NCBI GenBank assembly: GCA_001898425.1
Contig: MKTV01000069.1
Coordinates: 32,870-78,138, forward strand
Source of the DNA: Rhodospirillales bacterium 69-11
GTDB taxonomy: Bacteria; Pseudomonadota; Alphaproteobacteria; Acetobacterales; Acetobacteraceae
Direction: 5' to 3'
Length of the DNA: 45,269 bases
A program made the position numbers and the translations under genes. Position 1 is the stretch's first letter; the number at the start of each line of letters is the position of its first letter. A model generated the notes under the pieces. That model searched no databases. It had not been told where the DNA came from and was given only the letters and a program-made list of their open reading frames with translations. Below are positions 1 to 45,269 of the stretch, in pieces.

Positions 1-1050
1 CGCAACGGCCAGCGGAACGGGGGGGATCGGGGACGCAGGCGGCACCCGCAAGGGCGCCACGCCGCCGTCGCAGGCGGGGTCGACCCAGGGGGCGATCGAC
101 GCCGCCTGCTCGAGCACGTCGCGGATGATCCGCTCCGTCCCGAGGTCGATCACCCGCCGCCACTTCGTCTTCTGCAGTTCGGCGTTCCGGTAGACGCGAT
201 AATAGCGCTCCCGCCCGCGATACGTGGTGCTGCTGCGGATGAAGCGTTCGGTCGCGTCCTGCCAGGAGAGGTCCGCGAAGGTGAACAGCGCCTGCGCATG
301 GCCCAGCGGATCGGCCAGCATGTCCTCATAGCGGAGCAGTCGCGCCCGCGCCTGCCCCCGCATCGCCGCCATCGCCGTCGCGTTCTTCACCACCCAGTCC
401 CACGCCAGCCGCTCGGCCAGCGGCGCGCGTTCGAGCCGGTCCGGGTCGAGCCCCATGGCCTGCGCAGCCGGCGCGGCGAGCCACCGCGGATCGAATCCCG
501 AGGTCCGCTCGAACCGCCCCTGCTCCAGTCCACGCAGGCGGGAGGCGATCTGCCCCCAGGGCTCGCGCAGGATCAGCATCACCCGGCTGGTCGGGATCGC
601 ATCGAGCACCAGGCCGACGCGTCCGAGCCCGGAGACGGACTTGATGAGCGGGCGCGTCCCGGGGTGCTGCAGGGGCTGGCCCAGATCCGGGATCTGCACG
701 CGGGACCGCTGCTCCCGGGGCAACAGGCGCTCGAGGGTGCGCAGGGCACGCACCGTGAGCGGGCGCGCCGCGCGGGTCCAGGCCGTGTCGTAGACCTTGG
801 GGAAGACGGGCGCGCTGCCCGCGGCCTTCACCGACCGGGTCTCCAGCAGGGCGGAGACATACGCGCGCATCTGCGCACGATGAGAGTCGTGCTCCTCCGG
901 GCGGCAGATCAGCGGCAACGCGCGGTTCGGCCGTGTGATATCGGGCTCGTGGCGGTAGAGAACGGCCGGATGACTGTCGAGTATCTTGGCCACCCACGTC
1001 GTACCCGAGCGTGGCGCGCCGAAGACGACAAGCAAATTATCAATTGTCAT
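1..1050 (-). CDS. Sulfotransferase family protein (partial, C-terminus beyond window)
   Basis: The reading frame opens with ATG at 1050 and stays open to base 1, giving at least 350 residues; the 3' end lies outside the window. Residues 9-19 read VFGAPRSGTTW, the 5'-phosphosulfate-binding loop of PAPS-dependent sulfotransferases. A second conserved segment, LILREPWGQIASRLR (about residues 160-175), matches the 3'-phosphate-binding region, and LLRYEDMLADP further on is also typical. Such enzymes move sulfate from PAPS to a hydroxyl of a glycan, lipid or small molecule; the substrate cannot be told here. An in-frame ATG just upstream is followed at once by TAG, so 1050 is the only sensible start. 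The start region (about 1030-1100) is AT-rich compared with its surroundings and could hold its own promoter. It is separated by 144 bp from the upstream gene on the same strand. Confidence 0.85.
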   Translation of the reverse strand, partial: MTIDNLLVVFGAPRSGTTWVAKILDSHPAVLYRHEPDITRPNRALPLICRPEEHDSHRAQMRAYVSALLETRSVKAAGSAPVFPKVYDTAWTRAARPLTVRALRTLERLLPREQRSRVQIPDLGQPLQHPGTRPLIKSVSGLGRVGLVLDAIPTSRVMLILREPWGQIASRLRGLEQGRFERTSGFDPRWLAAPAAQAMGLDPDRLERAPLAERLAWDWVVKNATAMAAMRGQARARLLRYEDMLADPLGHAQALFTFADLSWQDATERFIRSSTTYRGRERYYRVYRNAELQKTKWRRVIDLGTERIIRDVLEQAASIAPWVDPACDGGVAPLRVPPASPIPPVPLAVA

Positions 1051-1194
1051 TTTCTACATTACGTTTGCCTCGATACGTAGCCGAATAGCAAAAAGGACTG
1101 CGATGGCGAAACATCTCGTTGCCCGAGTCCTCCTCCTGGACGGCGCCTTCTCGACGTGGATCGCGCACGCCGCCGCTTTTCCGCAGCCGGCGGC

Positions 1195-3489
1195 CTACAT
1201 GGAGCGGTGCGCCACCCGCTCAGAACCACAACCGCTGGCCCGCATCGCCGCCCAGACGCGTCCGGGCGTCGCCGGACCGTCGAACGCCACCCCGATCGCG
1301 TCGGCCACCGCGTTGCCGATCGCGGGAAACACGCCGATCGTGGCGGCCTCCCCGCAGCCTTTCACGCCTAGCGGGTTCGTGGCGCAGGGGGTGCCGTCGA
1401 GCCGGATGTCGAACACCGGGAAGTCGTCCGCCCGTGGCATGGCGTAGTCCATGAACGAGGCGGCCACGGGCTGGCCGTTCGAATCGTAGCGTGCGGCTTC
1501 CAGCAGCGCCTGCCCGGCCCCTTGCGCCAGGGCTCCGTGCGCCTGGCCCAGCGCGATCATCGGGTTCACCACCACGCCGTAATCGTCCACCGCCACGTGC
1601 CGTACCAGCCGCGTGCGCCCGGTGTCGCGCTCCACCTCGACCTCGACGACGTGCGTGCCGGTGGGGAAGGTCATCGCCTCCCGCGTCCAGGCATGGTACG
1701 TGTCGAGCGGCGTGCCCGCGCGGCGTGCCTCGTCCGCGACGTCCAGCATCGCGACGGCGCGATCCGTGCCGGCGACCCGGAACATGCCATCGGCGAACAC
1801 CATGTCGGCCTCGGCCGCCTCCATCATGCGCGCGGCGACGACGCGGCCCTTCTCGACGATGGTCTCGGCCGCGCGGTGGATCGCCGTGCCGCCCATGTAG
1901 GTCGCCCGCGAACTGCCATGGCCGCCGCCGGCCGGGATGAGGTCGGTGTCGCCCTGGCGCAGCCGGATGGCGCCGTTCGGCACGCCGAGCCGATCGGCGA
2001 GGATCTGGGGGAAGGTCGTCTCGTGCCCCTGCCCGATCGTCTGCGTCCCGGTGATCAGGGAGACGGTGCCGTCGGCCTCGAAGCGGATCTCGACGTTCTC
2101 GTGCGGCGAACCGCCGGTGCCCTTGATGTGGCAGGCGAACCCGAGACCGCGCAGCCACCCGCGCGCCGCACTCTCTGCGCGCCGCGCCGCGAAGCCGGGC
2201 AGGTCCGCCGCCGCGAGCGCCGCGTCGAAATTGGCGCGGAAGCGGCCGCTGTCGACGGTGAACCCAAGCGCGTTGGTCATCGGCGCGGACGGCACCAGGT
2301 TGCGGCGCCGCAGCTCCGCGCGATCGAAGCCGCATTGCGCGGCGGCGGCGTCGATCAGCCGCTCGATGATCGTCACCGCCTCGCAGAAGCCCGGACCGCG
2401 CGTGACGCCGATCGGCGTGGTGTTGGTGAGCGCGGCGGCGACGCGCAGTTCGATCACCGGGATCGCGTACACGGACCCCTGCAGATGCACGTACTGGTTG
2501 GTCTGCACGGCGCCCGATCCGCCGGCCATCGCGGCCCCGAGGTTTGCGACGCTGTCCACCCGCAGGGCCAGGAAGCCGCCCTCCGCATCCAGCGCGAGCG
2601 CGGCGACCGCCGTGTGATCGCGGGCCTGGTGGTCGGACAGGAAGGTCTCGCTGCGGGTCGCCACCCATTTCACCGGCCGCCCCGTCCGGCGCGCCGCCCA
2701 CAGGATCAGCGCGTGTTCGGCGTAGCTGAAATTCTTCGCCCCGAACCCGCCGCCCACGTCCGGCGCCACGAAGCGGACGGCGGAAGGCGCCACGCCGAGG
2801 ACACGCGCCGTCACGTCGCGGTTGCCATGCAGGTTCTGGCTGGAGACGTGCAGCGTGTAGCGCCCGTCCGCATGGAGGCCGACGGCGCCCCGCGGCTCCA
2901 TCGGATTGGTCACGATCCGATGGTTGTGCACGCGCACGCGGACCACGTGGCGCGCCTGCGCGAAGGCGGCGGACGCATCGCCGACGCGCCAGTCGAAGCA
3001 GAGATTGCCCGGCACCTCCGCCGCGAGCTGCGGCGCATCCGGTGCGCGCGCCGCCTCGGCCGTGGTCACCGCCGGAAGCGGCTCGTACTCCACCCCGATC
3101 CGTTCGGCCGCATCCATCGCCTGCGCCCGCGTCTGCGCGACCACGAGGGCAACGGGCTCGCCGACCCAGCGCACCCGGTCATGCGCCAGCAGCGGCTGCG
3201 GGGCGACGGCGAAGGGTTCGCCGGTCTGCACGTTGGCGTCGACCGTGGGACGAAGCGGGGACAGGCCGTCGGTCGCTGCGTCCGCGGCGGTCAGCACCGC
3301 GAGCACCCCGGGCGCGGCGCGGGCAGCCGCCACGTCGAGCGCCCGGATCTCCGCATGGGCGTGGGGCGAGCGCAGGAACACGGCATGCACGACGCCATCG
3401 AAGCGGAGATCGTCCAGGTACGCGCCGCCCCCGGTCAGGAAGCGCGCATCCTCCCGCCGCTTCGGCGCGGCCCCGATTCCGTCCGGCAT
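1195..3489 (-). CDS. Xanthine dehydrogenase/CO dehydrogenase-type molybdopterin-binding large subunit
   Basis: This 764-residue protein has the usual length and order of a molybdenum hydroxylase large subunit. It has an a/b hammerhead domain at the N-terminus (EDARFLTGGGAYLDD, then VRWVGEPVALVVA), followed by the molybdopterin-binding domain with DVGGGFGAKN and TQTIGQGHETTFPQ. The C-terminal GVKGCGEAATIG holds the catalytic glutamate (E714). The active-site loop reads VTRGPGFCEA, nearest to the aldehyde oxidase/form-II type and without the form-I CoxL Cys motif. A good ribosome site (GGGAGGGG) precedes the ATG at 3489. The family oxidises aldehydes, purines or related heterocycles and normally works with separate FAD and 2Fe-2S subunits. 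Neither is next to it, so its electron-transfer partners are probably encoded elsewhere. It lies 47 bp downstream of a solute-binding protein gene on the same strand. The substrate is unknown. Confidence 0.9.
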   Translation of the reverse strand: MPDGIGAAPKRREDARFLTGGGAYLDDLRFDGVVHAVFLRSPHAHAEIRALDVAAARAAPGVLAVLTAADAATDGLSPLRPTVDANVQTGEPFAVAPQPLLAHDRVRWVGEPVALVVAQTRAQAMDAAERIGVEYEPLPAVTTAEAARAPDAPQLAAEVPGNLCFDWRVGDASAAFAQARHVVRVRVHNHRIVTNPMEPRGAVGLHADGRYTLHVSSQNLHGNRDVTARVLGVAPSAVRFVAPDVGGGFGAKNFSYAEHALILWAARRTGRPVKWVATRSETFLSDHQARDHTAVAALALDAEGGFLALRVDSVANLGAAMAGGSGAVQTNQYVHLQGSVYAIPVIELRVAAALTNTTPIGVTRGPGFCEAVTIIERLIDAAAAQCGFDRAELRRRNLVPSAPMTNALGFTVDSGRFRANFDAALAAADLPGFAARRAESAARGWLRGLGFACHIKGTGGSPHENVEIRFEADGTVSLITGTQTIGQGHETTFPQILADRLGVPNGAIRLRQGDTDLIPAGGGHGSSRATYMGGTAIHRAAETIVEKGRVVAARMMEAAEADMVFADGMFRVAGTDRAVAMLDVADEARRAGTPLDTYHAWTREAMTFPTGTHVVEVEVERDTGRTRLVRHVAVDDYGVVVNPMIALGQAHGALAQGAGQALLEAARYDSNGQPVAASFMDYAMPRADDFPVFDIRLDGTPCATNPLGVKGCGEAATIGVFPAIGNAVADAIGVAFDGPATPGRVWAAMRASGCGSERVAHRSM

Positions 3490-3536
3490 GGCAGTCCCCT
3501 CCCGTCTTTGCGACGGAGGCTAGCATGCAACGGCGA

Positions 3537-5126
3537 TCAGGCGAGGCGCAGGTTCCAGAACAGGGAATAGCCGCCCAGCACCTCGGTCACCCGCTTGCGA
3601 TAGGCGGTGGCCGGCTTGATCTGGCCCAGCGGAATGTAGGGAACGTCGACCCAGACCTGGCGCTGCATGTCGGCGGCGAGGCTCCGCTGCATGGCGGGAT
3701 CGGTGGCGGCGAGCCACTCGGCCCGCAGCGCCTCGAGCTTCGGGCTGGTGGGCCAGCCGCGGGACGCCGACCGTCCGTTGCCGCGCAGCGAGACGTGCAC
3801 CGCCGGATCGATCTGATCAAGGCCGGACCAGTAGGTGTGGAACGCGCTCCAGCCGCCCTGCTCGACCGGTTCGGTCTTGGCGAGCCGCTGCAGCACGGTG
3901 CCCCAGTCGGCGTATTGCGCATCGACGTTGAGACCGGCGCGGCTCAGCATGTCGGCGCCCACATCGCCCAGCGCCTTCAGCGTCGGGAAATCGGACGGCA
4001 CCATCACCACGACGCGCTCGCCCTTGTAGCCGGACTCGGCCACCGCGCGCTTGACCGCCGCAAGGTCGCGCGGCCCGGTCAGCACCGAGAGCCCCGCATC
4101 CGTGGCGAGCGGCGTACCGGGCGGGAAGACGCCCGCCGGCACGGTCCAGTTCGCGGCATCGTCGCCGCCGACCGCGGTCATGTAGTCCATCTGGCTGACC
4201 GCGCCGAGGATGGCCCGTCGCAGCGCCGGGTTGTCGAACGGCGGCTGGAGGTGATTGAAGCGCAGCAGCGCCATGTAGCCCAGCGGATCAGGCTGGACGA
4301 CCGCGATGTCCCGGCTGCGGCGCAGCACCGGCAGCAGGTCGAAGGTCGGCGCCTCCCACCAGTCGACCTCCCCCGCCTGCAATGCGGCGGCCGCGGTGGC
4401 GGCATCGGGCAGCACGGTCCATTCCACGCGATCGACGAAGACGCGCTTCGGCCCGGCGGTGAAGCTGGGCGTGCCGTCCGATCGTGGAACGTAGCCGTCG
4501 AAGCGTTCATAGACGACGCGGGCGCCCGGGATCCGCTCGTCCGCCTTGAACCGGAACGGGCCGCTGCCGACCATCTCCGTCACCTGCTTGAACGGATCGG
4601 TCGTCGCCAGCCGTTCCGGCATGATCGCGCAGACATTCGAGCCCGCTTTTCCCAGTGCCGCCGGAAGCAGGGGGAACGGTCGTTTCAGCCGGAACGTGAT
4701 GGTGCGATCGTCGGGTGCCGCCAGTTCGTCGGTGACGGCGAGCAGCGTCTGGCCGAAGCTGTCGCGCGCGCCCCAGCGGCGGATCGAGGCGACGCAGTCG
4801 CGCGCCAGCACCGGCGTGCCGTCGTGGAAGCGCAGCCCCTCTCGCAGGGTCAGCCGCCAGACACGGTCATCGGAGTCGACGACGTGCCCCGCCAGCATCT
4901 GCGGCACCGCGCGATACTGCGCGTCCGTACCATACAGCGTGTCGAACAGCATCATCGCGTGGTTGCGCGTGACGTACGCCGCGGTCCAGATCGGGTCGAG
5001 AACGCCCAGATCCGATTGCGGGATGAAGCGCAGAATGCGCGCCGCATCGGCGCGGGCGAGACGCGGTGCGGCGAGCGTTGCCGCCGCTGCGCCAAAAAGG
5101 CCGCGGCGGGAGAGTGAGACAGGCAT
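3537..5126 (-). CDS. ABC transporter substrate-binding protein, family 5 (SBP_bac_5), Tat-type signal
   Basis: The protein has 529 residues from ATG 5126, preceded by CGGAG. It starts with a twin-arginine-like leader (SRRGLFGAAAATLAAPRLARA), so it is probably exported to the periplasm. The mature part reads like a family-5 (dipeptide/opine/nickel-type) extracellular binding protein: VWRLTLREGLRFHDGTPV near residue 90, VGSGPFRF, and a C-terminal YIPLGQIKPATAYRKRV. These proteins capture peptides, opines or other cationic compounds for an ABC importer. No permease or ATPase gene lies beside it, so it either serves a transporter encoded elsewhere or an operon-external partner. It sits between the aminotransferase gene (87 bp upstream) and the molybdopterin oxidase (47 bp downstream), suggesting a role in supplying substrate to this catabolic group. 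That role is an inference. Confidence 0.88.
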   Translation of the reverse strand: MPVSLSRRGLFGAAAATLAAPRLARADAARILRFIPQSDLGVLDPIWTAAYVTRNHAMMLFDTLYGTDAQYRAVPQMLAGHVVDSDDRVWRLTLREGLRFHDGTPVLARDCVASIRRWGARDSFGQTLLAVTDELAAPDDRTITFRLKRPFPLLPAALGKAGSNVCAIMPERLATTDPFKQVTEMVGSGPFRFKADERIPGARVVYERFDGYVPRSDGTPSFTAGPKRVFVDRVEWTVLPDAATAAAALQAGEVDWWEAPTFDLLPVLRRSRDIAVVQPDPLGYMALLRFNHLQPPFDNPALRRAILGAVSQMDYMTAVGGDDAANWTVPAGVFPPGTPLATDAGLSVLTGPRDLAAVKRAVAESGYKGERVVVMVPSDFPTLKALGDVGADMLSRAGLNVDAQYADWGTVLQRLAKTEPVEQGGWSAFHTYWSGLDQIDPAVHVSLRGNGRSASRGWPTSPKLEALRAEWLAATDPAMQRSLAADMQRQVWVDVPYIPLGQIKPATAYRKRVTEVLGGYSLFWNLRLA

Positions 5127-5213
5127 GGTCGGGCTCCGCTGATCGTTTCGGCGCGGGGCCGCTCCCTCCCGGATGAGCTGATCGGGGGCGTCGAACACCC
5201 CCGCTCGCGCGGC

Positions 5214-6614
5214 TTATTCGGCGGCCGCTTTCATCCCAATCAGGCCCTTCTCCTCCGCGTGCGCGAGGCCCTCGTCCAGCGCCGCTGCCAGCGCGTCGAA
5301 CAGGGTATCGACCTCGTCCTTCTGGATGATCAGCGGCGGCGAGAAGTAGACCGCCTCGGGGCTCGCCCGCAGCAGCACGCCGTGGCGCTGCGCGGCGGCC
5401 TGAACTACCGGCCCGACGCCGTCCGCGGCGGTGAAGGAGGTGCGGCGCGCCTTGTCCTTCACCAGTTGCAGCGCACCCAGCAGGCCGACGCCGCGCGCCT
5501 CACCCACGATCGGGTGGGAGGTGAAGCGGCGCAGCCGCTCCTGGAAATAGGGCGCGATCTTGCCGACCATGCCGACGAGATCGCGTTCCTCGTAGATCTT
5601 CAGCGTCTCCAGCGCGACCGCCGCCGCCACCGGATGGCCGGCATAGGTCACGCCATGGCCGAAATTGCCCAGCTTGCGGCTTTGCGCTTCCATCGCGTCG
5701 GCGATCTTCTCGCTGACGATCGTGGCGGAGATCGGCATGTAGGACGCGGACAGCGCCTTCGCGACCGTCATGATGTCGGGCGTGATGCCGAACGTGTCGC
5801 AGCCGAACATCTTGCCGGTACGGCCGAAGCCGCAGATCACCTCGTCGGCGATGAACAGGATGTCGTAGCGGCGCAGCACCTCCTGCACCTTCGCAAAATA
5901 GCCTTGCGGCGGCACGATGACGCCGCCGCCGCCGTTCACCGGCTCCGCGATGAACGCGCCGATCGTCTCGGGCCCTTCCCGCAGGATCAGCCGCTCCAGG
6001 TTGCCGACGATGCGGTCGACGAACGCCTCCTCGCTTTCCCCGTCCTGGCCGAAGATGTAGTGGCTGGGCGCATCGGTGCGCAGCACGCCGCCCAGCGGCA
6101 GGTCCCAGTCCATGTGGTTGATCGGCTGCGCGGTCATCGAGGCGGCATAGGCGGTGACGCCGTGATAGGCGCGCTCGCGGGCGATGATCTTCTTCTTGCG
6201 CGGCTTGCCGATCGCGTTGTGGTAGTACCAGACGAGCTTCGCCGCCTGGTCGTTCGCCTCGGACCCCGAATTGGCGAACAGCACCTTGCTCAGGCCCTTG
6301 GGCACGATCTTCAGCAGCCGGTCGGCGAGCTCGATCACCGGCTCGTTCGAGCGGCCGCCGAAGATCTGGTAGAACGGCAGTTGCTGCATCTGGCGATGCG
6401 CCGCCTCGACCAGCCGCTTTTCGGAAAAACCGAGGGAGGCCGACCACAGTCCGGCCATCGCCTCGAGATAGCGCGTGCCGTCCTCGGTGACGATGAAGCA
6501 CCCGTCCCCCCCCTTCACCACCAGCGGGCCCTGCGTCTTGTGGGCCGAGAGGTTCGTGTAGGGATGGATCAGGCTGTCGATGTCGCGTTGCGCGAGGTCG
6601 TTGGCGGCGGGCAT
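5214..6614 (-). CDS. Class-III (omega) aminotransferase, diamine/putrescine-type
   Basis: This 466-residue PLP enzyme shows all class-III marks: NSGSEAND (residues 115-122), AYHG near 149-152, the PLP-ring aspartate in ADEVICGFGRTG (D257) and the Schiff-base lysine in VAKALS (K286). The N-terminal pattern HPYTNLSAHKTQGP is typical of omega-aminotransferases acting on diamines, beta-alanine or amino sugars with pyruvate. Its ribosome site overlaps the stop codon of the upstream amidohydrolase (TAAGGAACACGCCATG), leaving only 10 bp between the genes and strongly suggesting translational coupling. Because the upstream enzyme is acetylpolyamine amidohydrolase-like, the reasonable reading is that it deaminates the released diamine to an aminoaldehyde (SpuC-like role). 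The exact substrate is inferred from context. It is clearly paralogous to the aminotransferase at 8272-9648. Confidence 0.9.
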   Translation of the reverse strand: MPAANDLAQRDIDSLIHPYTNLSAHKTQGPLVVKGGDGCFIVTEDGTRYLEAMAGLWSASLGFSEKRLVEAAHRQMQQLPFYQIFGGRSNEPVIELADRLLKIVPKGLSKVLFANSGSEANDQAAKLVWYYHNAIGKPRKKKIIARERAYHGVTAYAASMTAQPINHMDWDLPLGGVLRTDAPSHYIFGQDGESEEAFVDRIVGNLERLILREGPETIGAFIAEPVNGGGGVIVPPQGYFAKVQEVLRRYDILFIADEVICGFGRTGKMFGCDTFGITPDIMTVAKALSASYMPISATIVSEKIADAMEAQSRKLGNFGHGVTYAGHPVAAAVALETLKIYEERDLVGMVGKIAPYFQERLRRFTSHPIVGEARGVGLLGALQLVKDKARRTSFTAADGVGPVVQAAAQRHGVLLRASPEAVYFSPPLIIQKDEVDTLFDALAAALDEGLAHAEEKGLIGMKAAAE

Positions 6615-6624
6615 GGCGTGTTCC

Positions 6625-7644
6625 TTATCGTGCGCCGAGACCGGCGAGGAAGGCGGTGAGGTTGGCGGGCAGTCGGTCGACCAGGTAGCCGCCCTCCTGC
6701 ACCAGCAGGATCGGCAGGCCGATTCCGGCGAGCGCGGCGCCGATCGCTCTGAATCCCTCGCTGCTGGCAGCAAGGTTGGCCGTCGGGTCGCCCTCGTGCG
6801 CATCGAAGCCGAGGGAGATGACCAGCGCCGCCGGCCGGCGCGCGACGATGGCCTCGAGGCCGTGTTGCACGGCACCGACGAACCCGTCGTCGCGGGTGCC
6901 GGGCGGCAGGGGCAGGTTGAGATTGGCGCCGAGGCCGCGGCCGGTGCCGGTCTCGTCCGCATAACCTGCGTAGAACGGATAAAGCGTCGCGGGATCGCCG
7001 TGGATGGAGACGTAGTGCACGTCGTCACGGGCGTAGAAGATCTGCTGCGTCCCGTTGCCGTGGTGCACGTCGAAGTCGAGGATCGCGACCGGTCCGGTGC
7101 CGCCGTCGAGCAGGCGCTGCGCCGCGATCGCCGCATTGTTCAGGTAGCAGAAGCCACCGGCGAGATCCGTGCAGGCGTGGTGCCCAGGCGGGCGGCACAG
7201 CGCGTAGGCGAGCCGTTCTCCACGCAGGATCAGGTCCGCGCCGTCCACGGCCGCCTGCGCCGAATCATAGGCGGCCTGCCACGTCGCCGCGAGCAGCGGC
7301 GCGGACAGGGTCGCGAGGTAATAGCCCGCCTGCCCCACCGCACTGCGCGGCAGGCGATCGAGATGGCGCACCGCGAAGGCGCCCGGCCGCAGTGCGGATC
7401 CGGCGCCCCCTTCCTGCTGCCATTGCGCGAACCCGTCGCGCAGGAAGCGCACGTAGCCTGCCTCGTGCACGCGGGTGATCGGATCGAGCCCGTGATCGCC
7501 ATGCGGCCTGAGCGCATGACCGGCAGCGCGAACGGTCTGCAGCAAGGCATCCGCCCGAGCGGGGACTTCCCAATACCGGCGGCCCTCGATCGGGGCCCGG
7601 GCCTCGGGATCATGCGCCGCGTGATCCGTCGTGACGACGATCAT
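6625..7644 (-). CDS. Acetylpolyamine amidohydrolase-like deacetylase (histone deacetylase superfamily)
   Basis: This 339-residue protein belongs to the arginase/deacetylase fold. The tandem histidines sit in RPPGHH (H155/H156), the zinc ligands in DFDVHHGNG (D192, H194) and GFDAHEGD (D281), and the transition-state tyrosine in EGGY (Y320). These positions lie a constant three residues from the numbers I remember for the Mycoplana ramosa acetylpolyamine amidohydrolase (H158/H159, D195, H197, D284, Y323). The N-terminus (TTDHAAHDPEARAP and WEVPARADALLQTV) also resembles that subfamily rather than acetoin-utilisation or histone deacetylases. It probably removes acetyl groups from N-acetylputrescine, acetylcadaverine or related amines in the cytoplasm. 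It is the first gene of a coupled pair with the aminotransferase downstream, and ATG 7644 lies 164 bp from the next gene upstream. Confidence 0.87.
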   Translation of the reverse strand: MIVVTTDHAAHDPEARAPIEGRRYWEVPARADALLQTVRAAGHALRPHGDHGLDPITRVHEAGYVRFLRDGFAQWQQEGGAGSALRPGAFAVRHLDRLPRSAVGQAGYYLATLSAPLLAATWQAAYDSAQAAVDGADLILRGERLAYALCRPPGHHACTDLAGGFCYLNNAAIAAQRLLDGGTGPVAILDFDVHHGNGTQQIFYARDDVHYVSIHGDPATLYPFYAGYADETGTGRGLGANLNLPLPPGTRDDGFVGAVQHGLEAIVARRPAALVISLGFDAHEGDPTANLAASSEGFRAIGAALAGIGLPILLVQEGGYLVDRLPANLTAFLAGLGAR

Positions 7645-7808
7645 GCGGCACCCGAGGCGTCATTCCCGCGGTTTCCTGATCGCTGCATCGGCGCACTCCC
7701 CGCTCGCTCGAGCGATCGTGCATGCGATGCTGCAATGCGGCAAGGGGCGGCACCGCATGGCGATGCCGCCTTTGCCGCCCGCGCGCACGGGTTCGTCCCG
7801 CTGCGCGG

Positions 7809-8105
7809 CTACTCCCAGTGCGCGGGATGCCAGACCCAGCGGCCCTGTCCCGGCGCCCAGACCCAGCGCCCTTCCACCCAGACCCGGTAATGCGGCCGAC
7901 GCTGCACGTAGTGGCCCTGGACCCAGACATAGGTCGCGCCGTTCCAGTGCCAGTGGCCGGGTTCCCACACCATCGCGCCGGGCGGCGGCGGCGGCACGCG
8001 CTCGTAGCGTGGCGGCGGAACCGGTCCATAAGGCGGTGGAGGCTGCGCCTGGGCGGACCCGAGGGCGAGAGCCAACACGGACGCGGCGATCACGAGCCAA
8101 CGCAT
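7809..8105 (-). CDS. Small secreted YXWGXW-repeat-like protein
   Basis: This 98-residue protein has a signal peptide (MRWLVIAASVLALALGSAQA), then a proline-rich linker (residues 22-43), then an aromatic C-terminal half rich in Trp, His and Gly. Short related blocks recur there: WEPGHWHWNG, YVWVQGHYVQR, YRVWVEGRWVW and GRWVWHPAHW. This layout matches the secreted YXWGXW-repeat proteins seen in many proteobacteria, whose function is not established; an envelope or surface role is likely. ATG 8105 is the first start compatible with the signal peptide. It is on the same strand as its neighbours but separated by about 165 bp on both sides, so it is probably transcribed on its own. Confidence 0.75.
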   Translation of the reverse strand: MRWLVIAASVLALALGSAQAQPPPPYGPVPPPRYERVPPPPPGAMVWEPGHWHWNGATYVWVQGHYVQRRPHYRVWVEGRWVWAPGQGRWVWHPAHWE

Positions 8106-8197
8106 CGATGCACTCCACTGAAATCGGCAGCGCGCCAGGGTAACACGGCGCCCCGTGACCGCATGCTACGGATCGTAACGGCCGACGCGCAGGAGCC

Positions 8198-8230
8198 ATG
8201 CCGGAACGGCGCGGGCAGCCGGTCCGGCAT
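8198..8230. terminator. Possible hairpin downstream of second aminotransferase
   Basis: ATGCCGGA (8198-8205) and TCCGGCAT (8223-8230) form a perfect 8-bp stem with a 17-nt loop in the gap between the aminotransferase stop and the small secreted protein. There is no T-run, so termination is only a possibility. Confidence 0.3.
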
Positions 8231-8271
8231 GGTCTTCGGCGGGGGCGAAGCGGGACGGCGAGCGGCGCGCC

Positions 8272-9648
8272 TCAGGCCGCCCGGACCTCCGCCCACGTAT
8301 CGTCGAGCGCGCGCCCAAGCCGCGCCGCGATCTCGTCGATTTCGGCCTCGGTGACGATCAGCGGCGGCGAGAAGGCGATCCGGTCGCCGATGAAGCGCGT
8401 GATCAGCCCGTGGCTGCGCGCGTGCTTGTCGACCGTGGCGCCGAGCTTGCGCGCCGGATCGAAGAGTCGCCGCGTCGCCTTGTCCTGCACCATCTCGATT
8501 CCGGTCAGCAGGCCGACGCCGCGCACCTCACCCACCAGCGGATGATCGGCGAACTTCGCCATGGCCGCCTGCAGGTAGGGACCGACGCGCTGGACATGGC
8601 CGATCATGTCCATCTCCTCGTAGATGCGCAGCGTCTCCATGGCGACGGCCGTGGTCACCGGGTGCCCGGCATAGGTGAAGCCATGGGCGAAGTTGCCCAG
8701 TTTGCGGCTCTCGTCGAGCATGGCGTCGAACACGCGCTGGTTCACCAGCAGGGCCGAGATCGGCTGCATCCCCGCTGACAGTGCCTTGGCGCAGGAGATC
8801 ATGTCGGGCTCCAGCGCGTAGGTCTGGCTGCCCCACATGTTGCCGGTGCGGCCGAAGCCGCAGATCACCTCGTCGGCGATGAACAGCATGTCGTATTTGC
8901 GGATGACGGCCTGCATCTTCTCCCAGTAGCTGCGCGGGGGTGTCAGTCCGCCGCCCGCGCCCATCACCGGCTCCGCGATGAACGCGCCGCACGTCTCGGG
9001 CCCCTCGCGCAGGATCAGCGCCTCCAGCGCCTCCGCCATGCGGGTCGCGAACTGCTCCTCGCTCTCGCCGTCCTGATGATGCCGGTAGTAGTGGGGATAC
9101 TCGGTGTGCAGGAAGCCGGGGAACGGCAGGCCGAAATCCGCGTGCATGTCGGGCTTGCCGGACGCGCTGATCGAGGCCGAGGTGCTGCCGTGATAGGCCA
9201 TGTGCCGGCCGATCACCTTGCGCTTCTCCGGCTTGCCGATCGCGGCATGGTAGTACCACACGAGCTTCAGCGCCGTGTCGTTCGCTTCGGATCCCGAACA
9301 CTGGAACAGCACCTTGCTCATCGGCACCGGCGCGATCGACAGCAGCTTCTCGGCAAGATCCACGCCGGACTCGTTTGTCGTGCCGCGATACAGGTGGTAG
9401 TACCCGAGCTTGCGCATCTGCTCGTAGGCGACCTTGGCGAGGCGTTCGGAGGCGTAGCCGAGCGAGGCGCACCACAGGCCGGCGGCGGCATCCAGGAACT
9501 CGGTGCCGTTGTCGTCGTAGACGTAGCAACCCCGGCCGCGCTCGATCACCATCGGACCATCCGCCAGGTGCTTCACGAGGTTGGTCTGAGGGTGAACCAC
9601 GCTCGCGATATCGCGTGCCTGGATCGAATTGGGGGCAACATACGTCAT
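8272..9648 (-). CDS. Class-III (omega) aminotransferase, second paralogue
   Basis: This 458-residue PLP enzyme is organised like the one at 5214-6614: CSGSEAND (residues 117-124), AYHGSTS, ADEVICGFGRTG (D259) and the PLP lysine in CAKALS (K288). Segments such as LREGPETCGAFIAEPV and KLGNFAHGFTYAGHPV are nearly shared with the first copy, so the two are paralogues, though with different substrate-side loops (HYYRHHQDGESEEQF here). The start ATG 9648 has a CGGAGA ribosome site nine bases upstream. It probably transfers an amino group from an omega-amino compound (diamine, beta-alanine, taurine-like) to pyruvate or another keto acid. It is separated from the amidohydrolase gene by the small secreted protein, so it may be a separate unit serving the same catabolic route. 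Confidence 0.9.
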   Translation of the reverse strand: MTYVAPNSIQARDIASVVHPQTNLVKHLADGPMVIERGRGCYVYDDNGTEFLDAAAGLWCASLGYASERLAKVAYEQMRKLGYYHLYRGTTNESGVDLAEKLLSIAPVPMSKVLFQCSGSEANDTALKLVWYYHAAIGKPEKRKVIGRHMAYHGSTSASISASGKPDMHADFGLPFPGFLHTEYPHYYRHHQDGESEEQFATRMAEALEALILREGPETCGAFIAEPVMGAGGGLTPPRSYWEKMQAVIRKYDMLFIADEVICGFGRTGNMWGSQTYALEPDMISCAKALSAGMQPISALLVNQRVFDAMLDESRKLGNFAHGFTYAGHPVTTAVAMETLRIYEEMDMIGHVQRVGPYLQAAMAKFADHPLVGEVRGVGLLTGIEMVQDKATRRLFDPARKLGATVDKHARSHGLITRFIGDRIAFSPPLIVTEAEIDEIAARLGRALDDTWAEVRAA

Positions 9649-9792
9649 GTGGGCATCTCCGGGAGCAGCTCCGGACGAGGACGGTAGGCCCGGTCCGGCC
9701 CCGAACGGAAGCCCTCGTCCTGGATCACGTCCCCCCGACCTGGGGTCTGCGCGCCTTCTCCCGAACCGCCGCGGCGCCTAGAAGTGCGGGCC

Positions 9793-11064
9793 ATGACCCA
9801 GACCGATCCCGACGCCGCGGCCCGTCGCACCCTGCGGCGCCATCGTGCCTTCGCCACGTGCCTGCTGGTGCTGATGGGCGCCTTGACGCTGGGCAGCTAC
9901 GCGCTGCCGCCCGGCTATTGGCCCGACCTGCTGCAGGCGGCCGCCAAGGCCGGGTTCGTGGGCGGCATCGCCGACTGGTTCGCCGTGACCGCGCTGTTCC
10001 GCCATCCGCTCGGCCTGCCCATCCCCCACACCGCCATCATCCCTCGCCAGAAGGAGCGTCTGGGCCGCGCGCTTGGCCGCTTCGTCGCGACGCATGTCTT
10101 CACCGGGGCCGAGGTCTACAAGATCCTCGTGCGGCTCGACGTGCCGCGCATCCTGCATCGTTTCCTCGCCGACCCGGCCGCCGCGCGCCCGGCCGCGGTG
10201 GCGCTGGCCGGGATGATGCCGCGGCTGCTGGCGACGGTGGAGGATGGCCGTGCCCGCCGTCTCGTGGCACGGCTCGTCCCCCGCCTGGTCGGCGGCGCCG
10301 GCGGCGGGCGCGTGGTCGCCCGCGCGCTGCACAGCCTGGTGGAAGGCGGGCGGCACCAGGAAGTGTTCGGCTTCGTCCTCGGCCAGCTGAAGACGCTGCT
10401 CGCCAGCCGGGAGGAGGCGCTGCAGACCGCCATCGCGGAACGCGTGCGCGAACAGGGCGGCCGTCTGGTCGGCTGGGCCCTGGGCGCGTCCGTGGCGCGG
10501 CGCGTGCTGGGCGTCGTGCACGCGGAACTCGACAAGATGAGTCCGGACGGGTCGGAGCTGCGGGCCGCGTTCGACGAATGGGTGCGTCGCGAGATCGCCC
10601 GCATGGAGGACGATCCTTCCCGCGCCGCGGAGATCGGCGCGGCCATCCGCCGTGTGGTTGCGCATGAAACGGTGCAGGCATGGCTGTGGGATGTCTGGGC
10701 GCGGCTGCGCGTCGCGCTGGAGGCCGATGCCGCGCAGCCGAACGGACGGACGGTCGCCTACCTGGAGCAGGCGCTTGGGAACCTCGGCGCGATGCTGGAG
10801 GAGGATCCGCGGTTGCGCGCCCGGGTGGATGCGGCGGTCGAGGGGCTGGTCTTGTCGCTGCTGCCCTCCGCGCAGGGTCAGCTCTCGGACTTCATCGCCC
10901 ATGTGGTGGCGAGCTGGGACACGGCGACGATCACGGAGCGGCTGGAGCTGCGCGTCGGGAAGGACCTGCAGTATGTGCGGGTCAACGGCACGTTGGTCGG
11001 CTTCCTGGTCGGCGGCGCGCTGTTCGCGGTGCTGGAGGCGGTGTTCGGGCGAGTGGCGTTCTGA
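9793..11064 (+). CDS. DUF445 family inner-membrane protein
   Basis: The protein has about 423 residues. A hydrophobic segment near residues 20-40 (ATCLLVLMGALTLGSYALP) is followed by the DUF445 signature GFVGGIADWFAVTALFRHPL and PHTAIIPRQKERLG. A long helical, charged middle part follows, and a closing hydrophobic segment (VGFLVGGALFAVLEAVFG) lies near the end. This is the usual architecture of DUF445 proteins (relatives of E. coli YjiN), thought to be membrane-anchored with a large helical domain; no biochemical role is established. ATG 9793 is chosen; an in-frame GTG nine bases earlier (9784) is an alternative and neither has a strong ribosome site. It is transcribed away from the aminotransferase operon, and its 3' end is followed by palindromic repeats. 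Confidence 0.85.
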   Translation: MTQTDPDAAARRTLRRHRAFATCLLVLMGALTLGSYALPPGYWPDLLQAAAKAGFVGGIADWFAVTALFRHPLGLPIPHTAIIPRQKERLGRALGRFVATHVFTGAEVYKILVRLDVPRILHRFLADPAAARPAAVALAGMMPRLLATVEDGRARRLVARLVPRLVGGAGGGRVVARALHSLVEGGRHQEVFGFVLGQLKTLLASREEALQTAIAERVREQGGRLVGWALGASVARRVLGVVHAELDKMSPDGSELRAAFDEWVRREIARMEDDPSRAAEIGAAIRRVVAHETVQAWLWDVWARLRVALEADAAQPNGRTVAYLEQALGNLGAMLEEDPRLRARVDAAVEGLVLSLLPSAQGQLSDFIAHVVASWDTATITERLELRVGKDLQYVRVNGTLVGFLVGGALFAVLEAVFGRVAF

Positions 11065-11082
11065 GGCAGCGAGCGCCGCGGT

Positions 11083-11230
11083 CCCGTGTCAGCCTCGGAC
11101 TTGGTCCATCCCCGTGTCATCCTCGGACTTGGTCCATCCCCGTGTCATCCTCGGACTTGGTCCGAGGATCCACGACTTCACGCGCGGCACGAGAACGACG
11201 TGGATGGCCGCGACAAGCGCGGCCATCCAC
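11083..11230. repeat. Three 28-bp direct repeats ending in palindromic REP-like elements
   Basis: The unit beginning CCCGTGTCATCCTCGGACTT occurs at 11083, 11111 and 11139, exactly 28 bp apart. The third copy runs into a perfect hairpin, CCTCGGAC (11149-11156) TTG GTCCGAGG (11160-11167), followed by ATCCACGACTTC. A second hairpin, ATGGCCGCG (11204-11212) ACAAG CGCGGCCAT (11218-11226), lies in the opposite orientation. The constant flanks GTGTCAT and ATCCACGAC tie this to the repeats at 15.3, 17.4, 20.1 and 33.9 kb. It sits between convergent genes and may also act as a bidirectional terminator. Confidence 0.85.
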
Positions 11231-11260
11231 GGCGGGGGAACAGCGCGCGGCGCGGCGCGC

Positions 11261-11605
11261 TCAGTCCCGCAGTGGCAGGCTCACCGCGATCGCCGCGGCG
11301 GCGATCACCGCGATGTCGCCACGCTCCTGGTCAGGGACGTCCAGCCCGCCCTTGACCACCTTCACCGTGACCTGCCCATGCGGCAGGCTCTTCTGCACCG
11401 CCGCGGCATCCACACGATCCGGCTTCTGCACACCGATCGTCACCTCGACCTGCATCGCCGCCGGGTCCACCTGCAGCGAGCGGAGCATCATCAGCGAGCT
11501 GTGGTGGATCGCATCCTGCACCGCCCGCAGCGCGGCTTTCGTGTAATCGCCGCCGTGCAGGTCGTTGCCCGTTCCCATCTCCAGGATCACGCGTCGCAGT
11601 GCCAT
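11261..11605 (-). CDS. Lin0512-family protein, copy with intact GxGxDxHG motif
   Basis: This 114-residue cytoplasmic protein begins MALRRVILEMGTGNDLHGGD. It contains GTGNDLHG, the GxGxDxHG motif that I recall as strictly conserved in the Lin0512 family (TIGR02058/PF09585), whose function is unknown. The rest follows the family pattern: TKAALRAVQDAIHHSSL, then VEVTIGVQKPDRVD, then a C-terminal stretch rich in Ala and Ile. It lies 12 bp downstream of a paralogue on the same strand, and its ribosome site (TAAGGGGG) overlaps the stop codon of that paralogue, so the two are very likely co-translated and may form a hetero-oligomer. The start ATG at 11605 gives the normal family length. No enzyme function is claimed. 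Confidence 0.82.
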   Translation of the reverse strand: MALRRVILEMGTGNDLHGGDYTKAALRAVQDAIHHSSLMMLRSLQVDPAAMQVEVTIGVQKPDRVDAAAVQKSLPHGQVTVKVVKGGLDVPDQERGDIAVIAAAAIAVSLPLRD

Positions 11606-11617
11606 GGCTCGGCCCCC

Positions 11618-11959
11618 TTATGCGATGTCGAGCCGCACGATCGCGGCGGCATTGGCGATGATGGTGGAGCCGGTGCCCTCTTCGTTCATGATCTCGAGTC
11701 CGCCCTCCACCACGTTCACCGTGCCGGTGCCGTGCGGCAGCACGGCGAGCACCTGTTCGCGGTCGACCCGCTCCGGATGCGGCACGCCGATCGTGACCTC
11801 GACCTGCATCGAGTCGACGTCCATCCCGAGTGCCCGCGTGACGGTGAGGGAATTGTGCCAGAGCGCGTCCCGCAGCGCGCGCACCGCGGCCTTCGTGTCC
11901 TCCGACCCGCGGATGTCGGTACCCATGCCGATCTGCAGCACCATGCGTTTCAGTGCCAT
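11618..11959 (-). CDS. Lin0512-family protein, variant copy (His to Arg in the signature)
   Basis: This 113-residue paralogue of the downstream gene starts MALKRMVLQIGMGTDIRGSE. The signature that reads GTGNDLHG in its partner is GMGTDIRG here, so the otherwise conserved His is Arg. The remaining pattern is kept: TKAAVRALRDALWHNSL and VEVTIGVPHPERVDREQV. A clear GGAGG ribosome site sits five bases before ATG 11959. The two genes form a two-gene operon transcribed away from the enolase-superfamily gene, with about 240 bp of divergent promoter region between them. The loss of the His suggests a structural or regulatory partner of the intact copy; this is inference. The family's function is unknown. 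Confidence 0.8.
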   Translation of the reverse strand: MALKRMVLQIGMGTDIRGSEDTKAAVRALRDALWHNSLTVTRALGMDVDSMQVEVTIGVPHPERVDREQVLAVLPHGTGTVNVVEGGLEIMNEEGTGSTIIANAAAIVRLDIA

Positions 11960-12200
11960 CGCGTCCTCCCGTGCAGGCTGGCGATCCTAGGCGGTCGTCC
12001 AGGCCATGTCATGAGCAGCAGGCCCGCATGCCGTCAGGCCCGCGTGCGCCCTGCCCTGCATGCCGGCCGAACGATGATCGCCCCCGGGGCGCGCGGCCGC
12101 GGTCCGTCGCGCCCCTGACGGCGGCGACCTGCGGGGGCGGCGTCGCTTGTGGCCTCCCCGCCGCCGGTGTTGACTGGCGTGCGACCGGGAGGGCGGCGGA

Positions 12201-13316
12201 ATGAAGATCGTTCAGATCGAGACCTTCCACCTGCGCTGGGATCCAGCGGATCCGCCGGCCAGGTTCAGCGCCTTCGTCCGCGTCCACACCGACGCCGGCA
12301 TCACCGGCATCGGCGAGGCGTCCCCCATGCAGGGCGGACGGGCGTCCCTGGGCATGATCCGCCACGAGATCGCGCCTCTGCTCCTTGGGCAGGATCCGCT
12401 CGACCACGCCGTGTTGCTCGACCAGGCCATGCACACGCTGGTCAAGCTCGGGCCGGAAGGCGCGCTGACCGGTGCGCTGGCGGCGCTCGACATCGCGCTG
12501 TGGGACATCAAGGGCAAGCTCACCGGCCTGCCGGTCTACAAGCTGATCGGCGGCGCCTGGCGGACGGCCTTGCCGTTCTACGCATCGATCGGCGGCAACG
12601 GCGAGCGGACGGTGGACGAGGTGCTGCGCGTGGTGGAGGCGCGGCTGCGGGACCAGCCGGCGGCCATCAAGATCCGCTTCGACAACACGCGCACGCGGCT
12701 CGACGCCGACATCCCGAACGACATCGCCAAGGCGCGGGCGGTGCGCAAGCTGGTCGGGCCGGACCTGCCCTTGGCCTTCGATGCGAACAACGGATACACC
12801 ACGGGCGGCGCCATCCGGGTCGGCCGCGCGCTCGAGGAACTCGGGTTCTGGTGGTTCGAGGAGCCGGTCCAGCACTACCACATCCGCGCGATGGGCGAGG
12901 TTGCGCGCAAGCTGGACATCACGGTCTCCGCCGGCGAGCAGACCTACACCCTGGCCGGGCTGGCCGACCTGATCGGCGCGGGGGTGCGGATGGTCCAGCC
13001 GGACATCGTGAAGATGGGCGGCATCACCGGCCTGATGCGCTGCGCCGCCCTGGCGCAGGCGCACGGGGTCGAGCTGGTGCCGCACCAGACCCAGCCCACG
13101 ATCGGCCACATGGCCAACCTGCATCTCGCGGCAAGCCTGCTGCAGGGGACGAAGCCGGTGGAGTGGAACGACCCGTCGACCCGCACGCATGCCGTGTTCG
13201 CGCAGGCCCCGCGGCCCGTCGGGGGGCTGTTCCACCTGCCCGAGGCGCCCGGAATCGGCCTCACCCTGGACGAGGCCGCGCTCGCCGCGCGCCGGGCCGA
13301 GCTTCCGGCCGGCTGA
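12201..13316 (+). CDS. Mandelate racemase/muconate-lactonizing-type enolase-superfamily enzyme
   Basis: The 371-residue protein has the enolase capping domain (MKIVQIETFHLRW; ITGIGEASP) and TIM barrel. Residue positions track mandelate racemase closely: metal ligands D194 (LAFDANNGY), E220 (WWFEEPV) and E246 (SAGEQTY), a D268/H295 catalytic dyad (QPDIVKMGG; VPHQTQP), and a K157-x-R159 pair (AIKIRF) where mandelate racemase has K-x-K. Such enzymes abstract the alpha proton of a carboxylate, usually to dehydrate sugar acids or racemise hydroxy acids. The H295/D268 dyad fits a dehydratase or racemase. The substrate is not evident, although a tartrate-type dehydrogenase 0.9 kb away hints at hydroxy-dicarboxylate or sugar-acid catabolism. 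ATG 12201 follows GGGAGGGCGGCGGA. Confidence 0.9.
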   Translation: MKIVQIETFHLRWDPADPPARFSAFVRVHTDAGITGIGEASPMQGGRASLGMIRHEIAPLLLGQDPLDHAVLLDQAMHTLVKLGPEGALTGALAALDIALWDIKGKLTGLPVYKLIGGAWRTALPFYASIGGNGERTVDEVLRVVEARLRDQPAAIKIRFDNTRTRLDADIPNDIAKARAVRKLVGPDLPLAFDANNGYTTGGAIRVGRALEELGFWWFEEPVQHYHIRAMGEVARKLDITVSAGEQTYTLAGLADLIGAGVRMVQPDIVKMGGITGLMRCAALAQAHGVELVPHQTQPTIGHMANLHLAASLLQGTKPVEWNDPSTRTHAVFAQAPRPVGGLFHLPEAPGIGLTLDEAALAARRAELPAG

Positions 13317-13398
13317 CGGGCGGCGGCGCCCGCCCTCGCCGCGCGGCGGCCCGTTTCACGCGTCGATGGCGGCGCGGCCCACCGCCACCGGCCCTGAC

Positions 13399-14142
13399 TT
13401 ACGCTTCGGCGGCGGCGCGGCGGGCGGCCGCCTCCTCCGCGCTCGCGATGCCGCCATGCGCGGCGGACCAGGCCACCGGATCTTCGAGGAAGCGGCGCAC
13501 GTCGGCCAGCGCGGCGTCGGAGAAATACGGCCGGTCCTTGCACGCCTCCAACACGTCCCACCACGTGCACAGATGGTGCAGGCCGATCCCCATCTTCGAC
13601 AATGTCTCGAACGCGCCGGGGAACACGCCGTAGAAGAACACGACGAAGGTGTGGTTCACGATCGCGCCCGCGTCCCGCAGCGCATTGGCGAAGCGGATCT
13701 TCGACCCGCCGTCGGTGGTGAGGTCCTCGACCAGCAGCGTGTGCTTGCCGACCGGCACGTCGCCCTCGATCAGCGCATTCTGCCCGAACCCCTTGGGCTT
13801 CTTGCGGACATAGGCCATCGGCGCCGACATGCGGTCCGCGATCCAGGCGGCGAAGGGGATGCCCGCGGTCTCCCCGCCGGCCACCGCCTCGATGCTCTCG
13901 TAGCCCACGTGACGGTCGATCTTCTCCACGGCCAGGTCGCAGATCTTCGCCCGCGCGCGCGGGAAGTAGATGATCCGGCGGCAGTCGATGTAGACTGGCG
14001 ACTTCCAGCCCGAGGTGAAGGTGTACGGCTCCTCGGGGCGGAAATTCACCGCCTTGATCTCCAGCAGGATGCGCGCCGCGGTCAGCGCGGCGTCGCGGTC
14101 CCACTCGGTGGCGGCGGAAGAGCCGTGCGCGGGCTTGGCCAT
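13399..14142 (-). CDS. pyrE: Orotate phosphoribosyltransferase
   Basis: This 247-residue type-I phosphoribosyltransferase makes orotidine 5'-phosphate from orotate and PRPP in pyrimidine synthesis. The OPRT N-terminal signature YTFTSGWKSPVYIDCRRII is followed by AVAGGETAGIPFAAWIADRM and YVRKKPKGFGQNALIEG. The PRPP-binding loop is LLVEDLTTDGGSKIRFANAL (acidic pair E-D). A C-terminal extension (about residues 170-247, with LEDPVAWSAAHGG) is longer than in E. coli PyrE but common in alphaproteobacterial forms. ATG 14142 gives this length; the gene is read away from the tartrate dehydrogenase gene 69 bp upstream and converges with the enolase-superfamily gene. It is a housekeeping gene with no pyrimidine neighbours here. 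Confidence 0.93.
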   Translation of the reverse strand: MAKPAHGSSAATEWDRDAALTAARILLEIKAVNFRPEEPYTFTSGWKSPVYIDCRRIIYFPRARAKICDLAVEKIDRHVGYESIEAVAGGETAGIPFAAWIADRMSAPMAYVRKKPKGFGQNALIEGDVPVGKHTLLVEDLTTDGGSKIRFANALRDAGAIVNHTFVVFFYGVFPGAFETLSKMGIGLHHLCTWWDVLEACKDRPYFSDAALADVRRFLEDPVAWSAAHGGIASAEEAAARRAAAEA

Positions 14143-14211
14143 GGCGGTCGCGTCCTCTATGCGTCTGAATCTCGACGCTGATAGCCGATCCAAGGCAGAG
14201 GAGACAGTCCC

Positions 14212-15279
14212 ATGGCCCGCACCCACCGCATCGCTGTCGTGCCCGGCGACGGCATCGGCAAGGAGACCGTGCCGGAATCGCTCAAGGTGCTGGATGCCGC
14301 CGCCCGCCGGTTCGGCTTCGACCTGGAGCTGAAGCACTACGACTGGTCCTGCGAGACCTACAAGGAAAGCGGCCGGATGATGCCGGAGGACGGGCTCGAC
14401 CAGCTCGCCCAGTCGGATTCGATCCTGCTGGGCGCGGTCGGCTGGCCCGGCGTGCCCGACCACGTCTCGCTCTGGGGCCTGCTGATCCCGATCCGCCGTG
14501 GCTTCGACCAGTACGCCAACGTCCGCCCGTGCAAGCTGCTTCCGGGTGTGAAGACGCCGCTCGCCAACCGGACCGAGGCGGACATCGACTTCTACGTCGT
14601 GCGGGAGAACACCGAGGGCGAATACTCCTCGGTCGGCGGCCGCATGTTCGAGGGCACGGACCGCGAATTCGCCGCGCAGCAGGCGGTGTTCACCCGCAAG
14701 GGCACCGACCGGATCCTGAAATACGCGTTCGAGCTCGCGATGACGCGGCCGAAGAAGCACGTCACCTCGGCCACCAAGTCGAACGGCATCGTGCACACCA
14801 TGCCGTACTGGGACGAGCGCTTCGCCGAGATGGCCCGGCACTATCCCGAGATCCGCACCGATCAGTACCACATCGACATCCTGTGCGCGCATTTCGTGCA
14901 GCACCCGGACTGGTTCGACGTGGTGGTCGGCTCCAACCTGTTCGGCGACATCCTCTCCGATCTCGGCCCCGCGGTCGCAGGCTCCATCGGCATCGCGGCT
15001 TCGGCCAACATCAATCCGGAGCGGGCCTTCCCCTCGATGTTCGAGCCGGTGCACGGATCGGCGCCCGACATCGCGGGCAAGTTCATCTGCAATCCGATCG
15101 GCCAGATCTGGTCGGCGGCACTGATGCTGGATCATCTGGGCGAGGCCGAGGCCGGCCAGGCCATCGTCGCCGCGATCGAGACCCTGCTGCGCGAGAGCGG
15201 CCCGAAGACGCGCGACATGGGCGGCCAGGCCGGCACCGCCGACGTCGGCACCGCCATCGCGCAGCTCGTCGCAGGCTGA
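14212..15279 (+). CDS. ttuC: Tartrate dehydrogenase/decarboxylase or D-malate dehydrogenase
   Basis: This 355-residue protein belongs to the isocitrate/isopropylmalate dehydrogenase superfamily. The N-terminus reads IAVVPGDGIGKETVPESL. Substrate-site elements include LLGAVGWPGVPDHVSLWGLL, YANVRPCKLLPG and ENTEGEYSSVGG, and the metal and NAD parts are SNLFGDILSDLGPAVAGSIG and EPVHGSAPDIAG. The LWGLL/RRGFDQYANVRP pattern is characteristic of the tartrate dehydrogenase/D-malate dehydrogenase branch (TtuC/DmlA) rather than LeuB. It oxidises tartrate, D-malate or meso-tartrate with NAD. A GAGGAGA ribosome site precedes ATG 14212. It is divergent from pyrE, and a large inverted repeat follows it. 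Confidence 0.9.
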   Translation: MARTHRIAVVPGDGIGKETVPESLKVLDAAARRFGFDLELKHYDWSCETYKESGRMMPEDGLDQLAQSDSILLGAVGWPGVPDHVSLWGLLIPIRRGFDQYANVRPCKLLPGVKTPLANRTEADIDFYVVRENTEGEYSSVGGRMFEGTDREFAAQQAVFTRKGTDRILKYAFELAMTRPKKHVTSATKSNGIVHTMPYWDERFAEMARHYPEIRTDQYHIDILCAHFVQHPDWFDVVVGSNLFGDILSDLGPAVAGSIGIAASANINPERAFPSMFEPVHGSAPDIAGKFICNPIGQIWSAALMLDHLGEAEAGQAIVAAIETLLRESGPKTRDMGGQAGTADVGTAIAQLVAG

Positions 15280-15639
15280 GGGCGACGGCGTAAGCAACCG
15301 CCGCCTGTGTCATGACCGAGGCGGCCGCGCCCCGTGTCATGGCCGAGGCGGCCGCGCCCGCGTAATGGCCGGCGCACGCAGCCCCCGTGTCATGGCCGGC
15401 GAAGGCCGGCCATCCACGACTTCGCCACATGGGCTACCGCCAGTCATGGATGGCCGGCCTTCGCCGGCCATGACACAAGCACGCGCGACCTTCACAGCGT
15501 TTACAGATCCGCCCAAGCGTCGGTAAATCCACACACTTCTTTCGCTGCACCGCACGCGTTTGCCGGCTGACGCCGCCCAGGCCCGATGGCTACATCGCGT
15601 CACGTCCGCTTCGGCGTCACACTGCGAAAGAGCACCACG
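15280..15639. repeat. 360-bp gap: palindromic repeats with a perfect 30-bp inverted repeat, then isocitrate lyase upstream region
   Basis: Two direct copies of a 27-bp unit (GTGTCATGGCCGAGGCGGCC type) start at 15307 and 15334. They are followed by a perfect 30-bp inverted repeat whose left arm is 15387-15416 and right arm 15447-15476, enclosing a 30-bp loop. Each arm is itself partly palindromic (GGCCGGCGAAGGCCGGCC). After it, 15477-15639 is less GC-rich and contains TTTAC (15500-15504) and GTAAA (15523-15527) as an inverted pair, a plausible promoter/operator zone for the lyase gene. No gene is seen in this gap. Confidence 0.85.
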
Positions 15640-17298
15640 ATGACCCAGATGACCTTCTCCCCCGACGGGCTGTCGGGCGGGTTCTCCGGCCCCTCGGGCC
15701 GCCGCTCCTCCTACGGCGAGCAGATCGCGCAGGTCGCCGACCTCATCGCCAGCAAGGGCGGCACCTGGGACGGCATCAATGCCGAATCCGTGGCGCGCAT
15801 GCGCCTGCAGAACCGCTTCCTCTCCGGGATCGACATCGCGCGCTACACCGCCGGCATCATGCGGCGCGACATGGCCGCCTATGACGCCGACCCCGCCCAG
15901 TACACCCAGTCGCTCGGCGCCTGGCACGGCTTCGTCGCGCAGCAGGAGATGATCTCCGTGCGCAAGCACTTCGGCAGCGTGAAGCGCCGCTACATCTACC
16001 TCTCCGGCTGGATGGTGGCCGCACTCCGCTCGGAGTTCGGGCCGCTGCCCGACCAGTCGATGCACGAGAAGACCACCGTCCCCGATCTGATCCGCGAGAT
16101 CTACACCTTCCTCAAGCAGGCCGACGCGCGCGAACTCGGGATCCTGTTCCGCGACATCGACGCGGCCCGCGCGAAGGGCGACAGCGCGCGTGAGGCGGAG
16201 CTGCTGGACCGCGTGGAGAACTACGAATCCCACGTCGTGCCGATCATCGCCGACATCGACGCGGGCTTCGGCAATGCCGAGGCGACCTACCTGCTCGCGA
16301 AGAAGATGATCGAGGCCGGCGCCTGCGCGCTGCAGATCGAGAACCAGGTGTCCGACGAGAAGCAGTGCGGCCACCAGGACGGCAAGGTCACCGTGCCGCA
16401 CGAGGACTTCGTCGCGAAGATCCGCGCCGTGCGCTACGCGTTCCTGGAACTCGGCGTGGAAGACGGCATCGTCGTCACCCGCACCGACAGCCTCGGCGCG
16501 GGCCTGACCAAGCAGATCGCGGTCAGCCGCACCCCGGGCGACGAGGGCGACCAGTACAACAGCTTCCTCGACTGCGAGGAGGTCACGCCCGACCAGGTGA
16601 CCGGCAACGACGTGCTGATCACCCGCGATGGCAAGCTGATGCGGCCGAAGCGCCTGCCGTCCAACCTGTTCCAGTTCCGCCCTGGCACGGGCGAAGACCG
16701 GGTCGTGCTGGACTGCATCACCTCGATCAAGAACGGCGCCGACCTGCTGTGGATCGAGACCGAGAAGCCCCATGTCGGGCAGATCGCCGGCATGGTGGAC
16801 CGCGTGCGCGCCGTCTATCCGCAGGCGAAGCTCGCCTACAACAACTCGCCGTCCTTCAACTGGACGCTGAGCTTCCGCCAGCAGGTGTTCGACGAGTGGC
16901 AGAAGGCGGGCAAGCCGGTCGCCGAGTATGACCGCGCGAAGCTCATGAGCGTCGATTACGACCAGACCCCGCTCGCGGCCGAGGCCGACCGTCGGATCCA
17001 GACGTTCCAGGCGGATGCGGCGAAGCGCGCCGGTGTCTTCCACCACCTGATCACGCTGCCCACCTACCACACGACCGCGCTGTCGGTGGACAACCTCTCG
17101 AAGCGCTACTTCGGCGAGGAAGGCATGCTGGGCTACGTGGCGCAGGTGCAGCGCGAGGAGATCCGCCAGGGCATCGCCTGCGTCCGCCACCAGAACATGG
17201 CCGGCTCCGACATCGGCGACGACCACAAGGAGTATTTCTCCGGCGAGGCCGCGCTGAAGGCCGGCGGCGTCCACAACACGATGAACCAGTTCGCCTGA
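15640..17298 (+). CDS. aceA: Isocitrate lyase (long bacterial form)
   Basis: The enzyme cleaves isocitrate to glyoxylate and succinate in the glyoxylate bypass. With ATG 15640 it has 552 residues, close to the roughly 530-residue form known from Pseudomonas rather than the 430-residue E. coli type. Strongly conserved blocks include RYIYLSGWMVAALRSEFGP, PIIADIDAGFGNAEATYLLA, the catalytic KQCGHQDGKVTVP (Cys243), ARTDSLGAG-like TRTDSLGAGL and a C-terminal IACVRHQNMAGSDIGDDHKE. An upstream in-frame ATG (15586) would add 18 unconserved residues and is rejected. A strong terminator follows 27 bp after the stop. Malate synthase is not in the window. Expression is probably controlled through the AT-richer region at 15480-15640. 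Confidence 0.96.
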   Translation: MTQMTFSPDGLSGGFSGPSGRRSSYGEQIAQVADLIASKGGTWDGINAESVARMRLQNRFLSGIDIARYTAGIMRRDMAAYDADPAQYTQSLGAWHGFVAQQEMISVRKHFGSVKRRYIYLSGWMVAALRSEFGPLPDQSMHEKTTVPDLIREIYTFLKQADARELGILFRDIDAARAKGDSAREAELLDRVENYESHVVPIIADIDAGFGNAEATYLLAKKMIEAGACALQIENQVSDEKQCGHQDGKVTVPHEDFVAKIRAVRYAFLELGVEDGIVVTRTDSLGAGLTKQIAVSRTPGDEGDQYNSFLDCEEVTPDQVTGNDVLITRDGKLMRPKRLPSNLFQFRPGTGEDRVVLDCITSIKNGADLLWIETEKPHVGQIAGMVDRVRAVYPQAKLAYNNSPSFNWTLSFRQQVFDEWQKAGKPVAEYDRAKLMSVDYDQTPLAAEADRRIQTFQADAAKRAGVFHHLITLPTYHTTALSVDNLSKRYFGEEGMLGYVAQVQREEIRQGIACVRHQNMAGSDIGDDHKEYFSGEAALKAGGVHNTMNQFA

Positions 17299-17324
17299 TC
17301 CACAGATAAGCGTCCAAGACGAAG

Positions 17325-17351
17325 CGGCTCGGGGACCCCCCGAGCCGTTTT
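17325..17351 (+). terminator. Rho-independent terminator of isocitrate lyase
   Basis: A perfect 10-bp stem, CGGCTCGGGG (17325-17334) with CCCCGAGCCG (17338-17347), a 3-nt loop ACC and a trailing TTTT then GCGTTT form a textbook intrinsic terminator 27 bp after the aceA stop codon. Confidence 0.92.
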
Positions 17352-17718
17352 GCGTTTGCTTGATGTCATGGCCCCCGTAGGCCGCCAACGTGTCGTGGGC
17401 GCGTCCTCTGTGTCGTGGCCGCCCCCAGTGTCATGGCCGGCGCAGGCCGGCCATCCACGACGTCGTGCCGCACGGAAAGTCGGGGATGGCCGCCCTTCGG
17501 CGGCCATGACACGGGGGAACGCGGCCACGAGACAAGGCGGGCCACGACACAGCGGACGCGGCCACGACTCAGAAGACGCGGCCACGACTCAGGGCGCGCG
17601 CCCCACGACACAGCGCCCCCGACACCCCGCGTGCCTTGACCCCCCGCACCCGCCGGGCTTGTCTCCGCCCTGCCCTCGAACAGCCGGGGCCGCGGATCGC
17701 ACAAAGGAGACCCCACCC
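17352..17718. repeat. Palindromic repeat pair plus a 20-bp tandem array in a gene-free gap
   Basis: The 367-bp gap holds no convincing gene. A left arm starting GTGTCATGGCCGGCGCAGGC (17428-17460) faces an imperfect inverted right arm ending GGCGGCCATGACAC (17482-17512). Downstream, a GCCACGACTC-type unit recurs at 17541, 17561, 17581 and 17601, exactly 20 bp apart, with an earlier diverged copy at 17524. The shared core CCACGAC is part of the dispersed repeat flank. The last bases (17700-17718) carry AAAGGAG, the ribosome site for the next gene. Confidence 0.8.
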
Positions 17719-18555
17719 ATGAAACTGATCAGCTTCCGCCGTCCGGATGGCTTGCCGAGCTGGGGCATCGTCAAGGGGGATGGGGTGATCGACCTGGGCG
17801 CGCGGGCGCCGGGGCTGAAGCATGCGCTGTGGGCGATGACCTCGCTGGCCGAGGAAGCGGCGCGTCACGCCGACTTTCCGCTCGACGCGATCACCTTCCT
17901 GCCGCCGATCCCGGACCCGGAGAAGATCCTCTGCGTCGGTCTGAACTACGTCTCCCACATCAAGGAAGGCGGGCGCGAGCCGCCGGCGAAGCCGATCATC
18001 TTCACCCGCACGCCCTCCTCCCAGGTCGGCCATGGCGAGGCACTCGTTCGCCCCGACGCGTCCGAGACGTTCGATTACGAAGGCGAGCTCGCCGTGATCA
18101 TCGGCCGCCGCTGCCGGCACGTGAAGAGGGCGGATTTCGAGCAGGTGATCGCCGGCTACGCCTGCTACAACGACGGCTCCATCCGCGAATGGCAGCGCCA
18201 TTCCACGCAGTTCATCCCCGGCAAGAATTTCTACCGCTCCGGCGCCTTCGGCCCCTGGATCGTGACGCCGGAGGAGGCGGGCGACATCACCAAGGCCCAC
18301 CTGATGACGCGCCTGAACGGCAAGGAACAGCAGCACGCCACGATCGACGACCTCTGCTTCGATATCCCGACCCTGATCGAGTACTGCTCCACTTTCACGC
18401 AGCTCGAGGCGGGAGACGTGATCGTCACCGGCACGACGGGCGGCGTCGGCGCCTACCAGAAGCCACCGCTCTGGATGAAGCCGGGCGACACGGTGGAGGT
18501 GGAGATCTCCGGCATCGGCATCCTGCGCAACTCCGTGGTGCAGGAAGCGGCATGA
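17719..18555 (+). CDS. Fumarylacetoacetate hydrolase (FAH) family protein
   Basis: The 278-residue protein has the two-part FAH layout: a small N-terminal domain (MKLISFRRPDGLPSWGIVKG) and the catalytic domain beginning ILCVGLNYVSHIKEGG. The metal ligands are E121 and E123 in FDYEGELAVIIG and D152 in CYNDGS; GKNFYRSGAFGPWIVTPEE and TGTTGGVG are also typical. Members hydrolyse or decarboxylate beta-keto acids and acylpyruvates, or isomerise aromatic meta-cleavage products. The exact reaction cannot be assigned. AAAGGAG lies eight bases before ATG 17719. The stop overlaps the start of the following CoA-ligase gene (ATGA), so they are a translationally coupled operon and probably act in one degradation pathway. 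Confidence 0.92.
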   Translation: MKLISFRRPDGLPSWGIVKGDGVIDLGARAPGLKHALWAMTSLAEEAARHADFPLDAITFLPPIPDPEKILCVGLNYVSHIKEGGREPPAKPIIFTRTPSSQVGHGEALVRPDASETFDYEGELAVIIGRRCRHVKRADFEQVIAGYACYNDGSIREWQRHSTQFIPGKNFYRSGAFGPWIVTPEEAGDITKAHLMTRLNGKEQQHATIDDLCFDIPTLIEYCSTFTQLEAGDVIVTGTTGGVGAYQKPPLWMKPGDTVEVEISGIGILRNSVVQEAA

Positions 18556-20120
18556 GCGGCGCCTCGGCCCAGGAGGTGGCGTCGGGAGCGCGCCCCCTGA
18601 CGATCCCCTGGGGCACCGACCTCGCGACGCTCGTCCGCCGCTTCGGCCCGCTGCCGGCCGTGCACGATGCCGCCGACACCATGTCCTTCGCCGAGATGGC
18701 GGGGCGCGCGGCCGCCCTCGCCCAACACCTGCGCGCGCTGGGCGTCCAGCCGGGCGAGCCCGTCGCGAGTTCGCTGCGCAACGGCATCCCCGCGGTCTGG
18801 GTCTCGGTCGGCCTGCGGCTCGCGGGCGTCGCCGAGACGCCGCTGAACGCGGCCTACACGCAGGACGAGCGCGCCCACTGCCTGGGCGTCGCCGGCGCGC
18901 ATCGCATCGTCACCACCCGCTCCCAATCCGAGGCGTTCGTGGCGCTCGGCTGCACCCCGATCGCGATCGAGGACCTGCCCGACGCCGCCGCCGACCCCGC
19001 CACCCTGCCCCCGGTCCCGGCCGAGGCATGGGGACGCATCATCTTCACCTCCGGCACCACCGGAAAGCCGAAGGCGATCGTCTACACGCACGGCGCCCGC
19101 TGGATCGGCAACCTGCTGCAGCGCGCGAGCGCCGAGACGGTGCCCGGTCCGGGAAGCTGCGTGCTGCTGATGACGCCCTTCGTGCACGGCGCCGGCATCA
19201 TTACCCAGGCGTTCCACGACCATGGCGCCGCGGTGCTGCTGCTGGACGGCGTCGACCTGCCGCGCGTGCAGCGGGCGCTGGACGACCGCATGGTGGATCA
19301 CCTGTTCGCCCCGCCCACGCCGCTCGCCAAGATCATCGCGGCCTACGGCGAGCGGGAGGTGCCAGGCCTGCGCACGATCTTCTGCGGCACCGCGCCGCTG
19401 CTGCCCTCGCTCTACGCGAAGGCGCGCGCGATGTTCGGGCCGGTCGTGCGCATCACCTACGGCAAGTCGGAGATCATCAACCCGATCACCGTCCTGCCAC
19501 CCGCCGCGACCGACGCCTACTACGCGGATCCGGCGCACGGTGACGGCGTGTGCGTCGGCTGGCCCGCCACCGGCGTGGAGATCGAGATCCGCGACGAGGA
19601 CGGGCAGCCGCTCGGCCCCGAGGAGGTCGGCCAGGTGTTCCTGCGCGGCCGGCACATGTCCTGCGGCCACCGCGATGCCGCCGGGTTCCATCCGCTGCCC
19701 GAGGACGGGTTCCACGACACCGGCGACCTCGGCCGCGTGGACCAGGAGGGCCGGCTGCACCTGGTGGGCCGGCTCGCCGACGTGATCAAGTCGGGCGGCT
19801 ACAAGATCTATCCCGACGAGATCGAACGCGCGCTGACCGGTTCGGCCGGCACCGGCGCCGTGTCCGTGGTGTCTCTGCCCAGCGAGTACTGGGGCGAGAT
19901 CATCGTGGCCGTCGCCGAGACCGACGATCCGGACTGGCCGGACCGCGCCCAGGCAGCGCTGTCCGCGCTCGCGCGCTACAAGCACCCGCGGGCGTTGCTG
20001 ACGCTGCCCGAACTGCCGCGCAATCCGCAGGGCAAGATCATGCGCCGGACCATCCGGGAGATCGTGATGGAGCGCTGGCGCGTGATCGACGGCCCGCATC
20101 CGCGGCTGGAGCCGGCCTGA
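18552..20120 (+). CDS. AMP-binding acyl-CoA synthetase/ligase (class I adenylate-forming)
   Basis: This 522-residue enzyme activates a carboxylic acid as acyl-AMP and then acyl-CoA. Motifs: the phosphate loop FTSGTTGKPKAIVYTHG (about residues 165-181), ITYGKSEIINP at the acyl-AMP site, DTGDLGRVDQEGRLHLVGR and the hinge ADVIKSGGYKIYPDEIE. The C-terminal catalytic lysine is in PRNPQGKIMRR. Its ATG overlaps the FAH-family stop by four bases. Substrate is unknown; the N-terminus lacks features that identify a benzoate, acetate or long-chain ligase. With the FAH-family partner it suggests catabolism of an aromatic or branched acid. Palindromic repeats follow the stop. Confidence 0.92.
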   Translation: MSGASAQEVASGARPLTIPWGTDLATLVRRFGPLPAVHDAADTMSFAEMAGRAAALAQHLRALGVQPGEPVASSLRNGIPAVWVSVGLRLAGVAETPLNAAYTQDERAHCLGVAGAHRIVTTRSQSEAFVALGCTPIAIEDLPDAAADPATLPPVPAEAWGRIIFTSGTTGKPKAIVYTHGARWIGNLLQRASAETVPGPGSCVLLMTPFVHGAGIITQAFHDHGAAVLLLDGVDLPRVQRALDDRMVDHLFAPPTPLAKIIAAYGEREVPGLRTIFCGTAPLLPSLYAKARAMFGPVVRITYGKSEIINPITVLPPAATDAYYADPAHGDGVCVGWPATGVEIEIRDEDGQPLGPEEVGQVFLRGRHMSCGHRDAAGFHPLPEDGFHDTGDLGRVDQEGRLHLVGRLADVIKSGGYKIYPDEIERALTGSAGTGAVSVVSLPSEYWGEIIVAVAETDDPDWPDRAQAALSALARYKHPRALLTLPELPRNPQGKIMRRTIREIVMERWRVIDGPHPRLEPA

Positions 20121-20131
20121 CCGCCAGTCCC

Positions 20132-20198
20132 GATCGTCATGGCCGGACCTGTCCGGCCGCCCTCGATCGTCATGGCCGGGCTTGTCCCGGCCATCCCC
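20132..20198. repeat. Two palindromic REP-like elements between convergent genes
   Basis: Two copies starting CGATCGTCATGGCCGG occur back to back. The first forms GGCCGGAC (20141-20148) CT GTCCGGCC (20151-20158). The second forms ATGGCCGGG (20172-20180) CTTGT CCCGGCCAT (20186-20194), a perfect 9-bp stem. They belong to the same dispersed family as the 11.1, 15.3, 17.4 and 33.9 kb repeats. Placed between two convergent genes, they could terminate transcription from both sides. Confidence 0.85.
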
Positions 20199-20251
20199 AC
20201 CGGCACCCCCTCGCCCGCGGGAAGTCCGCGAAACCCAAGTCCTGCGAACGC

Positions 20252-21100
20252 CTACCGCCCCGCCAGGATCGCGCGGCACGCCGCCGGCGGGGTCGGCACC
20301 CGCACCGGCCCGCTGGGACGGGGCGGCTTGTCCAACTGGTCGAACCACCATTGCAGCGTCGCGTCACACCCGTCGCCCTCCGGCGGAGGCGGCATCTGCG
20401 CGCACTCCGCCTGCCCCGGCGGGCAACGGAACCGGATGTGCATGTGCGCCGCGTGCCCGTACCAGGGACGGATCAGCCGCAGCCAGCTTCGATCTCCGGT
20501 CACGTCCCGGCAGAGTTGCTGTTTGATCGCCGGGTTGACCAGGATGCGGTCCACATCCGGCAAGCCCGCCGCGAGCCGCAGCAGGGTCACGACCCGCGGC
20601 GACCAGCGGGACGGCTCGATCCCACGCCCGTCGGGCCGCACGAGGCTCGCCAGCACGACGTCGTCGCGCGCCGCGGCGTCGAGCGGTGGGCGCGGCGTCA
20701 TGTCGAGCCCCACATCGGCATCCAGCCCGACCTGGTGGCTGAGATGCCCGCCGGGCAATGGACCGCCGCGCCGCGCGGAGATGTCCTCGATCAGCAGGTC
20801 GGGCAGCCCGGCCGCGCGGGTCCATTGGGCCAGCAACTCGATGCGGGCGATCGTCTGCGGCGCGCCCCAGAACGCGCTGCGGTCCAGGTGGATCGTCTGG
20901 AACCCCTGGCCTTGCAGCGGCAGGTGGACCGCCCCCTGGATGCAGCCGCCGGTGGACGGGCCGCCCACGATGCGGAGCGGCGCCTGCGCGTGCACCGTCG
21001 CCGGCACCGCCAGCAGGGCGAAGGCCGCGAACAACGCCGCCCGACCCCAGGCGCGGCGACGACGGCCCTGCGCCATGCCGCTTCGTGCCAGGCGTCCCAT
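20252..21100 (-). CDS. mepA: Penicillin-insensitive murein endopeptidase
   Basis: The 282-residue protein has a signal peptide ending about residue 38 (LLAVPATVHA), so it acts in the periplasm. It is a LAS-type zinc metallopeptidase that cuts D-alanyl-meso-diaminopimelyl cross-links in peptidoglycan. The family signature GGHLSHQVGLDADVGL supplies zinc ligands H122 and D129, seven residues apart as in MepA, and HMHIRFRCP supplies the third histidine. RILVNPAIKQQLC is also characteristic. A good AGGAGG site overlaps the end of the upstream GT9 gene, whose stop codon is one base away, so the two genes are coupled. ATG 21100 is preferred over the internal ATG at residue 9 for that reason. Confidence 0.92.
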   Translation of the reverse strand: MGRLARSGMAQGRRRRAWGRAALFAAFALLAVPATVHAQAPLRIVGGPSTGGCIQGAVHLPLQGQGFQTIHLDRSAFWGAPQTIARIELLAQWTRAAGLPDLLIEDISARRGGPLPGGHLSHQVGLDADVGLDMTPRPPLDAAARDDVVLASLVRPDGRGIEPSRWSPRVVTLLRLAAGLPDVDRILVNPAIKQQLCRDVTGDRSWLRLIRPWYGHAAHMHIRFRCPPGQAECAQMPPPPEGDGCDATLQWWFDQLDKPPRPSGPVRVPTPPAACRAILAGR

Positions 21101-21101
21101 G

Positions 21102-22430
21102 CTATCCGGCCTCCTGCGGCACGGCCTCGGCCGGGGCCGCCAGCACCGCGTCGCAGGCCTCCTGAACGTGGGAGGCGGTGATCACGTCCATGCAGCGCAC
21201 CTCGAACGGGCACTCGGTCGGCCGGCTGAGGTAGCAGTTCGCGCAGGCGATCCGCGTAGCCAGGGCGATCGCGCGGGTCCCGCTGGTCTGCCACACCTCG
21301 GCATTGCCGATCGCGCCGTTGACCGTGACCAGCGGCGTCCCGACCGCGGCCGCGAGGTGGCTCGTCCCCGTATCGTAGCCGATCATCAGCCGCGCCCCGG
21401 CGATCAGGGACGGCAGATCGCCGATCGGCACCTTGCCCGACAGATCATGCACCGGCAGGTCGGCGAGCATCGTCGCGATCCGCGCGCAATCCTCCACTTG
21501 GCCCGGGCCGCCGATCAGCACGACGTCGAGCCCGTCCCGCGCCGCCATCGCGCGGCCCGCCGCGGCGAGCCGGTCGACCGGCCAGACCCGGATCGGGCTT
21601 CCAGCACCTGGCGCCAGGATGAGATACGGGCGTCCGGGCGCATGCGGCGACCGTTCGGCCGGCAGCATCCCCAGCATCGGATGCGGCGCGGGCGCAAACG
21701 TCTCCGTCACCGCCGCGACGAGCAGCGCGAGCCGCGTCTCCGCGTGCAGCGGCCGTCCCGTGCCCATGGGGACGGAGACGTGCTCCATGTCCGGCAAGGC
21801 GATGTCGAGGCTGTCGCCGCCCTGCGCTGCCGGGGCCGCGAACCCGACCCGCACGCCGGCCTCGACCGCCGCCAGCAGGGGGCGCGTGTCCGGATCGTGC
21901 CGCAGGTCCATCGCCAGGTCGAAGGCGCCGAGTTCCAGGGCTTGGAAGAGCGCGAGATGGGTCGGCGGCACGCCCTGCCAGTCCGCCTTGGTCGGGGCGA
22001 AGAAGTCGAACGGCACCACCGCGTCGAACAGCCCGCACTGTTCGGCCCACAGGCGGTTCCAGCTCGCGCAGACCATGGTGATGTGAGCGGCCGGGAACGC
22101 GCGGCGCAGCGCGGCGAGCGCCGGCAAGCCCACGACGAAATCGCCCAGGTGATCGAGCTTGAGCACCAGGAACCGCGGCCGCGCCGGCCAGTCGCGCGCA
22201 CGCACGCGCAGCGCCTGCTTCGGCACGACCGTGGCCTCGGGGGCGCCCTGGGCCAGCGCCCGCGCCTCTCGCCGCTGCAGAACCTGGATGACCGGCAGAT
22301 ACAGCGCCCGCAGCAGACGTTCGCGCCGCGAGGACGGCGGCGCCATGCGACGGCGCATGCGGAGCAGGTGGCGGGCGACGAGCAGGGCGGCGGCGCTCGT
22401 CTGGGCCGTTGGATCGTGGTGGGTGTTCAT
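21102..22430 (-). CDS. Glycosyltransferase family 9 (heptosyltransferase-like), first copy
   Basis: This 442-residue protein begins at ATG 22430 (GAGAGG upstream); the longer open frame above it is repetitive and unlikely to be coding. The N-terminal ~80 residues are helical and basic. The GT9 catalytic fold follows: LVLKLDHLGDFVVGLPALAA (residues 88-107), FPAAHITMVCASWN, FDLAMDLRHDPDTRPLL, then the nucleotide-sugar domain LILAPGAGSPIRVWP and YDTGTSHLAAAVGTP. The C-terminal cysteine cluster is CANCYLSRPTECPFEVRC. GT9 enzymes normally add heptose or related sugars from ADP/GDP donors to lipopolysaccharide cores. The LKLDHxGDF motif is shared with two other GT9 genes in this window. It is coupled to the mepA gene downstream. 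Confidence 0.87.
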   Translation of the reverse strand: MNTHHDPTAQTSAAALLVARHLLRMRRRMAPPSSRRERLLRALYLPVIQVLQRREARALAQGAPEATVVPKQALRVRARDWPARPRFLVLKLDHLGDFVVGLPALAALRRAFPAAHITMVCASWNRLWAEQCGLFDAVVPFDFFAPTKADWQGVPPTHLALFQALELGAFDLAMDLRHDPDTRPLLAAVEAGVRVGFAAPAAQGGDSLDIALPDMEHVSVPMGTGRPLHAETRLALLVAAVTETFAPAPHPMLGMLPAERSPHAPGRPYLILAPGAGSPIRVWPVDRLAAAGRAMAARDGLDVVLIGGPGQVEDCARIATMLADLPVHDLSGKVPIGDLPSLIAGARLMIGYDTGTSHLAAAVGTPLVTVNGAIGNAEVWQTSGTRAIALATRIACANCYLSRPTECPFEVRCMDVITASHVQEACDAVLAAPAEAVPQEAG

Positions 22431-22578
22431 GGCCTCTCTGGAGCTGCGAGCCGGCGCGGGGTCAGCCTGCGCCGCGGCCAGGGCGGCGTTCCCGAGCCTG
22501 TACCCCCAGGCCGGAGGAGCCGGCAAGGCAAGACCTGCGCAGTGTGGCGCAACGGCATGAGCGGGCTGGTTTTTCGCC

Positions 22579-23976
22579 CTAGGACACGCGGGGTGCGGAG
22601 GTCGCCCCCGTTCTGCCGGCGTCCTTCGCCAGGCCGCCGCTCCCCAGGGCGTCGCTCCCCAGGGCGTCGCCCCCCAGCGCATCGGTCCCAACGGCGTCGC
22701 TCCCGAGGGCGCCGATCCCGCGCAGTGCGGCGATCAGCGTGTCGGCACCAAGTCGCTCCCGCGCGAGCCGCTGGCCCGCTGCCGCCAGATCAGCCCGCGC
22801 GATCGGATCGTCCGCGAGACGGCGCAGGTGGGCCGCCGCCACGGCCAGGTCGGGATCGGCCCACACCGCTCCCTCGGCCACGAGCACGCCGCGCGGATCG
22901 TCCGGCGTCACCAGCCGGACCGGCACGAGGGCGGCGGAGGCCGCGTCCATGAAGTCGAGATTGCCCGACCAGCCGGTGGAGACGACCGCGCGTCCGAGCA
23001 GCATAGCCTCGGCGGGAACGAGGCCCAGCCCCTCGCTGCGATGCAGGGTCAGGACGATGTCGGCCGCCTGCATCAGGGCTGCCAGCATGTCGGGCGGCAT
23101 CAGCCGGTCGTCGATCCGGATGTTCGAGGCGCCCGCCACCGCGGCGCGAAGCTGCGCGAAGTCGTCGGCGAAATGGTCCGCGTTCGTGACCTTCAGCACC
23201 AGGATCCGGTCAGGACGGTCGCCGAACGCGGCGCGGAAGGCGGCGATCGCCCCCAGCGGGTTCTTGCGCACGAAGGAGGAGGCGAGGTTGAACACCACCA
23301 GCACCACCACGGCCTCGGCCGGAAGGCCGAACCCGTCCCGCCCGATCGGGGCCGGGCTGGGCGGCGCGAGCGCGAGCGGCGGCCGCACCACGCGCACCCG
23401 GCCGGGCAGGAGCGGCTCCATCGCGGCCGCGGTGAAGGCGGAGGGCACCCAGATCTCGTGCACGAAGCGCGTCGCAAAGCGCCAGCCCGGCGGCGCGACC
23501 GGAAGTTCCCACGCCCAATAGCCGACGATCCTGCGCTGCCGTACGAGCCGGCGCCCGAGACGGATCAGGGCGAGAGGCAGGACCGGGGCGTTCACGTGCA
23601 GGACCAGCGGAACGCCGGCGGGCGGCGGCGGCCCCTGGTCGAACGCGATCTGCGGACCGCCATGGCGCACCGGCGTCCCCACGTCGAGCGCCCAGGTGGG
23701 AATCCCGCATTGCGCGGCCCCGCGCAGCATCAGGCGCGCCCCCTCGCCCAGGCCGGACGCGCGCGACACCTCCCCGCCCACGGCGAGGCCGCGGCGCACG
23801 GGCGGGTCGGCATCCGGCCGAGGGGCGACCTGGGCCGACAGCCAGGCGAACGCCTCCCTGCGTTGCCGCGCCGGCAGGAGCCGCCAGAGGCGATGGAGCG
23901 GGGAGAGGCGGAGTTGGTCGCTGGGCATCCGCTTGGGAGCAACACGTCGCAGCCGCGTCGTCAATCGCGCTCGCAT
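22579..23976 (-). CDS. Glycosyltransferase family 4-type protein with C-terminal pentapeptide repeats
   Basis: The 465-residue protein has a GT-B fold. The N-terminal half includes VGYWAWELPVAPPGW and HEIWVPSAFTAAAMEPLL. The donor-binding half includes FNLASSFVRKNPLGAIAAF, DDRLMPPDMLAALMQAADI and the EX7E-type element SEGLGLVPAEAMLLGRAVV, as in GT4 enzymes. It probably transfers a sugar onto a surface glycan. The last ~45 residues contain five ALGSD-like pentapeptides coded by 15-bp DNA repeats. ATG 23976 has a weak ribosome site; ATG 23928 is an alternative. It is divergent from the next GT9 gene, with 82 bp between the starts. Confidence 0.83.
   Translation of the reverse strand: MRARLTTRLRRVAPKRMPSDQLRLSPLHRLWRLLPARQRREAFAWLSAQVAPRPDADPPVRRGLAVGGEVSRASGLGEGARLMLRGAAQCGIPTWALDVGTPVRHGGPQIAFDQGPPPPAGVPLVLHVNAPVLPLALIRLGRRLVRQRRIVGYWAWELPVAPPGWRFATRFVHEIWVPSAFTAAAMEPLLPGRVRVVRPPLALAPPSPAPIGRDGFGLPAEAVVVLVVFNLASSFVRKNPLGAIAAFRAAFGDRPDRILVLKVTNADHFADDFAQLRAAVAGASNIRIDDRLMPPDMLAALMQAADIVLTLHRSEGLGLVPAEAMLLGRAVVSTGWSGNLDFMDAASAALVPVRLVTPDDPRGVLVAEGAVWADPDLAVAAAHLRRLADDPIARADLAAAGQRLARERLGADTLIAALRGIGALGSDAVGTDALGGDALGSDALGSGGLAKDAGRTGATSAPRVS
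22636..22710 (-). repeat. Five 15-bp tandem repeats coding ALGSD units in the GT4 C-terminus
   Basis: Five in-frame 15-bp units (22636-22650, 22651-22665, 22666-22680, 22681-22695, 22696-22710) encode, in translation order, ALGSD, AVGTD, ALGGD, ALGSD and ALGSG. Copies next to each other differ by only a few bases, pointing to recent slippage or duplication. Confidence 0.9.
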
Positions 23977-24058
23977 CGCCGGTGCCCGCCCCGCCCGTCG
24001 GCGCGCCCAACCCAGGGTGGCGTTGACCCGGCGTGGAGGGTCGGACTAAACGCGGGGG

Positions 24059-25273
24059 ATGAGCGACCAGACGCGCCCGGAGGGCGTTGCAGAGAGCTGT
24101 TCTTCACCAGCCCAGATCTGGTCTGATCTCGCGCCACTCCATCAGCTCCTGTGCGACGAGAAGACGCCGGAGTCGATCCTGCTGCTCAAGCTCGATCACG
24201 TGGGTGATTTCTGTCTCGCCCTTGATTCCATGATTGTGCTGCGGGAGGCGTTCCCGAGGGCGCGCATCACCCTCGCCTGCGCGCCATGGAGCGTGGCGAT
24301 CGCCGAGGCGCTGGGCGTGGCGGACGAGATCCATCCGCTCCGGTTCTTCGCCGCACGCGCCGATGAACCAAGCGACGCGTTCGACCCCGTGAGGTTGGGG
24401 CCGATCGCGAACCGGCACTTCGATGTGGCCATCGACCTGCGAATCGATCCGGACACGCGCGTCGTCCTCGACCATGTGAACGCGCGGCTTCGATTCGGCT
24501 ATGATGGTTACCAGGGTAAACACCGGCTGACCGTGGCGCTGCCCAGGCCCACCGCGGCGAACGCCGACCATACGTTCAACCATCAATCGCTGCTGATGCT
24601 TCGGCTCGCGCAGACCGTGATCGCCGTCGCGGGCGAGCGGGGCCAGGCGGGCGCGCGGCTGCGGGAGCGCTGCGTCCCGCGCGCCCTTCCGCCGGAGCTC
24701 GCCACGGCGTCGCGGCCCATCGTCGCCCTGTGCACGGGATCGGGCCGCCGGGCGAAGGATTGGCCCCTCGACCGTTTCGTGCGCCTCTCGCAGTGGCTCA
24801 TCGGGAAGCTCGGCGCGACGGTCCTGCTGCTGGGCAGCGCGGACCAGGCGCAGGATGCCGCGCGGCTCCGGGACAGCGCGCCCGCCTCCAACCTGATCGA
24901 CATGGTGGGGAAGACCAGCCTGATCGATGCGATCGGACTGCTGGGACTCTGCGATCTCTTCATCGGCAACGATACCGGCCTGACCCACTACGCCGCCCGG
25001 CTCGGCACGCCCACGGTCGCGATCTTTTCCGGCATCGATCCGACAGCGACGTGGGCTCCCCTGGGCGCGAACGTCACCGTGATCAGGGCCCCCGTGCCTT
25101 GCTCGCCCTGCCATATCCTCCACCTGGAAGACTGCCGGAACGGTCACGCCTGCATGGAGTCCATACCGGTCGAGGCCGTGCAGACCGCGATCCGACGCCA
25201 CTTGGCGAAAGCGGTCGCGCGCACCGCCCCGCCTGGCGCCTCATCGCGGACCGACCTGGCCCCGACAGCGTGA
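24059..25273 (+). CDS. Glycosyltransferase family 9 (heptosyltransferase-like), second copy
   Basis: This 404-residue GT9 protein carries LLLKLDHVGDFCLALDSM (residues 41-58), FPRARITLACAPWSVAIAEA, FDVAIDLRIDPDTRVVLDHV, then PIVALCTGSGRRAKDWPLDR and FIGNDTGLTHYAARLGTP. It ends in the cysteine-rich motif CSPCHILHLEDCRNGHACM typical of bacterial heptosyltransferases. It is likely a cytoplasmic enzyme building a lipopolysaccharide or other surface glycan. ATG 24059 sits right after a run of Gs. It shares the LKLDHxGDF motif with the GT9 genes at 21.1 and 26.6 kb. Only 13 bp separate it from the FkbM methyltransferase gene, so these two probably form an operon, with the methyltransferase modifying the same glycan. 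Confidence 0.9.
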   Translation: MSDQTRPEGVAESCSSPAQIWSDLAPLHQLLCDEKTPESILLLKLDHVGDFCLALDSMIVLREAFPRARITLACAPWSVAIAEALGVADEIHPLRFFAARADEPSDAFDPVRLGPIANRHFDVAIDLRIDPDTRVVLDHVNARLRFGYDGYQGKHRLTVALPRPTAANADHTFNHQSLLMLRLAQTVIAVAGERGQAGARLRERCVPRALPPELATASRPIVALCTGSGRRAKDWPLDRFVRLSQWLIGKLGATVLLLGSADQAQDAARLRDSAPASNLIDMVGKTSLIDAIGLLGLCDLFIGNDTGLTHYAARLGTPTVAIFSGIDPTATWAPLGANVTVIRAPVPCSPCHILHLEDCRNGHACMESIPVEAVQTAIRRHLAKAVARTAPPGASSRTDLAPTA

Positions 25274-25286
25274 GCGAGACCATCGA

Positions 25287-26513
25287 ATGATGCAACGGAG
25301 CCTGAGTCTCGTACGCAAAGTGCGCGACCTTCCACGCGAACTCTTCGCGAGTTTCGGCGACGTCCTGGCCGCCCTCGAGCGCGGCCGACAGGAGACGAAG
25401 GAGGACCTTCGCACCGCCGTCGACGACGTGACTCGCAACATGGAACATTCCCTGGAACGCCAGAGCGGCGTGATCCTGCACGGGATGACGAACTTCGCTG
25501 CGCCCATCCCCGACCTGATGGATGGCGTGCTGCGCCATCTGCAGGATCTCCGCGCACACTCAAGCGCCGAGGCCTTCGAACGCGTCTCTGCGCAGATCGC
25601 CGAGTTCTCCGCCGTCGCGACACGGCTGACCGAAACCTCCGCCGCCATGCAACAGGACCTGGCGCGACAGAAAGCGGAGATTTCGGAACACCACGCCGCG
25701 CTCGCCGCCCAGATGAGCGAGATGATGCGGCTGCAGCGCGAAGCCCGCCGCATGATGCCCTCGGATCCCTGGGGGATCGAGACCGCCGATCGGGTTCGCC
25801 GCGTCCTGGCGCAGCTCCGCCCATTCCGTCTCGACGATCCCGGGAAGATCCGGCTGGGGCGACCGCATGACGGCGGCTATGTCATGGTCGACGATATCGC
25901 ATCGAACGATTGCGCCATCTCGCTTGGCATCGACGGCGACGTCTCGTGGGACCTCGAGATCGCGCAACGCGGGCTGACGGTCCACCAGTTCGACCACACG
26001 GTCGAGGCACCGCCCACGGCACATCCCAACTTCGTCTTCCAGAAGCGCCGCGTCGCACCCGATGACGGGGCCGACCGCATGTCGATCGACACGATGATCG
26101 GCGAGCGGACCGCGTCCGGGGCAGACCGCATCATCCTGAAGATCGACATCGAAGGCGACGAGTGGGCCTGCCTGGAAGCCGTGAAGGCGTCAGCGCTCGC
26201 CCACTGCACCCAGATGATCTGCGAATTCCATCACCTGAACCGCCTCGCCGATCCCGATTTCGCCAACGCCGCATATCGCGTCTTCGCCCGGCTGGCGGAA
26301 GAGTTCTTCGTCTGCCACGTCCACGCGAACAACTGTGGCGACCTGTGCAATGTCGGGAACACCTGCTTCCCCGACACGCTGGAGGTGACGTTCGCCAATC
26401 GGCGCAACTACACCCCGGTTGATGCCGTCGAGATCTTTCCGACCCCGATCGACATGCCGAATCAGCAGGGCCGCGCGGACATCTTCCTGGGAGCGTTCCG
26501 CTTCAGCCCCTGA
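25287..26513 (+). CDS. FkbM-type methyltransferase with long coiled-coil N-terminus
   Basis: The 408-residue protein has two parts. Residues 1 to about 155 are charged and heptad-like, with segments such as LAALERGRQETKEDLRTAV and ETSAAMQQDLARQKAEISEH, which reads as coiled coil and has no membrane segment. Residues 165-408 form an FkbM-type SAM methyltransferase: GRPHDGGYVMVDDI (191-204), the SAM-binding LGIDGDVSWDLEIA (213-226) and the hallmark LKIDIEGDEW (284-293), then ICEFHHLNRLAD. FkbM enzymes methylate hydroxyls of sugars or polyketides. The coiled coil suggests it docks to a partner or forms oligomers. It follows a GT9 gene by 13 bp and probably methylates the sugar added there; that is inference. 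Confidence 0.83.
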   Translation: MMQRSLSLVRKVRDLPRELFASFGDVLAALERGRQETKEDLRTAVDDVTRNMEHSLERQSGVILHGMTNFAAPIPDLMDGVLRHLQDLRAHSSAEAFERVSAQIAEFSAVATRLTETSAAMQQDLARQKAEISEHHAALAAQMSEMMRLQREARRMMPSDPWGIETADRVRRVLAQLRPFRLDDPGKIRLGRPHDGGYVMVDDIASNDCAISLGIDGDVSWDLEIAQRGLTVHQFDHTVEAPPTAHPNFVFQKRRVAPDDGADRMSIDTMIGERTASGADRIILKIDIEGDEWACLEAVKASALAHCTQMICEFHHLNRLADPDFANAAYRVFARLAEEFFVCHVHANNCGDLCNVGNTCFPDTLEVTFANRRNYTPVDAVEIFPTPIDMPNQQGRADIFLGAFRFSP

Positions 26514-26618
26514 GCGGCGCGCCGTCCGGTGCTCGCGGCACGGGATGCGTCGACGGGCAGAGGTGCGCTGGCTCAACTGGCGGCGGGACACGGCCGCCTC
26601 GTCGAGGGCACGCGTGCG

Positions 26619-28382
26619 TCAGGGCGTCGTGCCGAGGGCGGTATTCAGCGCCGCCGGCTCTCGTTCGGCTTCCGCGAGGTCGCCCTCTCCCGCCAGCAAC
26701 GCTTCCGCCTCGGCCAGCACCCGCGGCGGCGTGATCTCCCGCATGCAGGCATGCCCCGCCACGCATTCGCGCAGGAGCTCGAACCCGCACGGAGAGCAGG
26801 ACACGTCATACATGATCGCGCGCGCCCGGATCCCGCGCGGGCCCCATTCCTGGGGCTGATGGCTCGCGGAATACACGGCCAGCACGCGGGCACCGAGCGC
26901 AGCGGCCTGATGGGCGATTCCGGAGTTGTTGCAGATGACCAGATCGGCCGTCCGCAAGACGTCCTGCAGCTCCGACCAGCTCGTCCTGCCCACGAGGTTC
27001 CTGAGCCGCGGAGAGCTGATGCGGCCGGTGATCGCGGCTGCATCGTCCATCTGCGCCTTGGTCCCCAGCAGGAGAACCTCGCACTGGCGGCGCTCCAGGA
27101 GCATGCCGATCAGTTGCGCATAGTACTCGCTCGGCCAGTTCCGGATGGGGGAGTTGCTGAACGGCGCGACCGCGATGCGCTCCGGGCCCCGATCGGCCTG
27201 CGCGGAGGCAGAGGCAGCGCCGGTCGCCCTCTCCGCGGCCACGCCGTAGAGGTCGGCCACTCGTTCGCGGACGAGCGCGACCAGCAGTGAGAGCTTCTCG
27301 CCGACATGCAGTTCGGCGGGCCGGAAGCGCGCCACCATCGCCGCTTCGACCTGGTGCACGATCACGCCGGAGAAGCGCACGGTGCCCGGCCTCGGCGTCC
27401 CCTCGACGCGGACGCGGAACTCGTAGCGCGAGTGTCTGGTCTCGTTGGTGAACTCCAGGCGCACCGCGCCCCGGCGGAGCGCCAGGATTTCCCGCCGGCC
27501 GAAGACCTTCTCGACGACGAGCTGCCCGCCGTCCCGCACGACCTCGACGCGAACCGAGGCGGGCCGGATGCCAGGCACGTGTCCCCGGACGCTCAGTCCC
27601 ACCTCGGCCTGGAGCTTGCCGACGGGCAGCGCCGTGTAGGGGCCGTGCACGAGCACGCCCGCCACGAAGGAGCCGAACTGCTGCAGCGGCTCCTTCACCT
27701 CCAGGATCGAGTTGAAGCGGTCCGGCGGCAGATAGAGGTACTTCTCGACCGCCACGCCTGGATCGCCGCGCGCCGTGTGTTCGTGCGGAAGCGCGATGTC
27801 CAGCAACGGAAACTGGAACGTCGAGCCGATGCCACAGCGCAGGCGCGCGTCGATCCGGCCGAGGAGATGCCGGGTATCCTCATCGACGCGGAGGTCGATG
27901 GCGAGATCGAATGGGCCGTCGGCCGCTTCCTCGAAGGCGCGGAGAGGCTCGACGTCGAGCGCGACCTCCTGGTTGGGACGTTCCGGGAAGTAGTTGAAGC
28001 AGCGGACCTCGTCCACGAAGCCGGATCGTTCGGCGCTCGCCTTGTTCCACGCCCCGCAGATCAGCCGGATATGGGCGCGGGGAAACGTCTCCCGCAGCAG
28101 CCGCAAGGCAGGCAACGCGATGACGAAATCGCCGAAATGATCGAGCTTGAGGGCGACGATGCGCTCGATCGGTCGACGGTTCGCCCCGAAATCATACTCC
28201 TGGAGCTGCGCGGGCCGGTCGACCCCGGCCTCCCTGCTGGCGAGCCGAACCGCAAACGGCAGCAACGCCTCGGAGGACGGCGCCGGGATTGCGTGGGCAT
28301 CCGAACCGCGTTCATCTCCGGGGGTTATCGTGGCATCGAAGCCGACGGGATCACTGGACGGTGGCAGGTCCCGATCGTTCAT
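26619..28382 (-). CDS. Glycosyltransferase family 9 with inserted beta-rich domain
   Basis: From ATG 28382 the protein has 587 residues, about 180 more than the other GT9 copies. Residues 76-93 (IVALKLDHFGDFVIALPA) and 158-175 (FDLAIDLRVDEDTRHLLG) are the normal N-terminal GT9 domain. IAVAPFSNSPIRNWPSEYY (403-421), LVICNNSGIAHQAAALGARV and CSPCGFELLRECVAGHACM form the C-terminal nucleotide-sugar domain. Between them, about residues 215-347 (DNA 27342-27740) is an extra segment with alternating hydrophobic strands (VRVEVVRDGGQLVVEKVF; YEFRVRVEGTPRPGTVRF) that looks like a beta-sandwich. ATG 28406 is another possible start; neither has a good ribosome site. It converges with the FkbM gene and diverges from the methyltransferase at 28472. 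Confidence 0.85.
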   Translation of the reverse strand: MNDRDLPPSSDPVGFDATITPGDERGSDAHAIPAPSSEALLPFAVRLASREAGVDRPAQLQEYDFGANRRPIERIVALKLDHFGDFVIALPALRLLRETFPRAHIRLICGAWNKASAERSGFVDEVRCFNYFPERPNQEVALDVEPLRAFEEAADGPFDLAIDLRVDEDTRHLLGRIDARLRCGIGSTFQFPLLDIALPHEHTARGDPGVAVEKYLYLPPDRFNSILEVKEPLQQFGSFVAGVLVHGPYTALPVGKLQAEVGLSVRGHVPGIRPASVRVEVVRDGGQLVVEKVFGRREILALRRGAVRLEFTNETRHSRYEFRVRVEGTPRPGTVRFSGVIVHQVEAAMVARFRPAELHVGEKLSLLVALVRERVADLYGVAAERATGAASASAQADRGPERIAVAPFSNSPIRNWPSEYYAQLIGMLLERRQCEVLLLGTKAQMDDAAAITGRISSPRLRNLVGRTSWSELQDVLRTADLVICNNSGIAHQAAALGARVLAVYSASHQPQEWGPRGIRARAIMYDVSCSPCGFELLRECVAGHACMREITPPRVLAEAEALLAGEGDLAEAEREPAALNTALGTTP

Positions 28383-28471
28383 AGATTCGCCAATGCGTGT
28401 CGTCATTGCTGGCCGGGGCTTAACTGAGTGCCGTCGAGGAGGCAAGATGCCCCCGCAGCCTTGGGGTCCAC

Positions 28472-29755
28472 ATGACAAGTTCGCAGCCACTGTTTTTGGA
28501 GAATCAGTTTGATCTTCGAGATGCTTTAAGTCGCTTGGGTCCTCTGCACGAGGCGAACAGTCGATCGAAGCAGGCCCCCTGCAAGATCTGCGGAACACCG
28601 AGCCTCGAATTTGATCACGTCGATTTCAATAAATACTGCGACGATCTGAACTGCTACAAGTTCGGCTTCTCAGGCTTTCAGGTCTCTTACCTGAGATGCC
28701 GGGAATGCGGCTTCCTCTTCACCAAGGACTTCGATCACTGGTCGAGCGAGGACTTCCGCCGGTACATCTACAACAACGATTATACCAAAGTGGACCCGGA
28801 ATATATCAGCATCCGGCCAACGCACGTGGGAAAGGATTTCGCGCGGCGACTGAAAGGCGCCGAAGGCGCGCGCATCCTCGACTACGGCTCCGGAGCGGGT
28901 GTCTTCGCCGACACCTTGCGGCAGAACGGGTTCGTGTCGGTCACCAGTTACGACCCGTTTTCCTCGCCCGAACGGCCGACGGGGCGGTTCGACATCATCA
29001 CGTCGTTCGAGGTGATCGAGCATACGCCTGATCCCCTGGGCACCTTCGCCGACATGCGGTCGCTGCTGCACGACGATGGCTGCATCATCGTGAGCCAGAC
29101 GCTGCAACCCGCCGACATCCTGTCGATCCGCGGCAGCTGGTGGTACCTGGCGCCCCGGAACGGCCACGTGTCGACCTATACCGAGGAATGCCTCGAGGTG
29201 ATCGGCCGGCAGGGCGGGCACTACTTCCATCGTGGCGACACCGTCTATGCCTTCGTCGGGCCGAAGCCCTCCGAACACGCCGCCATCGCGGCCGCCTCGA
29301 TCGGGCCGTCCTTCTCGAGCGTGAAGCTGTATGCCCCGACCGCCCTGCGCGAGCGGGCCGTGCTGGGGCCCGACCGCCTGCGGATTGCCTGGCACGTGAT
29401 GGAGTCGGACGAGGTCGAGACGTTCCGCTGGACCGGCGACTACGGCTCCTTCGACTGGCAGGCGACATGGCCGGACGTGGAGCGGGTGCGCTTCTCCGTG
29501 CCGGTCGTGCGGCCGGTTGCAGCCGACTTCGTGGCGCAGTCCGTGTTCACGCTCGACGGGGAGCCACAGCCGGCCGCATTCGTCAGGGGCGCGGTCGTCG
29601 CCGATTTCGACACGAAGGGCCGCCGCAGCGGCGTCGTGCGCCTCGAAACGCCCCAGCCTCCGCGGCTCCCCGCCGAGGGCAACCGCGCCGTCGGGCTGGC
29701 GGTTCCGATCCGATCCGACCGGGATGGGGGTGAAGGCCAGGCGGCGTCCGCCTGA
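28472..29755 (+). CDS. SAM-dependent methyltransferase with N-terminal zinc finger and C-terminal beta-rich domain
   Basis: This 427-residue protein has three parts. Residues 30-85 hold two Cys pairs (CKIC at 37-40, CREC at 76-79), a probable zinc-binding unit common in sugar-modifying methyltransferases. Residues 125-265 are a class-I methyltransferase with RILDYGSGAGVFADTL (motif I) and DIITSFEVIEHTPDPLG, followed by GCIIVSQTL. Residues about 285-400 form an unassigned beta-rich tail (LRIAWHVMESDEVETFRW; VERVRFSVPVVRP). The first ~350 bases are visibly less GC-rich than the flanks, with AT-ending codons such as ttt, aat and aaa, which suggests transfer. It is divergent from the GT9 gene and converges on the DUF3293 gene. 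Its target is probably a sugar, by context. Confidence 0.82.
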   Translation: MTSSQPLFLENQFDLRDALSRLGPLHEANSRSKQAPCKICGTPSLEFDHVDFNKYCDDLNCYKFGFSGFQVSYLRCRECGFLFTKDFDHWSSEDFRRYIYNNDYTKVDPEYISIRPTHVGKDFARRLKGAEGARILDYGSGAGVFADTLRQNGFVSVTSYDPFSSPERPTGRFDIITSFEVIEHTPDPLGTFADMRSLLHDDGCIIVSQTLQPADILSIRGSWWYLAPRNGHVSTYTEECLEVIGRQGGHYFHRGDTVYAFVGPKPSEHAAIAAASIGPSFSSVKLYAPTALRERAVLGPDRLRIAWHVMESDEVETFRWTGDYGSFDWQATWPDVERVRFSVPVVRPVAADFVAQSVFTLDGEPQPAAFVRGAVVADFDTKGRRSGVVRLETPQPPRLPAEGNRAVGLAVPIRSDRDGGEGQAASA

Positions 29756-29875
29756 GGGACGGGCCGATCGCGCTTCGCGCGACGCGGCCGCTCGCGAGGC
29801 AACGCACCGGTTCGGCCGGGAGCGCATCAGGCGGCATCGCCGCCGGCGCGTTGCGCTTCGGGCCGGTGACCGGCG

Positions 29876-30271
29876 TCAGCCCGGATTGAACCGAAGGCGC
29901 GCCGCCTGTCCGCGGCGCAGCACCACCACGGCCCGCTGCCGGAACGTCCACGCGATCCGGCAGATCGGCGGTTCGGCGCCCAGGACCAGCAGGTGCGCTT
30001 CGTGCCAGCCATGCCAGACCCCTTCGGCCGGCAGCACGGGGCGGCGGCCCAACCGCTCCCCCAGGATGCGTTGCCGCCGGAGGTTCCACCCGGCCGGCAT
30101 GCGCCGGGAGCGCGGGTTCCAGGCGGTCAGCAGCACCGCGCTCCTGACCCGGGCTGCCCGCAACCGGCCATCCACGGCGGCGGACCGCCGACCGATCCGC
30201 ACCACCGCGCCGGCAACGCGGTACTCGGTGCACCGATAGGCGCGCAGCAGGCCGGCGGGCGGCGGACTCAC
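29876..30271 (-). CDS. DUF3293 family protein
   Basis: The gene starts with GTG at 30271, overlapping the rodA stop (GTGA), with GGGGAGA just upstream inside rodA. This gives 131 residues. The pattern matches DUF3293: LLRAYRCTEYRVAGAVVRIG at the N-terminus, then RSAVLLTAWNPRSRRMPAG, then HEAHLLVLGAEPPICRIAWT and a closing AVVVLRRGQAARLRF. No catalytic residues or membrane segments are seen; it should be cytoplasmic. The family has no established function. A longer open frame reaching back to 30670 lies inside rodA in another frame and is rejected. Its position as last gene of the elongation operon makes it co-translated with RodA. Confidence 0.75.
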   Translation of the reverse strand: MSPPPAGLLRAYRCTEYRVAGAVVRIGRRSAAVDGRLRAARVRSAVLLTAWNPRSRRMPAGWNLRRQRILGERLGRRPVLPAEGVWHGWHEAHLLVLGAEPPICRIAWTFRQRAVVVLRRGQAARLRFNPG

Positions 30272-31407
30272 GTCTCCCCGGTGCCGGCGAACTCCACGTC
30301 GCGATGGACATGCACCGACATCAGGACGCCGAAGCCGAACATCACCATGATCATCGCCGACCCGCCATGCGAGACGAGCGGCAGCGGCACGCCGCCCACC
30401 GGGATCGCGCCCATCACCATGGCGATGTTGACGAACACGTACATGAAGAAGTTGCACGACAGCCCGACCGCCACCAGCCGCCCGAACTGATGGCGGCACC
30501 GCAGCGCGATCAGCATCCCGCCCAGCACGATCAGCGCGATCAGCACCAGGACGGCGATGGAGCCCACCCAGCCGAACTCCTCGCCCAGGATGGTGAAGAT
30601 GAAGTCGGTCTGCTTCTCGGGCAGGAAGTCGAGCTGCCCTTGCGTGCCCTGCAGGAACCCCTTGCCCCACATCCCGCCCGATCCCAGCGCGATCTTGGAC
30701 TGGATGATGTTATAGCCGGCGCCCAGCGGGTCGCTCTCGGGATGCAGGAAGGTGTCGATGCGGGCACGCTGGTAGTCGTGCAGATGGTCGTAGGCGATGC
30801 GCGCAGCGAACGGGATCGGCGCCGCGACCAGCAGGAACTTCCACCACCGCACGCCGGCAGCGAAGAACACGCAGCCGCCGACGATCGCCGTGATCACCGC
30901 CGTGCCGAGATTCGGTTCCTTCAGGATCAGCCCGACCGGCACCAGCACCGCGATCACCGGCGGAATCAGGAACAGCGGATTGCCGATCCGCTCCCAGCTT
31001 GCGCGGTGGAACCAGGAGGCGAGCGCCAGCACGAGCGCCACCTTCATGAACTCCGACGGCTGCACCTGCAGGCCGCCCAGCTCGATCCAGCGCTGTGCCC
31101 CCTTCCCGACATGGCCCATCTTGAGCACCAGCGTCAGCAGCGCGACGCCGACCCCGTACAGCGGCCAGGCCAGCCGCGCGATGATGCGGATATCGACCAG
31201 GGCGATGCCGGCCATCATCACCACCGCCGCGGCGAAGCGCAGGATGTGGCGCGTCGCATACGGCTCCGGCCCGCCGGCGGCGCTGTAGAGCGCGGTATAG
31301 CCCACGCCCGCCAGGCCACAGAGCAGCAGCACGTAGAGCCAGTTGATCTGCAGGATCTTGCCGGTGAGGTCGAACGAGGCCTCCCGCCACAGGCGGCGCT
31401 GCATCAT
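30268..31407 (-). CDS. rodA: Rod shape-determining protein RodA (SEDS glycosyltransferase)
   Basis: The 379-residue polytopic membrane protein belongs to the SEDS family, which polymerises lipid II glycan strands during side-wall growth together with PBP2. Recognisable parts are LCGLAGVGYTALYSAAGG, RWIELGGLQVQPSEFMKVAL (the SEDS signature), LILKEPNLGTAVITAIVGG and LPEKQTDFIFTILGEEFGW followed by GAIPVGGVPLPLVSHGGSAM near the C-terminus. About ten hydrophobic segments fit the family. Its first ATG overlaps the mrdA stop (ATGA), so synthesis is coupled to that of its partner transpeptidase. It is the fifth gene of the mreB-mreC-mreD-mrdA-rodA operon. Confidence 0.95.
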   Translation of the reverse strand: MMQRRLWREASFDLTGKILQINWLYVLLLCGLAGVGYTALYSAAGGPEPYATRHILRFAAAVVMMAGIALVDIRIIARLAWPLYGVGVALLTLVLKMGHVGKGAQRWIELGGLQVQPSEFMKVALVLALASWFHRASWERIGNPLFLIPPVIAVLVPVGLILKEPNLGTAVITAIVGGCVFFAAGVRWWKFLLVAAPIPFAARIAYDHLHDYQRARIDTFLHPESDPLGAGYNIIQSKIALGSGGMWGKGFLQGTQGQLDFLPEKQTDFIFTILGEEFGWVGSIAVLVLIALIVLGGMLIALRCRHQFGRLVAVGLSCNFFMYVFVNIAMVMGAIPVGGVPLPLVSHGGSAMIMVMFGFGVLMSVHVHRDVEFAGTGET

Positions 31408-33269
31408 TTCTTCACCTCCGCGACCTGGGCGCCGGGCGGTTCGGTCCGGCCGGCCGGATCGCGCGTCATGACCTCGGTCATGATGTCGCGCGCGAGCGGC
31501 GCCGCCGCGGCCGCGCCGGCATTGCCGTGCTCCACCACCACCGCCAGCGCGTAGCGCGGCGCGTCATACGGCGCATACGCCACGAACAGCGCGTGCGGGC
31601 GGTATTCCCAGGGCAGCTTCTCGCTGTCGAACTTGCCGCTCTCGCGCAACTCGCGCGACACCCGGCGCACCTGGGCGGAGCCGGTCTTGCCGGCCATCTG
31701 CCACCGCGGATCGGGCAGCTTGGCGAGCGGCGCCGTGCCGCCCGGCTCGTTCACCACGGCCCACATCCCCTCGCGCACCATGTGCAGGGCGCGTTCGGGC
31801 ACCGCGAGCGGCGGCCAGTCCTCGGGCTGCGTCCCCGGCTGCAGCACCCCGCCCAGCTTGCGAGTCAGATGGGGCTGCACCGACCGGCCGCTCGCCAGCC
31901 GCGCGGCGTAGGTCGCGAGCTGCAGGGGCGTGACCTGGATGTAGCCCTGGCCGATGCCGCTCACGATCGTGTCGCCGATGTTCCAGGCATGCCCCTTCTT
32001 CGTGCGCCACTCGCGCGTCGGCACCAGACCCGCGCGCTGGCCCGGCAGGTCGATCTGCAGCTCCACGCCCATCCCCAGGCGGTGGGACATCGCCGCGATC
32101 TTGTCGATGCCGGTGCGGCGCGCGACCTCGTAGAAGTAGACGTCGCAGCTGTTCTTCAGCCCGCCCTTCAGGTCCAGCATGCCGTGGCCGCCCTTGCGCC
32201 AGCAGTGGAACCGCGTGTCGCCGAGGTCGAGATAGCCGGGGCAGTTGATGCGGTCTGCCGGCGTGATCGCTTTTGCCTCCAGCCCGGCCAAGGCCACCGC
32301 CATCTTGAAGGTCGAGCCCGGCGCATACAGGCCGACGGTCGCCTTGTTGATCAGCGGCGTCCGCCGGTCCCGCGTCCACTCCACCCATTGCGCCTGGCTC
32401 ACCCCCGAGTTGAACAGGCTCGGGTCGAACGAGGGGTTGGTGGCCATCGCCATCACCTCCCCGTTGCGGCAGTCCAGCACCACGGCGCTGGCACTCTCAT
32501 TGCCGAGACGCTCGATCACCGCCTCCTGCAGGCCGGCATCGATGGTGAGGCCGACATCCTCGCCACGCACGCCTTCCTGCCGGTCGAGCTCACGGATGAC
32601 CCGGCCGACCGCGTTGACCTCGAGCTGCACCGCGCCCGCACGGCCGCGCAGGGCGACGTCGTGATACTTCTCGATCCCGGCGCGGCCGACGCGGATGCCC
32701 GGCAGCGAGAGCACCGGGTCGTCGGCCACGTCGTTCTCGCTGGGCGGCGCGACATACCCCACCACATGCGCGAGCTTGTCGCTGAACGGGTACATGCGGG
32801 TGCTGCCGACATCGACCATGATGCCGGGCAGGTCCGGCGCGTTCACCTCGATGGCCGCCATGTCCTCCCAGGTGAGGAACTCCCGCACCATCACCGGGAT
32901 GAAGCGGCGGTGCCGGTGCAGGTCGCGGTCGATGCGCGCCCGCTCGTGCTCCGACAGCGGCACGATGCGGGAAAACCCGTCGAGCGTCGCCTGCACGTCG
33001 GTCGCCTGTTCGGCGACCAGCAATGCCCGCCAGTTCATCCGGCTGCCGGCGACCACGGTGCCGTAGCGGTCGAGGATGCGGCCGCGCGGCGGCGCGATCA
33101 TCCGCGCGCTGATACGGTTCTCCTCGGCGAGCGTGGCGTAGCGGTCGCCGTCCACCACCTGCACCTGGTAGAGCTTCGCGCCCAGCGCGCCCAAGACGGC
33201 GGCCTGCCCGCCCATCAGCAGCAGGGCGCGGCGGGTGAAGACGTTGGTGCGGCGGGTGTCGCGGCGCAT
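31404..33269 (-). CDS. mrdA: Penicillin-binding protein 2 (elongation transpeptidase)
   Basis: The 621-residue class-B penicillin-binding protein cross-links peptidoglycan during cell elongation. A membrane anchor lies at residues 15-33 (ALLLMGGQAAVLGALGAKL), followed by the dimerisation domain (IAPPRGRILDRYG; EVNAPDLPGIMVDV). The transpeptidase domain has the active-site STFK (S319, K322), SCD (374-376) and KTGSAQ (528-533). RPHALFVAYAPYD is also typical. Its ATG overlaps the mreD stop by one base (TGATG), fixing the start at 33269; an upstream extension in the same frame is non-coding in character. The gene is PBP2 rather than FtsI because of its place beside rodA and its SCD motif. Confidence 0.95.
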   Translation of the reverse strand: MRRDTRRTNVFTRRALLLMGGQAAVLGALGAKLYQVQVVDGDRYATLAEENRISARMIAPPRGRILDRYGTVVAGSRMNWRALLVAEQATDVQATLDGFSRIVPLSEHERARIDRDLHRHRRFIPVMVREFLTWEDMAAIEVNAPDLPGIMVDVGSTRMYPFSDKLAHVVGYVAPPSENDVADDPVLSLPGIRVGRAGIEKYHDVALRGRAGAVQLEVNAVGRVIRELDRQEGVRGEDVGLTIDAGLQEAVIERLGNESASAVVLDCRNGEVMAMATNPSFDPSLFNSGVSQAQWVEWTRDRRTPLINKATVGLYAPGSTFKMAVALAGLEAKAITPADRINCPGYLDLGDTRFHCWRKGGHGMLDLKGGLKNSCDVYFYEVARRTGIDKIAAMSHRLGMGVELQIDLPGQRAGLVPTREWRTKKGHAWNIGDTIVSGIGQGYIQVTPLQLATYAARLASGRSVQPHLTRKLGGVLQPGTQPEDWPPLAVPERALHMVREGMWAVVNEPGGTAPLAKLPDPRWQMAGKTGSAQVRRVSRELRESGKFDSEKLPWEYRPHALFVAYAPYDAPRYALAVVVEHGNAGAAAAAPLARDIMTEVMTRDPAGRTEPPGAQVAEVKK

Positions 33270-33823
33270 CACGCCCGCTCCGGATCGGCGACGCTGCGAT
33301 GGGCGCGGGCCAGCGGGATGGCGAGGGCCGGGTAGAGCGCGGCGGCCAAGGTCGCCTGGAACGCCGCCGGCCCGGCCGGGATCAGGCGGAAGCCGAGGAG
33401 CGCGGTCAGCCCCCAGCTCAATGCCGAGGCGAGCATCGCGACGGGCACGAAGGCGAGCCACGTCATGGCGAACCCCTGTTGCACCAGGAAGCGCCGCCAG
33501 CGCACCGCCGCGCCATGGATGCAGAGCAGCGTCAGGACGCCGACGCCCAGCGGCAGGTAGCCCAGCAGGTCGAGCAGGAGCCCGGTCAGGAAGACGAGCG
33601 GGGGCGGCATGGCCGTCGGCCGGTAGACTGACCAGAACCAGACGCAGCCGAAGGTGAGCGCGGGCAGCAACGCGGTCTGCGCGGCGAAGCCGAACGGCAG
33701 TTCGGTGAGCAGCATCAGGACGATGGTGCAGGTGACCGGGAAGGCACGCCGGGCGGCGATGTCGAGCCGGCGCCCGAGCGTCGGCCGCGGCCGGATGCCG
33801 GGCCGCTGGTCGCTACCGGACAT
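33269..33823 (-). CDS. mreD: Rod shape-determining protein MreD
   Basis: This 184-residue protein from ATG 33823 is a small polytopic membrane protein. After a polar N-terminus (MSGSDQRPGIRPRPTLG) come about five hydrophobic segments, including FPVTCTIVLMLLTELPFG, PALTFGCVWFWSVYRP, LVFLTGLLLDLLGYLPLG and WLAFVPVAMLASALSWG. The motif PPLVFLTGLLLDLL and the following PLGVGVLTLL are characteristic of MreD. It helps link MreB filaments to the wall-synthesis enzymes. The open frame extends upstream through the tandem repeats to 34066, but that extension is repeat-derived. No strong ribosome site is visible at 33823, so the start is not certain. Its stop overlaps the start of mrdA. Confidence 0.88.
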   Translation of the reverse strand: MSGSDQRPGIRPRPTLGRRLDIAARRAFPVTCTIVLMLLTELPFGFAAQTALLPALTFGCVWFWSVYRPTAMPPPLVFLTGLLLDLLGYLPLGVGVLTLLCIHGAAVRWRRFLVQQGFAMTWLAFVPVAMLASALSWGLTALLGFRLIPAGPAAFQATLAAALYPALAIPLARAHRSVADPERA

Positions 33824-33864
33824 GGCCGGCCAACGCGCGGGATGTGCGATCGAGGGCACGTTCT

Positions 33865-34150
33865 GTGTCATGGCCGACGCAGGCCGGCCTTCCAGGACGT
33901 CCACGGCGGCACGAGCGTTCCGAGACCACGAAGGAAGACATGGATGGCCGGCCTTCGCCGGCCATGACACGGGGGCGCTCGCCGGCCGTGACACGGGGGC
34001 GCCTGCCGGCCATGACGCGGGGGTGCCTGCCGGCCATGACGCGGGGGCGCCTGCCGGCCATGACACGGGAGCGCTTGCCTGCCACGACGCGGGGGCGCAT
34101 GCCGGCCGTGACGCGGGGGCGCATGCCGGCCGTGACGGCGGAGGCCTCCA
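33865..34150. repeat. 24-bp tandem repeat array and inverted palindromic repeats between mreC and mreD
   Basis: The 327-bp spacer between mreC and mreD contains an imperfect inverted pair (left arm from about 33865, right arm TGGATGGCCGGCCTTCGCCG starting 33941 and ending 33970). A head-to-tail array of a 24-bp unit of the GCCGGCCATGACACGGGGGC type follows. Copies start at 33957, 33981, 34005, 34029, 34053, 34077 and 34101, with a partial eighth at 34125. The array ends at the mreC stop codon (34151-34153). Because 24 is a multiple of three the array stays open in several frames. The unit is a piece of the dispersed GTGTCATGGCCGG repeat. Confidence 0.93.
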
Positions 34151-35017
34151 TCAATGCCGCCCCGGAGTTGGCTTCTTCTGCGTCTCGGGCGGGATCACGC
34201 CGCCCAGGCCGTAGTCGAAGATCCGGACCACCTCGAGCTTGCTCAGCCGCGCCGCGGGCTCCACCTCGGGTGCGTTCGTGGCCGAGTAGTGCACGACGCC
34301 GACCGGCAGGTTCGCCGGGAACGCATTCGCCTCGGCGCTGGTCACCACCCGCTCGCCTTCCTGCGGCGGAGAGCCTTCGGGCCAGTACAGCAGCCGCGGG
34401 CGGGGTCCGTTCGTCCCGATCAGGATCGCATGCGCCCGCGAGCTCTCCAGGATCACCGGGATCCGGCTGTTCAGGTCGGTGATCAGCAGCACGCGCGCGG
34501 TCCGCGCCCCGACCTCGGTCACCCGCCCGACCAGCCCGCGCTCGTCCAGCGCGATCTGCCCCTTGCGCACGCTGTGGTTCGGCCCGACGGCCAGCAGAAC
34601 GGCGCGCGCATAGACCCCGCCCGCATCGGCGACCACCCGCGCGGTGACGAAGGAGGCCGGCGGATCGGGGATCCAGCGCAGGCTCGCCTTCAGCCGCTGG
34701 TTCTCGGCGTCCAGCGCCAGCGCGACCGACTGCCACTTGCGCAGGCGCTCGTTCTCCTCCCGCAGCCGCGCATTCTCCGCCCGCAGCGACCAGAGTTCGC
34801 CCACATCCTGCAGGCCGGCGCGGACATTGCCCAGCGGTTCGGCGAGCACCGCGTAGATCGGCGCGAGTGCGTCGGCCAGCGCCATCCGCGCGCGTTCGGC
34901 CAGCAGCGCATCGGCCTTGCCGAGCAGCAGGAGCCCGAATGCGGCGACGAACAGGACGGGAAGCGTGAGCTTCGCCAGAGCCTGCCGTGCAGGAATGGAG
35001 AGACGGATCATCGACAC
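34151..35017 (-). CDS. mreC: Rod shape-determining protein MreC
   Basis: The 288-residue protein has one N-terminal membrane helix (LTLPVLFVAAFGLLLLGKAD, about residues 17-36). A coiled coil follows (LWSLRAENARLREENERLRK), then the periplasmic beta-barrel core of MreC (ARVVADAGGVYARAVLLAVG; LDERGLVGRVTEVG; LLITDLNSRIPV). MreC scaffolds PBP2 and RodA in the elongation complex. A GTG at 35017, six bases after GGGAG, is preferred to the ATG at 35011, which is too far from that site. The C-terminus ends soon after FDYGLGGVIPPETQKKP, next to a tandem repeat array. It lies 56 bp downstream of mreB. Confidence 0.94.
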   Translation of the reverse strand: MSMIRLSIPARQALAKLTLPVLFVAAFGLLLLGKADALLAERARMALADALAPIYAVLAEPLGNVRAGLQDVGELWSLRAENARLREENERLRKWQSVALALDAENQRLKASLRWIPDPPASFVTARVVADAGGVYARAVLLAVGPNHSVRKGQIALDERGLVGRVTEVGARTARVLLITDLNSRIPVILESSRAHAILIGTNGPRPRLLYWPEGSPPQEGERVVTSAEANAFPANLPVGVVHYSATNAPEVEPAARLSKLEVVRIFDYGLGGVIPPETQKKPTPGRH

Positions 35018-35073
35018 CCGGCTCCCACGAGCCGGCCCCGGCCGGATGTCCGCATATTAGCCGACGGAGGCCC

Positions 35074-36177
<1,104 letters not shown>

Positions 36178-36296
36178 TCACAAGAGGGCGATGTCGCCAT
36201 CCGGTGAACGGCTGCCCTCGGTTCGCCGCAATCCTGACACCCCACCTCCGCCGAGGAACGCAACGTTCCCCAACCACGAACCACGGAGAAACATGC

Positions 36297-36509
36297 ATGG
36301 CACGCAAGCTTGGTTACGCAGCCCTCGCCGCGATGGTCCTGGCCCTGGCCGGGTGCGGCGGCGACCCGTTGACCCGCGGCGTCAGTGGCGGGCTGATCGG
36401 TGCGGGCGCAGGTGCCGGCGTTTCCGCCGTGACCGGCGGACGGCCGGCGACGGGTGCGGCGATCGGCGCGGGCGCGGGCGCTCTCGGCGGCGCGTTGACC
36501 TCTCCCTGA
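36297..36509 (+). CDS. Small glycine-zipper lipoprotein, first of a tandem pair
   Basis: This 70-residue protein starts at ATG 36297, after GGAGAA. The signal sequence ends in a lipobox (ALAGC, Cys at about residue 20), so it should be lipid-anchored. The mature part is almost wholly glycine- and alanine-rich with the glycine-zipper pattern GGLIGAGAGAGVSAVTGG and AAIGAGAGALGGAL, as in small outer-membrane glycine-zipper proteins. The next gene, 16 bp downstream, is a paralogue (shared RxVSGGLxGAG and ALGGALTS). Function is unknown; envelope structure is likely. It is divergent from mreB. Confidence 0.8.
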   Translation: MARKLGYAALAAMVLALAGCGGDPLTRGVSGGLIGAGAGAGVSAVTGGRPATGAAIGAGAGALGGALTSP

Positions 36510-36525
36510 GGATAGGAGGACCAGG

Positions 36526-36771
36526 ATGAAGCGCTTCGTTGCCGCGGGCCTCGCGCTCGCATTGGCAGGGAGCCTCGGCGGTTGCGGCTACAGCCGAGGC
36601 GATCGGGCGGTCTCGGGTGGCCTGCTGGGCGCCGGCGGCGGAGCCGCCGTGGGTGCGCTCGCCGGCGGGTCGCCGCTGACCGGGGCGGCGATCGGCGGGG
36701 CGGCCGGCGCCCTGGGGGGTGCGTTGACCAGCGGGAACAGCGTGAATTTGGGCAAGCCGGTCTGGCGCTGA
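36526..36771 (+). CDS. Small glycine-zipper lipoprotein, second of a tandem pair
   Basis: This 81-residue paralogue of the gene just upstream has an excellent ribosome site (ATAGGAGGACC) before ATG 36526. Its signal sequence MKRFVAAGLALALAGSLGGC ends in a lipobox Cys. The mature part repeats the zipper pattern: RAVSGGLLGAGGGAAVGALA and AAIGGAAGALGGALTSG. A short polar tail (NSVNLGKPVWR) is absent from the first copy. Both probably sit in the outer membrane, co-transcribed. Confidence 0.8.
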   Translation: MKRFVAAGLALALAGSLGGCGYSRGDRAVSGGLLGAGGGAAVGALAGGSPLTGAAIGGAAGALGGALTSGNSVNLGKPVWR

Positions 36772-37274
36772 TCCGACGGGTTGCCGCGTGACTGCGGCCT
36801 GCGTGTCCGCCCGGGAGGTTGGCACGCAGGTCCGCTGGGACGCAGCTCGTGGCACGCAGGCCGATCGGCGTGCGGGTCCGGTGGCCTCCCGGTCCGCTGG
36901 CACGGAGGTCCGGGATCGTGCTTGGACGGCGGATCATACGCCTTCGAACGTCGGTAAGCGAACGAACCCAGGCACTCCGCGCCACACCTTCCTGCGTCCA
37001 GCCCATCGCGATGTGACAATTCAACGAAAACTGCCCATTCCGCCCACAGCCTAACGGGACTGTGCATTGCAGCAGGCTCGACCCTCGCCAGATAGTGTGG
37101 GGATCGTAGCTCGACCGCGCGCTGCGACTGGAATGCCCCCGTGAAAAGCCCCGTGTACCGTCCCTGTGTACCACCGTTGGGCCCGCGAAGTGGCGGACAC
37201 CAGTATCGTCGCGCATCCGGCCACGACACCTGGCTTGAGCTTGGGTTGTGCTGTCCGTCACCCGTCGAGGCCCG
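36772..37274. other. 503-bp gap without a convincing gene; degenerate repeats and glgA upstream region
   Basis: No gene is supported here. The first part (about 36820-36920) has degenerate repeats of GGCACGCAGGTCCG and GGTCCGCTGG. The middle (36950-37080) is less GC-rich and could hold a promoter or a small RNA; nothing specific can be named. The last bases (37266-37269, GAGG) form a possible ribosome site for glgA. Confidence 0.5.
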
Positions 37275-38774
37275 ATGTCATCCATGAAAGTGCTGTTCGT
37301 CACCAGCGAGTTCTCCGGCCTCGCGAAAGCGGGTGGCCTGGGAGAGGTGTCGGCAGGCCTGCCGCTCGCGCTACGCCTTCGCGGGATCGACGTCCGCGTC
37401 CTGATGCCCGCCTACCCCGACGTCATCGCCAAGCTGCCCGACATCACCTGGTTCGGCCGTCTCGCCGGCCGCGCCGCCATTCCGGGCTGCCGGATCGGCA
37501 CGGCGGTGCTGCCCGACGGCACCGTTCTCTATCTGATCGGCGCCCCGTCGCTGTACGACCGGCGCGGCACCCCCTACTGCACGCCCGAGGGCAAGGACTG
37601 GCCCGACAATCCGCTGCGCTTCGCCCGCCTGTCGCTGGCCGCCTCCGATATCGCGCGTGGCCGCGGCAATCTCGGCTGGCAGCCCGACCTCGTGCACGTG
37701 CACGACTGGCCCGGCGGACTGACGCCCGCCTACATGCGCTGGGACGGGGTCGACGTGCCCACGGTGACGACGATCCACAACATCGCCTACCAGGGCCTCT
37801 GCGACGCCGCGCTGCGCCCCCGGCTGGGCATCCCCGAACACGCCTTCCAGATGGAGGGCGTGGAGTTCCACGGCCACGTCTCCTTCCTCAAGGCCGGGCT
37901 GTACTACGCGCACCACGTCACCACCGTCAGCCCGACCTATGCCGGGGAGATCACGACGGAGGCGCTGGGCGCCGGGCTGCACGGGCTGATGCAGGGCATT
38001 GCCGAACGCGGCAGCCTGTCGGGCATCGTCAACGGCATCGACGAGAGCTGGGATCCGCTCAACGACCCGCATCTGCCGCACCATTTCGACCCCGAGGACC
38101 TGCAGGGGAAACAGGCCAACGCACAGGTCGTGCGGGACAGCCTGTGCCTGCGCCCCTCCGACGGGCCGCTGTTCGGCATCGTCTCCCGCCTCGTCCATCA
38201 GAAGGGGCTCGACCTCGTGGCCGAAGCGGCCAACAGCATCGTCGAGCAGGGCGGGCAGATCGCCATCCTCGGTCTCGGCGATCCCGAGATCGAGCACATG
38301 CTGAGCCGCACCTCCCGCCGCCACCGCGACGATATCGGCGTGCTGATCGGCTTCAACGAGCCGATGGCGCGGCGGATCGTCGCCGGCAGCGACTTCACCC
38401 TCATGCCGTCGCGCTTCGAACCCTGCGGGCTGACCCAAATGCAGGCGCAGCGCTACGGCGCGCTGCCGATTGCGCACGCGACGGGCGGGCTTGCCGACAC
38501 GATCGACGACGGCACGACCGGGTTCCTGTTCTCCGACCTGTCCCATGACGGGCTGATGTCCGCCTGCTGGCGGGCCTTCGAGGCGTATGAGGACACGGAT
38601 CAGCTGGCCGCGATGCGCCGGACCGCGATGGCGCGCAGCTTCGGCTGGGCCGGTGCCGCGGCGGAGTACGAGGCGCTGTATCGCCGGCTGTGTGCCGGCC
38701 GGTTGCCGGAACCGACCCCCCTGCCCCCGCGCAAGGCGATCCTGCCGACGACGGAGATGGACGTCGCGGCCTGA
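37275..38774 (+). CDS. glgA: Glycogen synthase (GT5, ADP-glucose)
   Basis: The 499-residue enzyme adds glucose from ADP-glucose to growing alpha-1,4-glucan. The N-terminal KAGGLGEV (K18 to V25) is the KxGGL ADP-glucose/primer motif. Other hallmarks are LVHVHDWPGGLTPAYM, TVTTIHNIAYQGL, TTVSPTYAGEI, IVNGIDESWDP, FGIVSRLVHQKGLDL and the donor-site SRFEPCGLTQMQAQRYGALP followed by ATGGLADTIDDG. ATG 37275 lies four bases after GAGG; ATG 37284 is an alternative. No other glycogen genes (glgB, glgC, glgP, glgX) are adjacent, so it is a stand-alone gene here. Glycogen storage fits with carbon-reserve metabolism. Confidence 0.94.
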   Translation: MSSMKVLFVTSEFSGLAKAGGLGEVSAGLPLALRLRGIDVRVLMPAYPDVIAKLPDITWFGRLAGRAAIPGCRIGTAVLPDGTVLYLIGAPSLYDRRGTPYCTPEGKDWPDNPLRFARLSLAASDIARGRGNLGWQPDLVHVHDWPGGLTPAYMRWDGVDVPTVTTIHNIAYQGLCDAALRPRLGIPEHAFQMEGVEFHGHVSFLKAGLYYAHHVTTVSPTYAGEITTEALGAGLHGLMQGIAERGSLSGIVNGIDESWDPLNDPHLPHHFDPEDLQGKQANAQVVRDSLCLRPSDGPLFGIVSRLVHQKGLDLVAEAANSIVEQGGQIAILGLGDPEIEHMLSRTSRRHRDDIGVLIGFNEPMARRIVAGSDFTLMPSRFEPCGLTQMQAQRYGALPIAHATGGLADTIDDGTTGFLFSDLSHDGLMSACWRAFEAYEDTDQLAAMRRTAMARSFGWAGAAAEYEALYRRLCAGRLPEPTPLPPRKAILPTTEMDVAA

Positions 38775-38902
38775 CTCCCGGCGCGCCGCGTCTCGCGCGC
38801 GCAGCCTGATCGGAAGTCGCGCAACGGCCGCCCCACGGCGGGGAACTCACCCACGACGGTGACGCGGCACCGATCGCTGCGGCGGCGCGCACCGGCGGCG
38901 CG

Positions 38903-39631
38903 CTACATCTTCTTGCCCACCCAGACCACCCGGCCGATCGCCACCAGGTGCTCGACCCGGCCAGCCGGGACCATGTCGCGCTCGTAATCCGGATTGTCGC
39001 TGATCAGGACGAGCGAACCGTCCAGCTTCCGCTGCACGCGCTTGACGAGGCGCTCACCGTCGACCTCCAGCACGTAGATGCCGAACAGGGCGAATGCGCG
39101 CTGCGTGGTATCGAGCAGCAGGATGTCGCCATCCTTGATCGTGGGAGCCATCGAGTCCCCGACCGCCCGCTCGAGCGCGATCGCCGCCGGATCGATGCCG
39201 ATCTCCTCACGCACCCAGTCGTTGCGGAAGGCCATGTAGTGGGAGCCGCGGGGATCGGACGGGAGCTGCGGGGACGCGCCGGCGGCAGCGACGCTGTCCT
39301 GCGATGGCAGCAGGACGAACTCCTCGAGCCCCGGCACGTCGCGCTCCATCCGCCCAGGCCCGGGAGACGTGGGACGGAGATCCGGCGGCTCCCCCTCGCC
39401 CGTCGCGAGCCAGCCGACCGAGACGCCCGCCGTGCTCGCCAGGGCGACGAGCCGCTCCCGGCTGGGTTCGGCCTCCCCCTTCAGCCACTTCCGAAAAGCG
39501 GAGGGTGAAACACCCATCGCGCGCGCCAGCCGGTCGGCACTCGGCCATTGCCGCAGAATGTCGTGCAACCTGGCAACGAATTCAGCTTTCTCGCTGCCGT
39601 TGGTTCGCAATTTTTCACTCTGACCCGACAT
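38903..39631 (-). CDS. S24-family repressor (helix-turn-helix plus LexA/CI-like C-terminal domain)
   Basis: The 242-residue protein has an N-terminal DNA-binding region (residues 15-75: LHDILRQWPSADRLARAMGV, then SPSAFRKWLKGEAEPSRERL) and a C-terminal S24 peptidase fold. The serine is in VGDSMAPTIKDGDILLL (S160) and the lysine in GERLVKRVQRK (K197). An Ala-Gly pair at 117-118 (VAAAGASP) lies about 42 residues before the serine, a plausible self-cleavage site as in LexA, CI and UmuD. It is transcribed away from a Ner-type gene, the layout of Mu-like phage control regions. ATG 39631 is preferred (GGA six bases upstream); ATG 39640 and TTG 39649 are also in frame. It probably represses its own and the Ner promoter. 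Confidence 0.82.
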   Translation of the reverse strand: MSGQSEKLRTNGSEKAEFVARLHDILRQWPSADRLARAMGVSPSAFRKWLKGEAEPSRERLVALASTAGVSVGWLATGEGEPPDLRPTSPGPGRMERDVPGLEEFVLLPSQDSVAAAGASPQLPSDPRGSHYMAFRNDWVREEIGIDPAAIALERAVGDSMAPTIKDGDILLLDTTQRAFALFGIYVLEVDGERLVKRVQRKLDGSLVLISDNPDYERDMVPAGRVEHLVAIGRVVWVGKKM

Positions 39632-39767
39632 CTCTCTCATCCGTGACAATCGTCAAAGCCACAACCTCTCCACTCGACACTTTTCGCCTATTTTCCACGC
39701 GTTTCCTGCGGACTATGAGGAGATGCCTGCGACTCCCAACCTAGCCGAATCGTCGGAGACAGTCTTT
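39632..39767. promoter_or_regulatory. Divergent promoter/operator region between S24 repressor and Ner-type genes
   Basis: This 136-bp region is less GC-rich than its surroundings and separates two oppositely transcribed regulators. The dyad TGACAATCGTCA (39644-39655; TGAC-N4-GTCA) lies at the repressor start and is a candidate operator. A T-rich block (TTTTCGCCTATTTTCC, 39681-39696) could be part of a promoter. A CGGAGAC ribosome site (about 39754-39760) serves ATG 39768. Sites are predicted by eye only. Confidence 0.5.
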
Positions 39768-40037
39768 ATGGAGAATTTCGTCCCTTCAACAAATGTTCCG
39801 GAGACTCGGGATGAAGACTGGCATCCCGCGGACGTTCTCGCAGCTCTGAAGAAACGCGGTCACACCCTGGCCGGATTATCGGTCGCGAACGGTTACCATC
39901 CGACGGCCGCCGGAAAAGCCCTCAAGCGCCCCTGGCCTGCGCTCGAACAGATCATCGCGGACGCCCTCGGCCTTCGACCCATCGCCATTTGGCCCAGCCG
40001 GTATCGCAACCAGCCGACCGAAGATGGCGGTTCCTGA
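39768..40037 (+). CDS. Ner/Nlp-type DNA-binding protein
   Basis: The 89-residue protein closely follows the Ner family (Mu Ner, E. coli Nlp/SfsB): DEDWHPADVLAALKKRGHTL, then the helix-turn-helix LAGLSVANGYHPTAAGKALK (residues 34-53), then RPWPALEQIIADALGLRPIA and IWPSRY. Ner in phage Mu shuts down early and repressor transcription. ATG 39768 has GGAG nine bases upstream; an in-frame ATG at 39723 has its GAGGAG directly abutting and is less likely. It is divergent from the S24 repressor, but no transposase or other phage genes follow: the next 263 bp are empty and then comes a response regulator on the other strand. It may be a domesticated phage switch. Confidence 0.87.
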   Translation: MENFVPSTNVPETRDEDWHPADVLAALKKRGHTLAGLSVANGYHPTAAGKALKRPWPALEQIIADALGLRPIAIWPSRYRNQPTEDGGS

Positions 40038-40300
40038 CCTGCCGCGGTTCGGTGATGCGCGTCGATCGCAGCCCATGAACGATCGCGCCCATGACCGGAC
40101 CGCAGCAGCCGAACGACGGGACATCGACGGAGTGCAGACGGTGCGGCTCAACAGGGTGACCCATACGGGAGGGCGCCCCTCTGAGAGGGCACAGAGGGCG
40201 TGACCGACGGACGCGCCATCGTACAGGCCGGCGCAGGGGCCGTCGCCGCGGGGCGTGCGGCCCGGGGGCCCGGGGCAAATGCCAAAGCAGGGGCAGGTGG

Positions 40301-40669
40301 TCAGGGCTGGACCGGGTGGCCCTCGCGCATCACGCGCTCCACGGTCTCGAGCAGCGCAGTCAGGCTGAATGGCTTGGTGACGAAGGGGCGCGGCTGATCG
40401 CCCAGGCGCTCCATCCGCGCCGGATCGCCGGACATCAGGATCACCGGCACGCCGGACTGGTCGGCCTGCGGCAGCAGCCGGACGTCCAGCCCGCCGGGCA
40501 AGGTGCAGTCGAGCAGCATCAAGTCGATCCCGCCGCGGTCCAGGCGCGCCATCGCCTCCGCGGCAGTCTCCACAAGGCTCGTCTCATACGTGTCGTCGAG
40601 CGCCGCGGCGACGACTTCGGATACCAAGGGGTCATCCTCAACGACGAGGATGTGCGACCTGCCTGTCAT
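40301..40669 (-). CDS. Stand-alone response-regulator receiver domain protein
   Basis: This 122-residue protein is a receiver domain only, with no output domain. The acidic pocket is E11-D12-D13 (ILVVEDDPLV), the phospho-acceptor D54 (LMLLDCTLPGG), the switch Ser S80 (ILMSGDP) and the conserved lysine K99 (FVTKPF). ATG 40669 has GGTGAG upstream; the longer open frame above it is not conserved in character. No sensor kinase lies nearby, so it is probably phosphorylated by a kinase encoded elsewhere and passes the signal by protein contact. The FSLTALLETVERVM C-terminus is typical of receivers associated with hybrid histidine kinases. Confidence 0.9.
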   Translation of the reverse strand: MTGRSHILVVEDDPLVSEVVAAALDDTYETSLVETAAEAMARLDRGGIDLMLLDCTLPGGLDVRLLPQADQSGVPVILMSGDPARMERLGDQPRPFVTKPFSLTALLETVERVMREGHPVQP

Positions 40670-40868
40670 TCTCACCGCCACATTCCGGCTCGCGACGAAG
40701 CTACACAACAAACCGCCGCACTCTAAGACCACTCGCGGGCGGCTCGCGCGCTTTTTATTGCGCCTCGCTGCGAACCCGTCGCTGAAAACGCGCAGGATGG
40801 CTGTCGGAAGGCTCAGGACCACACAGGTGGTTCGCCACGCCCGTCACAATCCCCGCCGCGCTCCCTCC

Positions 40869-40888
40869 GGGGCGCCTCGGGGCGCCCC
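40869..40888. terminator. Strong GC hairpin with TCGG loop downstream of the dehydrogenase gene
   Basis: GGGGCGCC (40869-40876), loop TCGG, GGCGCCCC (40881-40888): a perfect 8-bp GC-only stem 25 bp past the stop of the beta-hydroxyacid dehydrogenase gene. There is no T-run on that strand, so it may stall rather than fully terminate transcription. Confidence 0.45.
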
Positions 40889-40912
40889 GTTTGCCGCCCG
40901 ATCCGGGGACGC

Positions 40913-41800
40913 TCAGGCGCGGACCTCCTCCTGCAGCGCCGCCTCGTAGACGCGGATGATGGAGCTCGAATCGTCCTGCCCCATCCCCATCCCGCGCGCC
41001 ATGCGCATCAGGTTCATCACCTGCGGCGCGATCACGCCCGGCACGCCGAGCTGGTCGGCCATCTCCAGGGCGAGACGCAGGTCCTTGTGGGCGAGGTCGA
41101 GGGCGAAGGTCGGCTGGAACTGCCCTTTCAGGGCCTTGCCGGCCATGTTGGCGTAGCCGCTCGACATCCCGGAGGCGTTGCGGATGACCGCGTCCAGCTT
41201 GCCGAGGTCGATGCCCGCCCGCTTGCCGAGCATGAGGGCCTCGGCGGCGGAGGCGAGGTTGCAGAAGGCGAGCATGTTGTTGATCAGCTTGGCGGTCGAG
41301 CCCATGCCGATATCGCCAAGGTGGATGACTTCGCCGCTGAACGACCGCAACAGCGGGAGCTGCTGCTCGAACAGCGCGGCGTCGCCGCCCACCATGATGA
41401 CGATCGTCCCATCCTTGGCCCGCGCGGTGCCGCCCGAGACCGGCGCCTCCAGCATGCCGATGCCCTTCTCCGCCATCGCGGCGGCGACCCGCTTCGCGGT
41501 GGCCGGCGAGTTGGTCGAGAGGTCGATGAAGACAGTGCCCGGCCGCGCGTGCGCCGCGATCCCGTCCGGGCCCATCGTCACCGCCTCCACCACACTCGGG
41601 ATCGGCAGGGAGGTGATCACCACGTCGCACTCGGCGGCAAGCTCGGGGAGGGTCGGCGCCGACCGCGCGCCCAGGCTCGTGCAGGCCTCGATGGCGGCCG
41701 GATCCAGGTCGAACACGACCACGTCGTGGTTCGTGTTGCGGATGATGTTGCGGCACATCGGCCCGCCCATGTTGCCGACCCCGACGAACCCGACCTTCAT
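40913..41800 (-). CDS. NAD(P)-dependent beta-hydroxyacid dehydrogenase (3-hydroxyisobutyrate/tartronate semialdehyde type)
   Basis: The 295-residue protein has the N-terminal Rossmann signature MKVGFVGVGNMGGPMCRNI. Next come VITSLP, the DLSTNSPATAKRV substrate segment, EAPVSGGTARAKDGT and the catalytic lysine K171 in GSTAKLINNML, the usual position in this family. It interconverts a beta-hydroxyacid and its semialdehyde (3-hydroxyisobutyrate, glycerate/tartronate semialdehyde or similar); valine catabolism or glyoxylate-derived carbon are both possible and motifs alone do not settle it. A strong AGGAGGG ribosome site precedes ATG 41800. The AEC permease gene lies 66 bp upstream on the same strand, so the two may be co-transcribed, with the permease moving a related organic acid. 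Confidence 0.9.
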   Translation of the reverse strand: MKVGFVGVGNMGGPMCRNIIRNTNHDVVVFDLDPAAIEACTSLGARSAPTLPELAAECDVVITSLPIPSVVEAVTMGPDGIAAHARPGTVFIDLSTNSPATAKRVAAAMAEKGIGMLEAPVSGGTARAKDGTIVIMVGGDAALFEQQLPLLRSFSGEVIHLGDIGMGSTAKLINNMLAFCNLASAAEALMLGKRAGIDLGKLDAVIRNASGMSSGYANMAGKALKGQFQPTFALDLAHKDLRLALEMADQLGVPGVIAPQVMNLMRMARGMGMGQDDSSSIIRVYEAALQEEVRA

Positions 41801-41866
41801 GACGTTCCCTCCTGTTGGTGCCGGTCTCTGCCGGCGGCAGCAGCATGGCGCAGGGCGCGCCGTTCG

Positions 41867-42805
41867 TCAGCCCCGCGCCGCCGTCCAGGCCAGCAGCGCG
41901 GAGAGGGTGAAGAAGGAGAGCACGGTCGAGACGAGCACCGTCCCCGAGGTGCTCGCCGCCTCCCGCCCGTAGAGCTTGGCGAGGATGAAGGCGCCGGTGC
42001 CGGTGGGCAGCGCGCTCATCACCAACGCGGTCTCCGCCCACCCGGACGGCAGCCGCACGAGGTGGAAGGCGATCGCCCAGGTGATCGCCGGCTGCACCAG
42101 GAGCTTGAGCGTGGTGAGCCAGGCCACCTGGCCGATGCGGAACCGCTCCCCCGTCTCGGCGATCATCATCCCGGTCGCGACCAGGGCGCAGGGCGTGGCG
42201 GCGCCCGCGAGCAGGCTGAGGAACCGGTCGAACGCGACCGGCAGGGCCTGGCCGGACGCGGCGATCGCGATGCCCACCACGGGCGCGATCAGCAGGGGAT
42301 TGCGGGCGAGCGCGCCGCCGACGCGCGCGAGCATGCGCCCCAGCTGGGGCTGCTGCTGCCGGTCGAGTTCGATCAGCGTGACGGCGAGGGCGAATTGCGG
42401 GCAGGCGGTGATGACCATGGTGATCACGCCCGGCACCACGCTCGCCTCGCCGAAGGCGGTGAGGCAGAGCGGAATGCCCATGTAGCCGACATTGGCGTAG
42501 GTGGCGCTCAGGGCCTGCAGGGCCGCATCCCCCAGCCGCGTTCGGCCGCGGCGCGCGACGAGCAGTGCGAGGATAAAGGGCACCAGGACGCCGGCGCCGT
42601 AGGCGAGCAGCAGGCCGGGGCTGGCGAGGTCGCGGGGCCGGATATGCGCCATCGCCTGGACCAGCACCGCCGGGAGCGCGAGATACACGACGAACAGGTT
42701 CAGGACCCGCGTCGCATCGTCACCCAGGAAGCGCGCCCGCCCGGCCACGGCACCGGTCAGGATCAGCCCGAAGACGGGCAAGGCGACCGCGAGGACCGCA
42801 CCCAC
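41867..42805 (-). CDS. AEC family transporter (auxin efflux carrier type)
   Basis: This 312-residue protein starts with GTG at 42805, preceded by GAGGAG six bases upstream; the longer open frame adds a polar stretch and is rejected. It has about ten hydrophobic segments in two halves, including VLAVALPVFGLILTGAVAG, LNLFVVYLALPAVLVQAMA, LSATYANVGYMGIPLCLTAF and LLAGAATPCALVATGMMIAE. The crossover motifs NVGYMGIPL and SALPTGTGAFILAKLYG are typical of the AEC (malonate/auxin-type) family. Such proteins carry small organic acids across the inner membrane. The neighbouring hydroxyacid dehydrogenase fits a hydroxyacid substrate. It is divergent from the FmdB-type gene. Confidence 0.88.
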   Translation of the reverse strand: MGAVLAVALPVFGLILTGAVAGRARFLGDDATRVLNLFVVYLALPAVLVQAMAHIRPRDLASPGLLLAYGAGVLVPFILALLVARRGRTRLGDAALQALSATYANVGYMGIPLCLTAFGEASVVPGVITMVITACPQFALAVTLIELDRQQQPQLGRMLARVGGALARNPLLIAPVVGIAIAASGQALPVAFDRFLSLLAGAATPCALVATGMMIAETGERFRIGQVAWLTTLKLLVQPAITWAIAFHLVRLPSGWAETALVMSALPTGTGAFILAKLYGREAASTSGTVLVSTVLSFFTLSALLAWTAARG

Positions 42806-42939
42806 GACATGCTCCTCGGCGACCAAGGCGGCAGCGACTGTCGCCCAGTCCCGGGCGGCGGGCAACCCGCTCCGCTGGACCGTTGCGCCTGCGGATGGCA
42901 CTGTCGGGACCAAATACGACCCGTCAGGCGGAGGCGACG

Positions 42940-43185
42940 ATGCCGACCTACGATTACGAATGCGAGACCTGCGGCCCCTTCACCGAGTCACACCCGATGG
43001 CCGAGTTCGCCAAGCCGCAGCCGTGCCCGGACTGCGGCGCGCTCGCGCCCCGCATGCTCAGCGTGACCGCGATCGCGGGCGGCGGTTCGGACGAGGCAAG
43101 CCCCGCCGCCGCCGCGCCGCGCGCCCACCCGGGCGGCTGTGCCTGCTGCGCCGCGCCCCGCCGTTTCGCCGCCGAGGCGGTCTGA
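42940..43185 (+). CDS. FmdB-type zinc-ribbon protein
   Basis: This 81-residue protein begins MPTYDYECETCGPFTESHPM, the standard FmdB-family start, with two Cys pairs (CETC and CPDC) forming a zinc ribbon. The C-terminus adds an Ala-rich linker and a second Cys group (GGCACCAAP). The family is named after a putative regulator of formamidase, but most members have no proven role. GGAGG precedes ATG 42940. It is divergent from the AEC permease gene and followed by a FUSC-family gene after 87 bp. Confidence 0.85.
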   Translation: MPTYDYECETCGPFTESHPMAEFAKPQPCPDCGALAPRMLSVTAIAGGGSDEASPAAAAPRAHPGGCACCAAPRRFAAEAV

Positions 43186-43272
43186 CGCACCGGCCGCCGG
43201 AGCGGGGCGGCACGCGGTGACGCTCCGGACCGGGCGGCGAGGTTCTGGCCGCGCCGCAGCGATCCGCCTCCG

Positions 43273-45240
43273 GTGACCGACCTCGTGGACCGGCTCCGGA
43301 CCCTGTTCTTCCCACCGGATCCGGGCGGATTGCGGTTGCTCGCCGCCTTGCGGGCAACCCTCGCCGGGCTGCTCGCCTTCGGCCTCGTCCTGCTGCTGGG
43401 CACCCTCATCCCGCTGCCCATCACCGACCGGATCCTCGCCTTCGCCATCGCGCTGTTCATCGGCGTGACGGTGCGGGATCCGACGCCGCAAGGCCGTCTG
43501 CTCACCTTCGCGTTCGGTCCGCTCGTCGCCTTCGCCAGTACCGCGGCGGCCACGCTCACGAGCCCGATTCCGCTGCTCGCCGCCGCCATCGTGCCGGCCC
43601 TGATGTTCGGCGCCGCCTGGGGCAACGCGCGCACGCCGCGCTGGGGCGCGCTGGGCATGGTGGCGCTCGTCGCCTACCTGCTCGCGATGGTGGCGCACCA
43701 GCCGCCCTCCACCCTGCCGGCGCGGTTCCTGGTCCTGGTGATCGCCGGCGCCTCCGTGGCGCTGGTCCGCGGCGTGCTGCTGCCGGAACGCCCGGCGCAG
43801 GAGCTGGCGCGCCTGCGCGCCACGATCGGCCGGCAGCTCGACCGGGTGCTGGCCGATATCGCCGCCGCGGTGACCGGCGGCGGGTGGACCGAGGCGCGGC
43901 GACGGAGCCTCGCCGCCGACACGTTCCGGTTCGGCGACACGACCATGCTGGCGCAGGTCCGCGTCGCCGCCCTGTCCTCGGAAATCCGAGCGGAGGGCAA
44001 CATCTGGATGCACCTGCTCACCATCGCGCTCGCCACCGAACGCGTGGCCCGCGCCGCGGTGCAGGACCCCGCCCTCCAGGGTGCCGGACCGTCCGCCGAA
44101 CGGGACGCACTCGCCGCCGCGATCGCCGCGCTGCGCGCGCGCCGGCCCCTGCCTGCCCTGCCCGAGACTCCGCTCGCAACGACGCTCGTGCTGCTCGACC
44201 ACCTCCTGCACGATCCGCCGCAGCCAGGTGGTGCGCCGCCCGCGGCGCCTTTGCCGCCGGCGCCGGCGAGCCTGCGCCCCGCCATCCAGACGGCGATCGC
44301 CGGTGGGCTCGCGAGCATCGGTGGCGAGCTCGTCTCGCCCAACCGCTGGTACTGGGCCGCCTTCGCCGCCTTCGTCATGTTCCAGGGCACCCGTTCCCGC
44401 GCGGAATCGGTGGCGAAGGGCGTGCAGTTCATCCTGGGCACCGCGGCGGGGGTGATCGGCGGCACGCTGCTCGCGGCGCTCGTGACCGACCACCAGTGGC
44501 TGAGCCTGGGCCTGATCGTCGGCGCGGTGTTCCTCGCCTTCCAGGCGAACGTCGCCTCCTACACGGTGATGGTGTTCTGGATCACCGTCATCATCGGCCT
44601 GCTGTTCGGGATGCTGGGCTTCTTCGCCCCCACGCTCCTGCTGCTGCGCCTGCAGGAGGCGGTGGTCGGCGCCATCTGCGGCGCCGCGGTGGCGTGCCTC
44701 GTGCTCGCCCGCCCCGAAGGCGCGGTGGCACGACAGGCCGCGATCGAGGCCCTCCGCGCGCTCGGCGCCTCGCTCGACGCCTCCGTCGCCGCGCTGCGCG
44801 GGGGGACGCCGGACCCGCATCTGTCTGCCCTTGTCCTGACGGCGGAGCAGCGCATGCGCGACCTCCATTCGGTCACGCAGACCACGTGGTTCGGACGCGG
44901 CGTACAGCCCGAACCGGTCCGGCGCATGGCCCTGCTGCTGGAAGCCTGCGAGCAATGGGCCCGCGAACTCGGCCGCATCGCGCTCGACGCGGGCGCGCTG
45001 CACGCCTCGTCCGACCCGGGGGCGGAGGACTCCCGTGCCGCGATCGCCGCCACCCACGCGCGGATCGCGGCCCTGCTGCCCCGCGCGATCGCGCATGTCG
45101 CGGCGGACGCTCCGTTCGCACCGGCGGCGGAGGAACCCGTGATCGCGCTGGGACGCGCCCGCGACGACACGCCGCTGCAACGCGCCGACCGGCTGTTGCT
45201 GCGGATCGAGGCGGCGCTGCTGAACCTCACGACGCGCTGA
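43273..45240 (+). CDS. FUSC family inner-membrane protein (fusaric acid resistance/aromatic acid exporter type)
   Basis: The 655-residue protein starts with GTG at 43273 and has the FUSC two-block layout. The N-terminal membrane block (about residues 20-170) has segments such as LRATLAGLLAFGLVLLLGTL and FLVLVIAGASVALVRGVLLP. A cytoplasmic helical region of about 160 residues follows, then a second membrane block (about 335-480) with NRWYWAAFAAFVMFQGTRSR and VMVFWITVIIGLLFGMLGFF. A helical C-terminal region ends in LLLRIEAALLNLTTR. FUSC proteins act as efflux components for aromatic acids; no membrane-fusion partner is visible before the window ends, 29 bp downstream. The start has a weak ribosome site, so a slightly different start is possible. 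Confidence 0.88.
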   Translation: MTDLVDRLRTLFFPPDPGGLRLLAALRATLAGLLAFGLVLLLGTLIPLPITDRILAFAIALFIGVTVRDPTPQGRLLTFAFGPLVAFASTAAATLTSPIPLLAAAIVPALMFGAAWGNARTPRWGALGMVALVAYLLAMVAHQPPSTLPARFLVLVIAGASVALVRGVLLPERPAQELARLRATIGRQLDRVLADIAAAVTGGGWTEARRRSLAADTFRFGDTTMLAQVRVAALSSEIRAEGNIWMHLLTIALATERVARAAVQDPALQGAGPSAERDALAAAIAALRARRPLPALPETPLATTLVLLDHLLHDPPQPGGAPPAAPLPPAPASLRPAIQTAIAGGLASIGGELVSPNRWYWAAFAAFVMFQGTRSRAESVAKGVQFILGTAAGVIGGTLLAALVTDHQWLSLGLIVGAVFLAFQANVASYTVMVFWITVIIGLLFGMLGFFAPTLLLLRLQEAVVGAICGAAVACLVLARPEGAVARQAAIEALRALGASLDASVAALRGGTPDPHLSALVLTAEQRMRDLHSVTQTTWFGRGVQPEPVRRMALLLEACEQWARELGRIALDAGALHASSDPGAEDSRAAIAATHARIAALLPRAIAHVAADAPFAPAAEEPVIALGRARDDTPLQRADRLLLRIEAALLNLTTR

Positions 45241-45269
45241 CGCGGCGGCGACCTGTCCGATGCACGCAA

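Follow-up and report, generated by a model that had tools for sequence, protein, structure and literature searches.

A divergent S24 repressor–Ner gene pair without a neighbouring phage in Acetobacteraceae that looks like a borrowed host switch

The stretch of DNA that we analysed (the window; 45,269 nucleotides from Rhodospirillales bacterium 69-11) carries two divergent genes separated by a short gap, one encoding a repressor of the S24 family and the other a protein of the Ner family. The locus comprises the following features.

38903–39649, minus strand: S24-family (CI/LexA-type) repressor gene; Pfam HTH_3 and Peptidase_S24; Ser166, Lys203 and Ala123-Gly124.
39676–39687, no strand: candidate shared operator GACACTTTTCGC, with the core CACTTTT, between the two genes.
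39700–39709, no strand: CGTTTCCTGC, a weak repeat of CTTTTCGC, some 22 bases further on and recognized by eye.
39723–40037, plus strand: Ner (HTH_35) gene; Pfam HTH_35; PDB matches to EnrR and Mu Ner; the start is possibly the ATG at 39768.
39762–39776, no strand: degenerate remnant of the palindrome ATTCTC-N4-GAGAAT, covering the ner ribosome site of relatives.
40301–40669, minus strand: single-domain response regulator (Pfam Response_reg), which often adjoins the pair in relatives.
40913–41800, minus strand: beta-hydroxyacid dehydrogenase (Pfam NAD_binding_2 and NAD_binding_11), which also often adjoins the pair in relatives.

The S24 open reading frame encodes 248 amino acids when read from a TTG at 39649; an ATG at 39640 or at 39631 may serve instead. 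The product consists of a Cro/CI-type helix–turn–helix (HTH) and a Peptidase_S24 domain, both scoring above the Pfam cut-off (HTH_3, 7.8e-08; Peptidase_S24, 4.1e-18), and it matches PHROG family phrog_4, 'transcriptional repressor' (1.4e-44). The first-pass annotation had reported an intact Ser160/Lys197 dyad. The dyad is present; that numbering counts from the ATG six codons in, and from the TTG the residues are Ser166 and Lys203. Together with an Ala-Gly bond (123–124) between the two domains they give the protein the hallmarks of a self-cleaving S24 repressor. With all of these residues intact, RecA-triggered self-cleavage of the window protein is possible. This does not hold throughout the lineage. 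Among the 15 S24 sequences of the window clade the serine is kept in 12, the lysine in 13 and Ala-Ala-Gly in 12, and the same three copies (L029, L031 and L036) have alanine in place of the catalytic serine and are without Ala-Ala-Gly. Since three of 15 copies have neither the serine nor the cleavage site, the DNA-damage trigger that had been proposed does not hold as a general feature.

The facing gene encodes 104 amino acids with an HTH_35 domain (2.5e-25; 88.7 bits against a curated cut-off of 25) and matches phrog_769 (3.1e-26). The best match in the PDB is EnrR (7f9h, 1.9e-19), with Mu Ner also matched (1neq, 1.7e-18). Against the SfsB/Nlp equivalog NF007670 the protein scores 72.2 bits, below the NCBI cut-off of 150. 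When compared with the nearest relative, a single sequence pair, codons 1–15 carry changes that are not codon-like, unlike those in codons 32–104, and the true start may therefore be the ATG at 39768.

This arrangement had been described as the control region of a transposable phage, an S24 repressor facing Ner, with no MuA alongside, and the open reading frames, the Pfam families and a MuA profile all agree with that description. The likeness to phages is borne out by 36 Ner loci on viral contigs, 31 of which have a strong MuA match and 16 a facing S24 match. Using a MuA profile drawn from 58 of 137 fetched Ner loci, we found no match at E<=0.01 in the window or in loci L022–L036, and none in the remaining window-type loci; on several contigs the flanks are short. 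A PHROG scan of eight neighbours in the window found no capsid, lysis or transposase family. The locus therefore has the repressor divergent from Ner of a Mu-like control region, without the MuA and phage genes after it. We also note two Ner–MuA loci (L104 and L123) on contigs titled Anaerolineales and Omnitrophota, which are either wide-ranging Mu-like phages or binning errors.

The flanks were said to be ordinary chromosomal genes, and the Pfam families of the neighbours that we tested confirm this: a glycogen/starch-synthase-like enzyme, the response regulator, the beta-hydroxyacid dehydrogenase, a membrane transporter and an FUSC protein. Further left in the window are genes that, from reading their sequences, we take to be mreB, mreC and mreD. 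A tandem array at 33957–34145, made up of 7.8 copies of a 24-base unit with 87% matches, lies in the gap on the left side of the mreC-like gene. Neither gene of the pair is followed by a close gene on the same strand; the S24 gene converges on the synthase gene and Ner on the response regulator.

Of 59 relatives, the 33 in the same genus include 11 with Ner and the 26 others include none. Twenty-eight genus members were searched for both genes: six have both, five only Ner, four only S24 and 13 neither. The Ner profile matches 34 of the 347 family genomes, seven of them with at least 124 bits and the best of the remainder with 81, and the S24 HTH is found at E<=1e-10 in six, five of these being shared with the Ner matches. 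From the 27 other Ner-bearing genomes of the family we fetched eight with wide flanks, and seven of these eight phage-type loci have MuA, L239 being the one without. The relatives are metagenome assemblies, most of which bear the label Acetobacteraceae, Rhodospirillales or Proteobacteria, with one Rhodopila sp. A further record (L076) is titled Asaia bogorensis; its contig matches G031, a genome placed in the genus of the window, and for this reason its label or binning is probably wrong.

In all, 20 genomes carry window-type genes. Both genes are open in eight (G000, G030, G023, G018, G019, G473, G475 and G271), the last of which (locus L073) comes from a different family within the class. 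One gene is broken in two more: G022 has a truncated Ner, and G547 an S24 protein without the lysine and with a partial profile match. Ner stands alone in five (G002, G014, G020, G021 and G031), with no S24 match genome-wide at E<=1e-10, although three of these five genomes are 64–80% complete. S24 stands alone in another five (G006, G008, G024, G029 and G440), with no Ner match genome-wide. In G020 an S24 pseudogene adjoins Ner (L028) and in G029 a Ner remnant adjoins S24 (L036; E 6e-6 to 9e-5), so that in these two genomes, at least, the single state results from loss.

The order S24–Ner–response regulator–dehydrogenase recurs, complete or incomplete, in more than one chromosomal setting: the window, L023, L024, L069 and L072 have one in common, L025 and L033–L036 a second, and there are others besides. 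In L072 (10520–10897) and L069 (2436–2846) ner has another response regulator downstream of it on its own strand, which may be a local output of a switch. The window-type Ner proteins form one clade (15 rows, 98/92), in a tree with few columns and many weak forks, and the S24 proteins also form one (15 rows, 100/99), apart from the phage copies. A lone S24 protein from a genome of family f111 (G790; L250, 8600–9340) is sister to the window clade; it agrees with the window protein at 37 of 60 HTH positions and has alanine for the catalytic serine, and its 13 kb contain no Ner or MuA match. In an rpoB tree built from 24 of 30 genomes (no rpoB match was obtained for five, and one fragment was omitted) the states with both genes, one or neither are intermixed, requiring nine changes for four states with many forks unresolved; it is no proof of vertical descent as opposed to transfer.

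Purifying selection acts on both genes. Between the window and its nearest relative, L023, dN/dS is 0.116 for S24 (0.065 for its HTH), 0.199 for Ner and 0.067 for the dehydrogenase, at dS values of 0.82, 0.74 and 0.48, respectively. Against L024 the ratios are 0.356 (HTH 0.086), 0.156 and 0.169. The HTH residues are almost invariant across ten S24 proteins. The first-pass annotation had allowed for the pair being strain-specific and always next to MuA in relatives. This is not what we find: the pair is locally syntenic across species, and none of the window-type genes in the 20 genomes stands beside MuA. That objection fails on the cross-species synteny, the absence of MuA and the purifying selection. 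The suggestion that selection has kept both regulators stands for each gene; it does not extend to an obligate unit, since ten of the 20 carriers have a single gene and two more have one of the two broken.

The gap between the genes contains a short element with the core CACTTTT. Of the 11 loci in which an S24 gene or pseudogene faces Ner, ten contain it, 126–145 bases before the DWHP codon; dinucleotide shuffles gave a mean of 0.36 and a maximum of 3. Because the motif was chosen by inspecting the same loci in which it was counted, its fate in single-gene loci provides less circular evidence. It is absent in four of the five Ner-only loci, the fifth (L028) having the S24 pseudogene and the motif together, and it is absent upstream of S24 in four of the five S24-only loci, with L231 retaining it. 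The motif follows the pair and is a candidate operator common to the repressor and Ner.

The exact motif, RACACTTTTCRC, occurs once in each of G000, G030, G018 and G019, twice in G020 and once in G547, there away from the pair; G022, G023, G271, G473 and G475 have none. Over these 11 genomes five of the seven matches are at the pair, including the single match in G000, and the reversed control gives four in all and none in G000. With one mismatch allowed, and among the matches listed, there are 18 in G000 against nine for the control and five in G030 against two, the S24-only genomes being at the control level. We compared the surroundings of 16 of 17 further G000 sites with those of all four further G030 sites and saw no match; the motif has therefore led to no regulon and excludes none. 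No host gene controlled by the pair was found.

Other elements were considered. By eye, the second copy of CTTTTCGC is clearer in L028, L029, L031 and L032. The palindrome TTCTC-N4-GAGAA is present in seven of 15 loci (shuffle mean 0.008), the window copy being degenerate. Its longer form, ATTCTC-N4-GAGAAT, is found at the ner leader of G018, G019, G020, G023 and G271, with one copy elsewhere in each of G021 and G271; there are none in G000, G030, G473, G475 and G547, and controls gave zero. An RNA hairpin at the ner ribosome site has z-scores of -2.23, -0.94 and -0.51 in three relatives, which makes no strong case. The SOS-box pattern (GTTC-N7-GTTC or its reverse) does not occur between the genes in the six loci scanned; the one CTG-N10-CAG string in the window falls within the S24 reading frame. 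A sigma-70 scan found no promoter-like site.

A second pair of this kind occurs in another alphaproteobacterial family (f121), where S24 faces Ner in all four genomes examined (L213, 8578–10512; L214, L216 and L219), with no MuA in 18–19 kb and with conserved chromosomal surroundings. It resembles the window pair in the facing genes and the absence of MuA. It differs in forming a separate clade of its own in both trees, near MuA-linked phages, in having a same-strand PAS_5-domain gene after ner with an ALAD gene adjoining, and in the S24 protein, which has no clear Ala-Gly at the aligned cleavage position. Since the clade is separate, pairs without a phage appear to have two origins or more. 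One f121 genome (G155) also carries a Mu-like locus with MuA elsewhere (L249).

A link to valine catabolism, suggested by the resemblance between the window dehydrogenase and a HIBADH gene close to the f121 pair, was rejected. The window dehydrogenase scores below every NCBIfam equivalog cut-off displayed (205.9 against 291.6 for HIBADH) and is 35–38% identical to the f121 enzymes; on these grounds it and the f121 HIBADH are not taken to be the same gene.

Our preferred reading, to which we give even chances, is that the two genes are the lysis–lysogeny pair of an old Mu-like phage, the rest of which has been lost, inherited with losses in the Acetobacteraceae and co-opted as a switch with its own candidate operator and an output in trans. 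The S24 protein would bind the CACTTTT element between the genes, repress ner and regulate its own gene. If S24 were to fall in level or cleave itself, Ner would be made and would shut off s24, giving a switch with two states. Because no operon in the window seems to start with either gene, the output would have to act in trans, with Ner (or S24) acting on host genes as do SfsB and EnrR. Binding, mutual repression, bistability and targets are here proposed by analogy with phage Fc02, where the repressor and ner are under opposing promoters according to the accessible part of PMC9936078, and with SfsB and EnrR, as far as the accessible parts of PMC8987985 and PMC10899749 describe them. Several results count against this reading: the single or broken genes in 12 of the 20 carriers, the 13 genus members with neither gene, the constraint on the HTH in S24-only genomes, the exact motif that five genomes lack and G547 has elsewhere, the three S24 copies without the catalytic serine and the negative sigma-70 scan. 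Half-systems make up half of the carriers, so the switch is dispensable or each half has a use of its own. The pair looks like a borrowed, dispensable host switch, and the first-pass interpretation as a whole is partly supported. A more far-reaching version strikes us as distinctly unlikely: that alphaproteobacterial hosts have, on two or more independent occasions, taken over a full phage decision switch (cleavable repressor, Ner and operator) as a bistable memory, possibly set by DNA damage, that governs host genes through Ner in trans.

The single-gene genomes invite another explanation, unlikely but with an appreciable chance, namely that these are two separately useful host regulators of phage origin, Ner being like SfsB or EnrR or a nucleoid protein, S24 having other targets and the layout being incidental. 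Five Ner-only and five S24-only genomes among 20 fit such regulators, as do the low dN/dS values of the HTH in S24-only genomes (0.022 and 0.046) and of Ner-only copies (0.10 for L027–L030). Moreover, the S24-only genomes retain the HTH with the motif gone from upstream of the gene in four of five cases, and S24 must therefore have other sites or uses. Nevertheless, an incidental layout sits poorly with an intergenic motif that tracks the pair and with both genes side by side in eight genomes, even in another family (G271, L073), and the pseudogenes make some of the single states look recent.

That the HTH is the most conserved part of S24 would also suit a retained immunity module, in which S24 (with Ner) blocks Mu-like phages that have the same operators. 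Mu-like phages with S24 repressors do infect the family (L236), and the patchy pattern of gain and loss would be in keeping with an arms race. We consider this quite improbable; the tree contains 21 MuA-linked repressors, a small phage sample, and none of them agrees with the window at more than 32 of the 60 HTH positions, and the core motif lies upstream of Ner in just six of the 59 phage or f121 loci scanned.

Slow decay of a functionless prophage remnant that has survived by chance is very improbable. It would account for the S24 pseudogene of L028, the Ner remnant of L036, the truncated Ner of L032 and the apparently broken S24 of L069, for the 13 of 28 genus members with neither gene, and for the S24 dN/dS of 0.48 in L029–L031 (0.54 in the C-terminal part, against 0.13 for the window and L023). 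Ratios of 0.12 and 0.20 at a dS of about 0.8, an almost invariant HTH and a conserved intergenic element are hard to obtain without selection. Recent prophage decay is disfavoured because the pair is common to several species, is found in two or more chromosomal settings and is subject to selection; the window pair is not strain debris.

Co-option of a lone Ner is already in print, going by the accessible parts of the reports on SfsB (PMC8987985) and EnrR (PMC10899749). Our searches of open-licence papers turned up no facing repressor–Ner pair that had outlived its phage. A phage-derived pair common to related hosts would be a two-gene form of Ner co-option, new as far as the papers found in those searches go. 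Two lineages, together with the natural loss of either partner, amount to a comparative experiment on what becomes of a switch after its phage is lost and which half the host needs, and the short candidate operator can be tested with reporters.

Among known systems, the transposable phages (Mu and the D3112-like Pseudomonas phages MP22 and Fc02) share with the window the repressor facing Ner. The c repressor of MP22 is 35.1% identical to the window S24 protein over 99%, and Mu Ner is 55.2% identical to the window Ner over 64%. Mu's own c repressor is not of the S24 kind. The window pair differs from these phages in being without MuA and phage genes and in being syntenic among related hosts. 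SfsB/Nlp of Enterobacteria is a co-opted Ner and, like the window protein, a chromosomal Ner-family regulator without a phage, as presented in the accessible part of PMC8987985; the SfsB loci that we fetched have no facing S24 match, and the window Ner falls below the SfsB cut-off. EnrR of Edwardsiella piscicida, the best PDB match of the window Ner, is likewise a Ner-like DNA-binding protein in use by its host; it differs in acting as an H-NS counter-silencer, according to the part of PMC10899749 that was accessible.
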